Shown here in pieces: positions 1-64,000 of a stretch of DNA of 64,000 nucleotides. Below the pieces are notes generated by a model. It had not been told where the DNA came from, made no database searches, and was given only the letters and a program-made list of their open reading frames with translations. Within the stretch, counting starts at the first letter, position 1; each line of letters opens with the position of its first letter. A program made the position numbers and the translations under genes. This DNA is from Plastoroseomonas arctica. GTDB taxonomy: Bacteria; Pseudomonadota; Alphaproteobacteria; Acetobacterales; Acetobacteraceae. The stretch is taken from the NCBI RefSeq assembly GCF_018128965.1, contig NZ_JAAEDH010000001.1, forward strand, positions 310,001 through 374,000, in the 5' to 3' direction.

Positions 1-1347
1 ACCACCTTCGGTGCCGAGCCCAATTCGCAGGTGAGCTTCGTCGATGCCGGCTTCCCCGGCATGCTGCCCGTCATCAACGCCGAATGCGTGGCCCAGGCCG
101 TGCGGACAGGCCTTGGCCTGAACGCACAGGTCAATCTCTGGTCCCGCTTCGACCGCAAGAACTACTTCTACGCGGACCTGCCCAGCGGCTACCAGATCAG
201 CCAGTTCGCGCACCCGATCATCGGCACCGGCGTCATCGAGATCACCCTCGCCGACGGCACCACCAAGCCGATCGGCGTGACGCGCCTGCACCTGGAACAG
301 GATGCGGGAAAGTCGCTGCACGACCAGCACCCGTCGAAGAGCTTCATCGACCTGAACCGTGCGGGCGTCGCGCTGATGGAGATCGTCTCCGAACCCGATA
401 TCCGCTCGCCCGAGGAAGCCGGCGCGTACCTCACCAAGCTGCGCCAGATCCTGCGCTATCTCGGGACCTGCGACGGCAACATGGATGAGGGGTCCATGCG
501 CGCAGACGTGAACGTCTCCGTCCGCAAGGCCGGCGAGGAATTCCGCACACGGTGCGAGGTGAAGAACGTCAACTCCATCCGCTTCGTGATGCTTGCGGTT
601 GAGGCCGAGGCGAAGCGCCAGATTGCGGTCTGGGAAGCGGGCGAGGAAGTGCGCCAGGAGACGCGCCTGTTCGATATCCAGCGCATGGAGACGCGGTCCA
701 TGCGCTCCAAGGAAGATGCGCATGACTACCGCTATTTTCCGGACCCGGACCTTCCCCCCTTGGTGCTGGATGCGGCCTGGGTGGAAGAGCTGCGCCTCGC
801 GCTGCCGGAACTGCCCGATGCGCGGCGCACCCGCTACGTGGCCATGGGCCTAACGCCCTATGACGCGCACGTCCTGACGCTGGAGAAGGAGACCGCCGCC
901 TTCTTCGACGTGGTGGCCGCGGGTCGCGACGCCAAGGTCGCTTCGAACTGGGTCACGGGTGACTTCTTCGCCGCGCTGAACAAGCACAAGCGCGACATCA
1001 CCGACCCGCCGGTGAGTGCCGAAAACCTCGGCGCCATGCTGGACCTGATGGCTGACGGGACCCTCTCCGGCAAGCTCGCCAAGGAAGTCTTCGAAGCGAT
1101 GGTCGAGACCGGCAAGGCTCCGGGTGCCATCGTCGAGGAACGCGGCCTTCGCCAGGTGACCGACACCGGCGCCATCGAAGCGGTGATCGACGGCGTCATG
1201 ACCGCCAATGCCGACAAAGTCGCCGAGTATCGCGGCGGGAAGGACAAGCTCTTCGCCTTCTTCGTCGGCCAGACGATGAAGGCCATGCAGGGCAAGGGCA
1301 ACCCGGCCGTGGTCAACCAGGTCCTCAAGGCGAAGCTCGGCGGGTAG
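1..1347 (+). CDS. gatB: Aspartyl/glutamyl-tRNA amidotransferase subunit B, 5'-truncated
   Basis: The reading frame is open from base 1 and ends at TAG 1345-1347, giving 448 residues. The gene begins before the window, so roughly the first 35-45 residues of a usual GatB (about 480) are missing. GatB is the kinase subunit of GatCAB, which converts Glu-tRNA(Gln) or Asp-tRNA(Asn) to the amidated form in the cytosol. Visible family signatures are the segment [20 protein letters not shown] at the start, [17 protein letters not shown] near residue 115, [18 protein letters not shown] near 155, and a YqeY-like helical tail ending in [14 protein letters not shown]. No gatA or gatC is visible, so they would lie upstream. 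The gene converges on the minus-strand nuclease gene, with a hairpin over the stop codon. Confidence 0.97.
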
Positions 1348-1373
1348 AAGGCGCTTCGGCTGCGCCCTCTACC
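1343..1373. terminator. Hairpin between convergent gatB and nuclease genes
   Basis: GGTAGA pairs with TCTACC, then one A·C mismatch, then GGCGC pairs with GCGCC around the loop TTCGGCT: 11 pairs in all. It overlaps the gatB stop codon and sits 13 bases past the end of the nuclease gene, so it could serve both transcripts. Neither side has a T-run, so termination by this hairpin alone is not certain. Confidence 0.45.
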
Positions 1374-1385
1374 GTGTGCGCGGTA

Positions 1386-4300
1386 CTAGGCGATCAGCGC
1401 ACTCTGGTCTGCGATGGCCCGGCCTTCATAGACGCCGAAGTTCAGGTAGTGGGTCAGCGGGTTGATCCCCGCCGCCGCGACATCGGCATTGGCCGCCAGA
1501 TAGGCACTGGTGTCGAAGGCGGCCGAAGGGTCGCGCCCTTCCTTGAACCCGAACAGGTTGTAGTGGGTCATCGGGTCGAGACCGGACGCCCGCACATCCG
1601 CGTTGTTCGCGAGATAGACGCTCGAGTCGAACAACACGTTCGGATCGCGACCTTCCTTGGCACCGAAGCGGATGAAGTGCTCGCGCGGGTCGATCCCCGA
1701 GGCTGCCACGTCCGCATTGGACAGCAGGTAGAACTCGGCATCGAACCCATCCGCCGTCGCCTTGCCGATCGCCGTGTAGGAGGCGCGGCCCTCGGCGCGG
1801 CCGAAGTTCAGGAAGTGATCCAGCGCGTTGATCCCGGACGAGGCCACGTCCTGGTTGTTCTTCAGATACAGCCCCGTGTCGAAGTCGATCGAAGTGTCGC
1901 GCTGCTCCTTCGCGCCGAACAGCCGGAAGTGTTCGAGCGGGTTGAGGCCCGAGGCCGCCACGTCCTTGTTCGCCGCCAGGTAGCCCGAGGTGTCGAAGAA
2001 GGCGTTCGGGTCGCGTCCTTCCCTGGCCCCGACCTGGCGGTAATGCGCCACGGGGTCGATGCCGGCGGCGAAGACGTCGGCGTTCTGGCGCAGGTAGAAC
2101 ACGCTGTCGAACAACGCGTCGCCGTCGGCGAGGTTCACGCTGCCGTTGGAGAAGCTCAGCCGCTCGACGCCGCTGAGCGTGTCGCTGCCCTCGCCGCCGG
2201 AGACGAACACCAGGTTCCCGGAAACGGTGATGTCCGCGCTGGCGAAGGTGCCGGCGAACACGGCCGTGTCGGTCCCGTCGCCGCCGAGGATGATGTCGCT
2301 GCCGGCGCCGCCACTGAGCGTGTCATTGCCCCCCTCCCCGGAGAGCGTGTCGGCGGCATTCCCGCCGACGAGGCTGTCGGGGCCCGGCGTACCCGGGACG
2401 ACGCCGCCCGGGGCACCCAGGGCCAGGCTCACCACGACGGGGTCGTGGTCGGAGACTCGGAAGGGCGAGGTGCCGTCGAAGTATCCTGGCAGCCGCCCGA
2501 AATCGAGGTTGTAGTCGAGCGCATCCGCCTCGTTTGAATTCAGGTGCCACTCGCCCACGCTCGCAACCTGCGCGCCGAGGCTTGCATTGCTCAGGATGTA
2601 GTCGAGTGCGCCGAGCTGGCCATCGAAGACGTAGGAGTAGGGATTGTCGAGCCGTAGCTGCAGGTTTTCGAAGCCCGCGCCTTCGAGGTAGCTGATCGGC
2701 GCTTCCTTGAAATAGCTGTTCAGGTCGCCGAGGATCAGCTTGTCCGCGTCCGTGGTTCCGGTCGGGTTGGTCGCGAGCCAGGCGTCGAGCGCCTTGGCGG
2801 CGAGCAGGCGCTGGTTGTTCCAGCCGCCCGCACCGTCGCCGGCATCCGCATCGAGGCCGTTGCCGGCGCCGCTCTTGGACTTGAAGTGGTTGACGACCGA
2901 GGTGAAGGTCTCGCCGCTCGCGATCTCCTCCCAGGTGACGGCGAGGGCGTTGCGGCTCGTGTTCGTGCCGTCGAAGATCGTGCCGATGGTGCTCTGCGCG
3001 AGAAGGTCGGCCGAGACGTCGGCGTTGCTGAGCACCTGCACCGTGGTGCCGGCGGCAATGCGCACCTGCGTGGTGTCGTAGATGTAGCCGACCGCGATCG
3101 CATCGCCGCCGAGTAGCTGTCCGCCGGGCGGCACATAGGCGAAGGTCTTGCCGGTGGCGAGGTTGAGGCGGTTGACGATGAGTTCGATCGCATTGCCCGA
3201 CGAGCCCGGCGTGAAGTCGTTCTCCAGCTCGATCAGGCCGTAGATGTCCGCATTGAGTTCACTCAGCGCGGTGATCAGCTTGCCGACCTGACGGTCGAAC
3301 TCGACCTGATTGTTGGCGCCGCGGCGCTCGAGCCCGCTCGCGGTCAGGACGTTGTCGGCTTCCTCGCCGAGCGTCTTGAAGAAATTCAGCACGTTGAAGC
3401 TCGCGATATCGAGCGAGCCGCTGCGGGCCGGCGGCGCCTCATCGCGCGGCACCGTGTTCGCGAAGCTGTTGGAGCCGTTCGTGACCGAGCGCACGTGCCA
3501 TTCGGAAAAGGCGAAGTCGAGCACGCCGGTGAGGTCGCTCACCGTGTCGCCCATGCTGGGCGCGGCGGCGTCGGAGAAACCCTGGAAACCGTCGAGATTG
3601 CCAATCGGGCGGTTCTGGATGTTCTCGCCGTCATCATAGGTGATGGTGCGGCTGCCGATCAGCTCCAGGTGCTGGGCGTTGCCGGCGACGTTCGGGGCAT
3701 TGTCGTGGGTGTACTGGTAGGGACGTTCTCCGGCGACGAGGCGGATCTCGTTGAAGCGGTCCAGGTCGAACATCTCGGTGATGGTCAACGTTTGCGGGAA
3801 GCTGACGATCATGCCCTCGTAGCGTTCGATATCCGGGTTGGTGCCGGCCCCCGTCACGCCCGCCTCGGGCAGGGTGACGTCGACCGCGAGCGTGCGCACA
3901 TCCGCGACCGCGGCGGCCTGCACGACCGAGACGCTGGTCAGCGTGATCTGGGTCACGCCGAAGGCCTCGCCGACGACGCCGGTCACCTGCACGCGGTCGC
4001 CGAGATTGACCGCGCCCGCGAGGCTGTTCTGGAAGATGAAGATGCCCTCGGAGGTCAGCCCGCTGAGATCCCAGTCGACATTCTCTTCCTGCAGGAAGAA
4101 GCCGTTGATGTTGCGCAGCGTGTCGGTGTCGCCGTCCTGGAAATCGCCGACCACGATCGCGTCGACCGTTACGGTCTGGCCGACCAGGGCGCTGGCCGCG
4201 CCCGCGCCCTGAATGGCGCTGATCCTGGTGATCGCCAGGTCGTCATTGGTGATGGTGCCGACCGCGACCGCATCGCCCAGCGCGAGGCCCGAGGAGGGGT

Positions 4301-5267
4301 TCGACAGGGTGACGGTGAACGTCTCGTTCGCCTCGCCCGTGGTGTCGCCCACGACCTGCACGGTGACCGCCGCAGTCGCCGCACCGGCGGCGAAGCTCGC
4401 AGTGCCGGTCAGGGCGCTGGCGATGTCGTTGGCGCTCGCCGAGGTAGGGAAGGTGATGGCGTAGTCGACGGTGGCGGCGGCCGTGGTGTCCGTGCGCGTG
4501 AGCGTAAAGGCGAGGGGCGTGGTGCCGGCGTTGCCTTCGAGGATGGCGGCGTCGGCGATGGAGACCGTGGCGGCGGTGCCGGCGGTCGAGGTGACGAGGA
4601 TGTCGTCGATCCCGGCCCATTCGTCATTGCCCGCGGCGTTGACGGTGATGACGCGGACCTGCACCTGGGCCTGGTTCTCGGCGGCGGTCGGCAGGGTGAC
4701 CGAGACCGGCGTGACCAGCGTCGCGAGGCTCGGGCCGCTGGTCGCATCGGCGACGAAGCCGGCGGGGATATCGGTCCATGCACCGCTCGCCCCGACGCGA
4801 TACTGGACCGCCAACTGCTGGACGGCGTTGTCGACGCTGGCGTCAAGATCGCGGGCGTTGAACGAGAACACCACGTTGGAAACGCCGGTGGTGTTAAGCA
4901 GCACCACGATATAGGGGGCATCGGCGGTGCCGGAGCCGTTGAGGGCGATGGTGGGGTTGGTCAGCGCGAATTCCGCAACGCCGCCGGTCGCGAAGGTGGC
5001 GGGGTTCGTCTCGTTCGCTTCGACGTTGAGCGACACGACGCCGCCGACCAGGGGGCCGGTGCTGTCGCCCAGCACCAATTGGGGATTGGTGCCGATCGCG
5101 ACCGCGTCGTTGTCCCCGCGATAGCCGATGATGGAGGGCACGTTGTCCCAGTTTCCATCCGTCGCGATCAGGCCGCCATCGGACCAATCCTGCGCAAAAT
5201 TCCCGCCGAGCAACGCGTGGTAGACGTTCGACATGTAACTGGCGCCCCGATTCCAGCCATGACTCAA
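1386..5267 (-). CDS. ExeM/NucH-like extracellular endonuclease with Calx-beta, RTX and C-terminal tandem repeats
   Basis: A 1293-residue secreted nuclease. Domains in order: an N-terminal beta-rich region (about 1-230); a Calx-beta domain (about 230-345, with ILEGNAGTTPLAFTLTR and ANETFTVTLSNPSSG); an ExeM-type accessory region (about 345-610); an endonuclease/exonuclease/phosphatase fold (about 620-945) with DIASFNVLNFF, IYGLIELEND, LGDLNSYF and SDHDPVVV, which supply the metal and catalytic residues of the family; RTX nonapeptides (about 955-1000: GGNDTLSGGAGSD); then six repeats of about 38 residues. There is no Sec signal peptide. The RTX repeats point to type I secretion, but no type I exporter is in the window. 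The start is uncertain: ATG 5267 or the internal ATG 5234 (MSNVYHALL), neither with a clear ribosome binding site. Likely roles, inferred, are extracellular DNA degradation, phosphate scavenging or biofilm turnover. Confidence 0.85.
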   Translation of the reverse strand: MSHGWNRGASYMSNVYHALLGGNFAQDWSDGGLIATDGNWDNVPSIIGYRGDNDAVAIGTNPQLVLGDSTGPLVGGVVSLNVEANETNPATFATGGVAEFALTNPTIALNGSGTADAPYIVVLLNTTGVSNVVFSFNARDLDASVDNAVQQLAVQYRVGASGAWTDIPAGFVADATSGPSLATLVTPVSVTLPTAAENQAQVQVRVITVNAAGNDEWAGIDDILVTSTAGTAATVSIADAAILEGNAGTTPLAFTLTRTDTTAAATVDYAITFPTSASANDIASALTGTASFAAGAATAAVTVQVVGDTTGEANETFTVTLSNPSSGLALGDAVAVGTITNDDLAITRISAIQGAGAASALVGQTVTVDAIVVGDFQDGDTDTLRNINGFFLQEENVDWDLSGLTSEGIFIFQNSLAGAVNLGDRVQVTGVVGEAFGVTQITLTSVSVVQAAAVADVRTLAVDVTLPEAGVTGAGTNPDIERYEGMIVSFPQTLTITEMFDLDRFNEIRLVAGERPYQYTHDNAPNVAGNAQHLELIGSRTITYDDGENIQNRPIGNLDGFQGFSDAAAPSMGDTVSDLTGVLDFAFSEWHVRSVTNGSNSFANTVPRDEAPPARSGSLDIASFNVLNFFKTLGEEADNVLTASGLERRGANNQVEFDRQVGKLITALSELNADIYGLIELENDFTPGSSGNAIELIVNRLNLATGKTFAYVPPGGQLLGGDAIAVGYIYDTTQVRIAAGTTVQVLSNADVSADLLAQSTIGTIFDGTNTSRNALAVTWEEIASGETFTSVVNHFKSKSGAGNGLDADAGDGAGGWNNQRLLAAKALDAWLATNPTGTTDADKLILGDLNSYFKEAPISYLEGAGFENLQLRLDNPYSYVFDGQLGALDYILSNASLGAQVASVGEWHLNSNEADALDYNLDFGRLPGYFDGTSPFRVSDHDPVVVSLALGAPGGVVPGTPGPDSLVGGNAADTLSGEGGNDTLSGGAGSDIILGGDGTDTAVFAGTFASADITVSGNLVFVSGGEGSDTLSGVERLSFSNGSVNLADGDALFDSVFYLRQNADVFAAGIDPVAHYRQVGAREGRDPNAFFDTSGYLAANKDVAASGLNPLEHFRLFGAKEQRDTSIDFDTGLYLKNNQDVASSGINALDHFLNFGRAEGRASYTAIGKATADGFDAEFYLLSNADVAASGIDPREHFIRFGAKEGRDPNVLFDSSVYLANNADVRASGLDPMTHYNLFGFKEGRDPSAAFDTSAYLAANADVAAAGINPLTHYLNFGVYEGRAIADQSALIA
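1410..2111 (-). repeat. Six in-frame 38-residue repeats at the nuclease C-terminus
   Basis: The last 240 residues of the nuclease are six tandem copies of a unit resembling FD-x3-YLxxNxDVAASGxxPLxHFxxFGxxEGRDP. The third copy carries an insert of about eight residues (near ATADGFD). Copies are clearly related but diverged, so this is a protein repeat rather than a DNA satellite. Similar units occur at the ends of other large secreted alphaproteobacterial proteins; their function is not known to me. Confidence 0.85.
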
Positions 5268-5409
5268 TCGTCACGGCAATTCGGGTTCCTGATCGCCTTT
5301 ACCGGGTCTTCACTCAACGAAACCCCAGTGAAAGTTTCATGTCCTGTTAATGCTTCACTTCCCGCCGGAGCCGTGCATCCTGGCGAGAGAGCCGTCTGGA
5401 GCCCGCATC

Positions 5410-6987
5410 GTGAAGACCATGAACCGCGCCGCCGCGGCCTTCCTTGCCGCCACCCTGGCCACGCTCGCGCCTGCCATGGCGCAGACCCTGACGCTCGGCT
5501 ACGGCGCCACGGTCACGACACTTGACCCGCATTATCATAACCTTGGCCCCAACAACGCGGCGAGCCTGCACCTGTTCGACGCCCTCATCTGGCGCGACGC
5601 GCGCGCCCGGGCGCATCCCATGCTGGCCGAAAGCCTGGTGCCGCTCACCGATACGCTGTGGGAGGTGAAGCTGCGCCAGGGCGTCACCTGGCATGATGGA
5701 CGCCCCTTCACCGCCGATGACGTGGTGTTCACATTCGAGCGCGTGCCGCAGGTGCAGAACAGCCCGGGCAGCTTTGCAGGCTTTCTCCGCGCGATCGAAC
5801 GGTTGGAGGTGGTGGACGCGCATACCATTCGCATCCACACCCACCAGCCGCATCCGAACCTGCCGATCGACCTAGCCTCCGTGATGATCATCGCGCGCCA
5901 CGCGGCGACCGGTGTAGGGGTCGAGCAGTTCAATGCCGGCGCCGCCGCTATCGGCACCGGGCCGTATCGCCTGCTCGCCTATCGCTCCGGCGACCGGATC
6001 GAATACGCTCGCAACGAGGCTTACTGGGGCGGCCAGGAACCCTGGCAACGCGTGACGCTGAAATTCCTGCTCAACGACGGGGCGCGCACGGCGGCGCTGC
6101 TCGCCGGCGATATCGACCTCATCGAGCAGATCCCGACGACGGACCTCGCGCGGCTGCGGCGCGACCCCCGCCTGGTGGTGACCGAGATCCCCTCGCTGCG
6201 CACCACCTATATGCTGCCGGACTATTCGCGCCCCGGCCCCCACCCGACCATCACCGACAATGCCGGCGTGCCCTTGCCGCGCAACCCGTTCCTCGACCCG
6301 CGCGTGCGCCGCGCGCTCTCCATGGCGATCAACCGCGATGCGCTGGTGGAGCGCGTCATGGACGGCGCCGCCCAGGCCACCGCGCAATGGGTGCCGGAGG
6401 GCGTGTTCGGCTACAACCCGGCGGTCCGCCCGATGGCCTTCGACCCGGAAGGGGCCAAGCGCCTGCTCGCCGAGGCCGGCTTCCCCGAGGGCTTCCGCAT
6501 CGTCCTCGCCACGCCCAATGATCGCTGGCCCAACGACAGCCGCCTCAGCCAGGCCGTGGCGCAGATGTGGACGCGCATCGGTGTGCGCACCTCGATCGAT
6601 GCCATGCCCTTCACCGCCTTCGTGCCGCGCCGCACGCGCCAGGATTTCGCGATGCAGCTGGGCGCTTGGGGCAGCAGCACCGGGGAGGCGTCGAACTACC
6701 TGCTGTCGATCGTCGCGACCTACGACCGCGCCCGGCTGATGGGCGCGGGCAACATGTCGCGTCACTCAGACCCGCGCATCGACGACTACCTGGTCCGCGG
6801 CGCCGCCATCATGGATTCGGAAGCGCGCGAGGCCATCTGGCGCGAGGCGACCGCCTACTACGCGGAGCAGGTGCCCATGATCCAGCTGGTGCAATACCTC
6901 AACACCTGGGCGCATCGCCGCGGCCTGGTGCATGATCCGCGAATGGACGAGCGCACCCTCGCGATGGGTGTCAGGCCGGTGCGCTGA
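5410..6987 (+). CDS. ABC transporter substrate-binding protein, family 5 (peptide/nickel type)
   Basis: A periplasmic solute-binding protein of about 525 residues, of the DppA/OppA class. GTG 5410 is preferred as start because GGAG at 5398-5401 lies eight bases upstream; ATG 5419 is the alternative. Either gives a Sec signal peptide ending PAMA before QTLTLGYGA. Family signatures are TLDPHYHN near the mature start, ESLVPLTDTLWEVKLRQGVTWHDG and PFTADDVVFTFERV, plus the late DPRVRRALSMAINRDALV. No permease or ATPase gene is adjacent. The amidase gene follows after 21 bases, so the two are probably co-transcribed. Substrate unknown; short peptides or amides are plausible from the neighbour. Confidence 0.9.
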   Translation: MKTMNRAAAAFLAATLATLAPAMAQTLTLGYGATVTTLDPHYHNLGPNNAASLHLFDALIWRDARARAHPMLAESLVPLTDTLWEVKLRQGVTWHDGRPFTADDVVFTFERVPQVQNSPGSFAGFLRAIERLEVVDAHTIRIHTHQPHPNLPIDLASVMIIARHAATGVGVEQFNAGAAAIGTGPYRLLAYRSGDRIEYARNEAYWGGQEPWQRVTLKFLLNDGARTAALLAGDIDLIEQIPTTDLARLRRDPRLVVTEIPSLRTTYMLPDYSRPGPHPTITDNAGVPLPRNPFLDPRVRRALSMAINRDALVERVMDGAAQATAQWVPEGVFGYNPAVRPMAFDPEGAKRLLAEAGFPEGFRIVLATPNDRWPNDSRLSQAVAQMWTRIGVRTSIDAMPFTAFVPRRTRQDFAMQLGAWGSSTGEASNYLLSIVATYDRARLMGAGNMSRHSDPRIDDYLVRGAAIMDSEAREAIWREATAYYAEQVPMIQLVQYLNTWAHRRGLVHDPRMDERTLAMGVRPVR

Positions 6988-7008
6988 ACCGAAGGGAAAA
7001 GCTTCGCC

Positions 7009-8397
7009 ATGGGCTATGATCCGCGCGACCATCATCCGCTCACCTGGCACGACGCCACGGCGGGCTTCGTGAGCGGCACGGATACGCCGCGCGCCTACCT
7101 CGAGCGCTGCCTGTACACCATCGCCGAGCGTGAGCCGGGCATCCTCGCCTGGGTCACCCTGAACGAGTCCGGCGCGCGTGCCGCCGCCGACGCAGCGACC
7201 GCCCGCTGGCACGACGGCACGCCGCTCTCGCCGATCGACGGCATGCCCATCGGCATCAAGGACCTGCTCGAAACGCTCGACATGCCGACCGAGCAGGGCT
7301 GCGTCGCCTATCGCGGCAACTTCCCCAAGCGCGACAATGCAGCGGTGGCAGCGCTGCGGGAGGCCGGCGCCGTCATCCTGGGCAAGACCGTGACGACGGA
7401 GCTCGGCGCGTCCGAACCTGGCCCCACGCGCAACCCGTTCGACGCGACCCGGACGCCGGGTGGTTCATCCTCGGGGTCGGCCGCCGCGGTGGCGGCGCGC
7501 ATGGTGCCTGCCGCGATCGGCAGCCAGGTCGGCGGCTCGATCATTCGGCCAGCCAGCTATTGCGGCAATGTCGCGCTCAAGCCGACCCAGGGTGCGATCA
7601 ACCGCGGCGAGCGCCAGGCGACGTCGATGAGCACGCATGGCGTCCATGCCGGCTGCATCGAGGATGTGTGGCAGGTGGCGATCGAGGTCGCCAGGCGCGC
7701 CGGGGGCGACCCCGGGCGCATGTCGCTGAAGGGTCCGGACGGCGCCCCGCCGGCGCGCCGCCCGCGCACCCTGGCGGTGCTGGAGAGCGAGGGCTGGGCG
7801 AGCCTCGATGCTCCCAGCCGGACGGCGTTCGAGACGCTGCTGGAGCAGCTCGCGGGCCTGGGCATCCGTATCCTGCGCCGCGCCGGCCACGACGCCATCG
7901 AGACGCTGGAGGCGCGTCTGGCCGATTCGCGCGCGATGGCCAACAGCATCACGGGCTGGGAGGGCCGCTGGTCGCTGCGCGCCCTGGTGGCGAACCACCC
8001 CGACGGCGTGAGCGAGCGCGCCAAGCGCCGCCTCGCGACCGCCGAGGCGATGACCGTCGTGGGCTACGAGGCGCGGCTTGCCGAACGAGCCGATGCCCAG
8101 GCCGCGCATGCCCGCATCGCGCCACTGGCCGATGCGGTGATCATGCTGTCCTCGCCGGGGCCGGCGCCGGTCTGGGCCGGCGACGTGCCGGGCAAGCCGC
8201 TGAACCCGCGCCCGACCGGCGATATCACCTTCAATGCACCCTCTTCGGCGCTGTTCGCGCCGGCGGTGACCATGCCCCTGCTTGCGGTGGGCGGCCTCCC
8301 GCTAGGGGTCCAACTCATGGGCCAGCAGGGGCAGGACGCGGAGATGGTCGCGCTTGCGCGCTGGCTCCTCGCGGAGGCCGCCCCCGTCGTGGTGTGA
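7009..8397 (+). CDS. Amidase, amidase-signature family
   Basis: 462 residues, the usual length for this family of cytosolic Ser-Ser-Lys hydrolases. The catalytic set is visible: Lys84 in [12 protein letters not shown], the cis-serine in [14 protein letters not shown] near residue 153, and the nucleophile Ser177 in [16 protein letters not shown]. The start ATG has AAGGGA 9-14 bases upstream. It follows the binding-protein gene closely, so it may hydrolyse an imported amide. It is not GatA: gatB is 5.6 kb away and the C-terminal half lacks close resemblance to GatA. The true substrate cannot be read from sequence. Confidence 0.9.
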
Positions 8398-8544
8398 CAT
8401 GGCCGGCGCCTTGCTGAGCGTCACCGCACCCGCCGCCATGACGACACGTGATGGACATGCGGGCGATTTCATCGCGCCTGGCATTGTGCAATTCACGGCC
8501 TCGGCGTTCGTGCATTACCGAACATCCATTTATCGGGAGAAGTC

Positions 8545-9591
8545 ATGAGCGTCGGTCTGATTGCCTTGCTGGATGACATCGCAGCCCTCGCCAAGGTCGC
8601 GGCGGCGTCTCTCGACGACATCGCAGGCCAGGCGGCAAAGGCGGGTGCCAAGGCGGCGGGCGTCGTCATCGACGACGCGGCAGTGACCCCGCGCTACGTC
8701 GTGGGCTTCGCGGCGAGCCGCGAATTGCCGATCGTGCGGCGCATCGCCGTGGGCTCACTGAAGAACAAGCTGCTGATCCTGCTGCCGGCGGCGCTGGCGC
8801 TCAGCCTGTTCGCACCCTGGGCGGTCACGCCGCTTCTCATGCTGGGCGGGGGCTTCCTCTGCTACGAAGGTGCCGAGAAGGTGCTGGAGATGGTCTGGCC
8901 GCACGCGGCGGAGATGGCGCCTGATGCCGGCGCAGCCCCTGCCGATCCAAAGCTGCTCGAGGAGGAGCGTGTCCGCGGCGCGATCAAGACGGATTTCATC
9001 CTCTCGGCCGAGATCATGGCGATCACGCTCGGAACCATGCCGGATTCGGCCTTCTGGATTCAGTGCGTCGTCCTGGCGGCCGTCGGCGTCGGCATCACGG
9101 TCGCGGTCTACGGCGTCGTCGCGCTGATCGTGAAGGCGGATGATGCCGGCATTTCGCTCGCCGTGAACGAGGCGCCGGCGCGAAGCCTGCTCGGCTTGCG
9201 CGGCGCCACCGGCACGCCCTCTGGCGCCGACCGCGCTCTTCGCCCGGTCACCCAGGCGATCGGCCGAGGCCTTGTGAGCGGCATGCCGGGCTTCCTGAAA
9301 TTGCTGGGGCTGGTGGGGACGGCGGCGATGGTCTGGGTCGGTGGCGGCATCATCATCCATGGCCTGGAGGAATTCGGCCATGGCAGCCTCGGCCACGCGC
9401 TGCACGGTGCCGCGCACGCCAGCGCGCTCGCTGTGCCCGCGATCGGCGGCGCCCTCGAGTGGCTGGTGACCGCCGCTGGTTCAGGGCTGTTCGGCCTTGT
9501 CGTCGGCGGGGCGCTGGTCGTGGTTCTGCACAGGGCGGTGTTTCCCGCCGTCGCGCGCATCCGCGGCGTGGAGGCGCGACACACGCCCTGA
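8545..9591 (+). CDS. DUF808 family inner-membrane protein (YedI-like)
   Basis: 348 residues with about six to eight hydrophobic segments, starting near residue 75 (KLLILLPAALALSLF) and continuing to the end. The N-terminal stretch SVGLIALLDDIAALAKVAAASLDD and the following VTPRYVVGFAASRELPIV and GSLKNKLLIL are hallmarks of DUF808, a family of unknown function related to E. coli YedI. CGGGAGAAG precedes the ATG. It has its own 147-base upstream gap and no obvious functional partner on either side. Family assignment is firm; the role is unknown. Confidence 0.88.
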   Translation: MSVGLIALLDDIAALAKVAAASLDDIAGQAAKAGAKAAGVVIDDAAVTPRYVVGFAASRELPIVRRIAVGSLKNKLLILLPAALALSLFAPWAVTPLLMLGGGFLCYEGAEKVLEMVWPHAAEMAPDAGAAPADPKLLEEERVRGAIKTDFILSAEIMAITLGTMPDSAFWIQCVVLAAVGVGITVAVYGVVALIVKADDAGISLAVNEAPARSLLGLRGATGTPSGADRALRPVTQAIGRGLVSGMPGFLKLLGLVGTAAMVWVGGGIIIHGLEEFGHGSLGHALHGAAHASALAVPAIGGALEWLVTAAGSGLFGLVVGGALVVVLHRAVFPAVARIRGVEARHTP

Positions 9592-9672
9592 CCCTCACTT
9601 CCCCGGGCGAACCGTTCGCTGGCCACGCGCCGGCGGACAGGGCAGGCTCGGCCAAAACGAGGGGAGGGGACC

Positions 9673-10620
9673 ATGGCCGACATCGCGCGCCGCGCCTTGG
9701 GCGGGCTTTTTCTGGCTGCACCGGCCTTGGCACAGCCCGCTCGCCCGATCGTGATCATCGTGCCTTTCCCGCCCGGCGGGTCCACCGACGTCACCGCCAG
9801 GTTGCTCGCCGAGCGCATGGCGCCGCTGCTCGGACAGCCCGTGCTGACCGAGAACAGGCCCGGCGCGCAGACCATCATTGGGGCGGAATACGTGGCCCGC
9901 TCGGCACCCGATGCCCTGACGCTGCTGATGTCCTCGGGCACGACGCTCACCATCAACCCGCTGATCGGTCGCAACCTGCCGTACCGGGTCGAGGACTTCG
10001 CCCCGGTCGCCCATGTTGCGACGCTGCCCTTCGCGATCGCGGTGCGCAACGGCCTGCCCTCCGGCATGGCGGAGTTCGTGGCGCATATCCGCGCCAATCC
10101 AGGACGTATCAACTGGGGCCATAATGGCCGCGGCAGTTTCAACCACATCGCCGGCGCGCTGATCGAGGAACGACTCGGCCTTCGCTGGCAGGATGTGCCC
10201 TATCGCGGCGACGCACCGCAGTTGAACGACGTTCTCGCCGGAACCCTCGACGCCATGCTGGTCGGCGGCGCCTCGGCGATTGCCGGGGAACGCACCGGCC
10301 GGGCGCGTATCGTGGCATGGACCGGCGAGCGGCGGCTGCCGAACCGGCCGACGGAACCCTGCTTCGAGGAAGCCTGGCCCGGAACGGTCGCGGTGACCTG
10401 GTTCGGCCTGCTCGCACCCGCCCGTTCGCCTGCGGCACAGATCGAGCGCCTCAATGCGGCCGCCGCGGCTGCGCTCGTCGACCCGCTTCTGCAGGACCGG
10501 CTGTTGGCGGAAGGCATTCTCTCCGCAGGCGGCAGCGTCGGTGAATTTTCGAATTTCCTCCAGCGCGAACGGGATCGCTGGGCACCCCTGCTGCGCCGCC
10601 TCGATATCCAGCTTGGCTGA
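9673..10620 (+). CDS. Bug/TctC-family tripartite tricarboxylate-transporter binding protein
   Basis: 315 residues. A short signal peptide ends at PALAQ, followed by the family opening RPIVIIVPFPPGGSTDVTARLLA and then NRPGAQTIIGAEYVA. This periplasmic binding-protein class captures small carboxylates or related solutes; many genomes carry dozens of orphan copies. Here no TctA or TctB membrane subunits are adjacent, so it is an orphan receptor. AGGGGAGGGGACC lies just before ATG 9673. Ligand unknown. Confidence 0.88.
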   Translation: MADIARRALGGLFLAAPALAQPARPIVIIVPFPPGGSTDVTARLLAERMAPLLGQPVLTENRPGAQTIIGAEYVARSAPDALTLLMSSGTTLTINPLIGRNLPYRVEDFAPVAHVATLPFAIAVRNGLPSGMAEFVAHIRANPGRINWGHNGRGSFNHIAGALIEERLGLRWQDVPYRGDAPQLNDVLAGTLDAMLVGGASAIAGERTGRARIVAWTGERRLPNRPTEPCFEEAWPGTVAVTWFGLLAPARSPAAQIERLNAAAAAALVDPLLQDRLLAEGILSAGGSVGEFSNFLQRERDRWAPLLRRLDIQLG

Positions 10621-10869
10621 ACGGAGCAACCCATTCTGGCCTCGCTTTTCAAGGTCCAAGTAAGGTCCGAAATGGCCGTTTTAATCGGTGCGGCATCGTC
10701 TCGGTCCGAAAGTCAAACGTATAACGAAATCGGAGCCACCAGCGGTAGTTGATAGGTCTGTCAATTCTACTTGAGGTAACGTGGATGGGCTCGCCGCATT
10801 AAGCGGGCATCGCGCACCCCTACAGTGCGGGATAACCCAATTCCGCAGCCCCTCAACGGAGTATGAATT

Positions 10870-11799
10870 ATGACATGCATAACCAAGCCGGCGCCACTCT
10901 TCCCCACTGCGGAGGGTTCGCCTCGCAGTTCCGGCACTCGTGCGCTTCGCACCCACTATGACACGCTCGAGATCACCATCGACGAGGCCGCCAGGACCCA
11001 CTGGTGCCATATGCGCCCCTACGGACGCCCGTGCTTCACGGCGGAGCTCCTGCGCGACTGCGCCGAGGTGCACCGTTCACTTCGGACCATGTTCGAGCTT
11101 GACGCACCGGTTCAGTACCACGTCCTGGCCTCGCGCACGGCCGGCGTGTTCAACCTGGGCGGCGACCTGGTGCATTTCGCCGAGAGCATCCGGGCCGGCA
11201 ATCGCGCCGCCCTGCGCCGCTACGGCGAAGCCTGCATCCGCATCGCCTATGACAACTACATCGCCTGCGACCTGCCGATGATCACCATCGCGCTGATCCA
11301 GGGCGACGCGCTCGGCGGCGGCTTCGAGTCCGCTCTCGCCCACGACCTGATCGTGGCCGAACGCCACGCGAAGTTCGGCCTGCCCGAGATCCTGTTCAAC
11401 CTCTTCCCCGGCATGGGGGCGACGAGCTTCCTCAACCGCAAGATCGGCCCGGTTGCCGCCGAGCGACTGATCATGAGCGGTCGACTGTATACCGCCGAGG
11501 AGCTGCACGCGATGGGCGTCGTCGACGTGCTGGCCGAGGATGGCGAAGGCGAGGTCGCGGTGCGGCGTCTGATTGCGGAACAGGGCCGGAAGCACAATGC
11601 GCATCTCGCGATCTATCGTGCCCGCCGTCGCGCCAATCCGGTCACCTATGCCGAATTGTCCGACATCGTCGACATCTGGATCGATGCCGCCCTCGGGGTG
11701 AGCGAGCACGACCTGCGCAAGATGCAGCGCCTGGCCATGGCGCAGGATCGCCGCGTCCAGGCCCTGCCGCCGCAGGCTTACGGGCTGGCCGCAGAGTGA
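10870..11799 (+). CDS. rpfF: RpfF-type DSF synthase (crotonase family)
   Basis: 309 residues. The family member RpfF makes the quorum signal DSF (a cis-2-unsaturated fatty acid) from acyl-ACP by combined thioesterase and dehydratase activity in the cytosol. Both RpfF catalytic glutamates are present with the family's 20-residue spacing: Glu153 in ALGGGFESAL and Glu173 in GLPEILFNLFPGMGATSF. Other RpfF marks are MRPYGRPCFT near 48, AGVFNLGGDLVHF near 91, and IWIDAALGVSEHDLRKMQRL near the end; these separate it from ordinary enoyl-CoA hydratases. ACGGAG precedes ATG 10870. It converges on a gene for an RpfC-like sensor, supporting the quorum-sensing call. The 249-base upstream gap is less GC-rich than its neighbours and should hold its promoter, but I cannot pick one confidently. 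Confidence 0.92.
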   Translation: MTCITKPAPLFPTAEGSPRSSGTRALRTHYDTLEITIDEAARTHWCHMRPYGRPCFTAELLRDCAEVHRSLRTMFELDAPVQYHVLASRTAGVFNLGGDLVHFAESIRAGNRAALRRYGEACIRIAYDNYIACDLPMITIALIQGDALGGGFESALAHDLIVAERHAKFGLPEILFNLFPGMGATSFLNRKIGPVAAERLIMSGRLYTAEELHAMGVVDVLAEDGEGEVAVRRLIAEQGRKHNAHLAIYRARRRANPVTYAELSDIVDIWIDAALGVSEHDLRKMQRLAMAQDRRVQALPPQAYGLAAE

Positions 11800-11812
11800 G
11801 AGGTATACGCAA

Positions 11813-11837
11813 GGCCGGCCCAACTTACGGGCCGGCC
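11813..11837. terminator. Bidirectional hairpin between rpfF and the rpfC-like gene
   Basis: A perfect 9-bp stem, GGCCGGCCC with GGGCCGGCC, around a 7-base loop (AACTTAC). It lies in the 46-base gap between two convergent genes, so it probably ends both transcripts. There is no T-run on either side. Confidence 0.6.
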
Positions 11838-11845
11838 CGCGAGGG

Positions 11846-14341
11846 TCACGCCGTATTGCCGTGCCGTTCGCCACCCTTGGTGTCGGGCAGGGACTGCCGC
11901 ACCCGCTCGATCTCCGTCCGGATGCGGGCGGCGAGCGCCGGCGTCGCGTGGGCAGCCGTGAACTCCTCGGGCGGCAGCGATTCGGCGGCCTGGCAGCTCT
12001 CCTCGACCGCGCGCGCGCCGAGGTTCGCGGCGATGCTCCGGATGCCGTGCGCCGCGGCGCGGAAGGCCAGGATGTCGCGCGCGGCGGCGGCGGCGACCAT
12101 GCCGTCGAGCTGCGCGAGCGCATCGGTGAGGAAATCCTCGGCGAGTTCCGCCACGAACTCGGCGCCGCCCAGATCCAGCAGCCGCCCGATCACCTGGGGA
12201 TCGAGTGCGGCCCCGCCGCCGCCGGCGCGATAGCGCGGATGCTCGCTGATCGCGGCAACCTTCACGGTCTCCGGCGTGCTCGCGGGGCGGTCGGACGAGG
12301 CCTCGGCCTGGGCCGATAGGCGATCGACCAGCTCCAGCAGGATGCGCGGTTCCACCGGCTTGAGCAGGAACGCGTCAAACCCGGCCTCCAGGCAGCGCTG
12401 CGGCGCATCCGAGGTCGCATCCGCGGTCAATGCGACGATCGGCACCGGCCGGCGCCCGAGTGCCGCAAACCGGTGCAGCTTCACCACCTCCACCCCGCCC
12501 ATGCCCGGCATGTTAAGGTCCATCAGCACGCAATCGACGCCGCTGCCCTCGAGAATGTCCAGCGCCTCCTCGCCATTGGTCGCAAGCAGCACGCGGTGCC
12601 CCGCGCGTTCGAGGATGGTGCCGAGCACGCGGCGGTTCATCTGGTTGTCGTCGACCACGAGCACGCGGCGGGGTGCGGCGCTGAGCGGGATCGGCTGGCG
12701 CGCGTCCGGCGCCTGGGCGGGGCCGAGTGCCGCGAACAGCGCGGCCCGCAATTCGCGATCATCGGCTTCGGCCGAGACCCGGACGCGGCAGAGGCGCCGG
12801 ATCAGCACGGGCGGCAGGCCGGGCGGCGCCTCGTGCGTCGCGAGGATGACGGGCAGGGAGTGCGGCGCGCGGAAGCCCGGCGGCGGGCCCGCGCCCACGA
12901 TGAGCAGCGCGCGCCGTTCCTGTAGCGGCAGGCGGCGAAGCTCGGCCATCACCGCCTCGGTGGTGTCGCAGGCCTGGATCCGGTGCCCGGCCGCCCCCAG
13001 GCGCTCCGCGAGCGCCGTGCCATCACTGCCGCGCATGGTCATCATCAGCAGCGTCGCCGGGCCGGGGTCGAGCGCATCGGTGGCGCTCGCGCCGCCGTCG
13101 AACTCGAACCAGAAGGTGCTGCCTTCGCCCGGGCGGCTCTGCACGCCAATGTCTCCACCCATGGCGAGCACGAGGCGCCGACAGATGGCGAGGCCCAGGC
13201 CGGTGCCGCCGTAGCGATGCAGCGTGTCCGGATCCGCCTGGGCGAAGCTCTCGAAGATGCGCGACTGTGCCTCGAGCGGAATGCCGATGCCGGTGTCGGA
13301 TACCTCGAAGCGGAGCCGGTGGCCGCCAGCCTCCAGTGGCACCGCGTCGACCGCGATGACGACACCGCCGAACTCGGTGAATTTCAACGCGTTGGCACCG
13401 AGGTTGAGGAGGATGCCGGTAAGATGGCGCGGATCCGCCTGGATCCGCAGCGGCACGCGCGGGGTCAGGTGGAAGGAGAGCTCGATGCCCTTCTCGGCGG
13501 CCTGGCTTGCCAGCAGGCGGTCCACCTCGCCCAGCAGGTGTTCGAGCTCCACCGCCTCGACCTGGACGGGCGTCGCGCCGGCCTCGATGCTGGCGAAGTC
13601 GAGGATCCCCTCGATCTGGGCGAGCAGGGAGCGCGCCGCGCCGTCAACCGTGCGCACCATGTCGCGCTGCTCATGGTCGAGCGTCGTGGTGCGCAGCATG
13701 GTGCCCATGCCGATGATGGCGTTGAGCGGGGTGCGCAGCTCATGGCTGACGCCGGCGAGGAAGATGCTCTTCGCGGCATTGGCCGCCTCCGCCTCGCGCC
13801 GCGCGCTCGATAGTTTCTTGATCAGCGTCGCCGCATAGAGCGGCACGGCGACGATGCCGAGGAGAAGGCCGGTGGCCAGGTGGGTCTGGCCCTGCCAGAA
13901 CGGCGTGAGCAGTATCACGGCAGAGAAACAGGCACCGCTCAGCGCCATCGCGCCATAGAGCCAGGCCACACCGAAGCGGAAGCCGTTGCCCAGCGTCGCC
14001 CAGAGATAGATCGGCCACAGGATCGCGGCGTGCTCGCCACCGGCGTAGAGCGTCAGCGACAGGAACCCCACATCGGTCAGCAGGGCGGCTCCGCGGCGAA
14101 CGCCATTCGGCTCCGGGTAGGCCCGGATGTGGATGAAGAACGCCACGGACAGCGCCACGTAGAACAAGGTCTGCTCGATCGCGACCGAGCCCGCCGGCAT
14201 CACCAGCAGCATGTAGCCGCCGACGACGAAGCAGAAGGCGATGCGGTTGAGCGCCATCTCCCCCTCGCTGCCGGATTGGTCGACGGCGATATCGTGGGCA
14301 GGTCGCCATGGCAGGTTGCGCAGCCAGGCGAGCACGGTCAT
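11846..14341 (-). CDS. rpfC: RpfC-like hybrid sensor histidine kinase (5TM-HisKA-HATPase-REC-Hpt)
   Basis: 831 residues from ATG 14341, which overlaps the preceding gene's stop as ATGA. The membrane domain (about 25-185, five hydrophobic segments) matches the RpfC sensor region, notably [13 protein letters not shown] and [17 protein letters not shown]. Next come the phospho-histidine box [13 protein letters not shown] (about 198), the ATPase boxes [20 protein letters not shown] and [12 protein letters not shown] (to about 425), a receiver domain (about 555-680, [14 protein letters not shown] and DLNMPGMGG), and a C-terminal Hpt with [14 protein letters not shown] near 763. In Xanthomonas, RpfC senses DSF and starts a phosphorelay, here presumably to the co-transcribed REC-PAS-GGDEF-EAL protein. 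Assignment rests on domain order, the sensor segment and the nearby rpfF. Confidence 0.9.
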
Positions 14342-16512
14342 TTCGCTGCGGCCGAGACCGCCTGGGCATAGGGTGCGGCGTTCGGGTGATTGGCGATGAG
14401 GGCGGCTAGGGCCTTGGGCGTCATCGGCCGGCCGATATGGTAGCCCTGGACGATATCGCACCCGAGCGCGGCCAGCTCGCGCATTTGGGCTTCGGTCTCG
14501 ACGCCCTCGGCCGCGATCTCGAGCCGCAGGTTGCGACCAAGGGTGACGATGGCTGCGATGATGGCGGCATCCGCATTGGCCGGCTTCAGTCCTTCGACGA
14601 AGGACCGATCGATCTTGAGCCGATCCAGCGGCAAATGCTTGACGTAGGAGAGCGCCGAATAGCCGGTGCCGAAATCATCGACCGAGATGGTGAGCCCGAT
14701 GTCACGCAGCTGTGCCAGAACGCGCGACACCTCCTCCGCGTCGCGGATGACCGCGCTCTCGGTCACCTCCAGATCAAGGCAGCGCGGGTCTAGCCCGGTT
14801 TCCGCCAGCGTCGCCTGCACCAGCCGGATCAGATCGACCCCGCGCAACTGCAACGGCGAGATATTGACCGCGACTCGGAAGCACGGGGCGCCGGGCGGGT
14901 TCCACAGGGCCGCCTGGCGGCAGGCCTCGGCGAGGACCCAGGCGCCGAGCGGCCGGATCAGGCCTGTCTCCTCCGCCAAGGGCAGGAAATCGCGGGGCTC
15001 GATGAGGTTGCCATCGGGTTGGCGCCAGCGCACCAGCGCCTCGACGCCGTTGATGCGGCCCGTGTGCAGCGACAGTTGCGGCTGGTAGAGAAGCACGAAT
15101 TCGCCGCGCGAGAGACCACTGCGGATATCGGCTTCCAGCACCATCAGCCGGCGCGCCAGCACGTCCATGCCGGCGTCGAAGAAGCGATAGGCGCCGGTCC
15201 GGTCCGCCTTGGCCTGGTACATCGCGAGATCGGCCCGGCGCAGCAGTTCCTCGGCCGAGACGCCATCCTGCGGCGACAGCGCGATGCCGATGGAGGAGCC
15301 GACCACAACCTCGCGCCCCTCGATCAGGAAGGGGCGGGACACGGTCTCCGCCACGCGTTCGGCCAGCTGGGCGGCTTCCTCGGGCCCGGCGATGTCGGCC
15401 TGCACGATCGCGAACTCGTCGCCACCCAGGCGCGCGACCACATCGCCCTCCCGCACCACGGCGAGCAGTCGCCGGGCGATGGCGCGCAGCACGCCGTCGC
15501 CGACCTGGTGGCCAAAGACGTCGTTGACGGTCTTGAAGCGGTCGAGATCGATGAAGTGCAGGGCCAGGCGCTGGTCATCGGCTCGGGCGCGCGTTCGCGG
15601 CAGCCGTTCTGTCAATGAGAAGCGGTTCGGCAGGTCGGTCAGGCTGTCATGGTGGGCGAGATGGCGCAGCCTGTTCTCTGCGGCCTTGCGCTCGGTGATG
15701 TCGACCGAGGAGGTGAGCACCGCCACCACGTCGCCGGCCGCGTCGCGAAGCGGCGCCTTGGCCGTGAGGAAGACGCGGGTACGCCCTTCGCGATCGGGGA
15801 ATTCCTCCTCGTGATTCGCGACGGCGGTGCCGTACTGGAACACCAGGCGGTCCGCATCCGCCGAGCGCGGCCCGCGTTCCCCGAGCAGGAGCGCCATGTC
15901 GTGGCCGATGATGTCGCCTGGCGCATGGCCGAGGCTGGCGGCCAGATGGGCGTTGGCGAAGACGCAGCGCCCATCCGGCCCGGTCGCGCTGATCAGAGCG
16001 GGCAGGGTGTCGATCACCTGGGCAAGCGCCTCGCGGCTGTCATGGAGGAGGCGCTGGCGCGAGCGCTCGCTGTCGGCGAGTTCCCGCTCGAGCGCCTTGG
16101 CCTGGTTCCGCAGGATCTTGCGGTGCAGGTTGAGCGCAATGAGGTTGCGGATGCGGGCGCCGAACTCGGCATGGTCGACGGGGCTGAGCAGGAAGTCCGT
16201 GGCGCCCGCATCGAGCGCGTCGAGCCGGAAGCGACGATCATTATAGGCGGTGATCACCACGATGGGCACGTCGATGCCATGCGGCATGGCACGCACGCTG
16301 CGCGTGAACTCGGCGCCATCCATGCCCGGCATGCGGTAATCGGTTATGATGACGTCGGGTTGATGAGCGCCGAGCCAATCAAACGCCGATTGTGGATCAC
16401 CGAAAGAATCGATCCTGGCGCCCGGCGACACGGTCTCCGCGAGCTTCGCGTAGACGCGCCGGTTGATGTCCTGATCATCAAGGATCAGGAGGGATGGAAT
16501 GTGCGCCTCCAA
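14338..16512 (-). CDS. Response regulator with REC-PAS-GGDEF-EAL domains (cyclic di-GMP turnover)
   Basis: 724 residues. The start is TTG 16512: no in-frame ATG lies nearby upstream, and the receiver begins almost at once (PSLLILDDQDINRR). REC about 1-125 with phospho-acceptor Asp58 in VIITDYRMPGMDG; a linker helix; PAS about 150-265; GGDEF about 285-440 with intact LGGDEFAIVQ near 361 and an RxxD inhibitory site (REGD) five residues before it; EAL about 460-705 with intact VEALVRW near 489, ESAVIRD, DDFGTGYSALSYVKHLP and AEGVETEAQ. Both cyclic-di-GMP synthesis and breakdown look possible. It is translated just ahead of and coupled to the rpfC-like kinase, so it takes the place of RpfG, which in Xanthomonas has an HD-GYP output instead. 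Confidence 0.93.
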   Translation of the reverse strand: MEAHIPSLLILDDQDINRRVYAKLAETVSPGARIDSFGDPQSAFDWLGAHQPDVIITDYRMPGMDGAEFTRSVRAMPHGIDVPIVVITAYNDRRFRLDALDAGATDFLLSPVDHAEFGARIRNLIALNLHRKILRNQAKALERELADSERSRQRLLHDSREALAQVIDTLPALISATGPDGRCVFANAHLAASLGHAPGDIIGHDMALLLGERGPRSADADRLVFQYGTAVANHEEEFPDREGRTRVFLTAKAPLRDAAGDVVAVLTSSVDITERKAAENRLRHLAHHDSLTDLPNRFSLTERLPRTRARADDQRLALHFIDLDRFKTVNDVFGHQVGDGVLRAIARRLLAVVREGDVVARLGGDEFAIVQADIAGPEEAAQLAERVAETVSRPFLIEGREVVVGSSIGIALSPQDGVSAEELLRRADLAMYQAKADRTGAYRFFDAGMDVLARRLMVLEADIRSGLSRGEFVLLYQPQLSLHTGRINGVEALVRWRQPDGNLIEPRDFLPLAEETGLIRPLGAWVLAEACRQAALWNPPGAPCFRVAVNISPLQLRGVDLIRLVQATLAETGLDPRCLDLEVTESAVIRDAEEVSRVLAQLRDIGLTISVDDFGTGYSALSYVKHLPLDRLKIDRSFVEGLKPANADAAIIAAIVTLGRNLRLEIAAEGVETEAQMRELAALGCDIVQGYHIGRPMTPKALAALIANHPNAAPYAQAVSAAAK

Positions 16513-16548
16513 AACCGCGATTACCTGCCCATTTGCTGAAGCCCAGCT

Positions 16549-16576
16549 ATTACTAGCATGAGTTTCGCGTTTACAA
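16549..16576 (-). promoter_or_regulatory. Candidate sigma-70-type promoter for the REC-PAS-GGDEF-EAL / rpfC operon
   Basis: On the minus strand TTGTAA (16576-16571) and AGTAAT (16554-16549) are separated by 16 bases, each matching four of six consensus positions. Transcription would begin about 30 bases before the TTG start. The stretch is unusually AT-rich for the region. The only support is motif match and position. Confidence 0.35.
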
Positions 16577-16620
16577 GCTTCGCATGTCGATTGGGTTACC
16601 GTTCGGCGGTAAGCGGTGCA

Positions 16621-18021
16621 TCATTCTCCTGCGAGGCGCGCCGCCATCATGGGCGCGCCGAGCCGCATCAGCCCCGCCACGTCAGGCGCCCGGTCGAGCA
16701 TCAGGATGGCGTCCGCGAGCTGGCGGGTGCGGTCCGGGCCGAGCACCGCCTCGCACAGGGCAGTGAATTTCTGCCGCAGTTCGTCCTCGGTCAGGAAGTT
16801 GCCGGGCTCGCCCTTGGGCACCACGACCTTGCGGGTGAAAACCGCGCCACGTGCTCGCACCGTCAGCTTGCCCGACATGTTGGTCGGGAACTCCGCCTCG
16901 ATCTCGGGGTCCTGTTCGCAGGCGATCTTCGGCATCAGCGCGCGCAGGTCCGCGTCGTTCATCCAGCCGTAGCTGTCCCAGCCGAAATGGCCCCGCGCCA
17001 GCGCACAGGCGATCACGAATGGGCCGCTAAACTGCCCATCGACCACGTTCTGCGGGTTCTGCTTGTAGGCGAGAGGCTGGCCCACCAGCAGCATGCCCTT
17101 GGCGGGCAGACCCAGGCTGACGCTGTCGATCTCCTCGGCCTTGAGGCCTTGTTCGGCACGGATGGCGAGCGCCGCGTCGACACCGGCATGGCCATAGCGG
17201 CAGGAGGGATAGGGCTTCACGGCCGTGTTCATCAGCTCCCACTCGACGCCAAGCCCCTGCAGCGCACGGACCGGCACCGGATTCGGAGCGTATGCGCGCA
17301 GGAAGCCGGCCTTTCCCTCGAGCGACTCGCCGGCACCGCGAAAGCCTTCGCGCGCCAGCTGCGCCGCGGCGAGGCCGCCCATCGCCGCCCAGCCGACCTG
17401 GAAGCGCTTGGTCCAGGCGCCATTGTTGAGGAATTGCAGGCTGCCGGCGGATTGGCTGAGCGCCACGCCGAACGCGTCCTCGATCTGCGCCGCGTTCAGG
17501 CCGAACACCCGGCTGGCGGCGGCCGCGGCGCCGAACACGCCGCAGGTGGCGGTCGGATGATAGCCGCGGTCGTAGTGGTCGCCCGCCGGCAGCGCCACGG
17601 CAAGGCGGCAGGTTACCTCATACCCGGCGACGATGGCGGCCAGCACGGTCTTGCCATCGGCACCCATCATCTCGGCCGCGGCGAGTGCGGCGGGAATCAC
17701 CGGGGCCCCGGGATGCAGGCTGCCCGCGGCATGGGTGTCGTCGAAGTCGAGGCTGTGGGCGAGGGCGCCGTTGAGCAGCGCCGCGCCGGCCGGCGTATAT
17801 CGCGTCGCGTCGCCGAACACCGCGGCACCGCCGGCAGCGAGCCCGAGCGCGCGCACCATGCCCAGCAGGGGTGCGGTGCTCTCCGCGTCATGCCGCCCGC
17901 GCACGATGTTGCCGACCAGGTCGAGCAACAGCGCGCGCGTGCGGTTGCGGACGGCCTCGGGCAAGGCATCATGCTGGATGGCGGCGCTGAACGCGGCGAG
18001 CTCGCGGGTGACGGCGGCCAT
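16621..18021 (-). CDS. MmgE/PrpD family protein
   Basis: 466 residues from ATG 18021, chosen because CAGGAGGAAATAAT sits directly before it; an upstream ATG in frame has no such site. The MmgE/PrpD fold covers 2-methylcitrate dehydratase and relatives (iminodisuccinate epimerase, cis-aconitate decarboxylase). Signatures are ALLNGALAHSLDFDDTHAAGSLHPGAPVIPAAL near residues 85-115 and the later VKPYPSCRYGHAGVDAAL. No prpB or prpC is adjacent, so methylcitrate metabolism is not implied. It is divergent from the lytic transglycosylase gene with a 98-base gap. Substrate unknown. Confidence 0.88.
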   Translation of the reverse strand: MAAVTRELAAFSAAIQHDALPEAVRNRTRALLLDLVGNIVRGRHDAESTAPLLGMVRALGLAAGGAAVFGDATRYTPAGAALLNGALAHSLDFDDTHAAGSLHPGAPVIPAALAAAEMMGADGKTVLAAIVAGYEVTCRLAVALPAGDHYDRGYHPTATCGVFGAAAAASRVFGLNAAQIEDAFGVALSQSAGSLQFLNNGAWTKRFQVGWAAMGGLAAAQLAREGFRGAGESLEGKAGFLRAYAPNPVPVRALQGLGVEWELMNTAVKPYPSCRYGHAGVDAALAIRAEQGLKAEEIDSVSLGLPAKGMLLVGQPLAYKQNPQNVVDGQFSGPFVIACALARGHFGWDSYGWMNDADLRALMPKIACEQDPEIEAEFPTNMSGKLTVRARGAVFTRKVVVPKGEPGNFLTEDELRQKFTALCEAVLGPDRTRQLADAILMLDRAPDVAGLMRLGAPMMAARLAGE

Positions 18022-18119
18022 GATTATTTCCTCCTGAAGGCTGCAACAGTTTTGTCCCGGTTGTGTCGCGACGCAAGGCGGCTTGCCGGGAAGCACCCTT
18101 GCGTGGCAGGGGAGGGCGC

Positions 18120-19151
18120 ATGGGCACCAGGCGGCATCTCATCTTCTCCACCGGCGCATTGCTGTCGGGGTGCGCCGCAAGCGGGTCCCCCGCGCCGACG
18201 CCGATTGCCGCTCCGGTCATGGCCGAGCCGGTCCAGGATGGTCCGCAGCCATCCATCCCCTTCGACCGCTTCCTCGACGGGCTGCGTGCCGATGCGCGGC
18301 GTGCGGGCGTGCGCGAGGCGACGCTGAACCGCGCGCTCGGCCAGGTGCGGCCGCTGCAGCGCGTGATCGAGCTCGACCGCCGCCAGGCGGAGACGGTGCT
18401 TTCCTGGGAGGAGTACCGCGACCGCATCGTCTCGCCGACACGCATCCAGGCCGGGCAGCGGCACTATGCCGAGAACCGGGAATTGCTGCAGCGGATCGGG
18501 GCGCGTTACCGCGTCTCGCCGCGCGTCGTCGTGGCGATCTGGGGCATGGAGACGAATTACGGCGGCAATACCGGCGGCTTCGGCGTGGTCGAAAGCCTCG
18601 CCACCCTCGCCTGGGAAGGCCGCCGCGCGAGCTACTTCCGGGGCGAGCTGCTCTCGGCGCTGCGCATCCTCGACGCCGGCCACGTCACGCCCGAACGGAT
18701 GCGCGGCAGCTGGGCCGGCGCGATGGGCCAGCCGCAATTCATGCCCTCCAACTTCGAACGGCTGGCGGTGGATTTCGACGGCGATGGGCGCCGCGACATC
18801 TGGGACAGCCGGCCCGACGCCCTGGCCTCCATCGCCAACTACTTCGCCCATTTCGGGTGGCGCGAAGGCGAGGACTGGGGCATCGCTGCGCGCGCGCCCA
18901 CCGGCTTCGACCCCGGCAGCGCCGATCCCAACGCGCGCCGCGCGCTCCGGGACTGGGCCCGCGCCGGCTGGCGTCGCGCCGATGGCGGCGCCCTGCCGCA
19001 GACCGACGCCGAAGCCGGGATCGTGGTGCCGAACCGCTCGACGTCGGGCGAGGTGTATCTGGGGCTCACCAATTTCCGGGTGATCCGCCGCTACAACCCC
19101 CCGGTGAACTATGCGCTCGCCGTCGGCCTGCTGTCGGAGCGGGTTGCTTGA
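18120..19151 (+). CDS. Lytic murein transglycosylase, MltB family, lipoprotein
   Basis: 343 residues from ATG 18120, preceded by GGGGAGGG. A lipobox (LLSGC) near residue 19 predicts a lipid-anchored envelope protein. The catalytic glutamate lies in IWGMETNYGGNTGGFGVVES; other family motifs are ATLAWEGRRASYF, WAGAMGQPQFMPSNFERLAVDFDG and a calcium-like loop DFDGDGRRD. The enzyme cleaves glycan strands to 1,6-anhydro-muropeptides. It overlaps rlpA by four bases (TTGA), so both peptidoglycan-cleaving lipoproteins are made together, ahead of a D,D-carboxypeptidase. Confidence 0.92.
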   Translation: MGTRRHLIFSTGALLSGCAASGSPAPTPIAAPVMAEPVQDGPQPSIPFDRFLDGLRADARRAGVREATLNRALGQVRPLQRVIELDRRQAETVLSWEEYRDRIVSPTRIQAGQRHYAENRELLQRIGARYRVSPRVVVAIWGMETNYGGNTGGFGVVESLATLAWEGRRASYFRGELLSALRILDAGHVTPERMRGSWAGAMGQPQFMPSNFERLAVDFDGDGRRDIWDSRPDALASIANYFAHFGWREGEDWGIAARAPTGFDPGSADPNARRALRDWARAGWRRADGGALPQTDAEAGIVVPNRSTSGEVYLGLTNFRVIRRYNPPVNYALAVGLLSERVA

Positions 19152-20020
19152 GGCATTTCGCCTGGCTGTTTCTCCTGGTGCTTACCGGCTGCTTCGGGCC
19201 GACGCCGCAGCCGCGCTACCTGGTGGGCGAGCCCTATCGGCTTGGCGGCGTCTGGTCCTATCCGCGGGAGAGCTTCGCCCTCTCCGAGACCGGGATTGGC
19301 CAGGCCCTCGCCGACCGCACGGCGCGCCTCACCGCCAATGGCGAACGCTGGGATGCGCGCCTGCCGATGGCCGCCCACCGGACCTTGCAGCTGCCTGCCG
19401 TGCTGCGCGTCCAGAACCTCGAGAACGGCCGCGCCATGCTGGTGCGCGTGAACGACCGCGGGCCGGAGCGCGCCGGGCGGATCCTGGGCCTGTCGGCGCA
19501 ATCGGCCGCCTTGCTCGGCATCGCCGAGGGCGGCACCGCGCAGCTCCGCATCACGGTCGAGGCGGAAATGTCCCGGGCGCTCGCGAACCGGACCGCCGGG
19601 CGCCAGGTGGAAGCGCTTCCGGTCGAGGCGGCGCCGCGTGCCAGCGTGAGTTCCGAAAGCCTCGCCCCGCCACCCGGCGCGCGCGACGCGGGTGGTTCCG
19701 CCATCCGCCCGGTCGCAGCGCTGGCGAGCGAGGCCGTGAGTGGCTTTGCCGAGGTGACGATTCCGAGTGCGGTCACCCAGGGATCGCCGCAGCCGGGGGT
19801 GCTGGTGATCGAGGCCGGCACCTTCTCCCGCGCCGATGCCGCGAACCTGCAACTGGCCCGGCTGCGCCCCCTCGGCGCCAGCATCGAACAGCGTGGCCGC
19901 GGTACCAGTGCGACCTACCGGGTGCGGATCGGCCCGGTCGCGGCCCTCGCCGAGGCCGATCGAGTGCTTGAGCGGGTGCTGTCTTCGGGCGTATCCGAGG
20001 CTGCCATCCGCGTCGAGTGA
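19148..20020 (+). CDS. rlpA: Septal-ring lytic transglycosylase RlpA family lipoprotein with SPOR domain
   Basis: 290 residues. The start is TTG 19148, within the previous stop, with GGAG eight bases upstream; a longer open frame over the previous gene is spurious. A lipobox (LTGC) follows. The RlpA double-psi barrel holds ANGERWDARLPMAAHRTLQLP, then LENGRAMLVRVNDRGPERAGRILGLS: the Glu, Asp (+3), His (+11) and second Asp in VNDRGP match catalytic positions described for Pseudomonas RlpA. The last 75 residues form a SPOR domain (VLVIEAGTFSRADAAN through TYRVRIGPV) that binds denuded glycan at the septum. The usual G-x-ASWYG opening is altered (GGVWSYPRES). Confidence 0.88.
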   Translation: MRHFAWLFLLVLTGCFGPTPQPRYLVGEPYRLGGVWSYPRESFALSETGIGQALADRTARLTANGERWDARLPMAAHRTLQLPAVLRVQNLENGRAMLVRVNDRGPERAGRILGLSAQSAALLGIAEGGTAQLRITVEAEMSRALANRTAGRQVEALPVEAAPRASVSSESLAPPPGARDAGGSAIRPVAALASEAVSGFAEVTIPSAVTQGSPQPGVLVIEAGTFSRADAANLQLARLRPLGASIEQRGRGTSATYRVRIGPVAALAEADRVLERVLSSGVSEAAIRVE

Positions 20021-20054
20021 CCCACCGCGCGAGTCGCGCATGAGGGAGGCCATC

Positions 20055-21287
20055 ATGGCCGAGGTATCGCTGTTCGCCAGACTGTCCCGCCGCCTGCTGC
20101 TCGCCGGTGGCAGCGCCGTGGCGCTGATCCCTGGCGGCGCCTTGGCCCAGGCGCGCCCGCAGCAGCCCCGCCGCGCGCCGGCGGCGGCGGCGCCTGCCGG
20201 TTCGCCGGCACAGAGCCCGCTCGGCCCGATGGACACGCTGGCCCGCCAAGCGCTGCTGATCGATGCCGATACCGGCGCGGTGCTGCTCGAGAAGAGCGCC
20301 GATGAGCGGATGCCGCCTTCGTCGATGTCCAAGCTGATGACGATGTATGTGGTATTCGAGCAGCTCAAAGCCGGGCGGCTGCAGCTGACCCAGGAATTCC
20401 CCGTCTCCGAACGCGCCTGGCGCATGGGCGGGTCCAAGATGTTCGTCCAGCTCGGCACCTCGATCCCGGTCGAGGCGTTGATGCGCGGCGTCATCGTGCA
20501 ATCGGGCAACGACGCCTGCATCGTGCTCGCCGAGGGGATTTCGGGTTCCGAACAGCAATTCGCCGAGTTGATGAACACTGCGGGCCAGCGGATCGGCCTG
20601 CGCAATTCGAACTTCCGCAACGCGACCGGCTGGCCCGATCCGGAACACCGCATGAGCGCGCGCGACCTCACCATCCTCGCGCGGCGCATCATCGCCGATT
20701 TCCCCGAATACTATCGCTACTACAATGAGCGCAGCTTCCGCTGGCATGAGATCACGCAGGAAAACCGCAACCCGCTGCTGGCCCGCGTCGCCGGCGCCGA
20801 TGGCCTCAAGACCGGCCATACGGAGGAGGCGGGCTATGGCCTTACCGGCAGCGTCAAGCGCGGCGAACGGCGGCTGATCCTGGTGATCAACGGCCTGCCC
20901 TCGATGCGGGCGCGCGCCGAGGAGAGCGAACGCCTGATGGAATGGGCGTTCCGCGAATTCGAGAATGTGGTGCTTTTCCGTGCCTCCGAGACCATCGAGG
21001 AGGTGCCGGTCTGGCTTGGCGAGCGGCCGACGGTGCCGCTGGTGGGTGGGCGCGACGTCGTGCTCAGCCTGCCGCGCAACTGGCGCTCGCGCCTGCAGGT
21101 GCGCCTGCGCTACGACGCGCCGCTGCCCGCGCCCGTCGCTCGCGGTCAGGAGATCGGGCGGATGGAGGTGGCGGGGCAGGGCGTGCCCGCGATGCAGGTG
21201 CCCTTGATCGCGGGCGCGGATGTCGGCCGGCTGAACCTGTTTTCCCGCGTGCCGGCCGTCCTCGGCCGCTGGGTCTTCGGTGCCTGA
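20055..21287 (+). CDS. D-alanyl-D-alanine carboxypeptidase (PBP5/6 family, peptidase S11)
   Basis: 410 residues. ATG 20055 is preferred over ATG 20040 because GAGGGAGG lies just before it. A twin-Arg-like, hydrophobic signal peptide ends at GGALAQ. The three penicillin-binding motifs are present: Ser90-x-x-Lys93 (SMSK), Ser150-Gly-Asn152, and Lys252-Thr-Gly (LKTGHTEEAGYGL), followed by the C-terminal PBP5 beta domain. The enzyme trims the terminal D-alanine from peptidoglycan side chains in the periplasm. It overlaps tmk by eight bases. Confidence 0.95.
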   Translation: MAEVSLFARLSRRLLLAGGSAVALIPGGALAQARPQQPRRAPAAAAPAGSPAQSPLGPMDTLARQALLIDADTGAVLLEKSADERMPPSSMSKLMTMYVVFEQLKAGRLQLTQEFPVSERAWRMGGSKMFVQLGTSIPVEALMRGVIVQSGNDACIVLAEGISGSEQQFAELMNTAGQRIGLRNSNFRNATGWPDPEHRMSARDLTILARRIIADFPEYYRYYNERSFRWHEITQENRNPLLARVAGADGLKTGHTEEAGYGLTGSVKRGERRLILVINGLPSMRARAEESERLMEWAFREFENVVLFRASETIEEVPVWLGERPTVPLVGGRDVVLSLPRNWRSRLQVRLRYDAPLPAPVARGQEIGRMEVAGQGVPAMQVPLIAGADVGRLNLFSRVPAVLGRWVFGA

Positions 21288-21936
21288 GGCGCGCGCGCGC
21301 TTCATCACGCTCGAGGGCGGGGACGGGGCCGGCAAGACCACCCAGGCGCGGCGCCTGGCCGAGGCGCTGAGTGCGGCCGGCCATCCCGTGCTGCGCACGC
21401 GCGAGCCGGGCGGGTCGCCGGGGGCGGAGCGGATCCGGCGGCTGCTGCTCGACGGCACCGGCTTCGAACCGGTGGCCGAGGCCATGCTGCATTTCGCCGC
21501 AAGGCGGGAGCATGTGGTGCGGACCATCTGGCCGGCACTGGCGGCCGGCATCACCGTCATCTGCGACCGCTTCGCCGATTCGACCCTGGCCTACCAGGGG
21601 GCGGGGCAGGGGCTGGACCGCACGGTGTGGTCGCTGCTGCGCGCGCTGGCGCTCGGTGACTTCGCGCCGGATCTGACGCTGGTGATGGATGTGCCGGTGA
21701 GCCTCGGCCATGCCCGCGCCATCCGGCGCGGCGTGGTCGACCGCTACGAAGAGCTGGAAGGCAGCTTCCACGACCGGGTCCGCGCGGCCTTCCTCGCCAT
21801 CGCCGCCGCCGAGCCCGACCGCTGCGTGGTGATCGACGCCAGCTGCGACCCGGACACGGTCTTCGCCGCGGTCTGGGCGGCGGTGTCGACCCGAGGTGTG
21901 CGGCAACCGGCGCATCCGCTCCCCATATCGTCCTGA
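21280..21936 (+). CDS. tmk: Thymidylate kinase
   Basis: 218 residues starting at GTG 21280, inside the end of the carboxypeptidase gene. The P-loop is EGGDGAGKTTQARRLAEAL; REPGGSPGAERIR and CDRFADSTLAYQGAGQGLD are the nucleotide- and dTMP-binding signatures of the family. It phosphorylates dTMP to dTDP for DNA synthesis. The stop overlaps the holB start (TGATG), the common tmk-holB pairing. Confidence 0.97.
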   Translation: MPEARARFITLEGGDGAGKTTQARRLAEALSAAGHPVLRTREPGGSPGAERIRRLLLDGTGFEPVAEAMLHFAARREHVVRTIWPALAAGITVICDRFADSTLAYQGAGQGLDRTVWSLLRALALGDFAPDLTLVMDVPVSLGHARAIRRGVVDRYEELEGSFHDRVRAAFLAIAAAEPDRCVVIDASCDPDTVFAAVWAAVSTRGVRQPAHPLPISS

Positions 21937-22937
21937 TGCTGGACCCGCGGGCCAATCCCGAGCTGATCGGCCATGAAGACGCCGCCGCCGCCCTCGAACG
22001 CGCGGCGCGCGCCGACCGGCTGCACCATGCCTGGCTGATCGCCGGGCCCGAGGGGGTCGGCAAGGCAACGCTCGCCTATCGCTTCGCGCGTTTTCTTCTC
22101 GCCGGGCGGCCGGATGCGACACCACTTCTGCATGTTCCCGCCGAGAGCAGCGTCTTCCGCCGTATCGCCGCCGCCGCCCATGCCGACCTGCTGACGATCG
22201 AGGCCGGCACCCTGCAGGGCGACCGCAAGCGCAGCGACGTCATCAATGTCGACGCCGCGCGCCTGATCCCGGGCTTCTTCGCGCTGACCGCGGCCGAGGG
22301 CGGCTGGCGCGTGGTGGTGGTCGACGGCGCCGAGCTGATGAACCCCGCCGCGGCGAACGCGATACTGAAGGTGCTGGAAGAACCACCCCCCCGCGCGGTG
22401 CTGCTGCTGGTCTCCTCCACCCCCGGGCGCCTGCTTCCGACCATCCGCAGCCGCACCCGGCGCCTCGATCTGCATCCTCTTCCGGATGCGACGCTCCACC
22501 CGATCATCGCGGAATGGCTGCCGGGGATGGCGGAAGCCGAACGGCACGCGCTGGCACGGCTGTCCGGCGGGTCTCTGGGCCGTGCTCTCCAGCTCGCCGA
22601 AAGCGGTGGTCCCGCGGTGCACGCGATGGTCGAGGATGCGCTGCAGGCGCCGACACCCGTCCGCGTCATGCAGATCGCGGACCGGCTCGCTGCCGATCGT
22701 AACGGTGCCTCCTTCGGCCTGTTCTTCACGCTGCTGCGCCGAGGTCTGGCCGAGGCGAGTGCCGATGCCGCGCGTGGCACGACAGCGCCGGGCTGGGTGT
22801 CCGCGCGTCCGCTTGCCGATTGGGCGGGGCTATGGGATAGGCTCGGGCGCCTGGCGGAAGAGACGGAGCGGCTCAACCTGGACCGCAAGCAGGCCGTTCT
22901 CACCGGGCTTTCCTGGCTCCGCCCCGACAGCGCGTGA
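21936..22937 (+). CDS. holB: DNA polymerase III delta' subunit
   Basis: 333 residues, AAA+ clamp-loader subunit. The Walker A region is IAGPEGVGKATLAYRFARFL; the central block VVVDGAELMNPAAANAILKVLEEPP and the arginine-finger segment TIRSRTRRL are diagnostic. The zinc cysteines of the E. coli protein are absent, as appears usual in alphaproteobacteria. It acts in loading the sliding clamp at the replication fork. A 43-base gap leads to metG. Confidence 0.94.
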   Translation: MLDPRANPELIGHEDAAAALERAARADRLHHAWLIAGPEGVGKATLAYRFARFLLAGRPDATPLLHVPAESSVFRRIAAAAHADLLTIEAGTLQGDRKRSDVINVDAARLIPGFFALTAAEGGWRVVVVDGAELMNPAAANAILKVLEEPPPRAVLLLVSSTPGRLLPTIRSRTRRLDLHPLPDATLHPIIAEWLPGMAEAERHALARLSGGSLGRALQLAESGGPAVHAMVEDALQAPTPVRVMQIADRLAADRNGASFGLFFTLLRRGLAEASADAARGTTAPGWVSARPLADWAGLWDRLGRLAEETERLNLDRKQAVLTGLSWLRPDSA

Positions 22938-22980
22938 CGCGAGGCTCCGCGCCACTCCGACAACTTGAGCAGGACCATCG

Positions 22981-24519
22981 ATGCCGCGCCCGCCCATCTA
23001 TCTGACCACGCCGATCTACTATGTGAATGACAGGCCGCATATCGGGCATGCCTATACCTCGCTTGCGACCGATGTCATGGCGCGGTTCTGCCGGCTCGAC
23101 GGGGGCGAGGTCTTTTTCCTCACCGGCACCGACGAGCACGGCCAGAAGGTGGAAAAGGCAGCCCAGGATGCCGGCGAGGACCCGCAGGCCTTCACCGACC
23201 GGGTGAGCCAGAGTTTTCGGGACCTTGCGTCGCGGATGGGGTTCTCCAACGACGACTTCATCCGCACGACCGAGCCACGCCACAAGCGCGCCTGCACCGC
23301 CCTGTGGGAGAAGCTGGTCGCCAACGGCCAGATCTATCTCGGCCACTACGAGGGCTGGTACGCGGTGCGCGACGAGGCCTTCTACGGCCCGGACGAGCTG
23401 ACCGAGCGTGACGGCCAGAAATTCGCCCCCAGCGGTGCCCCGGTGGAATGGGTGCGCGAGCCTTCTTACTTCTTCCGGCTGGGCGACTGGGCGGAAAAGC
23501 TGCTCGCCTTCTACGAAGCGCATCCCAATTTCATCGCGCCGGCGACGCGCAGGAACGAGGTGCTGAGTTTCGTGCGCTCCGGCCTGCAGGATCTCTCGAT
23601 CAGCCGCACCAGCTTCACCTGGGGCGTGCCGGTGCCCGGCGACCCCGCGCATGTGATGTACGTCTGGCTGGACGCGCTGGCGAACTACATCACCGCGCTC
23701 GGCTACCCGGATCAGGAGGCACCGCTGTGGCGGTTCTGGCCGGCGGAAGTTCATTTCGTCGGCAAGGACATCCTGCGCTTCCACACCATCTACTGGCCCG
23801 CCTTCCTGATGGCCGCCGACCTGCCGCCGCCCAAGCGCGTCTTCGCGCATGGCTGGTGGACCAATGAGGGGCAGAAGATCAGCAAGTCGCTTGGCAATGT
23901 GATCGACCCGCTGGCGCTGATCGACGAATTCGGGCTCGACCCGCTGCGCTATTTCCTGCTGCGCGAGGTGCCGTTCGGAAATGACGGCGACTTCTCGCGC
24001 AATGCGCTGATCGCGCGGCTCAACGGTGAGCTGAATGATGGCTTGGGCAACCTCGCGCAACGGACGCTCACGCTCATCCAAAAGAACTGCGAGGGGCGCC
24101 TGCCGGCGCTGCCAGGCGAAGCGGGGGGCGCCGAGGGCGCGGCCTTCATCAACGTCACGATCGACCCGCTCGTCGCCGAGGTGCGCGCGCTGATCTCGGC
24201 GCAAAAATTCGATGCCGCGCTCGGCGTCATCTTCGCCGCGATTCGTGAAGCCAATGGTTATGTGACGCGCGAGCAGCCCTGGGCGCTGCGCAAGACCGAC
24301 CTCGCGCGCATGGCCGCTGTGCTGCGCAACCTGCACACCGCGCTCCGCGTTTTCGCCACGATCCTGCAGCCCTTCATGCCCGGGACGATGGCGGCGCTGC
24401 TGGACCAGCTCGGCGTGCCCGCGGATCAGCGGGATCTCGCGTCGCTCGACACACTCCTGGCGGAGGGCACTGCCCTGCCGGCCCCATCCCCCATCTTCGC
24501 GAAGGCTGCGGTCGCCTGA
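22981..24519 (+). CDS. metG: Methionyl-tRNA synthetase
   Basis: 512 residues, the short class-I form without the C-terminal dimerisation domain and without zinc cysteine pairs. The HIGH motif is DRPHIGHAYTSLATD near residue 18; the KMSKS motif is GQKISKSLGNVIDP near 300; the tRNA anticodon-binding helices follow. It charges tRNA-Met and initiator tRNA. It overlaps tatD by one base (TGATG). Confidence 0.97.
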   Translation: MPRPPIYLTTPIYYVNDRPHIGHAYTSLATDVMARFCRLDGGEVFFLTGTDEHGQKVEKAAQDAGEDPQAFTDRVSQSFRDLASRMGFSNDDFIRTTEPRHKRACTALWEKLVANGQIYLGHYEGWYAVRDEAFYGPDELTERDGQKFAPSGAPVEWVREPSYFFRLGDWAEKLLAFYEAHPNFIAPATRRNEVLSFVRSGLQDLSISRTSFTWGVPVPGDPAHVMYVWLDALANYITALGYPDQEAPLWRFWPAEVHFVGKDILRFHTIYWPAFLMAADLPPPKRVFAHGWWTNEGQKISKSLGNVIDPLALIDEFGLDPLRYFLLREVPFGNDGDFSRNALIARLNGELNDGLGNLAQRTLTLIQKNCEGRLPALPGEAGGAEGAAFINVTIDPLVAEVRALISAQKFDAALGVIFAAIREANGYVTREQPWALRKTDLARMAAVLRNLHTALRVFATILQPFMPGTMAALLDQLGVPADQRDLASLDTLLAEGTALPAPSPIFAKAAVA

Positions 24520-25301
24520 TGCTCGTCGATAGCCATTGCCACCTGGACTACTTCGCCGAGGCCGAGATCGACGCCGTGGTTGACCGTGCGCGTGGGGCAG
24601 GGGTGGGCACCCTGGTCACCATCGGCACCCGCTTTCATCAGGCCGCGACGGTGAAGGCCCTGGCCGAGCGCTTCCCCGACGTCTGGGGCACCATCGGCGT
24701 CCATCCGCACAATGCCGGCGAGGGCGAGATGCCGACGGTCGAGGCTCTGGTCGCCGAGGCCGCGCATCCGCGTATCATCGGCATCGGCGAAAGCGGGCTC
24801 GACTATTTCTATGACAAGGCGCCGCGCGACCTGCAGCAGGAAGGCTTCCGGCGCCACATCCGCGCGGCACGCCAGGCGGGGGTCCCGCTCGCGATCCATG
24901 CCCGCCAGGCCGATGAGGATATCGCCGACATCCTGGAGGCGGAGCACGCCCGCGGCGGCCCCTTCGACTTCCTGCTGCACTGCTTCTCCTCCGGACGGCA
25001 GCTTGCGAAGCGGGCGGTGGCGCTGGGCGGCTATGTCTCGCTCTCGGGGATCATCACCTTCCCGAAAAGCCAGGAGATCCGCGACATCGTCGCCGACCTT
25101 CCGGGCGACCGGCTGCTGGTGGAGACCGACAGCCCCTACCTCGCGCCCGTCCCGTTCCGCGGCAAGCGCTGCGAGCCGGCGATGGTGGCCCACACCGCCA
25201 AGGTGCTGGCGGAGGTGCGCGGCCTGAGCATCGCGGAAACCGAAGCGCTGACGACGGCCAATTTCCTGCGCCTCTTCACCAAGGTTTCGAATGCCGGCTG
25301 A
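24519..25301 (+). CDS. TatD-family metal-dependent DNase/hydrolase
   Basis: 260 residues, TIM-barrel amidohydrolase fold. Metal ligands are seen in DSHCHLDYF at the start, IGESGLDYFYD near 90, IHARQADEDI near 127, LLHCFSSG near 150 and ETDSPYLAPVPFRGKRCEP near 205. It is the YcfH/TatD class thought to act on DNA ends or as a D-amino-acid-tRNA-type hydrolase; the exact role here is not settled. It sits in the conserved metG-tatD-MBL run and overlaps the next gene by 11 bases. Confidence 0.93.
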   Translation: MLVDSHCHLDYFAEAEIDAVVDRARGAGVGTLVTIGTRFHQAATVKALAERFPDVWGTIGVHPHNAGEGEMPTVEALVAEAAHPRIIGIGESGLDYFYDKAPRDLQQEGFRRHIRAARQAGVPLAIHARQADEDIADILEAEHARGGPFDFLLHCFSSGRQLAKRAVALGGYVSLSGIITFPKSQEIRDIVADLPGDRLLVETDSPYLAPVPFRGKRCEPAMVAHTAKVLAEVRGLSIAETEALTTANFLRLFTKVSNAG

Positions 25302-26082
25302 CGTGCCGCTCCGTGTGACCCTGCTCGGCACTGGGGCCTCCGCCGGCGTTCCCCAGATCGGCCCGATCTGGGGGGCCTGCGACCCCACCGATCCACGCAA
25401 TCGGCGCACCCGCAGCGCCATCCTGGTCGAGGGCCCCGATGGCCGGCGCCTGCTGGTCGATGCCGGCCCCGACCTGCGGGCGCAGCTGCTCGCCGCCTGC
25501 GTCGGGCGGATCGACGCGCTGATGTTCACCCATCACCACGCCGACCACATCATGGGCGTGGACGAGCTGCGTGTGATCAACCGCGCGATCGGCCGCGAGC
25601 TGGAGGCGCATGCCCTCCCGGCCACGCTCGATGCCCTGCGGCGGCGCTTCGACTACGCCTTCCTCCCGCCCACGCCACCCTTCTTCTTCCGCCCCGCCCT
25701 CGTCGGCGTCCCGGTGCAGCCGGGAGAGACGGCGCATCTGGCCGGCCTCGCGGTGCGCTTCCTGTCCCAGGACCACGGCGTGATGGAGACGCTGGGCATC
25801 CGGATCGGTGATTTCGCCTATTCGACCGACCTGGTCCGAATGCCCGAGGCGACCCTGGCAGCACTTCATGGTCTCGATACCTGGGTGGTGGCATGCTTCC
25901 AGCGCGAGCCGCACCGGGTGCACGCGAGTCTGGGGCAGGTCCTGAAATGGGTGACGGAGCTGCGGCCACGGCGCGTGATTCTGACCCATATGGGCATCGA
26001 CCTCGACGCCGGCTGGATGGCGGCAAACCTTCCCGCCGGGGTGGAGGCGGGGCTCGACGGGATGACGCTGGAGGTTGGTTGA
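25291..26082 (+). CDS. MBL-fold metallo-hydrolase (PhnP-like)
   Basis: 263 residues. Metallo-beta-lactamase fold with the zinc motif MFTHHHADHIMGVDEL near 78, a further ligand in LSQDHGV near 157 and the C-terminal ILTHMGIDLD. The opening LLGTGASAGVPQIG resembles PhnP-type cyclic phosphodiesterases. No phosphonate genes are near; the gene simply follows tatD, an arrangement common in alphaproteobacteria. Substrate unknown. Confidence 0.9.
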   Translation: MPADVPLRVTLLGTGASAGVPQIGPIWGACDPTDPRNRRTRSAILVEGPDGRRLLVDAGPDLRAQLLAACVGRIDALMFTHHHADHIMGVDELRVINRAIGRELEAHALPATLDALRRRFDYAFLPPTPPFFFRPALVGVPVQPGETAHLAGLAVRFLSQDHGVMETLGIRIGDFAYSTDLVRMPEATLAALHGLDTWVVACFQREPHRVHASLGQVLKWVTELRPRRVILTHMGIDLDAGWMAANLPAGVEAGLDGMTLEVG

Positions 26083-26091
26083 GCAAGGGGC

Positions 26092-26120
26092 CTTCCGTGA
26101 CGCCGGGGGATACCCCACAT
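26092..26120 (+). promoter_or_regulatory. Candidate RpoH (heat-shock) promoter for clpP
   Basis: CTTCCG, 15 bases, CCCCACAT. The -10 part matches six of seven positions of the RpoH consensus CCCCATNT; the -35 part (CTTGAA expected) matches only CTT. It lies 74 bases before the clpP start. Support comes from the gene's known heat-shock control and a similar site, with the same spacing, before lon. Confidence 0.28.
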
Positions 26121-26193
26121 TGAACCAAGGCCGGGGGCGGGTCGTGCGAGTCCATCAGGACGCTCCCGCTCCGGCGCAGGAAAGGATTGAGTA

Positions 26194-26841
26194 ATGCGGG
26201 ACCGTGATCCGCTCGAAGTCTACAACAACACGCTCGTCCCAATGGTCGTCGAGCAGACGGCGCGCGGCGAGCGCTCATACGACATCTATTCGCGCCTGCT
26301 GAAGGAACGTATCATCTTCCTGACCGGTCAGGTGTTCGACCAGGTGGCGTCGCTAATCTGCGCCCAGCTGCTGTTCCTGGAGAGCGAGAATCCGAACAAG
26401 GACATCGCCTTCTACATCAATTCTCCCGGTGGCGTCGTGACTGCCGGGCTCGCGATGTACGACACCATGCAGTATATCCGCAGCCCGGTGAGCACGGTGT
26501 GCATCGGTCAGGCGGCGTCGATGGGCTCGCTGCTGCTCACTGCCGGCGAGAAGGGCAAGCGCTACGGCCTTCCGAACAGCCGCATCATGGTCCACCAGCC
26601 CTCGGGCGGCGCCCAGGGCCAGGCTACGGATATCGAGATCCAGGCCAAGGAAATCCTCAAGATCCGAGAGCGCCTGAACCAGATCTACCGCAAGCACACC
26701 GGCCAGGAACTCGCGGCCATCGAGGCCAAGCTCGAGCGGGACAGCTACATGTCGGCCGAGGAAGCCAAGGAATGGGGCCTCATCGATCACGTTGTCGAGC
26801 AGCGGCCGCTGACCCCAGGCGAGGTGGCGGCCAAAGGCTGA
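26194..26841 (+). CDS. clpP: ATP-dependent Clp protease proteolytic subunit
   Basis: 215 residues. The catalytic triad is Ser109 ([10 protein letters not shown]), His134 (MVHQPSGG) and Asp183 ([18 protein letters not shown]), with the same spacing as in E. coli. The first ~14 residues correspond to the removable propeptide. AGGAAAGGATTGAGTA precedes the ATG. ClpP forms a 14-mer barrel that degrades unfolded or tagged proteins delivered by ClpX, encoded next. Confidence 0.98.
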
Positions 26842-26869
26842 ACCCGGCACGAAAGGTGCTTTGTGTTTC

Positions 26870-26888
26870 CCCCAGGATGAACCTGGGG
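26870..26888 (+). other. Hairpin in the clpP-clpX gap
   Basis: CCCCAGG pairs with CCTGGGG around ATGAA: a perfect 7-bp stem in the 97-base gap between clpP and clpX. Without a T-run it is more likely a processing or attenuation element than a full terminator. Confidence 0.4.
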
Positions 26889-26938
26889 CTACAGTCCCGT
26901 GACGCTCCCCCGTTTTCTGCGGGGAGCCTGGAGTGCCC

Positions 26939-28195
<1,257 letters not shown>

Positions 28196-28206
28196 TGTCC
28201 CCAACG

Positions 28207-28230
28207 AAGGTCGGCCTTCGGGCGGCCCTT
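28207..28230 (+). terminator. Imperfect TTCG-loop hairpin after clpX
   Basis: AAGGTCGGCC and GGCGGCCCTT form an eight-pair stem with two mismatches, capped by a TTCG loop closed by C-G. It starts 11 bases after the clpX stop and runs into GTTCT. Its right arm overlaps the proposed -35 element of lon. Confidence 0.4.
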
Positions 28231-28256
28231 GTTCTAACCATTTGGGCGCGCCATCT
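28228..28256 (+). promoter_or_regulatory. Candidate RpoH promoter for lon
   Basis: CTTGTT, 15 bases, CGCCATCT. Compared with CTTGAA / CCCCATNT, four of six and six of seven informative bases match. Transcription would begin near 28263, leaving a leader of about 90 bases that includes a CCGGCC/GGCCGG hairpin at 28294-28313. Confidence 0.38.
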
Positions 28257-28351
28257 CAGCGCTCCCGCGGTGCCCGCTCCGTGCCACGCTCAACCGGCCA
28301 TCCCATCGGCCGGGGGCGGGGCAGGCGCCGATCGTCCCAAGCGAGGTCCCA

Positions 28352-30766
<2,415 letters not shown>

Positions 30767-30771
30767 GACGA

Positions 30772-30795
30772 AAGCGGGGGAGAAATCCCCCGCTT
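30772..30795 (+). terminator. Terminator after lon
   Basis: AAGCGGGGGA and TCCCCCGCTT form a perfect 10-bp stem with a GAAA loop, starting six bases after the lon stop. A T-rich tract (TTTCTTGCTTTTT) follows about 12 bases later rather than immediately. Confidence 0.75.
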
Positions 30796-30937
30796 CCGCT
30801 CCGATGTTTCTTGCTTTTTCGCGACGCCGCGCGCCCAAGCCTTCGCGCGTGGAGGCTCGGTCGTATACACGCGCCCCGTCAGTTGACGCCCTCGATTCGC
30901 CCTGCCAAAAAACCGCTCGCGCAGGGGAGCTTCGCTC

Positions 30938-31213
30938 GTGAACAAGGCCGATCTCATCACTGCTGTCGCCGAAGCCGGCGATCTCCCCAAGGTCAAGGCG
31001 GGCGAGCTGGTCGACGCGGTCTTCGCGGCCATCACGAATGCCCTGAAGCAGCGTGAGGAAGTGCGACTGGTGGGATTCGGCAGCTTCGCCATCTCCAAGC
31101 GCAAGGGCGGCATTGGCCGGAACCCGCGCACCGGCGAGGATATTACCGTCCCCGAGACCACCACAGTGCGTTTCAAGGCCGGCAAAATGCTGAAGGAAGC
31201 TGTGGGCGCTTAG
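30938..31213 (+). CDS. hup: HU-family DNA-binding protein
   Basis: 91 residues from GTG 30938, with AGGGGAGC upstream. It has the DNABII signature GFGSFAISKRKGGIGRNPRTGE and the intercalating arm proline in IGRNP. HU bends and compacts DNA in the nucleoid. A TTGACG at 30883-30888 is a possible -35, but the matching -10 is poor. The last ten bases of the gene, including its TAG stop, lie inside the tRNA-Val gene. Confidence 0.97.
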   Translation: MNKADLITAVAEAGDLPKVKAGELVDAVFAAITNALKQREEVRLVGFGSFAISKRKGGIGRNPRTGEDITVPETTTVRFKAGKMLKEAVGA

Positions 31214-31276
31214 CTCAGCTGGTAGAGCGCCTGCTTTACACGCAGGATGTCGGCGGTTCGAACCCGTCAGCGCCCA
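31204..31276 (+). tRNA. tRNA-Val (anticodon TAC)
   Basis: A full cloverleaf folds: acceptor GGGCGCT/AGCGCCC, D stem GCTC/GAGC, anticodon stem CCTGC/GCAGG with loop TTTACAC, T arm GGCGG TTCGAAC CCGTC with one G-T pair. The discriminator is A and CCA is not encoded. The 5' end overlaps the hup coding sequence by ten bases, so processing by RNase P would cut within the hup message if transcription continues through. Confidence 0.96.
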
Positions 31277-31320
31277 TTGACTTGGTCTCCCGCGGGACGT
31301 ATTTCGCCGCGACGCAGTTT

Positions 31321-31397
<77 letters not shown>

Positions 31398-31603
31398 CGC
31401 GCTGCAATCGCCCAGTGTCGGGCGCCAGAGATCAGCCTCTGCATGGCGACTTCGTGAAACCTGAATTCCAAAGTGCGGCGACCCCTGTGAAATCCATAGG
31501 CAGGGTGCGGCGGGCTATGGCAACGGTCGCGGTGCGCGGCTATGGTCCGCGCAATGCTGCGCTGCGAAGTCACCGCACCGCAGCGCGCAAAGGCCGTACC
31601 TGA

Positions 31604-31975
31604 ATGCCGCAGCCCACCCTCCTCGCTGGATACTTCCCCATCCTGGTGTTCCTCGGCATTGCGGCCGGAATCGCCATCGCGATGGTTGGCGGCTCGATCC
31701 TGGCGGCGCGGCAGAAGCCGGATGCGGAAAAGCTCTCGACCTATGAGTGCGGCTTCGAGCCCTTCGACGACACGCGCCGGCGCTTCGACGTGCGGTTCTA
31801 CCTGGTTGCGATCCTGTTCATCATTTTTGATCTCGAAGTGGCGTTCCTGTTCCCCTGGGCGGTTTCGCTCGGCGAGATCGGGTGGCTCGGCTTCCTCTCG
31901 ATGATGGGCTTCCTTGGCGTGCTGACGGTTGGGTTCATCTATGAATGGCGCAAGGGTGCGCTGGACTGGGAATGA
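31604..31975 (+). CDS. nuoA: NADH-quinone oxidoreductase subunit A
   Basis: 123 residues, three membrane segments. The conserved loop [25 protein letters not shown] holds the quinone-site cysteine of this subunit. It opens the complex I operon. The 206 bases between tRNA-Asp and nuoA presumably hold the operon promoter, but I see no convincing -35/-10 pair there. Confidence 0.97.
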
Positions 31976-31979
31976 CGCC

Positions 31980-32534
31980 ATGAGCGGCTCCACCGACATC
32001 GCCTGGAACAAGAATGCGCTCCCACCTGGGGCCGCGCAGGACGCCGTCGTGAAGGGCGTCACCGACGAGATCGACGAGAAGGGTTTCGTCATTGCCAATA
32101 TCGACAAGGTGGTGAACTGGGCGCGCACCGGCTCGCTCTGGCCGATGACCTTCGGCCTCGCCTGCTGCGCGGTGCCGATGATCCACGCCTATATGGCGCG
32201 CTACGACCTGGATCGCTTCGGCGCCATCCCGCGCGGGTCGCCGCGGCAGTCTGACGTGATGATCGTGGCCGGCACGCTGACCAACAAGATGGCTCCCGCC
32301 CTGCGCAAGGTCTACGACCAGATGGCCGAGCCGCGTTGGGTGATCTCCATGGGCAGCTGCGCCAATGGCGGCGGTTATTACCACTACAGCTACTCGGTCG
32401 TGCGCGGCTGCGATCGGATCGTGCCGGTCGATGTCTACGTGCCGGGCTGCCCGCCGACGGCGGAGGCGCTGGTCTACGGGATCCTGCAGCTGCAGAAGAA
32501 AATCCGCCGCACGGGGAGCATTCTTCGTGGCTGA
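31980..32534 (+). CDS. nuoB: NADH-quinone oxidoreductase subunit B
   Basis: 184 residues from ATG 31980, four bases past the nuoA stop. The ligands of the N2 [4Fe-4S] cluster are visible: the adjacent pair in [10 protein letters not shown], then GSCANGGG and [11 protein letters not shown]. This cluster passes electrons to quinone. The first ~30 residues are a poorly conserved extension. It overlaps nuoC by eight bases. Confidence 0.98.
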
Positions 32535-33213
32535 GGACATCATCGAAGCGCCGGCGCCGAACCCGCTGCTGGGCTTGGGCGAAAGCATCATGGCCGCGGC
32601 CGCTGGCGCGGTGACCGCCGTCTCGCTCGCGCGCGGTGGTGCGGAGTTGGTGCTGCATGCCGACCGCACGCGCTGGGCGCCGCTGCACGGTCTGCTGCGC
32701 GACGGCTTCGCCTTCGAGCAACTGATGGATCTCTGCGGCACCGATTTCCCGGCTCGGGCCGAGCGGTTCGAGGTGGTGACCAACCTGCTCTCGCTGTCGC
32801 TGAACCGCCGCGTCCGGGTGATCTGCACCACCGATGGCGATCAGCCGGTGCCCTCGCTCTCCGCCCTCTGGCCGGTCGCAGTTTGGTATGAGCGCGAGTG
32901 CTGGGACATGTACGGCGTGGTCTTCGCGGGCCTGGCCGATATGCGCCGCCTGCTCACCGATTACGGCTTTGAGGGCCATCCGCTGCGCAAGGATTTCCCG
33001 CTCACCGGCCATGTCGAGCTGCGCTACGACGAGGCTCGCAAGCAGGTGGTCTATGAGCCCGTGCAGCTCGCCCAGGATTTCCGGAACTTCGATTTCATGA
33101 GCCCCTGGGAAGCGATGACCACTCTGCCCGGCGACGAGAAGGTTCACCTCATCCGCGAGGAGCGCGCGAAGATCGAGCGCGCGGAACCCGCCAAGCCCGA
33201 GCTCCCGCGATGA
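32527..33213 (+). CDS. nuoC: NADH-quinone oxidoreductase subunit C
   Basis: 228 residues from GTG 32527, inside the nuoB end, with GGGGAG upstream. The 30-kDa subunit signature is [40 protein letters not shown]. It belongs to the hydrophilic arm connecting the cluster chain to the quinone site. It is separate from nuoD, unlike the fused NuoCD of E. coli; stop and start overlap as ATGA. Confidence 0.97.
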
Positions 33214-34439
33214 GCAGCATCCTTCCCTACGTGCCGGCGGACGAGGGAGCGCCGCTGCTGAGCGGCGAAGACGCCACGCACACCATCAATTTCGGCCCTC
33301 AGCACCCCGCGGCGCACGGCGTGCTGCGCCTGATCCTGGAATTGAAGGGCGAGGTCGTCGAGCGCGCAGACCCGCATATCGGGCTGTTGCATCGCGGCAC
33401 CGAGAAGCTGATCGAGTACAAGACGTACATCCAGGCGCTGCCCTACATGGACCGCCTCGACTACGTCTCGCCCATGTGTATGGAGCACAGTTTTGCCATC
33501 GCGACCGAGCGCCTGCTCGGCATCGAAGGCGAGGTGCCGGAGCGCGGCAAATGGCTGCGCACACTGTTCGCCGAACTCACCCGCGTGCTGAACCACCTGC
33601 TCAACGTGACCACCTATGCCCTCGATTGCGGCGCCATCACCCCCGCGCTCTGGGGCTTCGAACAGCGCGAGAAGCTGCTAGAATTCTACGAGGCCGCGGG
33701 CGGCAGCCATTACCACGTAAACTACTTCCGCCCCGGCGGCGTGGCGAAGGATATTCCGCCCGAGACCATGGCGCGGATCGGCGACTGGATGCGCCAATTT
33801 CCCGCCTTCCTCGACGATCTCGAAGGCCTGCTGACGGACAACCGCATCTTCAAGCAGCGCACCGTCGATATCGGCGTGATGACCGCCGAGCAGGCCATCG
33901 CCTGGGGGTTTTCCGGCCCCTGCCTGCGCGCTTCGGGGTGTGCATGGGACCTGCGCAAGTCGCAGCCCTACGACATGTACGACCGCGTGGAATTCGACGT
34001 GCCGGTCGGCGTCCAGGGTGATTGCTACGACCGATATCTGGTGCGGATGATGGAGATGCGGCAGTCGCTGCGCATCATCGAGCAGTGCCTCAACGCGATC
34101 CGGCCGGGGCCGGTGAAGATCGCCGACAACAAGATCACGCCGCCGTCGCGCTCGGACATGAAGCGCTCGATGGAAAGCCTCATCCACCACTTCAAGCTCT
34201 ACACCGAGGGCTACCACGTGCCCGAGGGTTCGACCTACGCCGCGACCGAGGCGCCCAAGGGCGAGTTTGGCATCTACATGGTCGCCGACGGCACCAACAA
34301 ACCCTATCGCTGCAAGATCCGGGCACCTGGCTATGCGCATCTGCAGGCGATGGAAGTGCTCTCCAAGGGGCATATGCTGGCCGATGCGGTCGCGATCATC
34401 GGCTCGCTCGACATCGTCTTCGGGGAGATCGACCGATGA
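33210..34439 (+). CDS. nuoD: NADH-quinone oxidoreductase subunit D
   Basis: 409 residues, the 49-kDa subunit. [19 protein letters not shown] near residue 29 is the family signature and forms part of the quinone cavity with Nuo[17 protein letters not shown] and the C-terminal DIVFGEIDR are also conserved. It overlaps nuoE as ATGA. Confidence 0.98.
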
Positions 34440-35038
34440 CCGAACCCGACAGCTTCGCCTTCGACGAGGCCAGTGAGACCGAGGTCCAGAGATTCATTGC
34501 GCGCTATCCCGAAGGCAAGCAGGCGAGCGCGGTGATCCCGCTGCTCTATGTCGTGCAGCGCCAGATGGGCCGGGCGACCGGCAGCGCCTGGGTGCCGCGT
34601 GTCGCGATGGACGTGGTCGCCTCGCGCCTGGCCATGCCGCCGATCCGCGTCTATGAGGTCGCGACCTTCTACTTCATGTTCAACATGAAGCCGATCGGCC
34701 GCTACCACCTGCAGGTCTGCGGCACCACGCCGTGCTGGCTGCGCGGCTCGGACGACGTGCTGCGCGCCTGCAAGGATGCGGGCGGGCTCAAGGGCTATGG
34801 CGACACCAGCGCGGACGGGCTGTTCACGCTGACGGAGGTCGAGTGCCTGGGCGGGTGCGTCAACGCCCCGATCCTCGCCATCGACGACGACTACCACGAG
34901 GACCTGACCTATGAGGCGACCGTGGCGCTGATCGAGAAGCTGAAGCGCGGCGAGCGCCCGGAGCCCGGCAGCGCGATCGGCCGCCAGACGAGCGCGCCCA
35001 TCGGCGGCCCGCTGACATTGACGGAAGGGGCCGAGTAA
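34436..35038 (+). CDS. nuoE: NADH-quinone oxidoreductase subunit E
   Basis: 200 residues from ATG 34436. The [2Fe-2S] N1a ligands are the pair in [11 protein letters not shown] and the pair in [11 protein letters not shown]. The C-terminal 35 residues (from about [10 protein letters not shown]) are a flexible tail. It forms the NADH-input module with NuoF. It overlaps nuoF by one base (TAATG). Confidence 0.97.
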
Positions 35039-36333
35039 TGGCGCTCCAGGACAAGGACCGGATCTTCACCAATCTCTACGGCGTCCAGCACTGGGGCCTG
35101 GAGGCGGCGCGCAAGCGCGGCAATTGGGACGGCACAGCCGGCATCATCGCCAAGGGCCGCGACTGGATCATCGAGGAGATGAAGAATTCCGGCCTCCGCG
35201 GTCGCGGCGGGGCAGGGTTTCCGACGGGCATGAAGTGGTCCTTCATGCCCAAGCAGGCCTCCGAGCGTCCGCACTACCTGGTGGTGAACGCCGATGAATC
35301 CGAGCCCGGCACCTGCAAGGACCGCGACATCATCCGCCACGATCCGCACACGCTGATCGAGGGCTGCCTCATCGCCGGTGTCGCGATGGGCGCGCATGCC
35401 GGCTACATCTACATCCGCGGCGAATACTACAACGAGAGCGTGGTCCTCGAAGCCGCGATCGCCGAGGCCTATGAGGCCGGGCTGCTCGGCGCCAACGCCG
35501 CCGGCGGGGGTTGGGACTTCGACCTCTACGTCCATCGTGGGGCAGGGGCCTACATCTGCGGCGAAGAGACGGCGCTGATCGAAAGCCTCGAGGGCAAGAA
35601 GGGCATGCCGCGCCTGAAGCCGCCCTTCCCGGCGGCGGTGGGCCTCTATGGCTGCCCGACCACGGTCAACAATGTCGAAACCATCGCCGTCGTGCCGACC
35701 ATTCTGCGCCGTGGTGCCGCGTGGTTCGCCGGTTTTGGCCGCCCGAAAAACAGCGGTACCAAGGTCTTCTGCATCCAGGGCCACGTGGAAAAGCCCTGCA
35801 ATGTCGAGGAGGAGATGTCGATCCCGCTGCGCGAGCTCATCGAGCGTCACGCCGGCGGCGTTCGTGGCGGGTGGGACAACCTGCTTTGCGTCATCCCCGG
35901 CGGCAGCTCCACGCCGCTCATCCCGAAATCGGTCTGCGACGACGTGCTGATGGATTTCGACGCACTGCGCGAGCAGCGCACCGGGCTGGGCACCGCGGCC
36001 GTCATCGTGATGGACAAGTCGACCGACCTCATCAAGGCGATCGCGCGTCTGGCCGCCTTCTACAAGCATGAGAGCTGCGGACAGTGCACGCCGTGCCGCG
36101 AGGGGATGGGCTGGCAGAAGCGGATGATGGACCGCATGGTCGAAGGCCGTGCCGATGTCGCCGAGATCGACCTGCTGGAAAACGTCACCCGCCGCATCGA
36201 GGGCCACACCATCTGCGCGCTCGCCGATGGCGGCGTCTGGCCGGTGCAGGGACTGATCCGCCACTTCCGCCCGATGATGGAAGAGCGCATCGCGGCCTAC
36301 AAATCCCGCACGCTGCCGCTGGCGGCCGAGTGA
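35038..36333 (+). CDS. nuoF: NADH-quinone oxidoreductase subunit F
   Basis: 431 residues. FMN and NADH site: [17 protein letters not shown] near 53 and [14 protein letters not shown] near 82, [19 protein letters not shown] near 170. The N3 [4Fe-4S] cluster is bound by [10 protein letters not shown] plus a later cysteine in [10 protein letters not shown]. It oxidises NADH and starts the electron chain. The next gene is not nuoG but a pentapeptide-repeat frame. Confidence 0.98.
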
Positions 36334-36338
36334 CGGCG

Positions 36339-36875
36339 ATGAAGGTCCGCGACGTAACCGACACCATCGACGCCAATGACGCGATGCTGATGGGCAGCCA
36401 CTTCCAGAACGTGAACCTCGTCGAGACCCGCTTCGAACAGTTCAACCTTTCTCGCGCCCATTTCGAGGATGGCACCATGCCGGGCGTCACCTTCACCAAC
36501 GCGAACATCGCCGGTGCCGGCTTCGACAACGTGAACCTGCAAGGGGCGACCATCCGCAACGCCAACCTCACCGGCCTGTCCATCGCCGACAGCAACCTCG
36601 GCAGCATGCGCGTCGAGGGTGTGTTGGTGAGCGAGATGCTCACGCGGTTCAATCTCTCCCGCGCCCATCCCGAGGACGGCACCCCGCCCGTCACCAATTT
36701 CATCAACGCCAACCTGGCCGGCGCCGGTTTCGACAATGTGAGCCTGGTCGGCGCGACCATCCGCAACGCCAACCTGACCGGCGTCACCATCGCTGACAGC
36801 AATATGAGCGGCATGCTGGTCGAAGGCGTGCTGGTGAGCGAGATGCTCGCCCTTTGGAAGAAGGAGCACGGCTGA
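36339..36875 (+). CDS. Pentapeptide-repeat protein embedded between nuoF and nuoG
   Basis: 178 residues from ATG 36339; GTG 36330, overlapping the nuoF stop, is an alternative start. The sequence is built of A(N/D)LxG-type five-residue steps (FTNANIAGAGFDNVNLQGATI, ending mid-stretch), which fold as a right-handed quadrilateral helix. It consists of two tandem copies of about 70 residues: each starts FNLSRAH and ends EGVLVSEML, with GAGFDNV and GATIRNANLTG in both. No signal peptide, cysteine cluster or membrane segment is seen. Its stop overlaps the nuoG start (TGATG), so it is co-translated with complex I. Function unknown; an assembly or accessory role is inference. It is not one of the 14 core subunits. 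Confidence 0.88.
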   Translation: MKVRDVTDTIDANDAMLMGSHFQNVNLVETRFEQFNLSRAHFEDGTMPGVTFTNANIAGAGFDNVNLQGATIRNANLTGLSIADSNLGSMRVEGVLVSEMLTRFNLSRAHPEDGTPPVTNFINANLAGAGFDNVSLVGATIRNANLTGVTIADSNMSGMLVEGVLVSEMLALWKKEHG

Positions 36876-38902
36876 TGGCCAAGCTCAGCGTCAACGGCAT
36901 CGAGGTCGAAGTCCCCAACGGCGCCTCCGTCATCCAGGCCTGCGAGGCTGCCGGCGTGGAGATCCCGCGCTTTTGCTATCACGAGCGCCTCTCCGTCGCC
37001 GGAAATTGCCGCATGTGCCTGGTCGAGGTGGAGAAGGCGCCGAAGCCGGTCGCCTCCTGCGCTTATCCCGTCGCCGAGGGCATGAAGGTCTTCACCGACA
37101 CGCCGATGGTGCGCAATGCGCGCCGCGGCGTGATGGAATTCCTGCTCATCAACCACCCGCTGGATTGCCCGATCTGCGACCAGGGCGGCGAGTGCGACCT
37201 GCAGGACCAGGCCGTGGGATACGGCATGGACGGATCGCGCTACACCGAAGAAAAGCGCGCGGTGAAGGACAAGTATGTCGGCCCGCTGATCAAGACGATC
37301 ATGACGCGCTGCATCCAGTGCACCCGCTGCGTGCGCTTCGCCGCCGAGGTCGCCGGCACGCCGGAATTGGGCGGCACCAACCGCGGCGAGAACATGGAAA
37401 TCGGCACCTATGTCGAGAAGGCGCTGACTTCCGAACTTTCCGGTAACCTCATCGACATCTGCCCGGTGGGCGCGCTGACCTCGCGGCCCTATGCGTTCGT
37501 CTCGCGGCCATGGGAGCTGCGCAAGACCGACAGCATCGACGTGCAGGACGCGACGGGCACAGCCACGCGCATCGACAGCCGCGGCCCGGAAGTGCTGCGC
37601 ATCTTGCCCCGCGTGAACGAGGCGGTGAACGAGGAATGGATGGCCGATCGCGGCCGCTTCTCCTTCGATGGACTCAAGCGGAAGCGCCTGGACCGGCCGT
37701 GGATCAGGCGCGGCGGCAAGCTGACGCCGGCCACCTGGCCGGAAGCCTTCGCGGCCATCGCGGCGAAGCTGGATGCGACCGCGCCCGAGCGCATCGGCGC
37801 CATCGCCGGCGACTTGTCGGATGCGGAGAGCACGCTCGCGCTGCGCGACCTGATGCGCGCCTATGGCGCGGTTCACCTCGATTGCCGGCAGGATGGCGCG
37901 GCCATCGATGCGACGCGTGGCGACTTCTTCCGTTTCAACAGCTCGATCGCCGGCATTGACGAGGCGGATGCTATCCTGCTCATCGGCACCGACCTGCGCC
38001 GCGAGTCGCCGGTGATCAATGCCCGTGTCCGCAAGCGCTGGACGCAGGGTGGCGTCGCCATCGCCTATGTTGGCCCGCCGACCGACCTCACCTATCCCGC
38101 GCAGCATCTGGGCGATACGCCCGCTGCGATGGAGGGCTTTGCCGAAGCGCTCGGTGCGGCCAAGCGGCCGATGATCATCCTCGGGCGTGGCGCGCTGGCA
38201 CGGGCCGATGGTGCGGCCATCCTCGCCGCAGCCTGGGCGCTCGCGAAGGAGTCCGGCGCGCTGACGCCGGAGTGGCATGGCTTCAACCTTCTGCACCTCT
38301 TTGGTGGTCAGGTCGGCGCGCTGGAACTCGGCTTCGTCCAGGGCAAGACGCTGGGCGCGATGATGGGCGGCGAGGTGGACGCGCTCTGGCTGCTCGGCGC
38401 CGATGGCTTTGATCCGGCGCGCATCGGTTCGGAGACCTTCGTCATCTACCAGGGCCACCACGGCGACCGCGCCGCGGCGCGCGCAGATGTCATCCTGCCC
38501 GGCGCCGCCTACACCGAGAAGGACGCCACCTACGTCAACACCGAGGGCCGCGCACAGCGTGCCTTCCGTGCCATCCACCCGCCCGGCGAGGCGCGTGAGG
38601 ACTGGCGCATCCTGCGCGCCTTCAGCGAGGGCGTTGGCAAGACGCTGCCATACGATACGATCGACGCGGTGCGCGCGGCGCTCGCCGTGGCGGCACCCTG
38701 CTTCGCTGCCATCGACGCGCTGCCGGCGCCAGGCTGCACCGACACGGCCGGTCCGTCGGCAGAGGCTCCGCTCAGCGATTCGGCGTTCGTCTACCCCTTG
38801 GCGAGCTACCACCTGGCGGACCAGATCGCGCGCGCTTCCGAGGTGATGGCCGAATGCGCCAGCATCTATGGCGGCGCCGCGCCCCGACTGGCGGCGGAAT
38901 AG
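36875..38902 (+). CDS. nuoG: NADH-quinone oxidoreductase subunit G
   Basis: 675 residues. ATG 36875 overlaps the previous stop and has AAGGAG upstream. The N-terminal [2Fe-2S] site is CYHERLSVAGNCRMCLVEV; next the HxxCxxC cluster in HPLDCPICDQGGECDLQ; then CIQCTRCVRF for a [4Fe-4S] cluster, with a fourth cysteine in DICPVGALT. The rest is a molybdopterin-oxidoreductase-like domain without cofactor, as in short NuoG. It conducts electrons from NuoF towards NuoI and NuoB. Confidence 0.98.
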   Translation: MAKLSVNGIEVEVPNGASVIQACEAAGVEIPRFCYHERLSVAGNCRMCLVEVEKAPKPVASCAYPVAEGMKVFTDTPMVRNARRGVMEFLLINHPLDCPICDQGGECDLQDQAVGYGMDGSRYTEEKRAVKDKYVGPLIKTIMTRCIQCTRCVRFAAEVAGTPELGGTNRGENMEIGTYVEKALTSELSGNLIDICPVGALTSRPYAFVSRPWELRKTDSIDVQDATGTATRIDSRGPEVLRILPRVNEAVNEEWMADRGRFSFDGLKRKRLDRPWIRRGGKLTPATWPEAFAAIAAKLDATAPERIGAIAGDLSDAESTLALRDLMRAYGAVHLDCRQDGAAIDATRGDFFRFNSSIAGIDEADAILLIGTDLRRESPVINARVRKRWTQGGVAIAYVGPPTDLTYPAQHLGDTPAAMEGFAEALGAAKRPMIILGRGALARADGAAILAAAWALAKESGALTPEWHGFNLLHLFGGQVGALELGFVQGKTLGAMMGGEVDALWLLGADGFDPARIGSETFVIYQGHHGDRAAARADVILPGAAYTEKDATYVNTEGRAQRAFRAIHPPGEAREDWRILRAFSEGVGKTLPYDTIDAVRAALAVAAPCFAAIDALPAPGCTDTAGPSAEAPLSDSAFVYPLASYHLADQIARASEVMAECASIYGGAAPRLAAE

Positions 38903-38905
38903 GCC

Positions 38906-39916
38906 ATGAGCGACTTCATCGCCACGCCCTTCGGGACGCTCGTCATCACGGTCGCCCAGGCACTCGCGCTGCTGGTGCCTCTGCTGCTTGCCGTCGCCTA
39001 TCTCACCTATGGCGAGCGCAAGGTCCTGGCCGCCATGCAGATGCGCAAGGGGCCGAACGTGGTCGGCCCCTTCGGCCTCGGCCAGCCCTTCGCCGACGCC
39101 ATCAAGATGCTGATGAAGGAGACCATCATCCCGTCCGGCGCCTCGCGCGCGCTGTTCATGATGGCGCCGATGATCACCTTCGGCCTCGCCATGATCGCCT
39201 GGGCGGTGATCCCGGTGAATGATGGCTGGGCGATCGCCGACATCAATGTCGGCATCCTGTACCTGTTCGCGATCTCCTCGCTCGGCGTCTACGGCGTCAT
39301 CATCGCGGGCTGGGCGAGCAATTCGAAATACGCGTTCCTTGGCGCGCTGCGCTCGGCCGCGCAGATGGTTAGCTACGAGGTCTCGATCGGCTTCGTCATC
39401 GTCACCGTATTGCTGTGCGTGGGTTCACTGAACCTCACTGCCATCGTGCGCGCGCAGGAGCAGGTGTGGTTCTTCATCCCGCTCTTCCCGATGTTCATCA
39501 TATTCTTCATCTCGGCGCTTGCCGAAACCAACCGCGCGCCGTTCGACCTGCCGGAAGGCGAAAGCGAGCTCGTGGCCGGTTTCTTCGTGGAATATTCCTC
39601 GCTGTCCTTCGGGCTGTTCTTCCTCGGCGAATACGCGAACATGATTTTGATGTCCGCCCTCACGACCATCCTGTTCCTGGGTGGCTGGTATCCGCCGCTC
39701 GCGATCGTGCCCTTCACCTGGGTGCCGGGGCCGGTCTGGTTCATCCTAAAAATCTGCCTGTGCCTGTTCACCTTCGTCTGGGTGCGCGCGACCTTCCCGC
39801 GCTATCGCTACGACCAACTGATGCGGCTGGGCTGGAAGATATTTCTGCCCTTCAGCCTGTTCTGGCTGGTGCTCACCGCCTTCGTGCTGAAGCTCGCCGG
39901 GTGGTTGCCGGCATGA
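38906..39916 (+). CDS. nuoH: NADH-quinone oxidoreductase subunit H
   Basis: 336 residues, about eight membrane helices. The quinone-site loop is [23 protein letters not shown]; the second conserved loop is [20 protein letters not shown], with the acidic residues involved in proton coupling. It lies three bases after nuoG. Confidence 0.98.
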
Positions 39917-39929
39917 TGGAGACCCTCCG

Positions 39930-40412
39930 ATGATCGACCGCATGGCCAGCGCGATGCTGCTGCGGGAGCTCGTCTCCGGCATGGCGCTCACGCTGAAGTA
40001 TTTCTTCAAGCCGAAGGTGACGCTGAACTACCCCTATGAGCGCGGCAGCCTTTCGCCACGCTTCAAGGGCGAGCACGCGCTGCGCCGCTACCCGAATGGC
40101 GAGGAACGCTGCATCGCGTGCAAGCTGTGCGAGGCGGTGTGCCCGGCCCAGGCCATCACCATCGAGGCCGAACCGCGCGAGGATGGCTCCCGCCGCACCA
40201 CGCGCTACGACATCGACATGACCAAGTGCATCTATTGCGGGCTGTGCGAAGAAGCCTGTCCGGTGGACGCCATCGTCGAGGGCCCAAACCTGGAATTCGC
40301 CGCCGAGACGCGCGAGGAGCTGATCTACCAGAAGGACAAGCTCCTCGATAATGGCGACCGGTGGGAGCCGATGCTGGCCGAGCGCCTTCGCCTGGATGCC
40401 CCCTACCGATGA
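39930..40412 (+). CDS. nuoI: NADH-quinone oxidoreductase subunit I
   Basis: 160 residues. Two classical [4Fe-4S] motifs carry clusters N6a and N6b: [16 protein letters not shown] and [20 protein letters not shown] precedes the ATG. The stop overlaps the nuoJ start as ATGA. Confidence 0.98.
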
Positions 40413-41092
40413 TCGCGACCCTCGCCTTCTACGCCTTCGCCGCCGTGCTGATCGGCTCCGCCGTCATGGTGGTGAGCAGCCGCAACCCGGTGCACAGCGT
40501 GCTGTTCCTGATCCTCGCCTTCTTCAATGCGGCCGCGCTGATGCTGATCGCGGGCGCCGAGTTCCTCGCGATGATCCTGGTCATCGTCTATGTCGGCGCG
40601 GTCGCGGTGCTGTTCCTCTTCGTCGTGATGATGCTCGACATCGATTTCGTACGCCTTCGCGAGGGCTTCCAGCGCTATGCGCCGATCGGCGGCGCGGTCG
40701 GCGCGGTGCTGTTCGTCGAACTCATCTTCGTCCTGGGCGCCTGGCGCTTCGCCTCCGATGCCGCCGATCTGCGCATCAATCCCACGCCCGGCGGCAGCGT
40801 GTCGAACACGCAGGCCATCGGGCGCATTCTCTACACGGACTACATCCTGCTGTTCCAGCTTGCCGGGCTCGTGCTGCTGGTGGCGATGATCGGCGCCATC
40901 GTTCTGACGCTGCGCGCACGCCCTGGGACGAAGCGGCAGAACATCGACGCGCAGGTGAACCGCACCGGCAGCGTCGGCCTGGTGCAGGTGCCGATGGGTG
41001 CCGGCCTGCGCGAGATGGGCATCCTGCGTCCGCCCGAGCCGGACGCGCCCAAGCCGATCGCCGCGCCGGCCGACCACGGGGGTCATCACTGA
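40409..41092 (+). CDS. nuoJ: NADH-quinone oxidoreductase subunit J
   Basis: 227 residues from ATG 40409. Five membrane segments; the conserved third one reads [24 protein letters not shown], which contains the flexible pi-bulge helix of the family. The last 40 residues form a hydrophilic tail ending DHGGHH. nuoK starts one base after the stop. Confidence 0.96.
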
Positions 41093-41093
41093 G

Positions 41094-41402
41094 ATGAGCA
41101 TCGGCCTGGGCCACTACCTGACGGTGGGCGCGATCCTCTTCGTGCTCGGCGTCTTCGGCATCTTCCTCAACCGGAAGAACGTCATCGTCATCCTGATGTC
41201 GGTGGAACTCATCCTGCTCGCGGTGAACATCAACCTGGTGGGTTTTTCGGCCGCACTCGGCGACCTCACCGGCCAGGTCTTCGCGATGTTCATCCTCACC
41301 GTCGCCGCCGCCGAGGCCGCCATTGGCCTTGCCATCGTCGTCATCTATTTCCGCAACAAGGGCAGTATCGAGGTGGACGACATTTCCACCCTGCGGGGTT
41401 GA
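41094..41402 (+). CDS. nuoK: NADH-quinone oxidoreductase subunit K
   Basis: 102 residues from ATG 41094, three membrane segments. The conserved glutamates are in [12 protein letters not shown] and [13 protein letters not shown]. It is the smallest antiporter-like subunit of the membrane arm. Confidence 0.97.
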
Positions 41403-41409
41403 GAGCGCG

Positions 41410-43326
41410 ATGTTCGTCGGAGCCGTCTTCTTCCCCCTGCTGGGCGCCACGCTCGCCGGGTTCTTCGGACGCTGGCTCGGCGATCGCGCCTCGCAATGGG
41501 TGACGGTGCTGTGCATGGCGCTGGCCGCGGTGTGCGGCACTTCCGCGTTCATCCAAGTGGCGCTCGGCCATGCGCCGGCGGTGATCGAGATCGTCACCTT
41601 CATCGACGTCGCGGGCTTCGAGGTGAACTGGGCGCTGCGCTATGACACGCTGAGCGTCGTGATGGTGGCGATGGTGACCTTCATCTCGACGCTGATCCAC
41701 CTCTACTCCGTCGGCTACATGAGCCACGACCAGACGACGCCGCGCTTCTTCGCCTATCTCAGCCTCTTCACCTTCATGATGCTGATGCTCGTGACGGCGG
41801 ACAACCTCGTGCAGCTCTTCTTCGGCTGGGAGGGCGTGGGCCTCGCGAGCTACCTGCTCATCGGCTACTGGTACGAGAAGGAGAGCGCGAACCGCGCGGC
41901 GATGAAGGCCTTCATCGTGAACCGGGTGGGCGATGTCTTCTTCATGCTGGGCCTTGCGCTCACCTACTGGACCTTCGGCACCATCGAATTCGCGACCATG
42001 TTCGCGAGCATCGACCAGCATCTGGGCGATACCATCCTGGGGATGCGATCGCTCGAGGTGATCGGCGTGCTATTGTTCCTGGGTGCCTGCGGCAAGTCGG
42101 CGCAGTTGGGCCTGCACACATGGCTGCCCGATGCGATGGAAGGGCCCACGCCCGTCTCCGCGCTGATCCACGCCGCGACCATGGTCACCGCCGGCGTGTT
42201 CCTCGTGGCGCGCATGTCGCCGATCTTCGAGCAGGCGCCGGTCGCGCTTACCATTGTCACCATCGTCGGCGCCTCGACCGCGCTGTTTGCGGCGACGATC
42301 GGGTGCGTGCAGAACGACATCAAGCGCATCATCGCCTACTCGACCTGCTCGCAGCTCGGCTACATGTTCTTCGCGGCCGGCGTCGGCGCCTATCAGGGCG
42401 CGATCTTCCACCTCTTCACCCACGCCTTCTTCAAGGCGCTGCTGTTCCTCGGCGCCGGCTCCGTCATCCACGCGATGAGCGACGAGCAGGACATCCGCAA
42501 GATGGGCGGAATCTGGAAGAAGATTCCCGCGACCTATGCGGTGATGTGGGTAGGCTCGCTCGCGCTCGCCGGCGTGCCGTTCTTCGCCGGCTACTACTCC
42601 AAGGACTTCGTGCTGGAGGCGGCCTATGCCTCGCACAGCGTGGCGGGGATGTACGCCTTCATCTGCGGCTGCATCGCGGCCTTCCTGACCGCCTTCTATT
42701 CCTGGCGGCTGATCATCCTCACCTTCCACGGCGCCCCGCGCGCCGACCACCACACCATGGAGCATGTCCACGAAAGCCCATGGACGATGCTGGTGCCGCT
42801 GGTGCTGCTCGCCATCGGCGCCATGGCCGCGGGCGCCATCTTCGTCGAGTTCTTCGTGGGCCATGAGTGGGAGGCCTTTTGGAACGGCGCCATCGTCAAC
42901 GGTGCGGCAAACCACATCATGCATGACGTGCACGAGGTTCCGGGCTGGGTGCCGCTGGCGCCGACGGTGATCGGCATCGCCGGAATCGCACTCGCCTATG
43001 CGCTGTATATGCTCGCGCCGCAGATCCCCGGCCAGCTCGCCGCGCGCTTCCACGGCGTCTACCTGTTTCTGCTGAACAAGTGGTATTTCGACGAGCTCTA
43101 TGACCGCATCTTCGTCCGCCCGGCGCGGCGTCTCGCCTATACGTTGTGGAAGGTGGGCGATGCGCGGATCATCGACGGCATGCCGAACGGTGCCGCCAGT
43201 CTGGTGCTGGAAGGCACGCGCGGCGCCGTCCGCATCCAGTCCGGCCGGGTCGCCAGCTACGCCTTCTCCATGATCATCGGCCTCGTAGCCTTCATCACGA
43301 TTTTCCTGCTCGGAGCCACGCGATGA
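41410..43326 (+). CDS. nuoL: NADH-quinone oxidoreductase subunit L
   Basis: 638 residues from ATG 41410. About 14-16 membrane helices of the Mrp-antiporter type with [18 protein letters not shown] near 140, [25 protein letters not shown] near 235, and the key lysine and histidines in [25 protein letters not shown] long C-terminal lateral helix follows (after about 530). It is the distal proton-pumping subunit. It overlaps nuoM as ATGA. Confidence 0.98.
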
Positions 43327-44834
43327 ATGCCGCCGGCTTCCCGCTGCTGTCGCTGCTGACCTTCCTGCCGCTGGTTGGTGCCCTGATCATCCTCTCGGTG
43401 CGCGGCGACGAGGCGGTCGTCGCGTCGAACGCGCGGTGGACCGCGCTTTGGACAAGCCTCATCACCTTTGCCTTGTCGCTCATCCTGTGGGTGCAGTTCG
43501 ACAAGGGCAGTGCGGATTTCCAGTTCGTCGAGCGCCTCGCCTGGATGCCGAATTTCGGCCTCAACTACGCGATGGGCGTGGACGGCATCTCGGTGCTGTT
43601 CGTCCTGCTCGCGACCTTCCTGACGCCGCTGTGTATCCTCGCCTCCTGGGAGACCATCACCAGCCGCGTGCGCGAGTACATGATCGCCTTCCTGGTGCTC
43701 GAGACCATGATGGTGGGCATGTTCTGCGCGCTGGATTTCGTGCTGTTCTACGTGTTCTTCGAGGCCGTGCTGATCCCGATGTTCCTCATCATCGGTGTCT
43801 GGGGCGGGGCGCGGCGGGTCTACGCGGCCTTCAAGTTCTTTCTCTACACGCTGCTCGGCTCGGTGCTGATGCTGCTGGCGATCCTGCTGCTGTGGTATCG
43901 TGCCGGCACGACCGACATCATCCAGCTGATGGCCACGCCCATCCCGGCGGCGATGCAGACCTGGGTGTTCCTGGCTTTCTTCGCCTCCTTCGCGGTGAAG
44001 GTGCCGATGTGGCCGGTGCACACCTGGCTTCCGGACGCGCATGTGGAGGCACCGACCGCCGGGTCCGTCATCCTCGCCGGCGTGCTGCTGAAGATGGGCG
44101 CCTATGGCTTCCTGCGCTTCTCGCTGCCGTTGCTGCCCGAGGCGTCCGCGATGTTCGCGCCGTTCATGTTCACGCTCTCGGTCGTGGCGGTGATCTACAC
44201 CTCGTTCGTGGCCCTCGCGCAGGAGGATATGAAGAAGCTCATCGCCTATTCCTCCGTGGCGCATATGGGCATCGTGACGCTGGGCATCTTCACCTTCAAC
44301 GCGCAGGGGCTGTCCGGCGCGCTCTACACCATGCTCAGCCATGGCATCGTTTCCGGCGCGCTCTTCCTCTGCGTGGGCGTGCTGTATGACCGGGTGCATT
44401 CGCGCGAGATCGCGCGCTACGGCGGCGTGGCAAAGATCATGCCCGCCTATGCGCTGGTGTTCATGCTGTTCACCATGGCCTCCGTCGCGCTGCCGGGCCT
44501 GGCCGGGTTTCCGGGCGAGTTGCTGGTGATCGTCGGAGCCTGGCGGGTCAATCCCTGGGTCGCACTTGGTGCGGCGACCGGGATGGTCCTCGGTGCCGCC
44601 TACATGCTGTTCCTCTACCGCCGCGTCGCCTTCGGCCGGATCGGCCGCGACGAGCTGAAGGCGCTGCTCGACATGTCGCCGCGCGAGCACGCGATCTTCG
44701 CGCCGCTGATCATCGTGACGCTGTGGATGGGCATCTACCCGCAGAGCTTTCTCGATTTCTTCGCGGCGACGGTGACGCAGCTTGTCGCGCGGCACGAAGC
44801 CGCGCTCGGCGCCGCGCGCCTGGCAGGGATGTAG
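43323..44834 (+). CDS. nuoM: NADH-quinone oxidoreductase subunit M
   Basis: 503 residues from ATG 43323. The antiporter-type membrane domain has [22 protein letters not shown] near 82, [21 protein letters not shown] near 140 and [23 protein letters not shown] near 232. It is the second large proton-pumping subunit. The next frame begins four bases after the stop and is not nuoN. Confidence 0.98.
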
Positions 44835-44838
44835 CGTC

Positions 44839-44991
44839 ATGCGTCTTTTTGCTCATCCTGAACTCGTCGTCATGATGCTCTTCATGGTGATCGGCGTCGG
44901 CTACCTCATGACGCTGATCCAGAAGAAAAAGCCGAAGAAGAAGCCGCGCAACCCCTATGTGCGCGGCAATGAGCGGGATGGCCCACCATGA
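44839..44991 (+). CDS. 50-residue single-pass membrane protein between nuoM and nuoN
   Basis: It begins four bases after nuoM with CAGGGA upstream, and its stop overlaps the nuoN start as ATGA, the same coupling as for true nuo genes here. One hydrophobic segment ([19 protein letters not shown], about residues 9-27) is followed by a very basic stretch, [13 protein letters not shown], predicting a cytoplasmic C-terminus by the positive-inside rule. I do not recognise the family. It may be a supernumerary or assembly factor of complex I, which is inference from position alone. Its reality rests on spacing, coupling and the sensible topology. Confidence 0.7.
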
Positions 44992-46409
44992 CATGGACCC
45001 TCATCCTGCCGGAGCTCGTCCTGGCACTGGGCGGCCTCGGCCTGCTGGTCGCGGGCGTGGTGCCGAAGCGGGTGATGCATTTCCCGATCGCGATGGGCAC
45101 GCTCGCCGCACTTCTAGCGGCGGCGGCGCTGACCATCGCGCAGCCGGACGGCGTGGCCTTCTCCGGCCTCTACGTGGCCGACGCCTTTTCCCGCTTCGGC
45201 AAGTTGCTGGTCCTCGCTGGTGCGGCGCTCGGCATCATCCTCGCCATCGATTTCAACGAGCGCTCCGGACTCGCACGCTTCGAGTTTCCGCTGCTGCTGC
45301 TGTTCGCCACCGTCGGCATGATGGTGATGGTCTCGGCCAACGACCTGATGACGCTGTATGTCGGACTCGAGCTGATGTCCCTGGCACTCTACGTCGTGGC
45401 CGCCTTCGATCGCGACAATGAACGCTCGGCCGAAGCAGGCCTCAAATACTTCGTCCTCGGCGCGCTGGCCTCCGGCCTGCTGCTCTATGGCGCTTCGCTG
45501 GTCTACGGCTTCGCCGGCAGCACGAATTTCGACCAGATCGCGCGGGCGCTCAGTACGCCGGAGAGTGCGAGCACCGGCCTCGTGGTGGGCGTCGTCTTCG
45601 TCGTCGCCGGCCTGTGCTTCAAGATTTCCGCCGTGCCCTTCCACATGTGGACGCCCGACGTCTATGAGGGCGCGCCGACGCCGGTGACCGCCTTCTTCGC
45701 CGGCGCGCCCAAGATCGCGGCCGTGGTCCTGCTGGTGCGGGTTCTCGCCGGCCCCTTTGGCGAACTCGCCGCGCAGTGGCAGCAGGTGATCGTGCTGGTG
45801 TCGGCGCTGTCGATGATCCTCGGCGCTTTCGCCGCCATCGGGCAGACCAACGTGAAGCGGCTGATGGCCTATTCCTCCATCGCCAACATCGGCTACGCGC
45901 TGATGGGCCTCGCCGTCGCGACCGATGCCGGGCTGCGCGGGTTGCTCATCTACATGGCGATCTACCTGGCGATGACGCTCGGCAGCTTCGCGGTACTGAT
46001 CTCGATGCGCCGGGATGGACGCGCCGTCGAACGCATCGAGGACCTGGCCGGGCTCGGTCGCACCGACCCCATGATGGCGCTGTGGATGGCGATCTTCATG
46101 TTCTCCATGGCGGGCGTGCCGCCGATGGCGGGCTTCTTCTCGAAGCTCTACGTCTTCCTGCCGGCGGTAGAGGCCGGGTTCTGGGAGCTCGCGATCATCG
46201 GCGTGCTCACGAGCGTGGTCGGTGCCTACTACTATTTGCGCATTGTGAAGGTGATGTACTTCGATGCGTCGGCCGGCGCCTTCGACGCCCGGCCCATGGG
46301 CCTCTCCCTGGTGCTCAACGTGACCGGAATGTTCACCCTGTTGTTCATCCTGTTCCCCGCGCCGCTGATCGCCGCGGCGCAAAGCGCGATCGCCTCTATC
46401 CTCGAGTGA
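44988..46409 (+). CDS. nuoN: NADH-quinone oxidoreductase subunit N
   Basis: 473 residues. Antiporter-type subunit with [24 protein letters not shown] near 115, [26 protein letters not shown] near 212 and [22 protein letters not shown] near 285. It is the last subunit of the complex. Its stop overlaps the birA start as GTGA. Confidence 0.98.
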
Positions 46410-47089
46410 AGTTCTCGCTCCGCATCGAGCAGAGCCTGCCCAGCACCCAGACCGTCGCCGTCGCCGAGGCGCGCGCCGGCGCACCCGAGGGCACCGCCAT
46501 CCTGGCGCGGCAGCAGACGGCCGGTCGGGGCAGGGGGGAACGCGCCTGGAGCAGCCCGATGGGCAATCTTTCCCTCAGCCTGGTCCTGCGGCCGCAGGCG
46601 CCGATGCGCGATTCACCGCAATGGGCCCTGCGGGCCGCGGTCGCCCTGGCCGAGACCCTGCTGCCCTACGCGCCCGAGCTGCGGCTGAAATGGCCCAATG
46701 ACGTGATGCTCGGCAACGCCAAGCTCGCCGGCATCCTCGCCGAGGCCGAGGCGGACGCCGAGGGCGGCATAGCGCATCTCGTGCTCGGCATCGGCGCCAA
46801 TCTCGCGCATGCACCCGAGCTTCCTGGCCGCGCCACGGCCTGCCTGCCACCTCCACACCCAGCGCCGGAGGATGTCGCGGAAGCCTTGCTCGGCGCCATC
46901 GCGATGTGGCACGCCGCACCCTTCGCCGCCGTGCGAGAGGCTTGGCTTGCCCGCGGGCCGAGCCTCGGCGCCCCCCTCACGCTGCGCGACGGGCGCAAGG
47001 GCCTCTTCGCGGGAATGGCGGAGAATGGCAATCTGTTGCTCGACGTGGCCGGCCGCACCCAGGCGATCTTCGCCGGCGAGCTTGATTAA
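46406..47089 (+). CDS. birA: Biotin-[acetyl-CoA-carboxylase] ligase, catalytic domain only
   Basis: 227 residues from GTG 46406, which overlaps the nuoN stop. The longer open frame upstream over nuoN is spurious. The biotin and ATP loop is [39 protein letters not shown] is the second signature. The N-terminal helix-turn-helix of E. coli BirA is missing, so it ligates biotin but should not act as a repressor. It targets the biotin carboxyl carrier protein. Confidence 0.95.
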
Positions 47090-47159
47090 ATTTCCCGCGG
47101 GCCTCGCCCCGCCACACGCCTCAGACCCGGCATCACCGGGCAAGGTTCAGGACTGCGCC

Positions 47160-47957
47160 ATGCTCCTCGCCATCGATGCCGGCAATACCAACGTCGTCTT
47201 CGCCGTCCATGACGGGATCGAGTGGCGCGGACGGTGGCGCATCGCCACGCGCGACGACCGCACTTCGGATGAATACGCGGTGTGGCTGCTCGCTCTGTTC
47301 CAGCATGTTGGACTCAAGGCGACCGACGTCACGCGCTGCGTCATCGGCACCGTCGTTCCCGCCGCGCTCTACGACCTGCGCCGCCTCTCCCGCACCTGGT
47401 TCGATTGCGAGCCGCTGGTCGCACGCGCCCCGCTCGACTGGGGATTTGAAATTCGCGTCGACCAGCCTCAGGAAGTGGGTGCCGACCGGCTGCTCAATTC
47501 GCTCGCCGCGCACACGCTGTATCGTGGTCCGCTCATCGTCATCGATTTCGGCACCGCCACCACCTTCGACGTGGTCGCCGAGGATGGTGCCTATGTCGGC
47601 GGCGTGATAGCGCCCGGCATCAGCCTGTCGATCGAGGCCCTGCACCGCGCCGCCGCGCGGCTGCCGCGCATCGGCATCGGCCGTCCACAGGCGGTCATCG
47701 GCACCTCGACCGTGCCGGCCATGCAATCGGGCATCTACTGGGGCTATGTCGGACTGATCGAGGGCCTGGTGACGCGCATTCGCGGTGAGTTCGGCGCGCC
47801 GCTGAAGGTGGTCGCGACCGGCGGTCTCGCGCCGCTGTTCGCCGAAGGCACCACCATCATCGAGAAGACCGATCCCGATATCACGCTCGAAGGCCTCCGC
47901 CTGTTGGCCGAGCGCAACCGCGCCCCCATATTGAGCCGCGGCGCGTTGCGCGAATAG
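47160..47957 (+). CDS. coaX: Type III pantothenate kinase
   Basis: 265 residues from ATG 47160. The phosphate-binding start is [27 protein letters not shown] and [13 protein letters not shown] are the pantothenate and ATP motifs of the CoaX (ASKHA) fold. It carries out the first step of coenzyme A synthesis. A 70-base gap separates it from birA; rnj follows after 64 bases. Confidence 0.96.
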
Positions 47958-48021
47958 CGCACGGACTCTATCTGCGCGAGTAACCCGCGACCTGCCGCCA
48001 TAAATCGCATAAGAAGATTAT

Positions 48022-49686
48022 ATGCCCCCCTACGACATTGGCTCCGGCCAGAACGACCTGGCTTTCATTCCCCTCGGTGGTACCGGCGAGATTGGCCTGA
48101 ACCTCAACGTCTATCGCTGCGACGGCGCGTTGCTGGCGGTCGATTGCGGCATCGGCTTCGGCGGCCCCGCGCTGCCCGAGGTGGATGTGATGGTCCCCGA
48201 CCCCGCCTGGCTCTCCGAGAACCGCGAGGATCTAGTGGGCCTCGTCATCACCCACGCGCATGAGGACCATGTCGGCGCCGTCGCCCATCTTTGGCGGCAG
48301 TTCCGTTGCCCCATCTTCGCGACACCCTTCGTCGCCGCGGTGCTACGCCGCAAGCTTGGCGAGGCCGGTCTGCTGGGCGAGGTGAAGCTGCACACCATCA
48401 AGCGCAACGGCCGCTGGAAGCTCGATCCCTTCGATCTCGAATTTCTCGAAGTCACCCATTCCGTGCCGGAGGCGCAGGCGCTCGTCATCCGCACCCGCCA
48501 CGGGCTGATCCTGCACACCGGCGACTGGAAGCTGGACCCCGAGCCTTTGACCGGCCCGCCGACCGACGAGGAGGCGTTCCGCCGCCTGGGCGACGAGGGC
48601 GTGCTCGCCATGGTCTGCGATTCGACCAACGCCATGGTCGAGGGCCATTCGGGCAGCGAGGCCGAGGTGAAGCGCAACCTCGCCGGCATCATCAAGGGGC
48701 TGAAGGGCCGCGTCGCGGTCACCTGCTTTGCGACCAACATCGCGCGCGTCTCCTCCATCGCCAAGGCCGCCGAGGCCGCGGGGCGCCAGGTCGCGATCTT
48801 CGGGCGCTCGCTGCGCAATGCCGAGGCCGCGGCGCGCGAATGCGGGTACCTGTCCGATGTCGCCCCCTTCCTGCCCGAGGAAGAGGCCGGCTACCTGCCC
48901 GACGACAATTTGCTGATCATCTGCACCGGCAGCCAGGGCGAGGATCGCTCCGCGATGGCCAAGATCGCGTCCGACACCCACCCGCAGATCGCGCTGGGCG
49001 ATGGCGACACTGTGATCTTCTCCTCCCGGCGGATACCCGGGAATGAGAAGGCTATCCAGATCGTGCAGGACGGACTCGCTCGCCGCGGCTGCCGCGTGAT
49101 GACCGACGAGGACCACATGGTCCATTGCTCCGGCCACCCGGCGCGAGATGAACTCAAGCGCCTCTACGCTCTGGTCCGCCCGCGCTACGCCGTGCCCGTG
49201 CATGGCGAATGGCGCCACCTCACCGAACACGCGGCACTCGCCCGCGAGTGCGGCGCCCAGTCGGTGATCATCGAGGATGGCGACGTCCTGCGCCTGGCCC
49301 CCGGCAACCGCCCGAACGTCGTCGAGGGCGTGCCGGTTGGCAAGCTCGCGATCGACGTGGACCGGCTGTTGCCGCTCGATGGCGGCGTGCTCGCCGCGCG
49401 CAAGAAGATGCTGTTCAACGGCGTCGTGGTCGCCTCGGTCGCGGTCGATGCCGGGGGCCGTGTCGTGGGCCGCGCCCAGGTTTCCGCGCCGGGCCTGTTC
49501 GAACCCCAGGATGCCGAGCCAGGCCAGATCGCGGACGACCTCGCCCGCAGCGTGGCCGAGATGCCGGCCGGGCTGAAGCGCGACGATGACGGGCTGCGCG
49601 AGGCGATGCGTGCCGCGTTGCGCAAGGCAGTCTCCCGCCGGCTGCGCAAGCGGCCGACCGTCGAGGTGCATCTGCTGCGGGTCTGA
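48022..49686 (+). CDS. rnj: Ribonuclease J
   Basis: 554 residues. Beta-CASP metallo-beta-lactamase RNase with the zinc motif ITHAHEDHVGAV near 77, LHTGDWKLDPEPL near 168, the beta-CASP part (VTCFATNIARVSSIAKAA near 233; CTGSQGEDRSAMAKIA near 305) and HCSGHPARDELKRLY near 370. It performs 5'-to-3' and endonucleolytic RNA turnover. The start ATG follows AGAAGATTAT, a weak site. The nuoN-birA-coaX-rnj order is typical of alphaproteobacteria. Confidence 0.97.
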   Translation: MPPYDIGSGQNDLAFIPLGGTGEIGLNLNVYRCDGALLAVDCGIGFGGPALPEVDVMVPDPAWLSENREDLVGLVITHAHEDHVGAVAHLWRQFRCPIFATPFVAAVLRRKLGEAGLLGEVKLHTIKRNGRWKLDPFDLEFLEVTHSVPEAQALVIRTRHGLILHTGDWKLDPEPLTGPPTDEEAFRRLGDEGVLAMVCDSTNAMVEGHSGSEAEVKRNLAGIIKGLKGRVAVTCFATNIARVSSIAKAAEAAGRQVAIFGRSLRNAEAAARECGYLSDVAPFLPEEEAGYLPDDNLLIICTGSQGEDRSAMAKIASDTHPQIALGDGDTVIFSSRRIPGNEKAIQIVQDGLARRGCRVMTDEDHMVHCSGHPARDELKRLYALVRPRYAVPVHGEWRHLTEHAALARECGAQSVIIEDGDVLRLAPGNRPNVVEGVPVGKLAIDVDRLLPLDGGVLAARKKMLFNGVVVASVAVDAGGRVVGRAQVSAPGLFEPQDAEPGQIADDLARSVAEMPAGLKRDDDGLREAMRAALRKAVSRRLRKRPTVEVHLLRV

Positions 49687-49741
49687 CACGGGCGGCGATT
49701 GGGGGCTTTCCCTCGCCGCGAACACGGCCCACATGCCGCGC

Positions 49742-50005
49742 ATGACATGGTTCAGCGGTATCGTCGTCTACATCCTGATCTGGTGGACGGCGCTGTTCGT
49801 GGTGCTGCCCATCGGCACGCGCCCTGATCCCGAGGGCGACGTGACCGCCGGCGGCTGGCGCGGAACGCCACGCGAGGCGCGAATCGGGCGGAAGCTGCTC
49901 GGAACGACGCTACTGGCCGCTGTTCTGTGGATCGGGGTCTGGGTCGTGATCGATAGCCACTGGATCAGCTTCCGCAGCGGCCCCTTCTCCTTGCCGGATC
50001 GGTGA
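49742..50005 (+). CDS. DUF1467 family small membrane protein
   Basis: 87 residues from ATG 49742 (MTWFSGIVVYILIWWTALF); ATG 49733 would add three residues. Two membrane helices flank a hydrophilic loop (GTRPDPEGDVTAGG). The opening with two adjacent tryptophans and VLPIGTR is the DUF1467 signature. Function unknown. It habitually lies between rnj and proS in alphaproteobacteria. Confidence 0.85.
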   Translation: MTWFSGIVVYILIWWTALFVVLPIGTRPDPEGDVTAGGWRGTPREARIGRKLLGTTLLAAVLWIGVWVVIDSHWISFRSGPFSLPDR

Positions 50006-50020
50006 GCCTGCAAAAAATTT

Positions 50021-50060
50021 AGGCGGCTAACAGGGTAAGGACCCCGCGCCGCCTTTGTTT
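50021..50060 (+). terminator. Terminator after the DUF1467 gene
   Basis: AGGCGGC (50021-50027) pairs with GCCGCCT (50048-50054), with a short inner GGG/CCC stem, followed by TTTGTTT. It starts 15 bases past the stop and probably ends the birA-rnj-DUF1467 transcript. An A-run just before it could give some function in the other direction. Confidence 0.6.
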
Positions 50061-50071
50061 CGGGCATCTTC

Positions 50072-50230
50072 GGTCTCAACGCCGAATTTTCGCCCTAGTT
50101 TGCCGTTGAGCCCGCTTCGAGCCCGGGCCAATCTTCATGACAGAGAGAGGTTGTTCCTCTTTCTGCCGTGTGACTGGCGTTTCCTCCCTAAACTTGGGCC
50201 GCGATCCTGACGGGTTGCGGCCCGTTTTTT
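50072..50230 (+). ncRNA. Candidate small RNA of about 160 nt upstream of proS
   Basis: Three successive hairpins separated by short open stretches: GG-CTCAACG with CGTTGAG-CC (50072-50113, one mismatch); CAGAGAGAGG with CCTCTTTCTG around TTGTT (50141-50165, one G-T pair); and a 12-bp intrinsic terminator (50196-50223) with T6. An unpaired TTTCCTCCCTAAAC at 50181-50194 could base-pair with ribosome binding sites (anti-GGAGG). The region has no believable protein. It does not fold like 6S, SRP or tmRNA. It could instead be a regulated leader of proS. The 5' end and promoter are guesses. Confidence 0.45.
50196..50230 (+). terminator. Strong intrinsic terminator in the proS upstream region
   Basis: GGGCCGCGATCC pairs over 12 positions (two G-T pairs) with GGGTTGCGGCCC, loop TGAC, followed by GTTTTTTG. 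It is the clearest rho-independent terminator of the window, points to plus-strand transcription, and lies 190 bases past the nearest upstream gene, which already has its own terminator. Confidence 0.85.
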
Positions 50231-50449
50231 GTTTAATGCGCCGCGCGCGCGGTGCCAAGCGGTTTTCGAAAAAAGCACGGTATATTGTGGACGAAAGTTA
50301 CGAGTGCGGGTCCGACACTGTAAGTATATTGCGTTGCACAAATTCGTCACCGGCTTGCCACCGGCGATCGCAGGTCAACCGCCCAGCGATTTCCGCCGCA
50401 CGGGAATCTGATCTATGGTCCGGCGCCTTCACTCGCCTCAAGGATCTTC
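50231..50449 (+). other. Non-coding region before proS
   Basis: About 220 bases, markedly richer in A+T than the surroundings (for example around 50262-50290 and 50320-50346, with TATATT and GTATATT). It should contain the proS promoter and leader. AAGGATCTTC immediately before the proS ATG is its ribosome binding site. Short open frames here lack plausible composition or start sites. Confidence 0.6.
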
Positions 50450-51760
50450 ATGCGCCTCTCCCGCGCCTTCCTGCCCACGCTCAAGGAAACCCCCGCTGAA
50501 GCGCAGATCGCCTCGCATCGCCTGATGCTGAGGGCGGGGATGGTGCGGCAGACCTCGGCCGGCATCTATGCCTGGCTGCCCGCCGGGCTGCGCGTGCTGC
50601 AGAAGGTGGGGCAGATCGTGCGCGAGGAACAGGACCGGGCCGGGGCGCAAGAAATCCTGATGCCGACTATCCAGAATGCCGATCTCTGGCGCCAGTCGGG
50701 CCGCTACGAGGATTACGGCGAGGAAATGCTGCGCATCAAGGACCGTAATCAGCGCGAGATGCTGTTTGGTCCGACCAATGAGGAAATGGTCACTGATCTC
50801 TTCAAGGATTACGCGAAGAGCTACCGCGACTTGCCGCGCAACCTCTACCACATTCAATGGAAATTCCGCGACGAACGGCGCCCTCGCTTCGGTGTCATGC
50901 GCGGCCGCGAATTCCTGATGAAGGATGCCTATTCCTTCGATGTGAACCCCGAGGCTGCGCAGCACAGCTACCGCCAGATGTTCCTGGCTTATCTGCGTAC
51001 CTTCGCCCGCATGGGCCTGAAGGCGATCCCGATGCGCGCCGATACAGGGCCCATCGGCGGCAATCTGTCTCACGAATTCATCATCCTGGCCGAAACCGGC
51101 GAATCCCAGGTCTTTGTGAGCCAGGACCTGCTCGACCTCGATCCACTCGCCGATACGCCGGATTTCGCCGGCGACCTGGCCCCGCATGTGGATCGCTGGA
51201 CGCAGCACTACGCCGCCACCGAGGAGATGCACGACGAGGCCGCCTGGTCCGCGCTGGCCGAGGGCAAGCGCGTATCCGCCCGCGGTATCGAGGTCGGCCA
51301 CATCTTCTATTTCGGCACCAAGTACAGCGCCTCGATGGGACTCACCGTCCAGGGCGCGGACGGCAAGCCGATCACGCCCGAGATGGGCAGCTACGGCATC
51401 GGCGTCTCGCGTCTGGTCGGCGCGATCATCGAGGCGAGCCATGACGAGGCCGGCATTATTTGGCCCGATGCGGTGGCCCCCTTCGCCGCCGCCATCCTGA
51501 ACCTCAAGGCCGGCGACGCAACCTGCGACGCGCTGTGCGAGCAACTCTACGCCGCCCTCGGCGCTGAGGCCGTCTATGACGACCGCGACGCCCGCCCTGG
51601 CCAGAAATTCGCCGAGGCCGATCTGTGCGGCTACCCCTGGCAGGCCATCATCGGGCCGCGCGGTGCCGCGAATGGCCGCGTCGAACTGAAGCGTCGCGCC
51701 ACCGGCGAGCGGCTGGACCTTTCCCGCGAAGACGCCATCGCGCGCATCAAGCGCGCCTGA
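50450..51760 (+). CDS. proS: Prolyl-tRNA synthetase, short alphaproteobacterial form
   Basis: 436 residues, lacking the roughly 180-residue editing insertion of the E. coli enzyme. Class II motif 1 is in the segment [23 protein letters not shown], motif 2 is [25 protein letters not shown], and motif 3 is [16 protein letters not shown]; the C-terminal anticodon domain follows from about 340. It charges tRNA-Pro. It overlaps lolC as TGATG. Confidence 0.97.
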
Positions 51761-53010
51761 TGTTCGGTCCCTTCGAGCGTATGATTGCCTTCAGGTATTT
51801 GCGCGCGCGCAAAGGGGAGCGGTTCGTCTCCCTCATCGCCTGGTTCAGCCTTATCGGGATCGCATTGGGCGTCGCGACGCTGATCATCGTGATGTCGGTG
51901 ATGAACGGCTTCCGCCAGGAATTGCTGGGCAAGATCCTGGGGCTGAACGGCCATATCGGCGCCTTTGCGATCGCCGGCCCGCTGCCGGATTACGACGCCA
52001 TCGCCGCGCGCATCCGCAACGTGCCCGGCGTCGTCTCCGCCACGCCCGTGGTCGAGGGGCAAGTGCTGCTAACCTCCGAAGGCGGCGGCGCCCGCGGCGG
52101 CCTCGCGCGCGGCATCAAGCCCGAGGATCTGCGCGCGCGGGAAATCATCGCCGGCAATATCATCGCCGGCACACTCGATGATTTCGGCGGCGAGGATTCC
52201 ATCGTCATCGGCCAGCGCCTGGCCAATGCCATGGGCCTGCGCATCGGCGACCGCATTACGCTGGTCTCGCCGCAGGGCCGCACTACCGTCTTCGGTTCCG
52301 TGCCGCGGCTGAAGGCCTATGTCGTCGTCGCCACCTTCGATGTCGGCATGAACGAGTATGACAGCAGCTACGTCTTCCTCCCGCTCGCCGCCGCGCAGAT
52401 CTATTTCCAGACTGGGCAGGGCGTCACCCAGGTGGAGACCTTCGTCACCGACCCGATCCGCGTTCGCCCGGTGATGCGCGCCATTCGAGAGGCGCTGGGG
52501 TCCACGCCTCTGCGCATCATCTCCTGGGAGGACCAGAACTCCTCCTTCTTCAACGCGGTGCAGGTGGAGCGGAACGTGATGTTCCTGATCCTGACGCTGA
52601 TCATCGTGGTGGCCGCCTTCAACATCGTCTCGAGCCTGATCATGATGGTGAAGGACAAGGGGCGCGATATCGCGATCCTGCGCACGATGGGGGCGACGCG
52701 CGGCGCGGTGATGCGGGTGTTCCTGCTCTGCGGCGCCTCGATCGGAATTTTGGGCACGCTCACCGGCTTCCTGCTGGGGATGGTATTCTGCTGGAACATC
52801 GAGAGCATCCGCCAGGGCCTGATGGCGTTGACCGGCACGCCGCTGTTCAGCCCCGAGGTGTATTTCCTCACCCGCCTTCCCGCGATCCTGGACTATGCCG
52901 AGGTCACGCAGGTGGTTCTGATGGCGCTCGGCCTGTCGCTGCTGGCGACCCTCTATCCCAGCTGGCGGGCGGCCAGGACGGATCCGGTGGTGGCCCTGCG
53001 CAATGAGTAA
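51760..53010 (+). CDS. lolC: Lipoprotein-releasing system permease (LolC/LolE family)
   Basis: 416 residues from ATG 51760. One N-terminal helix ([23 protein letters not shown]), a periplasmic domain (about 55-265), then three helices ([32 protein letters not shown] onward) give the four-helix FtsX/MacB layout. With LolD it pulls lipoproteins from the inner membrane for LolA. Only one permease gene is present, so it probably acts as a homodimer (LolF-like). Confidence 0.95.
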
Positions 53011-53686
53011 CCCCCCGCCGCTTGAGCTCCGCGCCGTCACCCGCAGTTTTACCACCGAAGCTGGCGCCCTGCCGGTGCTGACCGGCGCCGACCTGACCAT
53101 CCAGGCGGGCGAGATCGTGGCACTCGTGGCCCCCTCGGGCACCGGCAAGTCGACGCTATTGCATCTCGCCGGTCTGCTGGAGATGCCCGATGGTGGTGAG
53201 GTCTTCATCGAGGGTCGCGCCGCCGGCAAACTCGCCGATGATGCGCGCACGACCATCCGGCGCGACACCATCGGCTTCGTCTACCAGTTCCATCATCTGC
53301 TGCCGGAATTCACCGCGGAGGAGAACATCATCCTCCCGCAGATGGCCGCAAAGACGGCGCATGGCGCCGCGACGATCCGCGCACGCGCCCTGCTCGCGAG
53401 CTTCGGGCTCGCGGGACGGGAGGGGCATCGGCCAGGCAAGCTTTCGGGCGGCGAGCAGCAGCGCGTCGCCATCGCCCGCGCGCTCGCGAATGCACCGCGG
53501 ATCCTCCTGGCCGACGAGCCGACCGGCAATCTCGACGTGGCGACCTCGGCGCGCGTATTTGCGGAGCTGATGCAGGCCGTGCGCGGGCAGGGGGTGGCCG
53601 CCCTCGTCGCGACGCACAACCCCGAACTGGCTCGGCAGATGGACCGGGTGGTGACGCTGCGCGACGGGCGCGTGACCGAAGCCTAG
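53003..53686 (+). CDS. lolD: Lipoprotein-releasing system ATP-binding protein
   Basis: 227 residues. Walker [23 protein letters not shown] signature [15 protein letters not shown], Walker [14 protein letters not shown] and the H-loop VATHNPEL are complete. It overlaps lolC by eight bases. Its TAG stop shares the sequence CTAG with the stop of the convergent HupE gene. Confidence 0.97.
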
Positions 53687-54219
53687 ACCAAGGCGAGCGT
53701 CAGCCCCGCGACCGCCATGGCTGCGCCGGCGCCGCGCAGAGCGAAGCCGCCGCGCAAGATATAGCCGGCGGCCGCCCCCAGGCCATGGAGCACCGCCGTT
53801 CCCGCGAGCATCCCCGCAAGGAACAGCGCCCCGCCACCGGCCGGACCCTCGGCGCCATGCGCGAGCCCGTGGCAGAGACCAAAGCCGGCGACCGCGACAA
53901 GGGCCAGGGCGCCCACCGTGGGCACGGCCAGCGCCACAGCCAGGCCGAGTGCTGCGACCGAGAGCGCCACCGCGAGCTCGACACCGGGCGGGGCAAAGCC
54001 ACCGAGGCCCAGTGCGGCGCCCGCGGCCATCGCAGCGAGGAAGACTGCCGGCAGGCGCCAGCCGCCGCCCTGCGCCACCAGCATGCCGACCGCGACCATC
54101 GCCAGCAGATGATCGAGGCCAGCAAAGGGATGCAGGAAACCCGAGGCGCCGTGACCCGGATGCGCCGCGGCCGGGGAGGCGACGGCAAGCAGGGCAAGGG
54201 CGGCGAGCGCAGGCTTCAT
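53683..54219 (-). CDS. HupE/UreJ family membrane protein
   Basis: 178 residues from ATG 54219. A signal peptide ends SPAAA, followed by the family start [26 protein letters not shown] and later [13 protein letters not shown]. Six hydrophobic segments follow. The histidine-rich motif suggests metal (nickel or cobalt) uptake, as proposed for HupE and UreJ. No hydrogenase or urease genes are in the window, so the metal and its consumer are unknown. Confidence 0.92.
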
Positions 54220-54296
54220 GGTGCAGGTGTCCCGGTGAACCAAACGGCAGCTTCTGGCATCGCGCCGAGCGCCGCAAGCCGTGGTAAACTCGCCCG

Positions 54297-57200
54297 ATGG
54301 ATTCGACCGGCGGCTTCATTCACCTCCACGCGCATTCCGCCTATTCGATGAGCGAGGGCGCGATCAAGGCCGAGAAACTGCCGGTCCTGGCGGCGGCGGC
54401 AGGCATGCCGGCGGTCGCGCTGACCGACACGGCGAACCTGTTCGGCGCCCTCGAATTCGCCCAGGCCTGCGCGGCCAAGGGCATCCAGCCCATCATGGGT
54501 TGCCAGCTTGGCTTGGCCCGGATCGCCACCGACCCTGAGCGCCCGGAGGCTGCGCGCCAGAATCCGGACCCGATCGTGGCCCTGGCGCTGGATGCGCGCG
54601 GCTTCGACAACCTCCAGCGGCTTTCCTCGCACGGGTTTCTGCGCGACGACGCGTCGGGCCGCCCGGCCATCACGCTGGAGCTGCTCGCGCAGCACGCCGA
54701 GGGTATCTTCCTGCTCACCGGCGGCACCACCGGCCCGCTGGGCCGGCTGCTGGGCGAGGGGCGGCGCGATGCCGCCGCCCGCCTACTCGCCCAGTTGGCA
54801 GAGGCCTTTTCCGGCCGCGTCGCGGTGGAGCTGCACCGTCACGGCCTAGCCATCGAGCGCCTGATCGAGCCCGGGCTGCTCAGCTTGGCCGATGCGGCGC
54901 GGCTTCCGATCGTGGCCGCCAACGACATCTACTTCGCCGAGACCAAGACCCATGAGGCGCATGACGCGCTGCTCTGCATCGCCGCCTCGCGCACCATGGC
55001 GGAGCAGGACCGCCGGCGGGTCACGCCGGAGCACTGGTTCAAGCCCGCTTCCGCCATGCGGACACTCTTCGCGGACTTGCCGGATGCCTGCGACAACACG
55101 ATGGCCATCGCGCGGATGAGCGCCGTGATGGCCGAGACGAAGAAGCCGGCACTGCCGATCTGCCCCAAGGTCCGGCCCGGCATGAGCGAGGCCGAGACGC
55201 TGCGCGCCGATGCCGTTGCCGGGCTGGAGGCGCGACTAGAGGCACTCGGCGAGGCTGGACTCTCCGCCCCGCGCGAGACCTATGTCACGCGTCTCGACTA
55301 CGAGCTGACCGTCATCGAGAACATGGGGTTCGCGGGCTATTTTCTAATCGTCGCCGACTTTATTGGCTGGGCGAAGGCGAACAAGATCCCGGTCGGCCCC
55401 GGCCGTGGCTCCGGCGCGGGATCGGTCGCGGCCTGGGCGCTGTTGATCACCGACCTCGACCCGCTGCGCTTCGGGCTGCTATTCGAGCGCTTCCTGAACC
55501 CCGAGCGCGTCTCGATGCCCGACTTCGACATCGATTTCTGCCAGGACAAGCGTGACAAGGTCATCGAATATGTCGTTGACCAGTATGGATACGACCGCGT
55601 CGCGCAGATCATCACCTTCGGCAAGCTGCAGGCCAAGGCCGCCGTGCGCGATGTCGGCCGCGTGCTCGGCCTGCCTTATGGCCAGGTGGACAAGATCGCG
55701 ACGCTGATCCCGTTCAACCCGGCCAAGCCCGTCACCCTCAGCCAGGCGATCGAGGGCGAGGAGAAGCTGCGCCAAGCGCGCGACAGCGACGAGCAGGTTG
55801 CCCGGCTACTCGACATTGCCCTGCAATTAGAAGGGCTTTACCGCAATGCCTCAACCCACGCCGCAGGCGTGGTCATCGGGCGAGAGCCGCTGATCGGCAT
55901 CGTGCCGCTCTACCGCGACGCGCGGACCGAGATGCAGATGCTGGTCACGCAATACTCGATGAAATACGTCGAGCAGGCGAGCCTGGTGAAGTTCGACTTC
56001 CTTGGCCTCAAGACACTGACCGTCATCGAGAAGACACTCGAAATCCTGGCCGGGCAGGGGGTTGCGGTGGATATCGCAACCATCCCCTTGGATGACGCGC
56101 CCACCTTCGCCATGCTCCGCAAGGGCGATGCGGCGGGCGTGTTCCAGTTCGAAGGGCAGGGGATGCGCGACTGCCTACGGCAGATGCGGGTGGACCGGTT
56201 CGAAGACCTGATCGCCGCCGTGGCGCTCTATCGGCCGGGTCCCATGGCGAACATCCCCTCCTACTGCCAGCGCAAGGCAGGAGAGAAATGGGAAAGCCCG
56301 CATCCGGCCATCCACCACATCCTCTCCGAGACCTACGGCATCATGGTCTACCAGGAGCAGGTGATGCAGATTGCCCAGGATCTGGCGGGCTACTCTCTCG
56401 GGGCCGCGGACCTGCTGCGCCGTGCCATGGGCAAGAAGATCCGCTCGGAAATGGCGACACAGCGCGAGATCTTCGCCAAGGGTGCCACCGAGCGCGGCGT
56501 GAGTGCGGAGAAAGCCGGCGAGATCTTCGACCTGATGGAGCGCTTCGCCGATTACGGCTTCAACAAATCCCACGCCGCCGCCTATGCCCTGGTCAGCTAC
56601 CAGACCGCCTGGCTGAAGGCGAACCACACCGTCGCGTTCCTCGCCGCGTCGATGTCGCTCGACATGGGAAATACGGACAAGCTCGCCGGGCACATGCAGG
56701 AAGCCGCGCGGCTAGGCGTGCCGGTGCTGCCGCCGGACATCAACAAGAGTGCCCATGACTTTGTCGTCGAAGAAGCGCCCGAGGGTAAGCCGGCGATCCG
56801 CTTCGCGCTCTCGGCCGTGAAGCGCGTCGGTGAGGGCGCGATGAAGGACCTGTGTGCGGCGCGTGCGGTGGGCGGGCCGTTCACCTCAATCTCCGATTTC
56901 ACCGGGCGGGTGGAACCGCGACTGCTCAACAAGATGCAGATCGAGAACCTCGGCAAGGCCGGCGCCTTCGACGCGCTCTGCGCCAACCGTGCGAGCCTGG
57001 TGGCGGGTGCGGAGGTGCTCATCCGCCGTGCCCAGTCCGCCGCGGAGGAACGCGAGAGCGGGCAGATCGGCCTGTTCGGGGCGGACGCGCAGCGCAATGA
57101 GCCCATCCGGCTGCCGGCGATCCCGGACTGGCCCTTGTTGGAAAAGCTCGCCTATGAGGCCGAGGCGGTGGGCTTTCACCTCTCCGCCCATCCGCTTGAT

Positions 57201-57758
57201 ACCTACAAGATCACGCTCAAGCGCCTGGGCGTGGTGGGGTCCGCCGCCATCTCGGACCGGGCGCGTGCCGGCACCACCCGGATGAAGCTCGCCGGCACGG
57301 TGGTGAACGCGAAGGAGCGCACCACCAAGACCGGCAGCCGAATGGCCTGGGTGCGGCTGTCCGACTCGCAGGGCGGGTTCGAAGTGACCTGCTTCTCCGA
57401 GGTGCTGAACCGCTCGCGCGAGTTGCTGGTCGAAGGGCGCGCCATTCTGGTGACCGCCGAGGCCAAGATGGAGGGAGAGGCGCTGCGCCTCACCGCGCAG
57501 GAGGTCGAGAGCCTGGAGAAGGCGGCGGCAGGCATCGCCCAGGGCGTGCGACTCTGGCTCGACCAGACCGCGGCGGTGGAGCCCATCCGTCTGCTGCTGG
57601 AACGCGAGGGCCGCGGGAAGGGTCGCGTCGTGCTGGTGCCGATGACCGGACCCGGCCAGGAGGTGGAGCTCGCTTTGCCCGGCAGCTTCAACGTCGGTCC
57701 GCGACTGATGCAGGCGATGAAGGTCGTGCCGGGCGTCGCAAGCGTCGAGGAGCTTTGA
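54297..57758 (+). CDS. dnaE: DNA polymerase III alpha subunit
   Basis: 1153 residues. An N-terminal PHP domain begins HLHAHSAYSMSEGAIKAEKL. Polymerase motifs are GPGRGSGAGSVAAWAL near 370 and PDFDIDFCQDKRDKVI near 407, which carries the catalytic aspartates; YGFNKSHAAAYALVSYQTAWLK near 755 is also conserved. A helix-hairpin-helix region and an OB domain follow (about 990-1075). It is the replicative polymerase. It is divergent from HupE with a 77-base gap. Confidence 0.98.
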   Translation: MDSTGGFIHLHAHSAYSMSEGAIKAEKLPVLAAAAGMPAVALTDTANLFGALEFAQACAAKGIQPIMGCQLGLARIATDPERPEAARQNPDPIVALALDARGFDNLQRLSSHGFLRDDASGRPAITLELLAQHAEGIFLLTGGTTGPLGRLLGEGRRDAAARLLAQLAEAFSGRVAVELHRHGLAIERLIEPGLLSLADAARLPIVAANDIYFAETKTHEAHDALLCIAASRTMAEQDRRRVTPEHWFKPASAMRTLFADLPDACDNTMAIARMSAVMAETKKPALPICPKVRPGMSEAETLRADAVAGLEARLEALGEAGLSAPRETYVTRLDYELTVIENMGFAGYFLIVADFIGWAKANKIPVGPGRGSGAGSVAAWALLITDLDPLRFGLLFERFLNPERVSMPDFDIDFCQDKRDKVIEYVVDQYGYDRVAQIITFGKLQAKAAVRDVGRVLGLPYGQVDKIATLIPFNPAKPVTLSQAIEGEEKLRQARDSDEQVARLLDIALQLEGLYRNASTHAAGVVIGREPLIGIVPLYRDARTEMQMLVTQYSMKYVEQASLVKFDFLGLKTLTVIEKTLEILAGQGVAVDIATIPLDDAPTFAMLRKGDAAGVFQFEGQGMRDCLRQMRVDRFEDLIAAVALYRPGPMANIPSYCQRKAGEKWESPHPAIHHILSETYGIMVYQEQVMQIAQDLAGYSLGAADLLRRAMGKKIRSEMATQREIFAKGATERGVSAEKAGEIFDLMERFADYGFNKSHAAAYALVSYQTAWLKANHTVAFLAASMSLDMGNTDKLAGHMQEAARLGVPVLPPDINKSAHDFVVEEAPEGKPAIRFALSAVKRVGEGAMKDLCAARAVGGPFTSISDFTGRVEPRLLNKMQIENLGKAGAFDALCANRASLVAGAEVLIRRAQSAAEERESGQIGLFGADAQRNEPIRLPAIPDWPLLEKLAYEAEAVGFHLSAHPLDTYKITLKRLGVVGSAAISDRARAGTTRMKLAGTVVNAKERTTKTGSRMAWVRLSDSQGGFEVTCFSEVLNRSRELLVEGRAILVTAEAKMEGEALRLTAQEVESLEKAAAGIAQGVRLWLDQTAAVEPIRLLLEREGRGKGRVVLVPMTGPGQEVELALPGSFNVGPRLMQAMKVVPGVASVEEL

Positions 57759-57825
57759 TTTGCCCCACAGGCTTATCCCCCATCGTTTTTCTTTCCATAA
57801 TGTATCTTATGCGGCAATTGGATGA

Positions 57826-57834
57826 TGTGGATAA
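57826..57834 (-). promoter_or_regulatory. Consensus DnaA box between dnaE and mazG
   Basis: TGTGGATAA on the plus strand is the exact complement of the TTATCCACA consensus. A degenerate copy (TTATCCCCC) lies about 50 bases upstream on the plus strand, near 57773, and the bases between are AT-rich. It could tie mazG expression to DnaA; there are too few boxes for an origin. Confidence 0.4.
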
Positions 57835-57893
57835 TACCTCTCGCCTGACCTCTCCTTCGATCTCAATCGCTTAGCGCCCCACGAGGCCCCGCC

Positions 57894-58703
57894 ATGCCCA
57901 GCGCCCTATCCCCTGCCGATGCCCTAAACCGGCTGCTCGCCACCATGGCGCGGCTGCGAGATCCGGTTGGCGGCTGCCCTTGGGACCTGGTGCAGGATTT
58001 CGCGACCATCGCGCCCTATACGATCGAGGAGGCCTACGAGGTCGAGGATGCCATCCACCGCGGCGACCGCGGTGCACTGCTCGATGAGCTTGGCGACCTA
58101 CTCTTCCAGACGGTCTACCACGCGCAAATGGCTGAAGAAGAAGGCGCTTTTGCCTTCGCCGACGTGGCGGAAACTATTCACAGGAAGATGGTCCTGCGCC
58201 ATCCGCACGTCTTCGCCGACTCCGAGGCACGCACCGCCGCCGAGCAGACCCAGGCCTGGGAGGCGCAGAAAGCCGGCGAGCGCGCCGCCCGTGCTGAAAC
58301 TGGCACGCTGGCGGGGATCCCCCTCGCCCTCCCTGCCCTGACCCGTGCCCAGAAGCTCACCCGCCGCGCGGGCCGCGTGAGGTTCGACTGGCCGGACGCC
58401 GCCGCCGTGCTGGACAAGCTGGAGGAGGAGGCCGCGGAGCTGAGGGCCGAGCTGCCCACCGCGGACCCCGCGCGCCTTGCCGATGAGGTAGGCGACCTGT
58501 TGTTCGTGCTGGCCAACCTCGCGCGCAAGCTGGACCTTGATGCCGAGGCCTGCCTGCGCGGCGCGAACCGCAAGTTCGAGCGTCGCTTCGGGGTCATCGA
58601 GGCCACTCTGGCCCAGGATGGCCGCACGCCGGCGGACGTCTCGCTGGAGCAGATGGAAGAGCTCTGGAAGCAGGCCAAACGCCAGGAGCGCGGCGAGACA
58701 TGA
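57894..58703 (+). CDS. mazG: Nucleoside triphosphate pyrophosphohydrolase
   Basis: 269 residues with two MazG domains. The first has LRDPVGGCPWDLVQDFATIAPYTIEEAYEVEDAI and LLDELGDLLFQTVYHAQMAEE; the second has KLEEEAAELRAE and LADEVGDLLFVLANLARKL. The ExxE...ExxD metal residues are present in both. It removes non-canonical NTPs and may affect ppGpp. GAGG precedes the ATG. It overlaps the next frame as ATGA. Confidence 0.96.
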   Translation: MPSALSPADALNRLLATMARLRDPVGGCPWDLVQDFATIAPYTIEEAYEVEDAIHRGDRGALLDELGDLLFQTVYHAQMAEEEGAFAFADVAETIHRKMVLRHPHVFADSEARTAAEQTQAWEAQKAGERAARAETGTLAGIPLALPALTRAQKLTRRAGRVRFDWPDAAAVLDKLEEEAAELRAELPTADPARLADEVGDLLFVLANLARKLDLDAEACLRGANRKFERRFGVIEATLAQDGRTPADVSLEQMEELWKQAKRQERGET

Positions 58704-59563
58704 TCCGCGCGTTGATCCTTGCTCTGCTGCTGGCCCCGCCTGCCCTGGCGCAGACCCTGTTCGATGCAGGACGCGTCGGCATGGTCGAAATGTACCGCCC
58801 GCAGTCGGGGGAGGATGACCGCCCGCAGCTCCGCCTCGTCCGCGGCGGGCAGAGGCTGTGGCAGACGCGCGCGTGGGGCTTCGAGGTGCTGGACCCACCG
58901 CTGCGGACGGCCGTCGACACGCCCATGCTCACGGGCATCACCGGCTGGTCCGGAGGCGCCTATTGCTGCTGGACCCTGCATGTCTTCGCCCGCACGGCCC
59001 AGGGCCTGGCCCACGCCGGCGACATCCCGTTGGGCAAGCGCTCACCGGAGCATCTGCGCCTGCAGGAACCGGACTCCACGCTCATCCGCATCGCCGACCC
59101 GGCGCATGATTTCTGGGACTATGTGAGCAGCCTGGGCGCGGATATCGGCCCCCTCGTGCCCTTCGCCTGGGACGGACGGCGCCTGGCCGCCGATGCCGCG
59201 GCGATGCGCCGCGCCTCCGCCGCTGACTGCCCCGCGGTGCCGACTCCGGATCCCGGGAGCTGGTCCCGCTTCAACCCTGGCCAGCCAAACCCGGCCACTG
59301 AGCTTGCCCGGGCGTCCCTGTGCCGGATCTACATCGGCCAGGCCGCGTCCGTCGACCAGGTGTTGGCACTCTTCCCCGCGGAGGAGCGCGCCTTGCGGGA
59401 GGCGACGGAGCGCCAGATGAAGGCGCGTCTGGCCTGTTCCACCCATGCCGCGATCCTGCGCCGCATCAACGACCGCACGCCGCTCATCCCGACGACGTGC
59501 CGCCAGAATGGCCCGGATTACACGGCCGTTTCCACGCTTCTCGAAAGGCGGCCGAGCCGTTAG
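58700..59563 (+). CDS. Exported protein of unknown function
   Basis: 287 residues. A signal peptide (IRALILALLLAPPALAQ) is followed by a region I do not recognise. It has six cysteines after the signal (a pair in GAYCCWTLHVF, then single ones near residues 175, 210, 249 and 271), compatible with three disulfides in the periplasm. It is translationally coupled to mazG, though a periplasmic protein cannot share MazG's cytosolic task. Its TAG stop overlaps the convergent pirin stop in TTAG. Confidence 0.75.
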   Translation: MIRALILALLLAPPALAQTLFDAGRVGMVEMYRPQSGEDDRPQLRLVRGGQRLWQTRAWGFEVLDPPLRTAVDTPMLTGITGWSGGAYCCWTLHVFARTAQGLAHAGDIPLGKRSPEHLRLQEPDSTLIRIADPAHDFWDYVSSLGADIGPLVPFAWDGRRLAADAAAMRRASAADCPAVPTPDPGSWSRFNPGQPNPATELARASLCRIYIGQAASVDQVLALFPAEERALREATERQMKARLACSTHAAILRRINDRTPLIPTTCRQNGPDYTAVSTLLERRPSR

Positions 59564-60483
59564 CCGCGCATCACGGGCAAGGGGATGAACTCCGCCTCAT
59601 CGCCCCGCACCTTCGCAAAGCGGCCGGCCTGCCAATCCGCCTTGGCCTGCTCGATCCGGTCCCGACGCGAGGAGACGAAATTCCAGAAGATGTGGCGCGG
59701 CCCATCCATCACCGCCCCACCCAGCAGCAGCAACCGCGCGCCGGACTCGCCCGCGGTCAAGGCGAGCGCGTCCTTGGCGCGGAACAGCAGCATCCGGCCC
59801 GCCTCGAACCGCACGCCGGCCACCGAGACGCTGCCCGAGACGATGTAGGCGGCACGCTCCTCATGCTGCTCGGGCAGCGGCACGCGGGCACCGGGTGCCA
59901 GGATTGCGTCGGCATAGAAGCAGGGCGAGGCGCCCGTCACGGGCGAGCGCAGCCCCCACCCCTCCCCGGCGATCAGCCGCAGCGCCAGGCCGTCCTCCTC
60001 GACCAGCGGCAGCGTTTCCGCCGCGTGATGCGCGAAGGCAGGTGCGATTTCCTCCTGGTCCTTGGGCAGCGCGGCCCAGCTCTGGATGCCGAACAGGGCG
60101 CGCGTGCGGTCCCGCGTGGCGGCGTCGCTGCGTTCGGAATGCGCGATGCCGCTGCCGGCCGTCATCCAGTTCAGCGCGCCCGGGGCGATCGCCTGCTGCA
60201 CGCCGAGGCTGTCGCGGTGCAGGATCTCGCCCTCGAAGAGGTAGGTCACGGTCGAAAGCCCGATATGCGGATGCGGCCGCACATCCAGGCCCGTGCCGGT
60301 AAGGAACTCGCCCGGGCCCATCTGATCGAAGAAGATGAAGGGACCGACCATCTGACGCTCCTGCGCGGGCAGCGCGCGGCGCACCTCGAACCCGCCCACG
60401 TCGTGGGCGCGCGGGATGATCACCGCCTCCAGCCCGGGCGGCGGCGCGGGACAGTTCGGGTCCTCCGCTTCCAGCCGGCTCAT
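59560..60483 (-). CDS. Pirin family protein
   Basis: 307 residues, bicupin fold. The metal site is complete: RPHPHIGLSTVTYLFEGE supplies two histidines, and MTAGSGIAHSERSD supplies a histidine and a glutamate. Bacterial pirins can act as quercetin dioxygenases or redox-sensing cofactors; the role here is unknown. It is the last gene of the minus-strand run from hfq, overlapping greB as ATGA. Confidence 0.93.
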   Translation of the reverse strand: MSRLEAEDPNCPAPPPGLEAVIIPRAHDVGGFEVRRALPAQERQMVGPFIFFDQMGPGEFLTGTGLDVRPHPHIGLSTVTYLFEGEILHRDSLGVQQAIAPGALNWMTAGSGIAHSERSDAATRDRTRALFGIQSWAALPKDQEEIAPAFAHHAAETLPLVEEDGLALRLIAGEGWGLRSPVTGASPCFYADAILAPGARVPLPEQHEERAAYIVSGSVSVAGVRFEAGRMLLFRAKDALALTAGESGARLLLLGGAVMDGPRHIFWNFVSSRRDRIEQAKADWQAGRFAKVRGDEAEFIPLPVMRG

Positions 60484-61016
60484 GGCGTCGCATCCGGATA
60501 GCTGATCTGCATCACTTCGATCTCCTCCATGCCCGCCGGCGTGCGCAGCCGCACCGTGTCGCCCACTCGCTTGCCCAGCAAGGCCCGCGCGATCGGCGCC
60601 ACCCAGGAGATGCGGCCGAGATCGGGTTCCGCCTCGTCTACGCCGACGATCGTGATCCGGATCTCGCTGTCATCGGCACGTGCATAGGTGACGCTTGCGC
60701 CGAAGAACACCTGGTCCCGCCGGGTCTGCGCGCCCGGATCGACCACCTGCACCCGCTCCAGCCGCTTGGTGATGAACCGCACCCGACGGTCGATCTCATG
60801 CAGCCGCCGCTTGCCATACTTGTAGTCGGCATTCTCCGACCGGTCGCCAAGCGATGCGGCCCAGGACACGATCTCGACCACCTTGGGCCGCTCCTCCACC
60901 CAGAGACGCTTCAGCTCCGCCTGCAACCCCGCCGCCCCGGGCGCGGTCATGTAGAAGGGGGTGCCTGAGGGCAGGCCGGGCGGCCCGGCCTGGTCATCCT
61001 CGTCCGCGTCAGCCAA
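60480..61016 (-). CDS. greB: Transcription elongation factor GreB
   Basis: 178 residues from TTG 61016. The internal ATG at FYMTAPG would cut into the first coiled-coil strand region, so the TTG is preferred. WAASLGDRSENADYKYGKRRLHEIDRRVRFITKRLE is the long coiled coil whose acidic tip (Asp and Glu in DRSENAD) rescues backtracked RNA polymerase; the YGKRRLHEIDRRVRF part marks GreB rather than GreA. The C-terminal FKBP-like domain starts near 100. It overlaps the upstream phosphatase gene by eight bases. Confidence 0.93.
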   Translation of the reverse strand: MADADEDDQAGPPGLPSGTPFYMTAPGAAGLQAELKRLWVEERPKVVEIVSWAASLGDRSENADYKYGKRRLHEIDRRVRFITKRLERVQVVDPGAQTRRDQVFFGASVTYARADDSEIRITIVGVDEAEPDLGRISWVAPIARALLGKRVGDTVRLRTPAGMEEIEVMQISYPDATP

Positions 61017-61830
61017 GCAGGGCGTCCCGCGCTTCGGCCCAGCTCGCCTCGTCGGGTGCCGCGATCAGGCCGCCGCTGTGCACGAGCGGCGAGTAGGGGG
61101 CGCCGTCGAAGCGCGCCGAGAAGCCGCCGGCCTCGGCATGAATGAGCACGCCGGGCGCGTGATCCCACGGCATCATCTTGTTGTAGAGAAGCATATGCGC
61201 CGCCCCAGAGGCGACCAGCCGATACTCATGCGCCGAACAGCGATACCCCACGGCCGAGGCGAGCTTGCCCATGTTCCCGGTCACGGTCGAACGCTGCGGC
61301 TCGCGCAGGTAGCCCCACGAGATCGCGCCCACCATCTGTGCCACGGGAACGGGTGCAGCGACGCGGAGCGGCGCACGCGATCCATCCTCGCGCTCCACCC
61401 AGGCACCCTGCCCGACAAGCGCAATGGCGCAGTCATCGGCGAAGGGCTCGTGGATCCAGCCCGCCTCGACCACACTGTCTCGGATCGCGGCCACCATGCA
61501 GCCGAACAGCGGCACGCCGGCGGCGAAGTTCGAGGTCCCATCCACCGGGTCCACCACGAAGGCGAGGCCCGGCTCGGCAAGGCGATAGAGCAGGTCCGGA
61601 TCCGCTGCCGTGCCTTCCTCGCCGACGACGACGCAGCCGGGAAACATCCGCAGCAGCCCGGCGCGGATGACGAGCTCTGCGCCTTCATCGGCATCGGTGA
61701 CCAAGTCGAGCGGTCCGGACTTCGTGCGGATTGCGCCGGGGCCGAGGTTGCGGAAGCGCGGCAGGACCTCGGCTCGGACGGCCTCGCGCAGCAGCCGCGC
61801 GACGGCGCTCGCCTCGGCGCGCGTGATCAT
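61009..61830 (-). CDS. Inositol-monophosphatase family protein
   Basis: 273 residues from ATG 61830. Metal-binding motifs are DLVTDADEGAE near 50, VGEEG near 75, FVVDPVDGTSNFAAGVPLFG near 95 and MPWDHAPGVLIHAEAGG near 220. The family covers inositol-1-phosphatase, histidinol-phosphatase and 3',5'-bisphosphate nucleotidase; the sequence does not separate them with certainty. It is coupled to hflX by an ATGA overlap. Confidence 0.92.
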   Translation of the reverse strand: MITRAEASAVARLLREAVRAEVLPRFRNLGPGAIRTKSGPLDLVTDADEGAELVIRAGLLRMFPGCVVVGEEGTAADPDLLYRLAEPGLAFVVDPVDGTSNFAAGVPLFGCMVAAIRDSVVEAGWIHEPFADDCAIALVGQGAWVEREDGSRAPLRVAAPVPVAQMVGAISWGYLREPQRSTVTGNMGKLASAVGYRCSAHEYRLVASGAAHMLLYNKMMPWDHAPGVLIHAEAGGFSARFDGAPYSPLVHSGGLIAAPDEASWAEARDALLG

Positions 61831-63158
61831 CCGACTTCGTGCAGCTGGTCGAAGCGCGCGCGGTCGGCAGCCGAAAGCCGCACCGTCAGCCGTATCGTGT
61901 CCTCGGCATCCTGACGCGCCAGGACTTCGCCATGGGCGTAGAGCCAAGCGAGCCGGGCACCATCGGCCGGGGCGACCGCCGCTTCAAGCGTCACCAGCCC
62001 GGCCGAAAAGCGCGCATCAAGCGCGAGGCGCAGCGTCTCCAGCCCTTCTCCAGTCAAGGCCGAGACGGCGATCGCGCCGTGCTGGTTGGCCCGCTCGGCG
62101 GCTTCCGACGCGCCAGGCGTGCCATCGAGCAAATCCACCTTGTTGAGCACCTCGACCACCCGTTCCTCCCAATCGGCATCGAGCGCGGGGTGCGGGCCGA
62201 CCGCGAGGGCGCCGAGCACGCCCAGCACATCCTCGCGCTGCGCTGCGCTGTCGGGGTGGGAGATGTCGCGGACATGGAGAATGATGTCGGCGGCCGCGAC
62301 TTCTTCGAGCGTTGCTCGAAACGCCTCGACCAGCTGCGTCGGCAGGTCGGATATGAAGCCCACCGTGTCGGACAAGATGGCGCCGCGGCCGGAGGGCAGC
62401 TTGATCGCCCGCATGGTGGGGTCGAGCGTGGCGAAGAGCTGGTCCTGGGCATAGACGCCGGCCCCGGTCAGCGCGTTGAACAGCGTCGATTTGCCGGCGT
62501 TGGTATAGCCCACCAGCGCGATCACCGGCTCCGCCTGGCGCACCCTCGCACTGCGGTGCAGTCCGCGCGTGCGGCGCACCTGCTCCAGCTCCTTTTTCAG
62601 CTTCACGATGCGCTCGCCGATCAGGCGGCGGTCGATCTCAATCTGGCTTTCACCGGGACCGCCGAGGAAGCCGAAGCCGCCGCGCTGCCGCTCCAGGTGG
62701 GTCCAGGACCGCACCAGCCGCGTGCGCTGGTATTCCAGATGCGCGAGCTCCACCTGCAGCGAGCCTTCCCGCGTGCGCGCGCGCTCGCCGAAGATCTCCA
62801 GGATCAGGCCCGTGCGGTCGATGACCTTGCAGCCCCAGGCGCGCTCGAGGTTGCGCTGCTGCACCGGCGAGAGCGCGGCATCGACCACGGCCACGCTGAT
62901 CTGCTGCTCGGCGATCGCCGCCGTGCCCATCGCCACTTGGCCTTCGCCCAGCAGCGTGGCGGAACGACGCTCGCGCAGCGGGTGGATGGCGGTGTGCAGG
63001 ATGGTCAGCCCGATGGAAGCAGCGAGTCCCACCGCTTCGGCAAGCCGCGCCTCGGCCGCACGCTGGACGTTGCCCTCGCTGTTGCGGGTGCGCTCGTATG
63101 GCAGGATCACGGCCGCACGCGTCGGCCCAGGCAATCCGTTGTCGTTGCTCGCTGTCAT
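61827..63158 (-). CDS. hflX: GTPase HflX
   Basis: 443 residues. N-terminal HflX domain with NLERAWGCKVIDRTGLILEIFGERARTREG; a glycine-rich linker GFLGGPGESQIEIDRR; then G1 VGYTNAGKSTLFNAL, DTVGFISDLP and the NKxD motif NKVDLL. It splits stalled ribosomes under stress. The gap from hfq is 57 bases and contains a GC-rich hairpin. The hfq-hflX pairing is widely conserved. Confidence 0.96.
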   Translation of the reverse strand: MTASNDNGLPGPTRAAVILPYERTRNSEGNVQRAAEARLAEAVGLAASIGLTILHTAIHPLRERRSATLLGEGQVAMGTAAIAEQQISVAVVDAALSPVQQRNLERAWGCKVIDRTGLILEIFGERARTREGSLQVELAHLEYQRTRLVRSWTHLERQRGGFGFLGGPGESQIEIDRRLIGERIVKLKKELEQVRRTRGLHRSARVRQAEPVIALVGYTNAGKSTLFNALTGAGVYAQDQLFATLDPTMRAIKLPSGRGAILSDTVGFISDLPTQLVEAFRATLEEVAAADIILHVRDISHPDSAAQREDVLGVLGALAVGPHPALDADWEERVVEVLNKVDLLDGTPGASEAAERANQHGAIAVSALTGEGLETLRLALDARFSAGLVTLEAAVAPADGARLAWLYAHGEVLARQDAEDTIRLTVRLSAADRARFDQLHEVG

Positions 63159-63215
63159 TCCGGCACAATCTGGGGCCGGTGGCGGGCGAGGGAAAGCCCC
63201 CTGCCCGCGCCAAGC

Positions 63216-63530
63216 TCAATCAACGCCGGCGGTCGCGACCTCGCGCGTCAGCGTCAGCCGGCTTTCGGAGGGCGGCGGGCTGGCGCTCGCGGCCGTCGGG
63301 ACGCCGTCGAACAGCTGGATCGGCGCGCCCGGCATCACCGTGCTGATCGCGTGCTTGTAGACGAGCTGCGTGTGCCCGTCGCGGCGCAGCAGCACGGAGA
63401 AATTGTCGAACCAAGTGATGATGCCCTGCAGCTTCACGCCATTGACAAGGAACACCGTTACCGACGTCTTGCTCTTGCGGACGTGGTTCAGGAAGACATC
63501 CTGCACGTTCTGCGACTTTTCGGCGGCCAT
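63216..63530 (-). CDS. hfq: RNA chaperone Hfq
   Basis: 104 residues from ATG 63530, with AAGGAC upstream. The Sm1 motif is [20 protein letters not shown] and the Sm2 motif is [12 protein letters not shown], with the YKHA residues of the uridine-binding pocket. The start reads [21 protein letters not shown], the usual proximal-face helix. A 30-residue, Ser/Pro/Ala-rich C-terminal tail follows. It pairs small RNAs with messages, and so would be relevant to the candidate RNA near 50.1 kb. Confidence 0.98.
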
Positions 63531-63673
63531 GGGCTCGTCCTTTTTTCTTGTCGGCTGCGCCTTATGGGCAGTCCGAACCGGCAGCACGGTGCCGCTCCTG
63601 CGACACCAAGGTCCCCTAGCATTGAATAGTGCGCGGGCCTTGTCCAGCATTTATGCTGCACCTGCGAAGAGAT

Positions 63674-64000
63674 TTACCCGGCGAGCCAAGCCGCCAGCGC
63701 ATGACCATCGGCGAACACGGCATCCGGGGCGGCTGCGGCGACGCCGCCATCATGCGCCGCATCGCCCAGGAGAACCGCGCGGAACCCGGCGCGGCGCGCC
63801 GCTTCCATGTCGAGCGCGGTGTCGCCCACGTACCACACGGTGGCATCCTCCCCGACAGCGCAGGCGGTGAGCGCCATGCGCATGGGTGCCGGGTCCGGCT
63901 TGTCGGCGGCCGCATCGCCGGCGCCCACCAGGGCGGCGAAATGCGAGTCCCACCCCAGATGCGCCGCTTCGGCCCGCAGCAAGGCGCCCTGCTTGTTCGA
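63674..64000 (-). CDS. HAD-superfamily phosphatase, partial at the window end
   Basis: 109 residues of the C-terminal half; the frame stays open to base 64000, so the N-terminal part with the nucleophile aspartates lies outside. Visible are SNKQGALLRAEAAHLGW (motif II serine region), KPDPAPMRMAL (motif III lysine) and VGDTALDMEAARRAG (motif IV). It resembles phosphoglycolate phosphatase. The downstream gap to hfq is 143 bases without other features. Confidence 0.9.
   Translation of the reverse strand, partial: SNKQGALLRAEAAHLGWDSHFAALVGAGDAAADKPDPAPMRMALTACAVGEDATVWYVGDTALDMEAARRAGFRAVLLGDAAHDGGVAAAAPDAVFADGHALAAWLAG

What the first reader, a model, noticed from the sequence alone, without database searches (positions are those of the whole stretch)
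50072..50230. Possible unrecognised small RNA with three hairpins and a strong terminator
Between a first terminator (50021-50060) and proS there is a 160-base stretch with three good stem-loops, ending in a 12-bp stem and T6, and with an exposed CCTCCCT that could pair with ribosome binding sites. Nothing protein-coding explains it. Exposed CCUCC motifs are known in several alphaproteobacterial sRNAs. hfq is present at 63.2 kb.
Basis: partly seen in the sequence, partly recalled or inferred. Interest (0 to 1): 0.6.

Follow-up and report, generated by a model that had tools for sequence, protein, structure and literature searches.

The report
proS-linked αr8 (MmgR/SisA) small RNA
This is a real bacterial small RNA gene, but it belongs to a known family (αr8, named MmgR in Sinorhizobium and SisA-D in Caulobacter); what is added here is that Acetobacteraceae keep a distinct copy of it beside the proS gene, probably to restrain production of nutrient-uptake proteins.

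Summary
The sRNA is real, but it is not unrecognised. Rfam scores window 50158-50238 as RF00519 (suhB/mmgR, the αr8 family) above the curated cut-off (43.1 against 41 bits). The family core UUUCCUCCCU lies at 50180-50189 and is predicted to be mostly unpaired.

Across 113 distinct relatives, conservation starts at a hairpin at 50141-50165. Upstream of it lies a conserved promoter (-35 at 50106-50111, -10 at 50130-50135). The likely transcript is about 50141-50230, roughly 90 nt. Its 5' hairpin and terminator covary: 19 of 22 pairs show double changes, and 0 of 500 shuffles match.

This copy sits between a DUF1467 gene and proS in most Acetobacteraceae relatives found. It is separate from the canonical FGase-linked copy in the same genome. 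It is not a proS leader, because some relatives keep it without proS nearby.

The best-supported mechanism is Hfq-assisted blocking of ribosome-binding sites. Genes with a fully complementary site are enriched for periplasmic solute-binding proteins (about 46/105 against 5/74). Expression and targets are untested.

The parts
50021..50060 (+). terminator-like hairpin of the upstream DUF1467 gene (not part of the sRNA)
   Evidence: folds as a 7-bp outer stem with an inner stem, -18.8 kcal/mol, then TTTGTTT; a similar AGGCGG...CCGCCTT arrangement is seen in the two same-genus loci L033 and L034
50084..50111 (+). upstream promoter part: A/T tracts (GAATTTT, TTT 50099-50101) and -35 box TTGAGC at 50106-50111
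   Evidence: A/T tracts around -63 and -41 and a TTG box at -35 are the conserved columns upstream of the hairpin in 113 relatives
50130..50135 (+). -10 box AATCTT, 18-nt spacer from the -35 box
   Evidence: consensus CAATCAT at -12..-6 relative to the hairpin start in 113 relatives
50141..50230 (+). sRNA gene (predicted about 90 nt transcript), proS-linked αr8/MmgR family
   Evidence: Rfam RF00519 43.1 bits; subfamily model R1 101.8 bits; covariation
50141..50165 (+). stem-loop 1 CAGAGAGAGG-TTGTT-CCTCTTTCTG
   Evidence: 10 pairs, 8 with changes on both sides, 94.4% of cells paired; arm-swap test 271 against at most 247 in 2000 permutations
50165..50178 (+). small stem-loop 2 GCCG-UGUGAC-UGGC, nearly invariant sequence
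   Evidence: predicted fold; CTGCCGTGTGACTGGCG nearly invariant in 68 aligned sequences
50180..50189 (+). single-stranded anti-Shine-Dalgarno core UUUCCUCCCU (seed)
   Evidence: exact 10-mer described for αR8 RNAs in PMC12559287; unpaired probability 0.82-1.0
50195..50230 (+). Rho-independent terminator, 12-13 bp stem then T6
   Evidence: 12 pairs tested, 11 with changes on both sides
49745..50005 (+). upstream neighbour, DUF1467 membrane protein
   Evidence: PF07330 E=7.3e-22; conserved about 160 nt upstream of the RNA core in most relatives
50450..51760 (+). downstream neighbour proS (prolyl-tRNA synthetase)
   Evidence: Pfam tRNA-synt_2b and HGTP_anticodon; start 230-350 nt downstream of the core in most relatives
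63216..63650 (-). hfq, presumed chaperone partner
   Evidence: Pfam Hfq E=1.3e-31

Best explanation
The stretch 50141-50230 encodes a trans-acting small RNA of the αr8 (MmgR/SisA, Rfam RF00519) family, transcribed from its own sigma-70-like promoter and ended by an intrinsic terminator. It is a second αr8 gene, paralogous to the FGase-linked copy in the same genome, with an Acetobacteraceae-specific 5' hairpin and linker. Inferred mechanism: with Hfq, the exposed UUUCCUCCCU loop pairs with GGGAGGAAA(C)-type ribosome-binding sites and blocks translation of a set of mRNAs. The predicted targets are mainly periplasmic solute-binding proteins of uptake systems (TctC, ABC and DctP types), so the RNA would act as a brake on nutrient uptake, as SisA does for TonB-dependent receptors in Caulobacter. 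Shown here: family membership, structure conservation, promoter conservation, synteny and complementary-site enrichment. Inferred: transcription, Hfq binding, repression and the physiological role.
For: RF00519 above gathering score. Exact αR8 10-mer, predicted open. Covariation in stem 1 and the terminator, 0/500 shuffles, slid controls far lower. Conserved promoter columns directly upstream. Model R1 matches 167 of 299 genomes of the order. Second copy next to FGase PF05013. SisA, the best-studied αR8 RNA, represses targets by seed pairing on Hfq (PMC12559287). Solute-binding proteins are enriched among genes preceded by GGGAGGAAAC: about 46/105 against 5/74 for control Shine-Dalgarno patterns, Fisher p = 1.5e-8. 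Own-genome candidates form -20.7 to -20.9 kcal/mol duplexes, against -10.4 for the proS leader.
Against: No expression data. The Rfam score is only 2 bits over the cut-off. The enrichment may reflect a Shine-Dalgarno preference of solute-binding-protein genes unrelated to this RNA; paralogous families inflate the counts; the fetched hits are not a random sample; and the two αr8 copies cannot be told apart by their shared core. Only three exactly complementary sites before an ATG were found in the own genome.
Confidence: 0.85

Rival explanations
1. The RNA is the 5' leader (attenuator or riboswitch) of proS rather than an independent sRNA.
For: It lies about 220 nt upstream of proS on the same strand, and the linkage is conserved in most relatives.
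Against: It ends in a strong terminator; no antiterminator was seen, though none was searched for systematically. Relatives keep it without proS downstream: L105 has 7.3 kb after the RNA without proS, L036 and L048 have about 3 kb, and proS starts at +1.2 kb in several relatives including Acidocella and Acidiphilium, and at +5.0 kb in L091. The unlinked canonical αr8 copy has the same core. The core does not pair well with the proS start.
Confidence: 0.04
2. The conserved copy is an αr8 paralogue with a function other than repressing solute-binding proteins, for example general anti-Shine-Dalgarno repression of many mRNAs, PHB control as proposed for MmgR, or acting as or being a target of a sponge.
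For: MmgR limits PHB accumulation in S. meliloti (PMC7143759). CrfA sponges SisA-D in Caulobacter. The core is a generic anti-Shine-Dalgarno sequence.
Against: The enrichment for solute-binding proteins is strong against two control Shine-Dalgarno patterns. Neither PHB genes nor a sponge were examined here.
Confidence: 0.35
3. A hairpin-rich intergenic region whose fold is incidental, with no functional RNA.
For: GC-rich DNA folds readily; no transcript is shown.
Against: Compensatory changes in 19 of 22 pairs, invariant core over many genera, Rfam match.
Confidence: 0.01

Closest known systems
αr8 sRNA family / Rfam RF00519 suhB (MmgR of Sinorhizobium meliloti)
   Same: Core UUUCCUCCCU, upstream small hairpin, Rho-independent terminator, above the Rfam cut-off
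   Different: Linked to DUF1467 and proS rather than to FGase; has a longer covarying 5' hairpin and the near-invariant linker CCGUGUGACUGGCG; function in PHB not tested
SisA-D of Caulobacter crescentus (αR8 siblings)
   Same: Multiple αR8 copies per genome, one canonical copy next to an FGase gene and others elsewhere; same 10-nt seed (PMC12559287)
   Different: No CrfA-like sponge was looked for; predicted targets here are periplasmic solute-binding proteins rather than TonB-dependent receptors
AbcR1/AbcR2 (αr15)
   Same: Works-like resemblance: CU-rich anti-Shine-Dalgarno RNA aimed at transporter mRNAs (PMC7143759)
   Different: AbcR RNAs are 114-120 nt with two anti-Shine-Dalgarno motifs and lie in tandem beside lsrB; here there is one core in a 90-nt RNA, no second copy alongside, a different neighbourhood, and the only Rfam sRNA match is αr8

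Membership tests
αr8 / RF00519 (MmgR, SisA) | Covariance-model score above the curated gathering score | tested here: met
   43.1 bits against 41, full-length 1-77
αr8 / RF00519 (MmgR, SisA) | Single-stranded 10-mer UUUCCUCCCU | tested here: met
   exact at 50180-50189, unpaired probability 0.82-1.0
αr8 / RF00519 (MmgR, SisA) | Weak hairpin just upstream of the core and Rho-independent terminator at the 3' end | tested here: met
   GCCG/UGGC hairpin 50165-50178 and terminator 50195-50230; terminator covaries
αr8 / RF00519 (MmgR, SisA) | Typical (not obligatory) linkage to an N-formylglutamate amidohydrolase gene | tested here: not met
   This copy is between DUF1467 and proS; the genome's other αr8 copy (L032) is next to FGase PF05013. 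Published paralogues SisB-D also lie elsewhere, so this does not exclude membership
αr8 / RF00519 (MmgR, SisA) | Hfq association and repression by seed pairing | not testable with these tools
   hfq is present; needs experiment
proS leader / attenuator | Always precedes proS and reads into it | tested here: not met
   terminated before proS; retained without adjacent proS in L105, L036, L048, L091
AbcR (αr15) | Two anti-Shine-Dalgarno motifs, tandem genes beside lsrB | tested here: not met
   single core; neighbours are DUF1467 and proS; no other Rfam sRNA family reached its gathering score in the window
SorY (RF02651) | Covariance-model score above the gathering score | tested here: not met
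   14.5 bits against 111

The most novel reading that the evidence does not exclude
Acetobacteraceae carry a distinct, independently regulated αr8 subfamily (proS-linked, with its own conserved 5' hairpin, linker and A/T-tract promoter) that acts as a dedicated post-transcriptional brake on a large repertoire of periplasmic solute-binding proteins, a GcvB/AbcR-like regulon run by an αr8 RNA.
Probability: 0.35. Interest if true: 0.5.

Novelty: new member of a known kind. Interest (0 to 1): 0.3.

Why it matters
It places a well-defined αr8 paralogue in Roseomonas-type Acetobacteraceae, where a paper search found no small-RNA study of these organisms, and gives exact boundaries, promoter and a testable target class. 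If the solute-binding-protein targeting holds, it would supply a direct regulon for a family whose founding member, MmgR, has no described direct mRNA target in the reviews read here, and would parallel SisA control of uptake receptors in Caulobacter.

Tried and rejected
Coding explanation: only overlapping ORFs without homology support, and the hairpin loop lengths vary by single bases among relatives. proS leader: rejected by synteny. SorY and mir-5881: below cut-off. Control Shine-Dalgarno pattern CAGGAGGCCC was dropped from the enrichment test because many of its ORFs looked spurious; it had few signal-peptide-like products (8/47), so dropping it does not create the contrast. A plain MAFFT alignment misregistered the 5' arm, so pairs were counted on the model-based alignment, which leans towards the structure; the alignment-free arm-swap test is independent of that. 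The phylum-wide pattern search was meant as an αr8-free control, but its fetched loci all came from Alphaproteobacteria, so it could not serve.

Full report
What is there. The window lies in an Acetobacteraceae genome of the Roseomonas/Plastoroseomonas group: the 227007-base contig of G002, a genome of the same genus, matches in length the Plastoroseomonas hellenica record behind L089. The region reads RNase J gene, DUF1467 gene, a small terminator, the element, proS.

It is a known RNA kind. A scan of all Rfam families gives one sRNA match in the whole window, RF00519 suhB (mmgR, αr8) at 50158-50238, 43.1 bits against a gathering score of 41. The αR8 traits published for Caulobacter SisA-D, a 10-nt single-stranded UUUCCUCCCU downstream of a weak hairpin and a Rho-independent terminator (PMC12559287), are all present. 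The same genome has a second αr8 copy (G000:C20:18687-18759, 49.5 bits) next to an N-formylglutamate amidohydrolase gene (PF05013 E=4.2e-77), which is the canonical αR8 location. The copy in the window is therefore a paralogue.

A conserved subfamily. In 127 loci the DUF1467 gene typically lies about 160 nt upstream of the core and proS 230-350 nt downstream; in Acidocella and Acidiphilium relatives the RNA follows RNase J directly and proS is mostly 1.2 kb away. A subfamily covariance model built from 68 sequences scores the window copy at 101.8 bits and matches 167 of 299 genomes of the order; the model was trained on sequences that include this one. Several members of the family, mostly with small genomes, have no αr8 match at all.

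Structure. On the model-based alignment of 88 sequences, 19 of 22 pairs show changes on both sides, 92.2% of cells are paired, no shuffle of 500 reaches this, and slid controls fall to 47-60%. An alignment-free test for stem 1, pairing each 3' arm with its own or with another genome's 5' arm, gives 271 paired positions against a mean of 234.5 and a maximum of 247 in 2000 permutations of 30 distinct arms.

Boundaries. Aligning 113 distinct loci on the start of stem 1 shows conserved columns at about -63 and -41 (A/T tracts), -35 (TTG) and -12 to -6 (CAATCAT), with little conservation between. In the window these are TTGAGC at 50106-50111, an 18-nt spacer and AATCTT at 50130-50135, giving a predicted start near 50141. 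A-tract spacing of about 21 bp suggests UP-element-like sites; that is inference.

Not a proS leader. The RNA terminates before proS, the canonical copy is unlinked to proS, and some relatives keep the element without proS next to it (L105 with 7.3 kb of downstream sequence, L036, L048, L091 at +5.0 kb). The core pairs poorly with the proS start.

Likely mechanism. SisA represses many mRNAs through seed pairing on Hfq (PMC12559287), and hfq is present at 63.2-63.65 kb. I looked for the complementary ribosome-binding site GGGAGGAAAC within 0-7 nt of ATG. Among 105 distinct ORFs so preceded in Acetobacteraceae, about 46 are periplasmic solute-binding proteins (19 TctC, 7 Peripla_BP_6, 6 SBP_bac_5, 6 SBP_bac_8/1, 3 DctP, 3 NMT1, 2 SBP_bac_3; summed on the assumption that these sets do not overlap). 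Among 74 ORFs preceded by two control Shine-Dalgarno patterns (AAGGAGAAAC and AAAGGAGACG) about 5 are: 4 from the Pfam table and one, L455, judged from its sequence. Fisher p = 1.5e-8, or 3.5e-5 without TctC. Genomes with αr8 have more such sites than those without (3.2 against 0.9, p = 0.014), but genome size and lineage confound this. In the window's own genome the exact site precedes a TctC protein, a CMD-family protein and a protein with a DUF4440 domain and a signal-like N-terminus, each with a predicted duplex near -20.8 kcal/mol; the best shuffles of these leaders come close to or beyond that, so the energies alone are weak evidence. The steps shown are site complementarity and enrichment; transcription, Hfq binding and repression are inferred.

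Confidence. The stated confidence of 0.85 covers the family assignment, the boundaries and the anti-Shine-Dalgarno mode of action; the solute-binding-protein regulon as its main function is put at about 0.35 (the section on the most novel reading).

Verdict. A genuine small RNA gene and an ordinary member of a known, experimentally studied family, with a newly delineated proS-linked subfamily and a testable target class.

Noticed in passing
L032:2188-2260 (G000:C20:18687-18759): Second αr8 copy of the same genome, next to an FGase gene; in Acetobacteraceae the canonical copies have the different linker TTTCTTGGACG before the same core, so the two paralogues are easily told apart.
   Followed up: partly
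L113 and L124 (Roseomonas spp.), L038: The distance between RNase J and the RNA grows to about 1.8-2.7 kb in a few relatives, so insertions occur in this neighbourhood while the RNA-proS spacing stays short.
   Followed up: no
L099:2959-3057: A weak second match (40 bits) of the subfamily model about 1 kb from the main one in Paracraurococcus, a possible local duplication of the sRNA.
   Followed up: no
window 50021-50060 with relatives L033, L034: The upstream terminator-like hairpin AGGCGGC...GCCGCCT is conserved in same-genus genomes but not beyond in the same form.
   Followed up: partly
L472, L473, L480, L485, L490, L492, L494: In other Alphaproteobacteria too, GGGAGGAAAC ribosome-binding sites often precede what look like periplasmic binding proteins, hinting that a solute-binding-protein regulon may be general to αr8.
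   Followed up: partly
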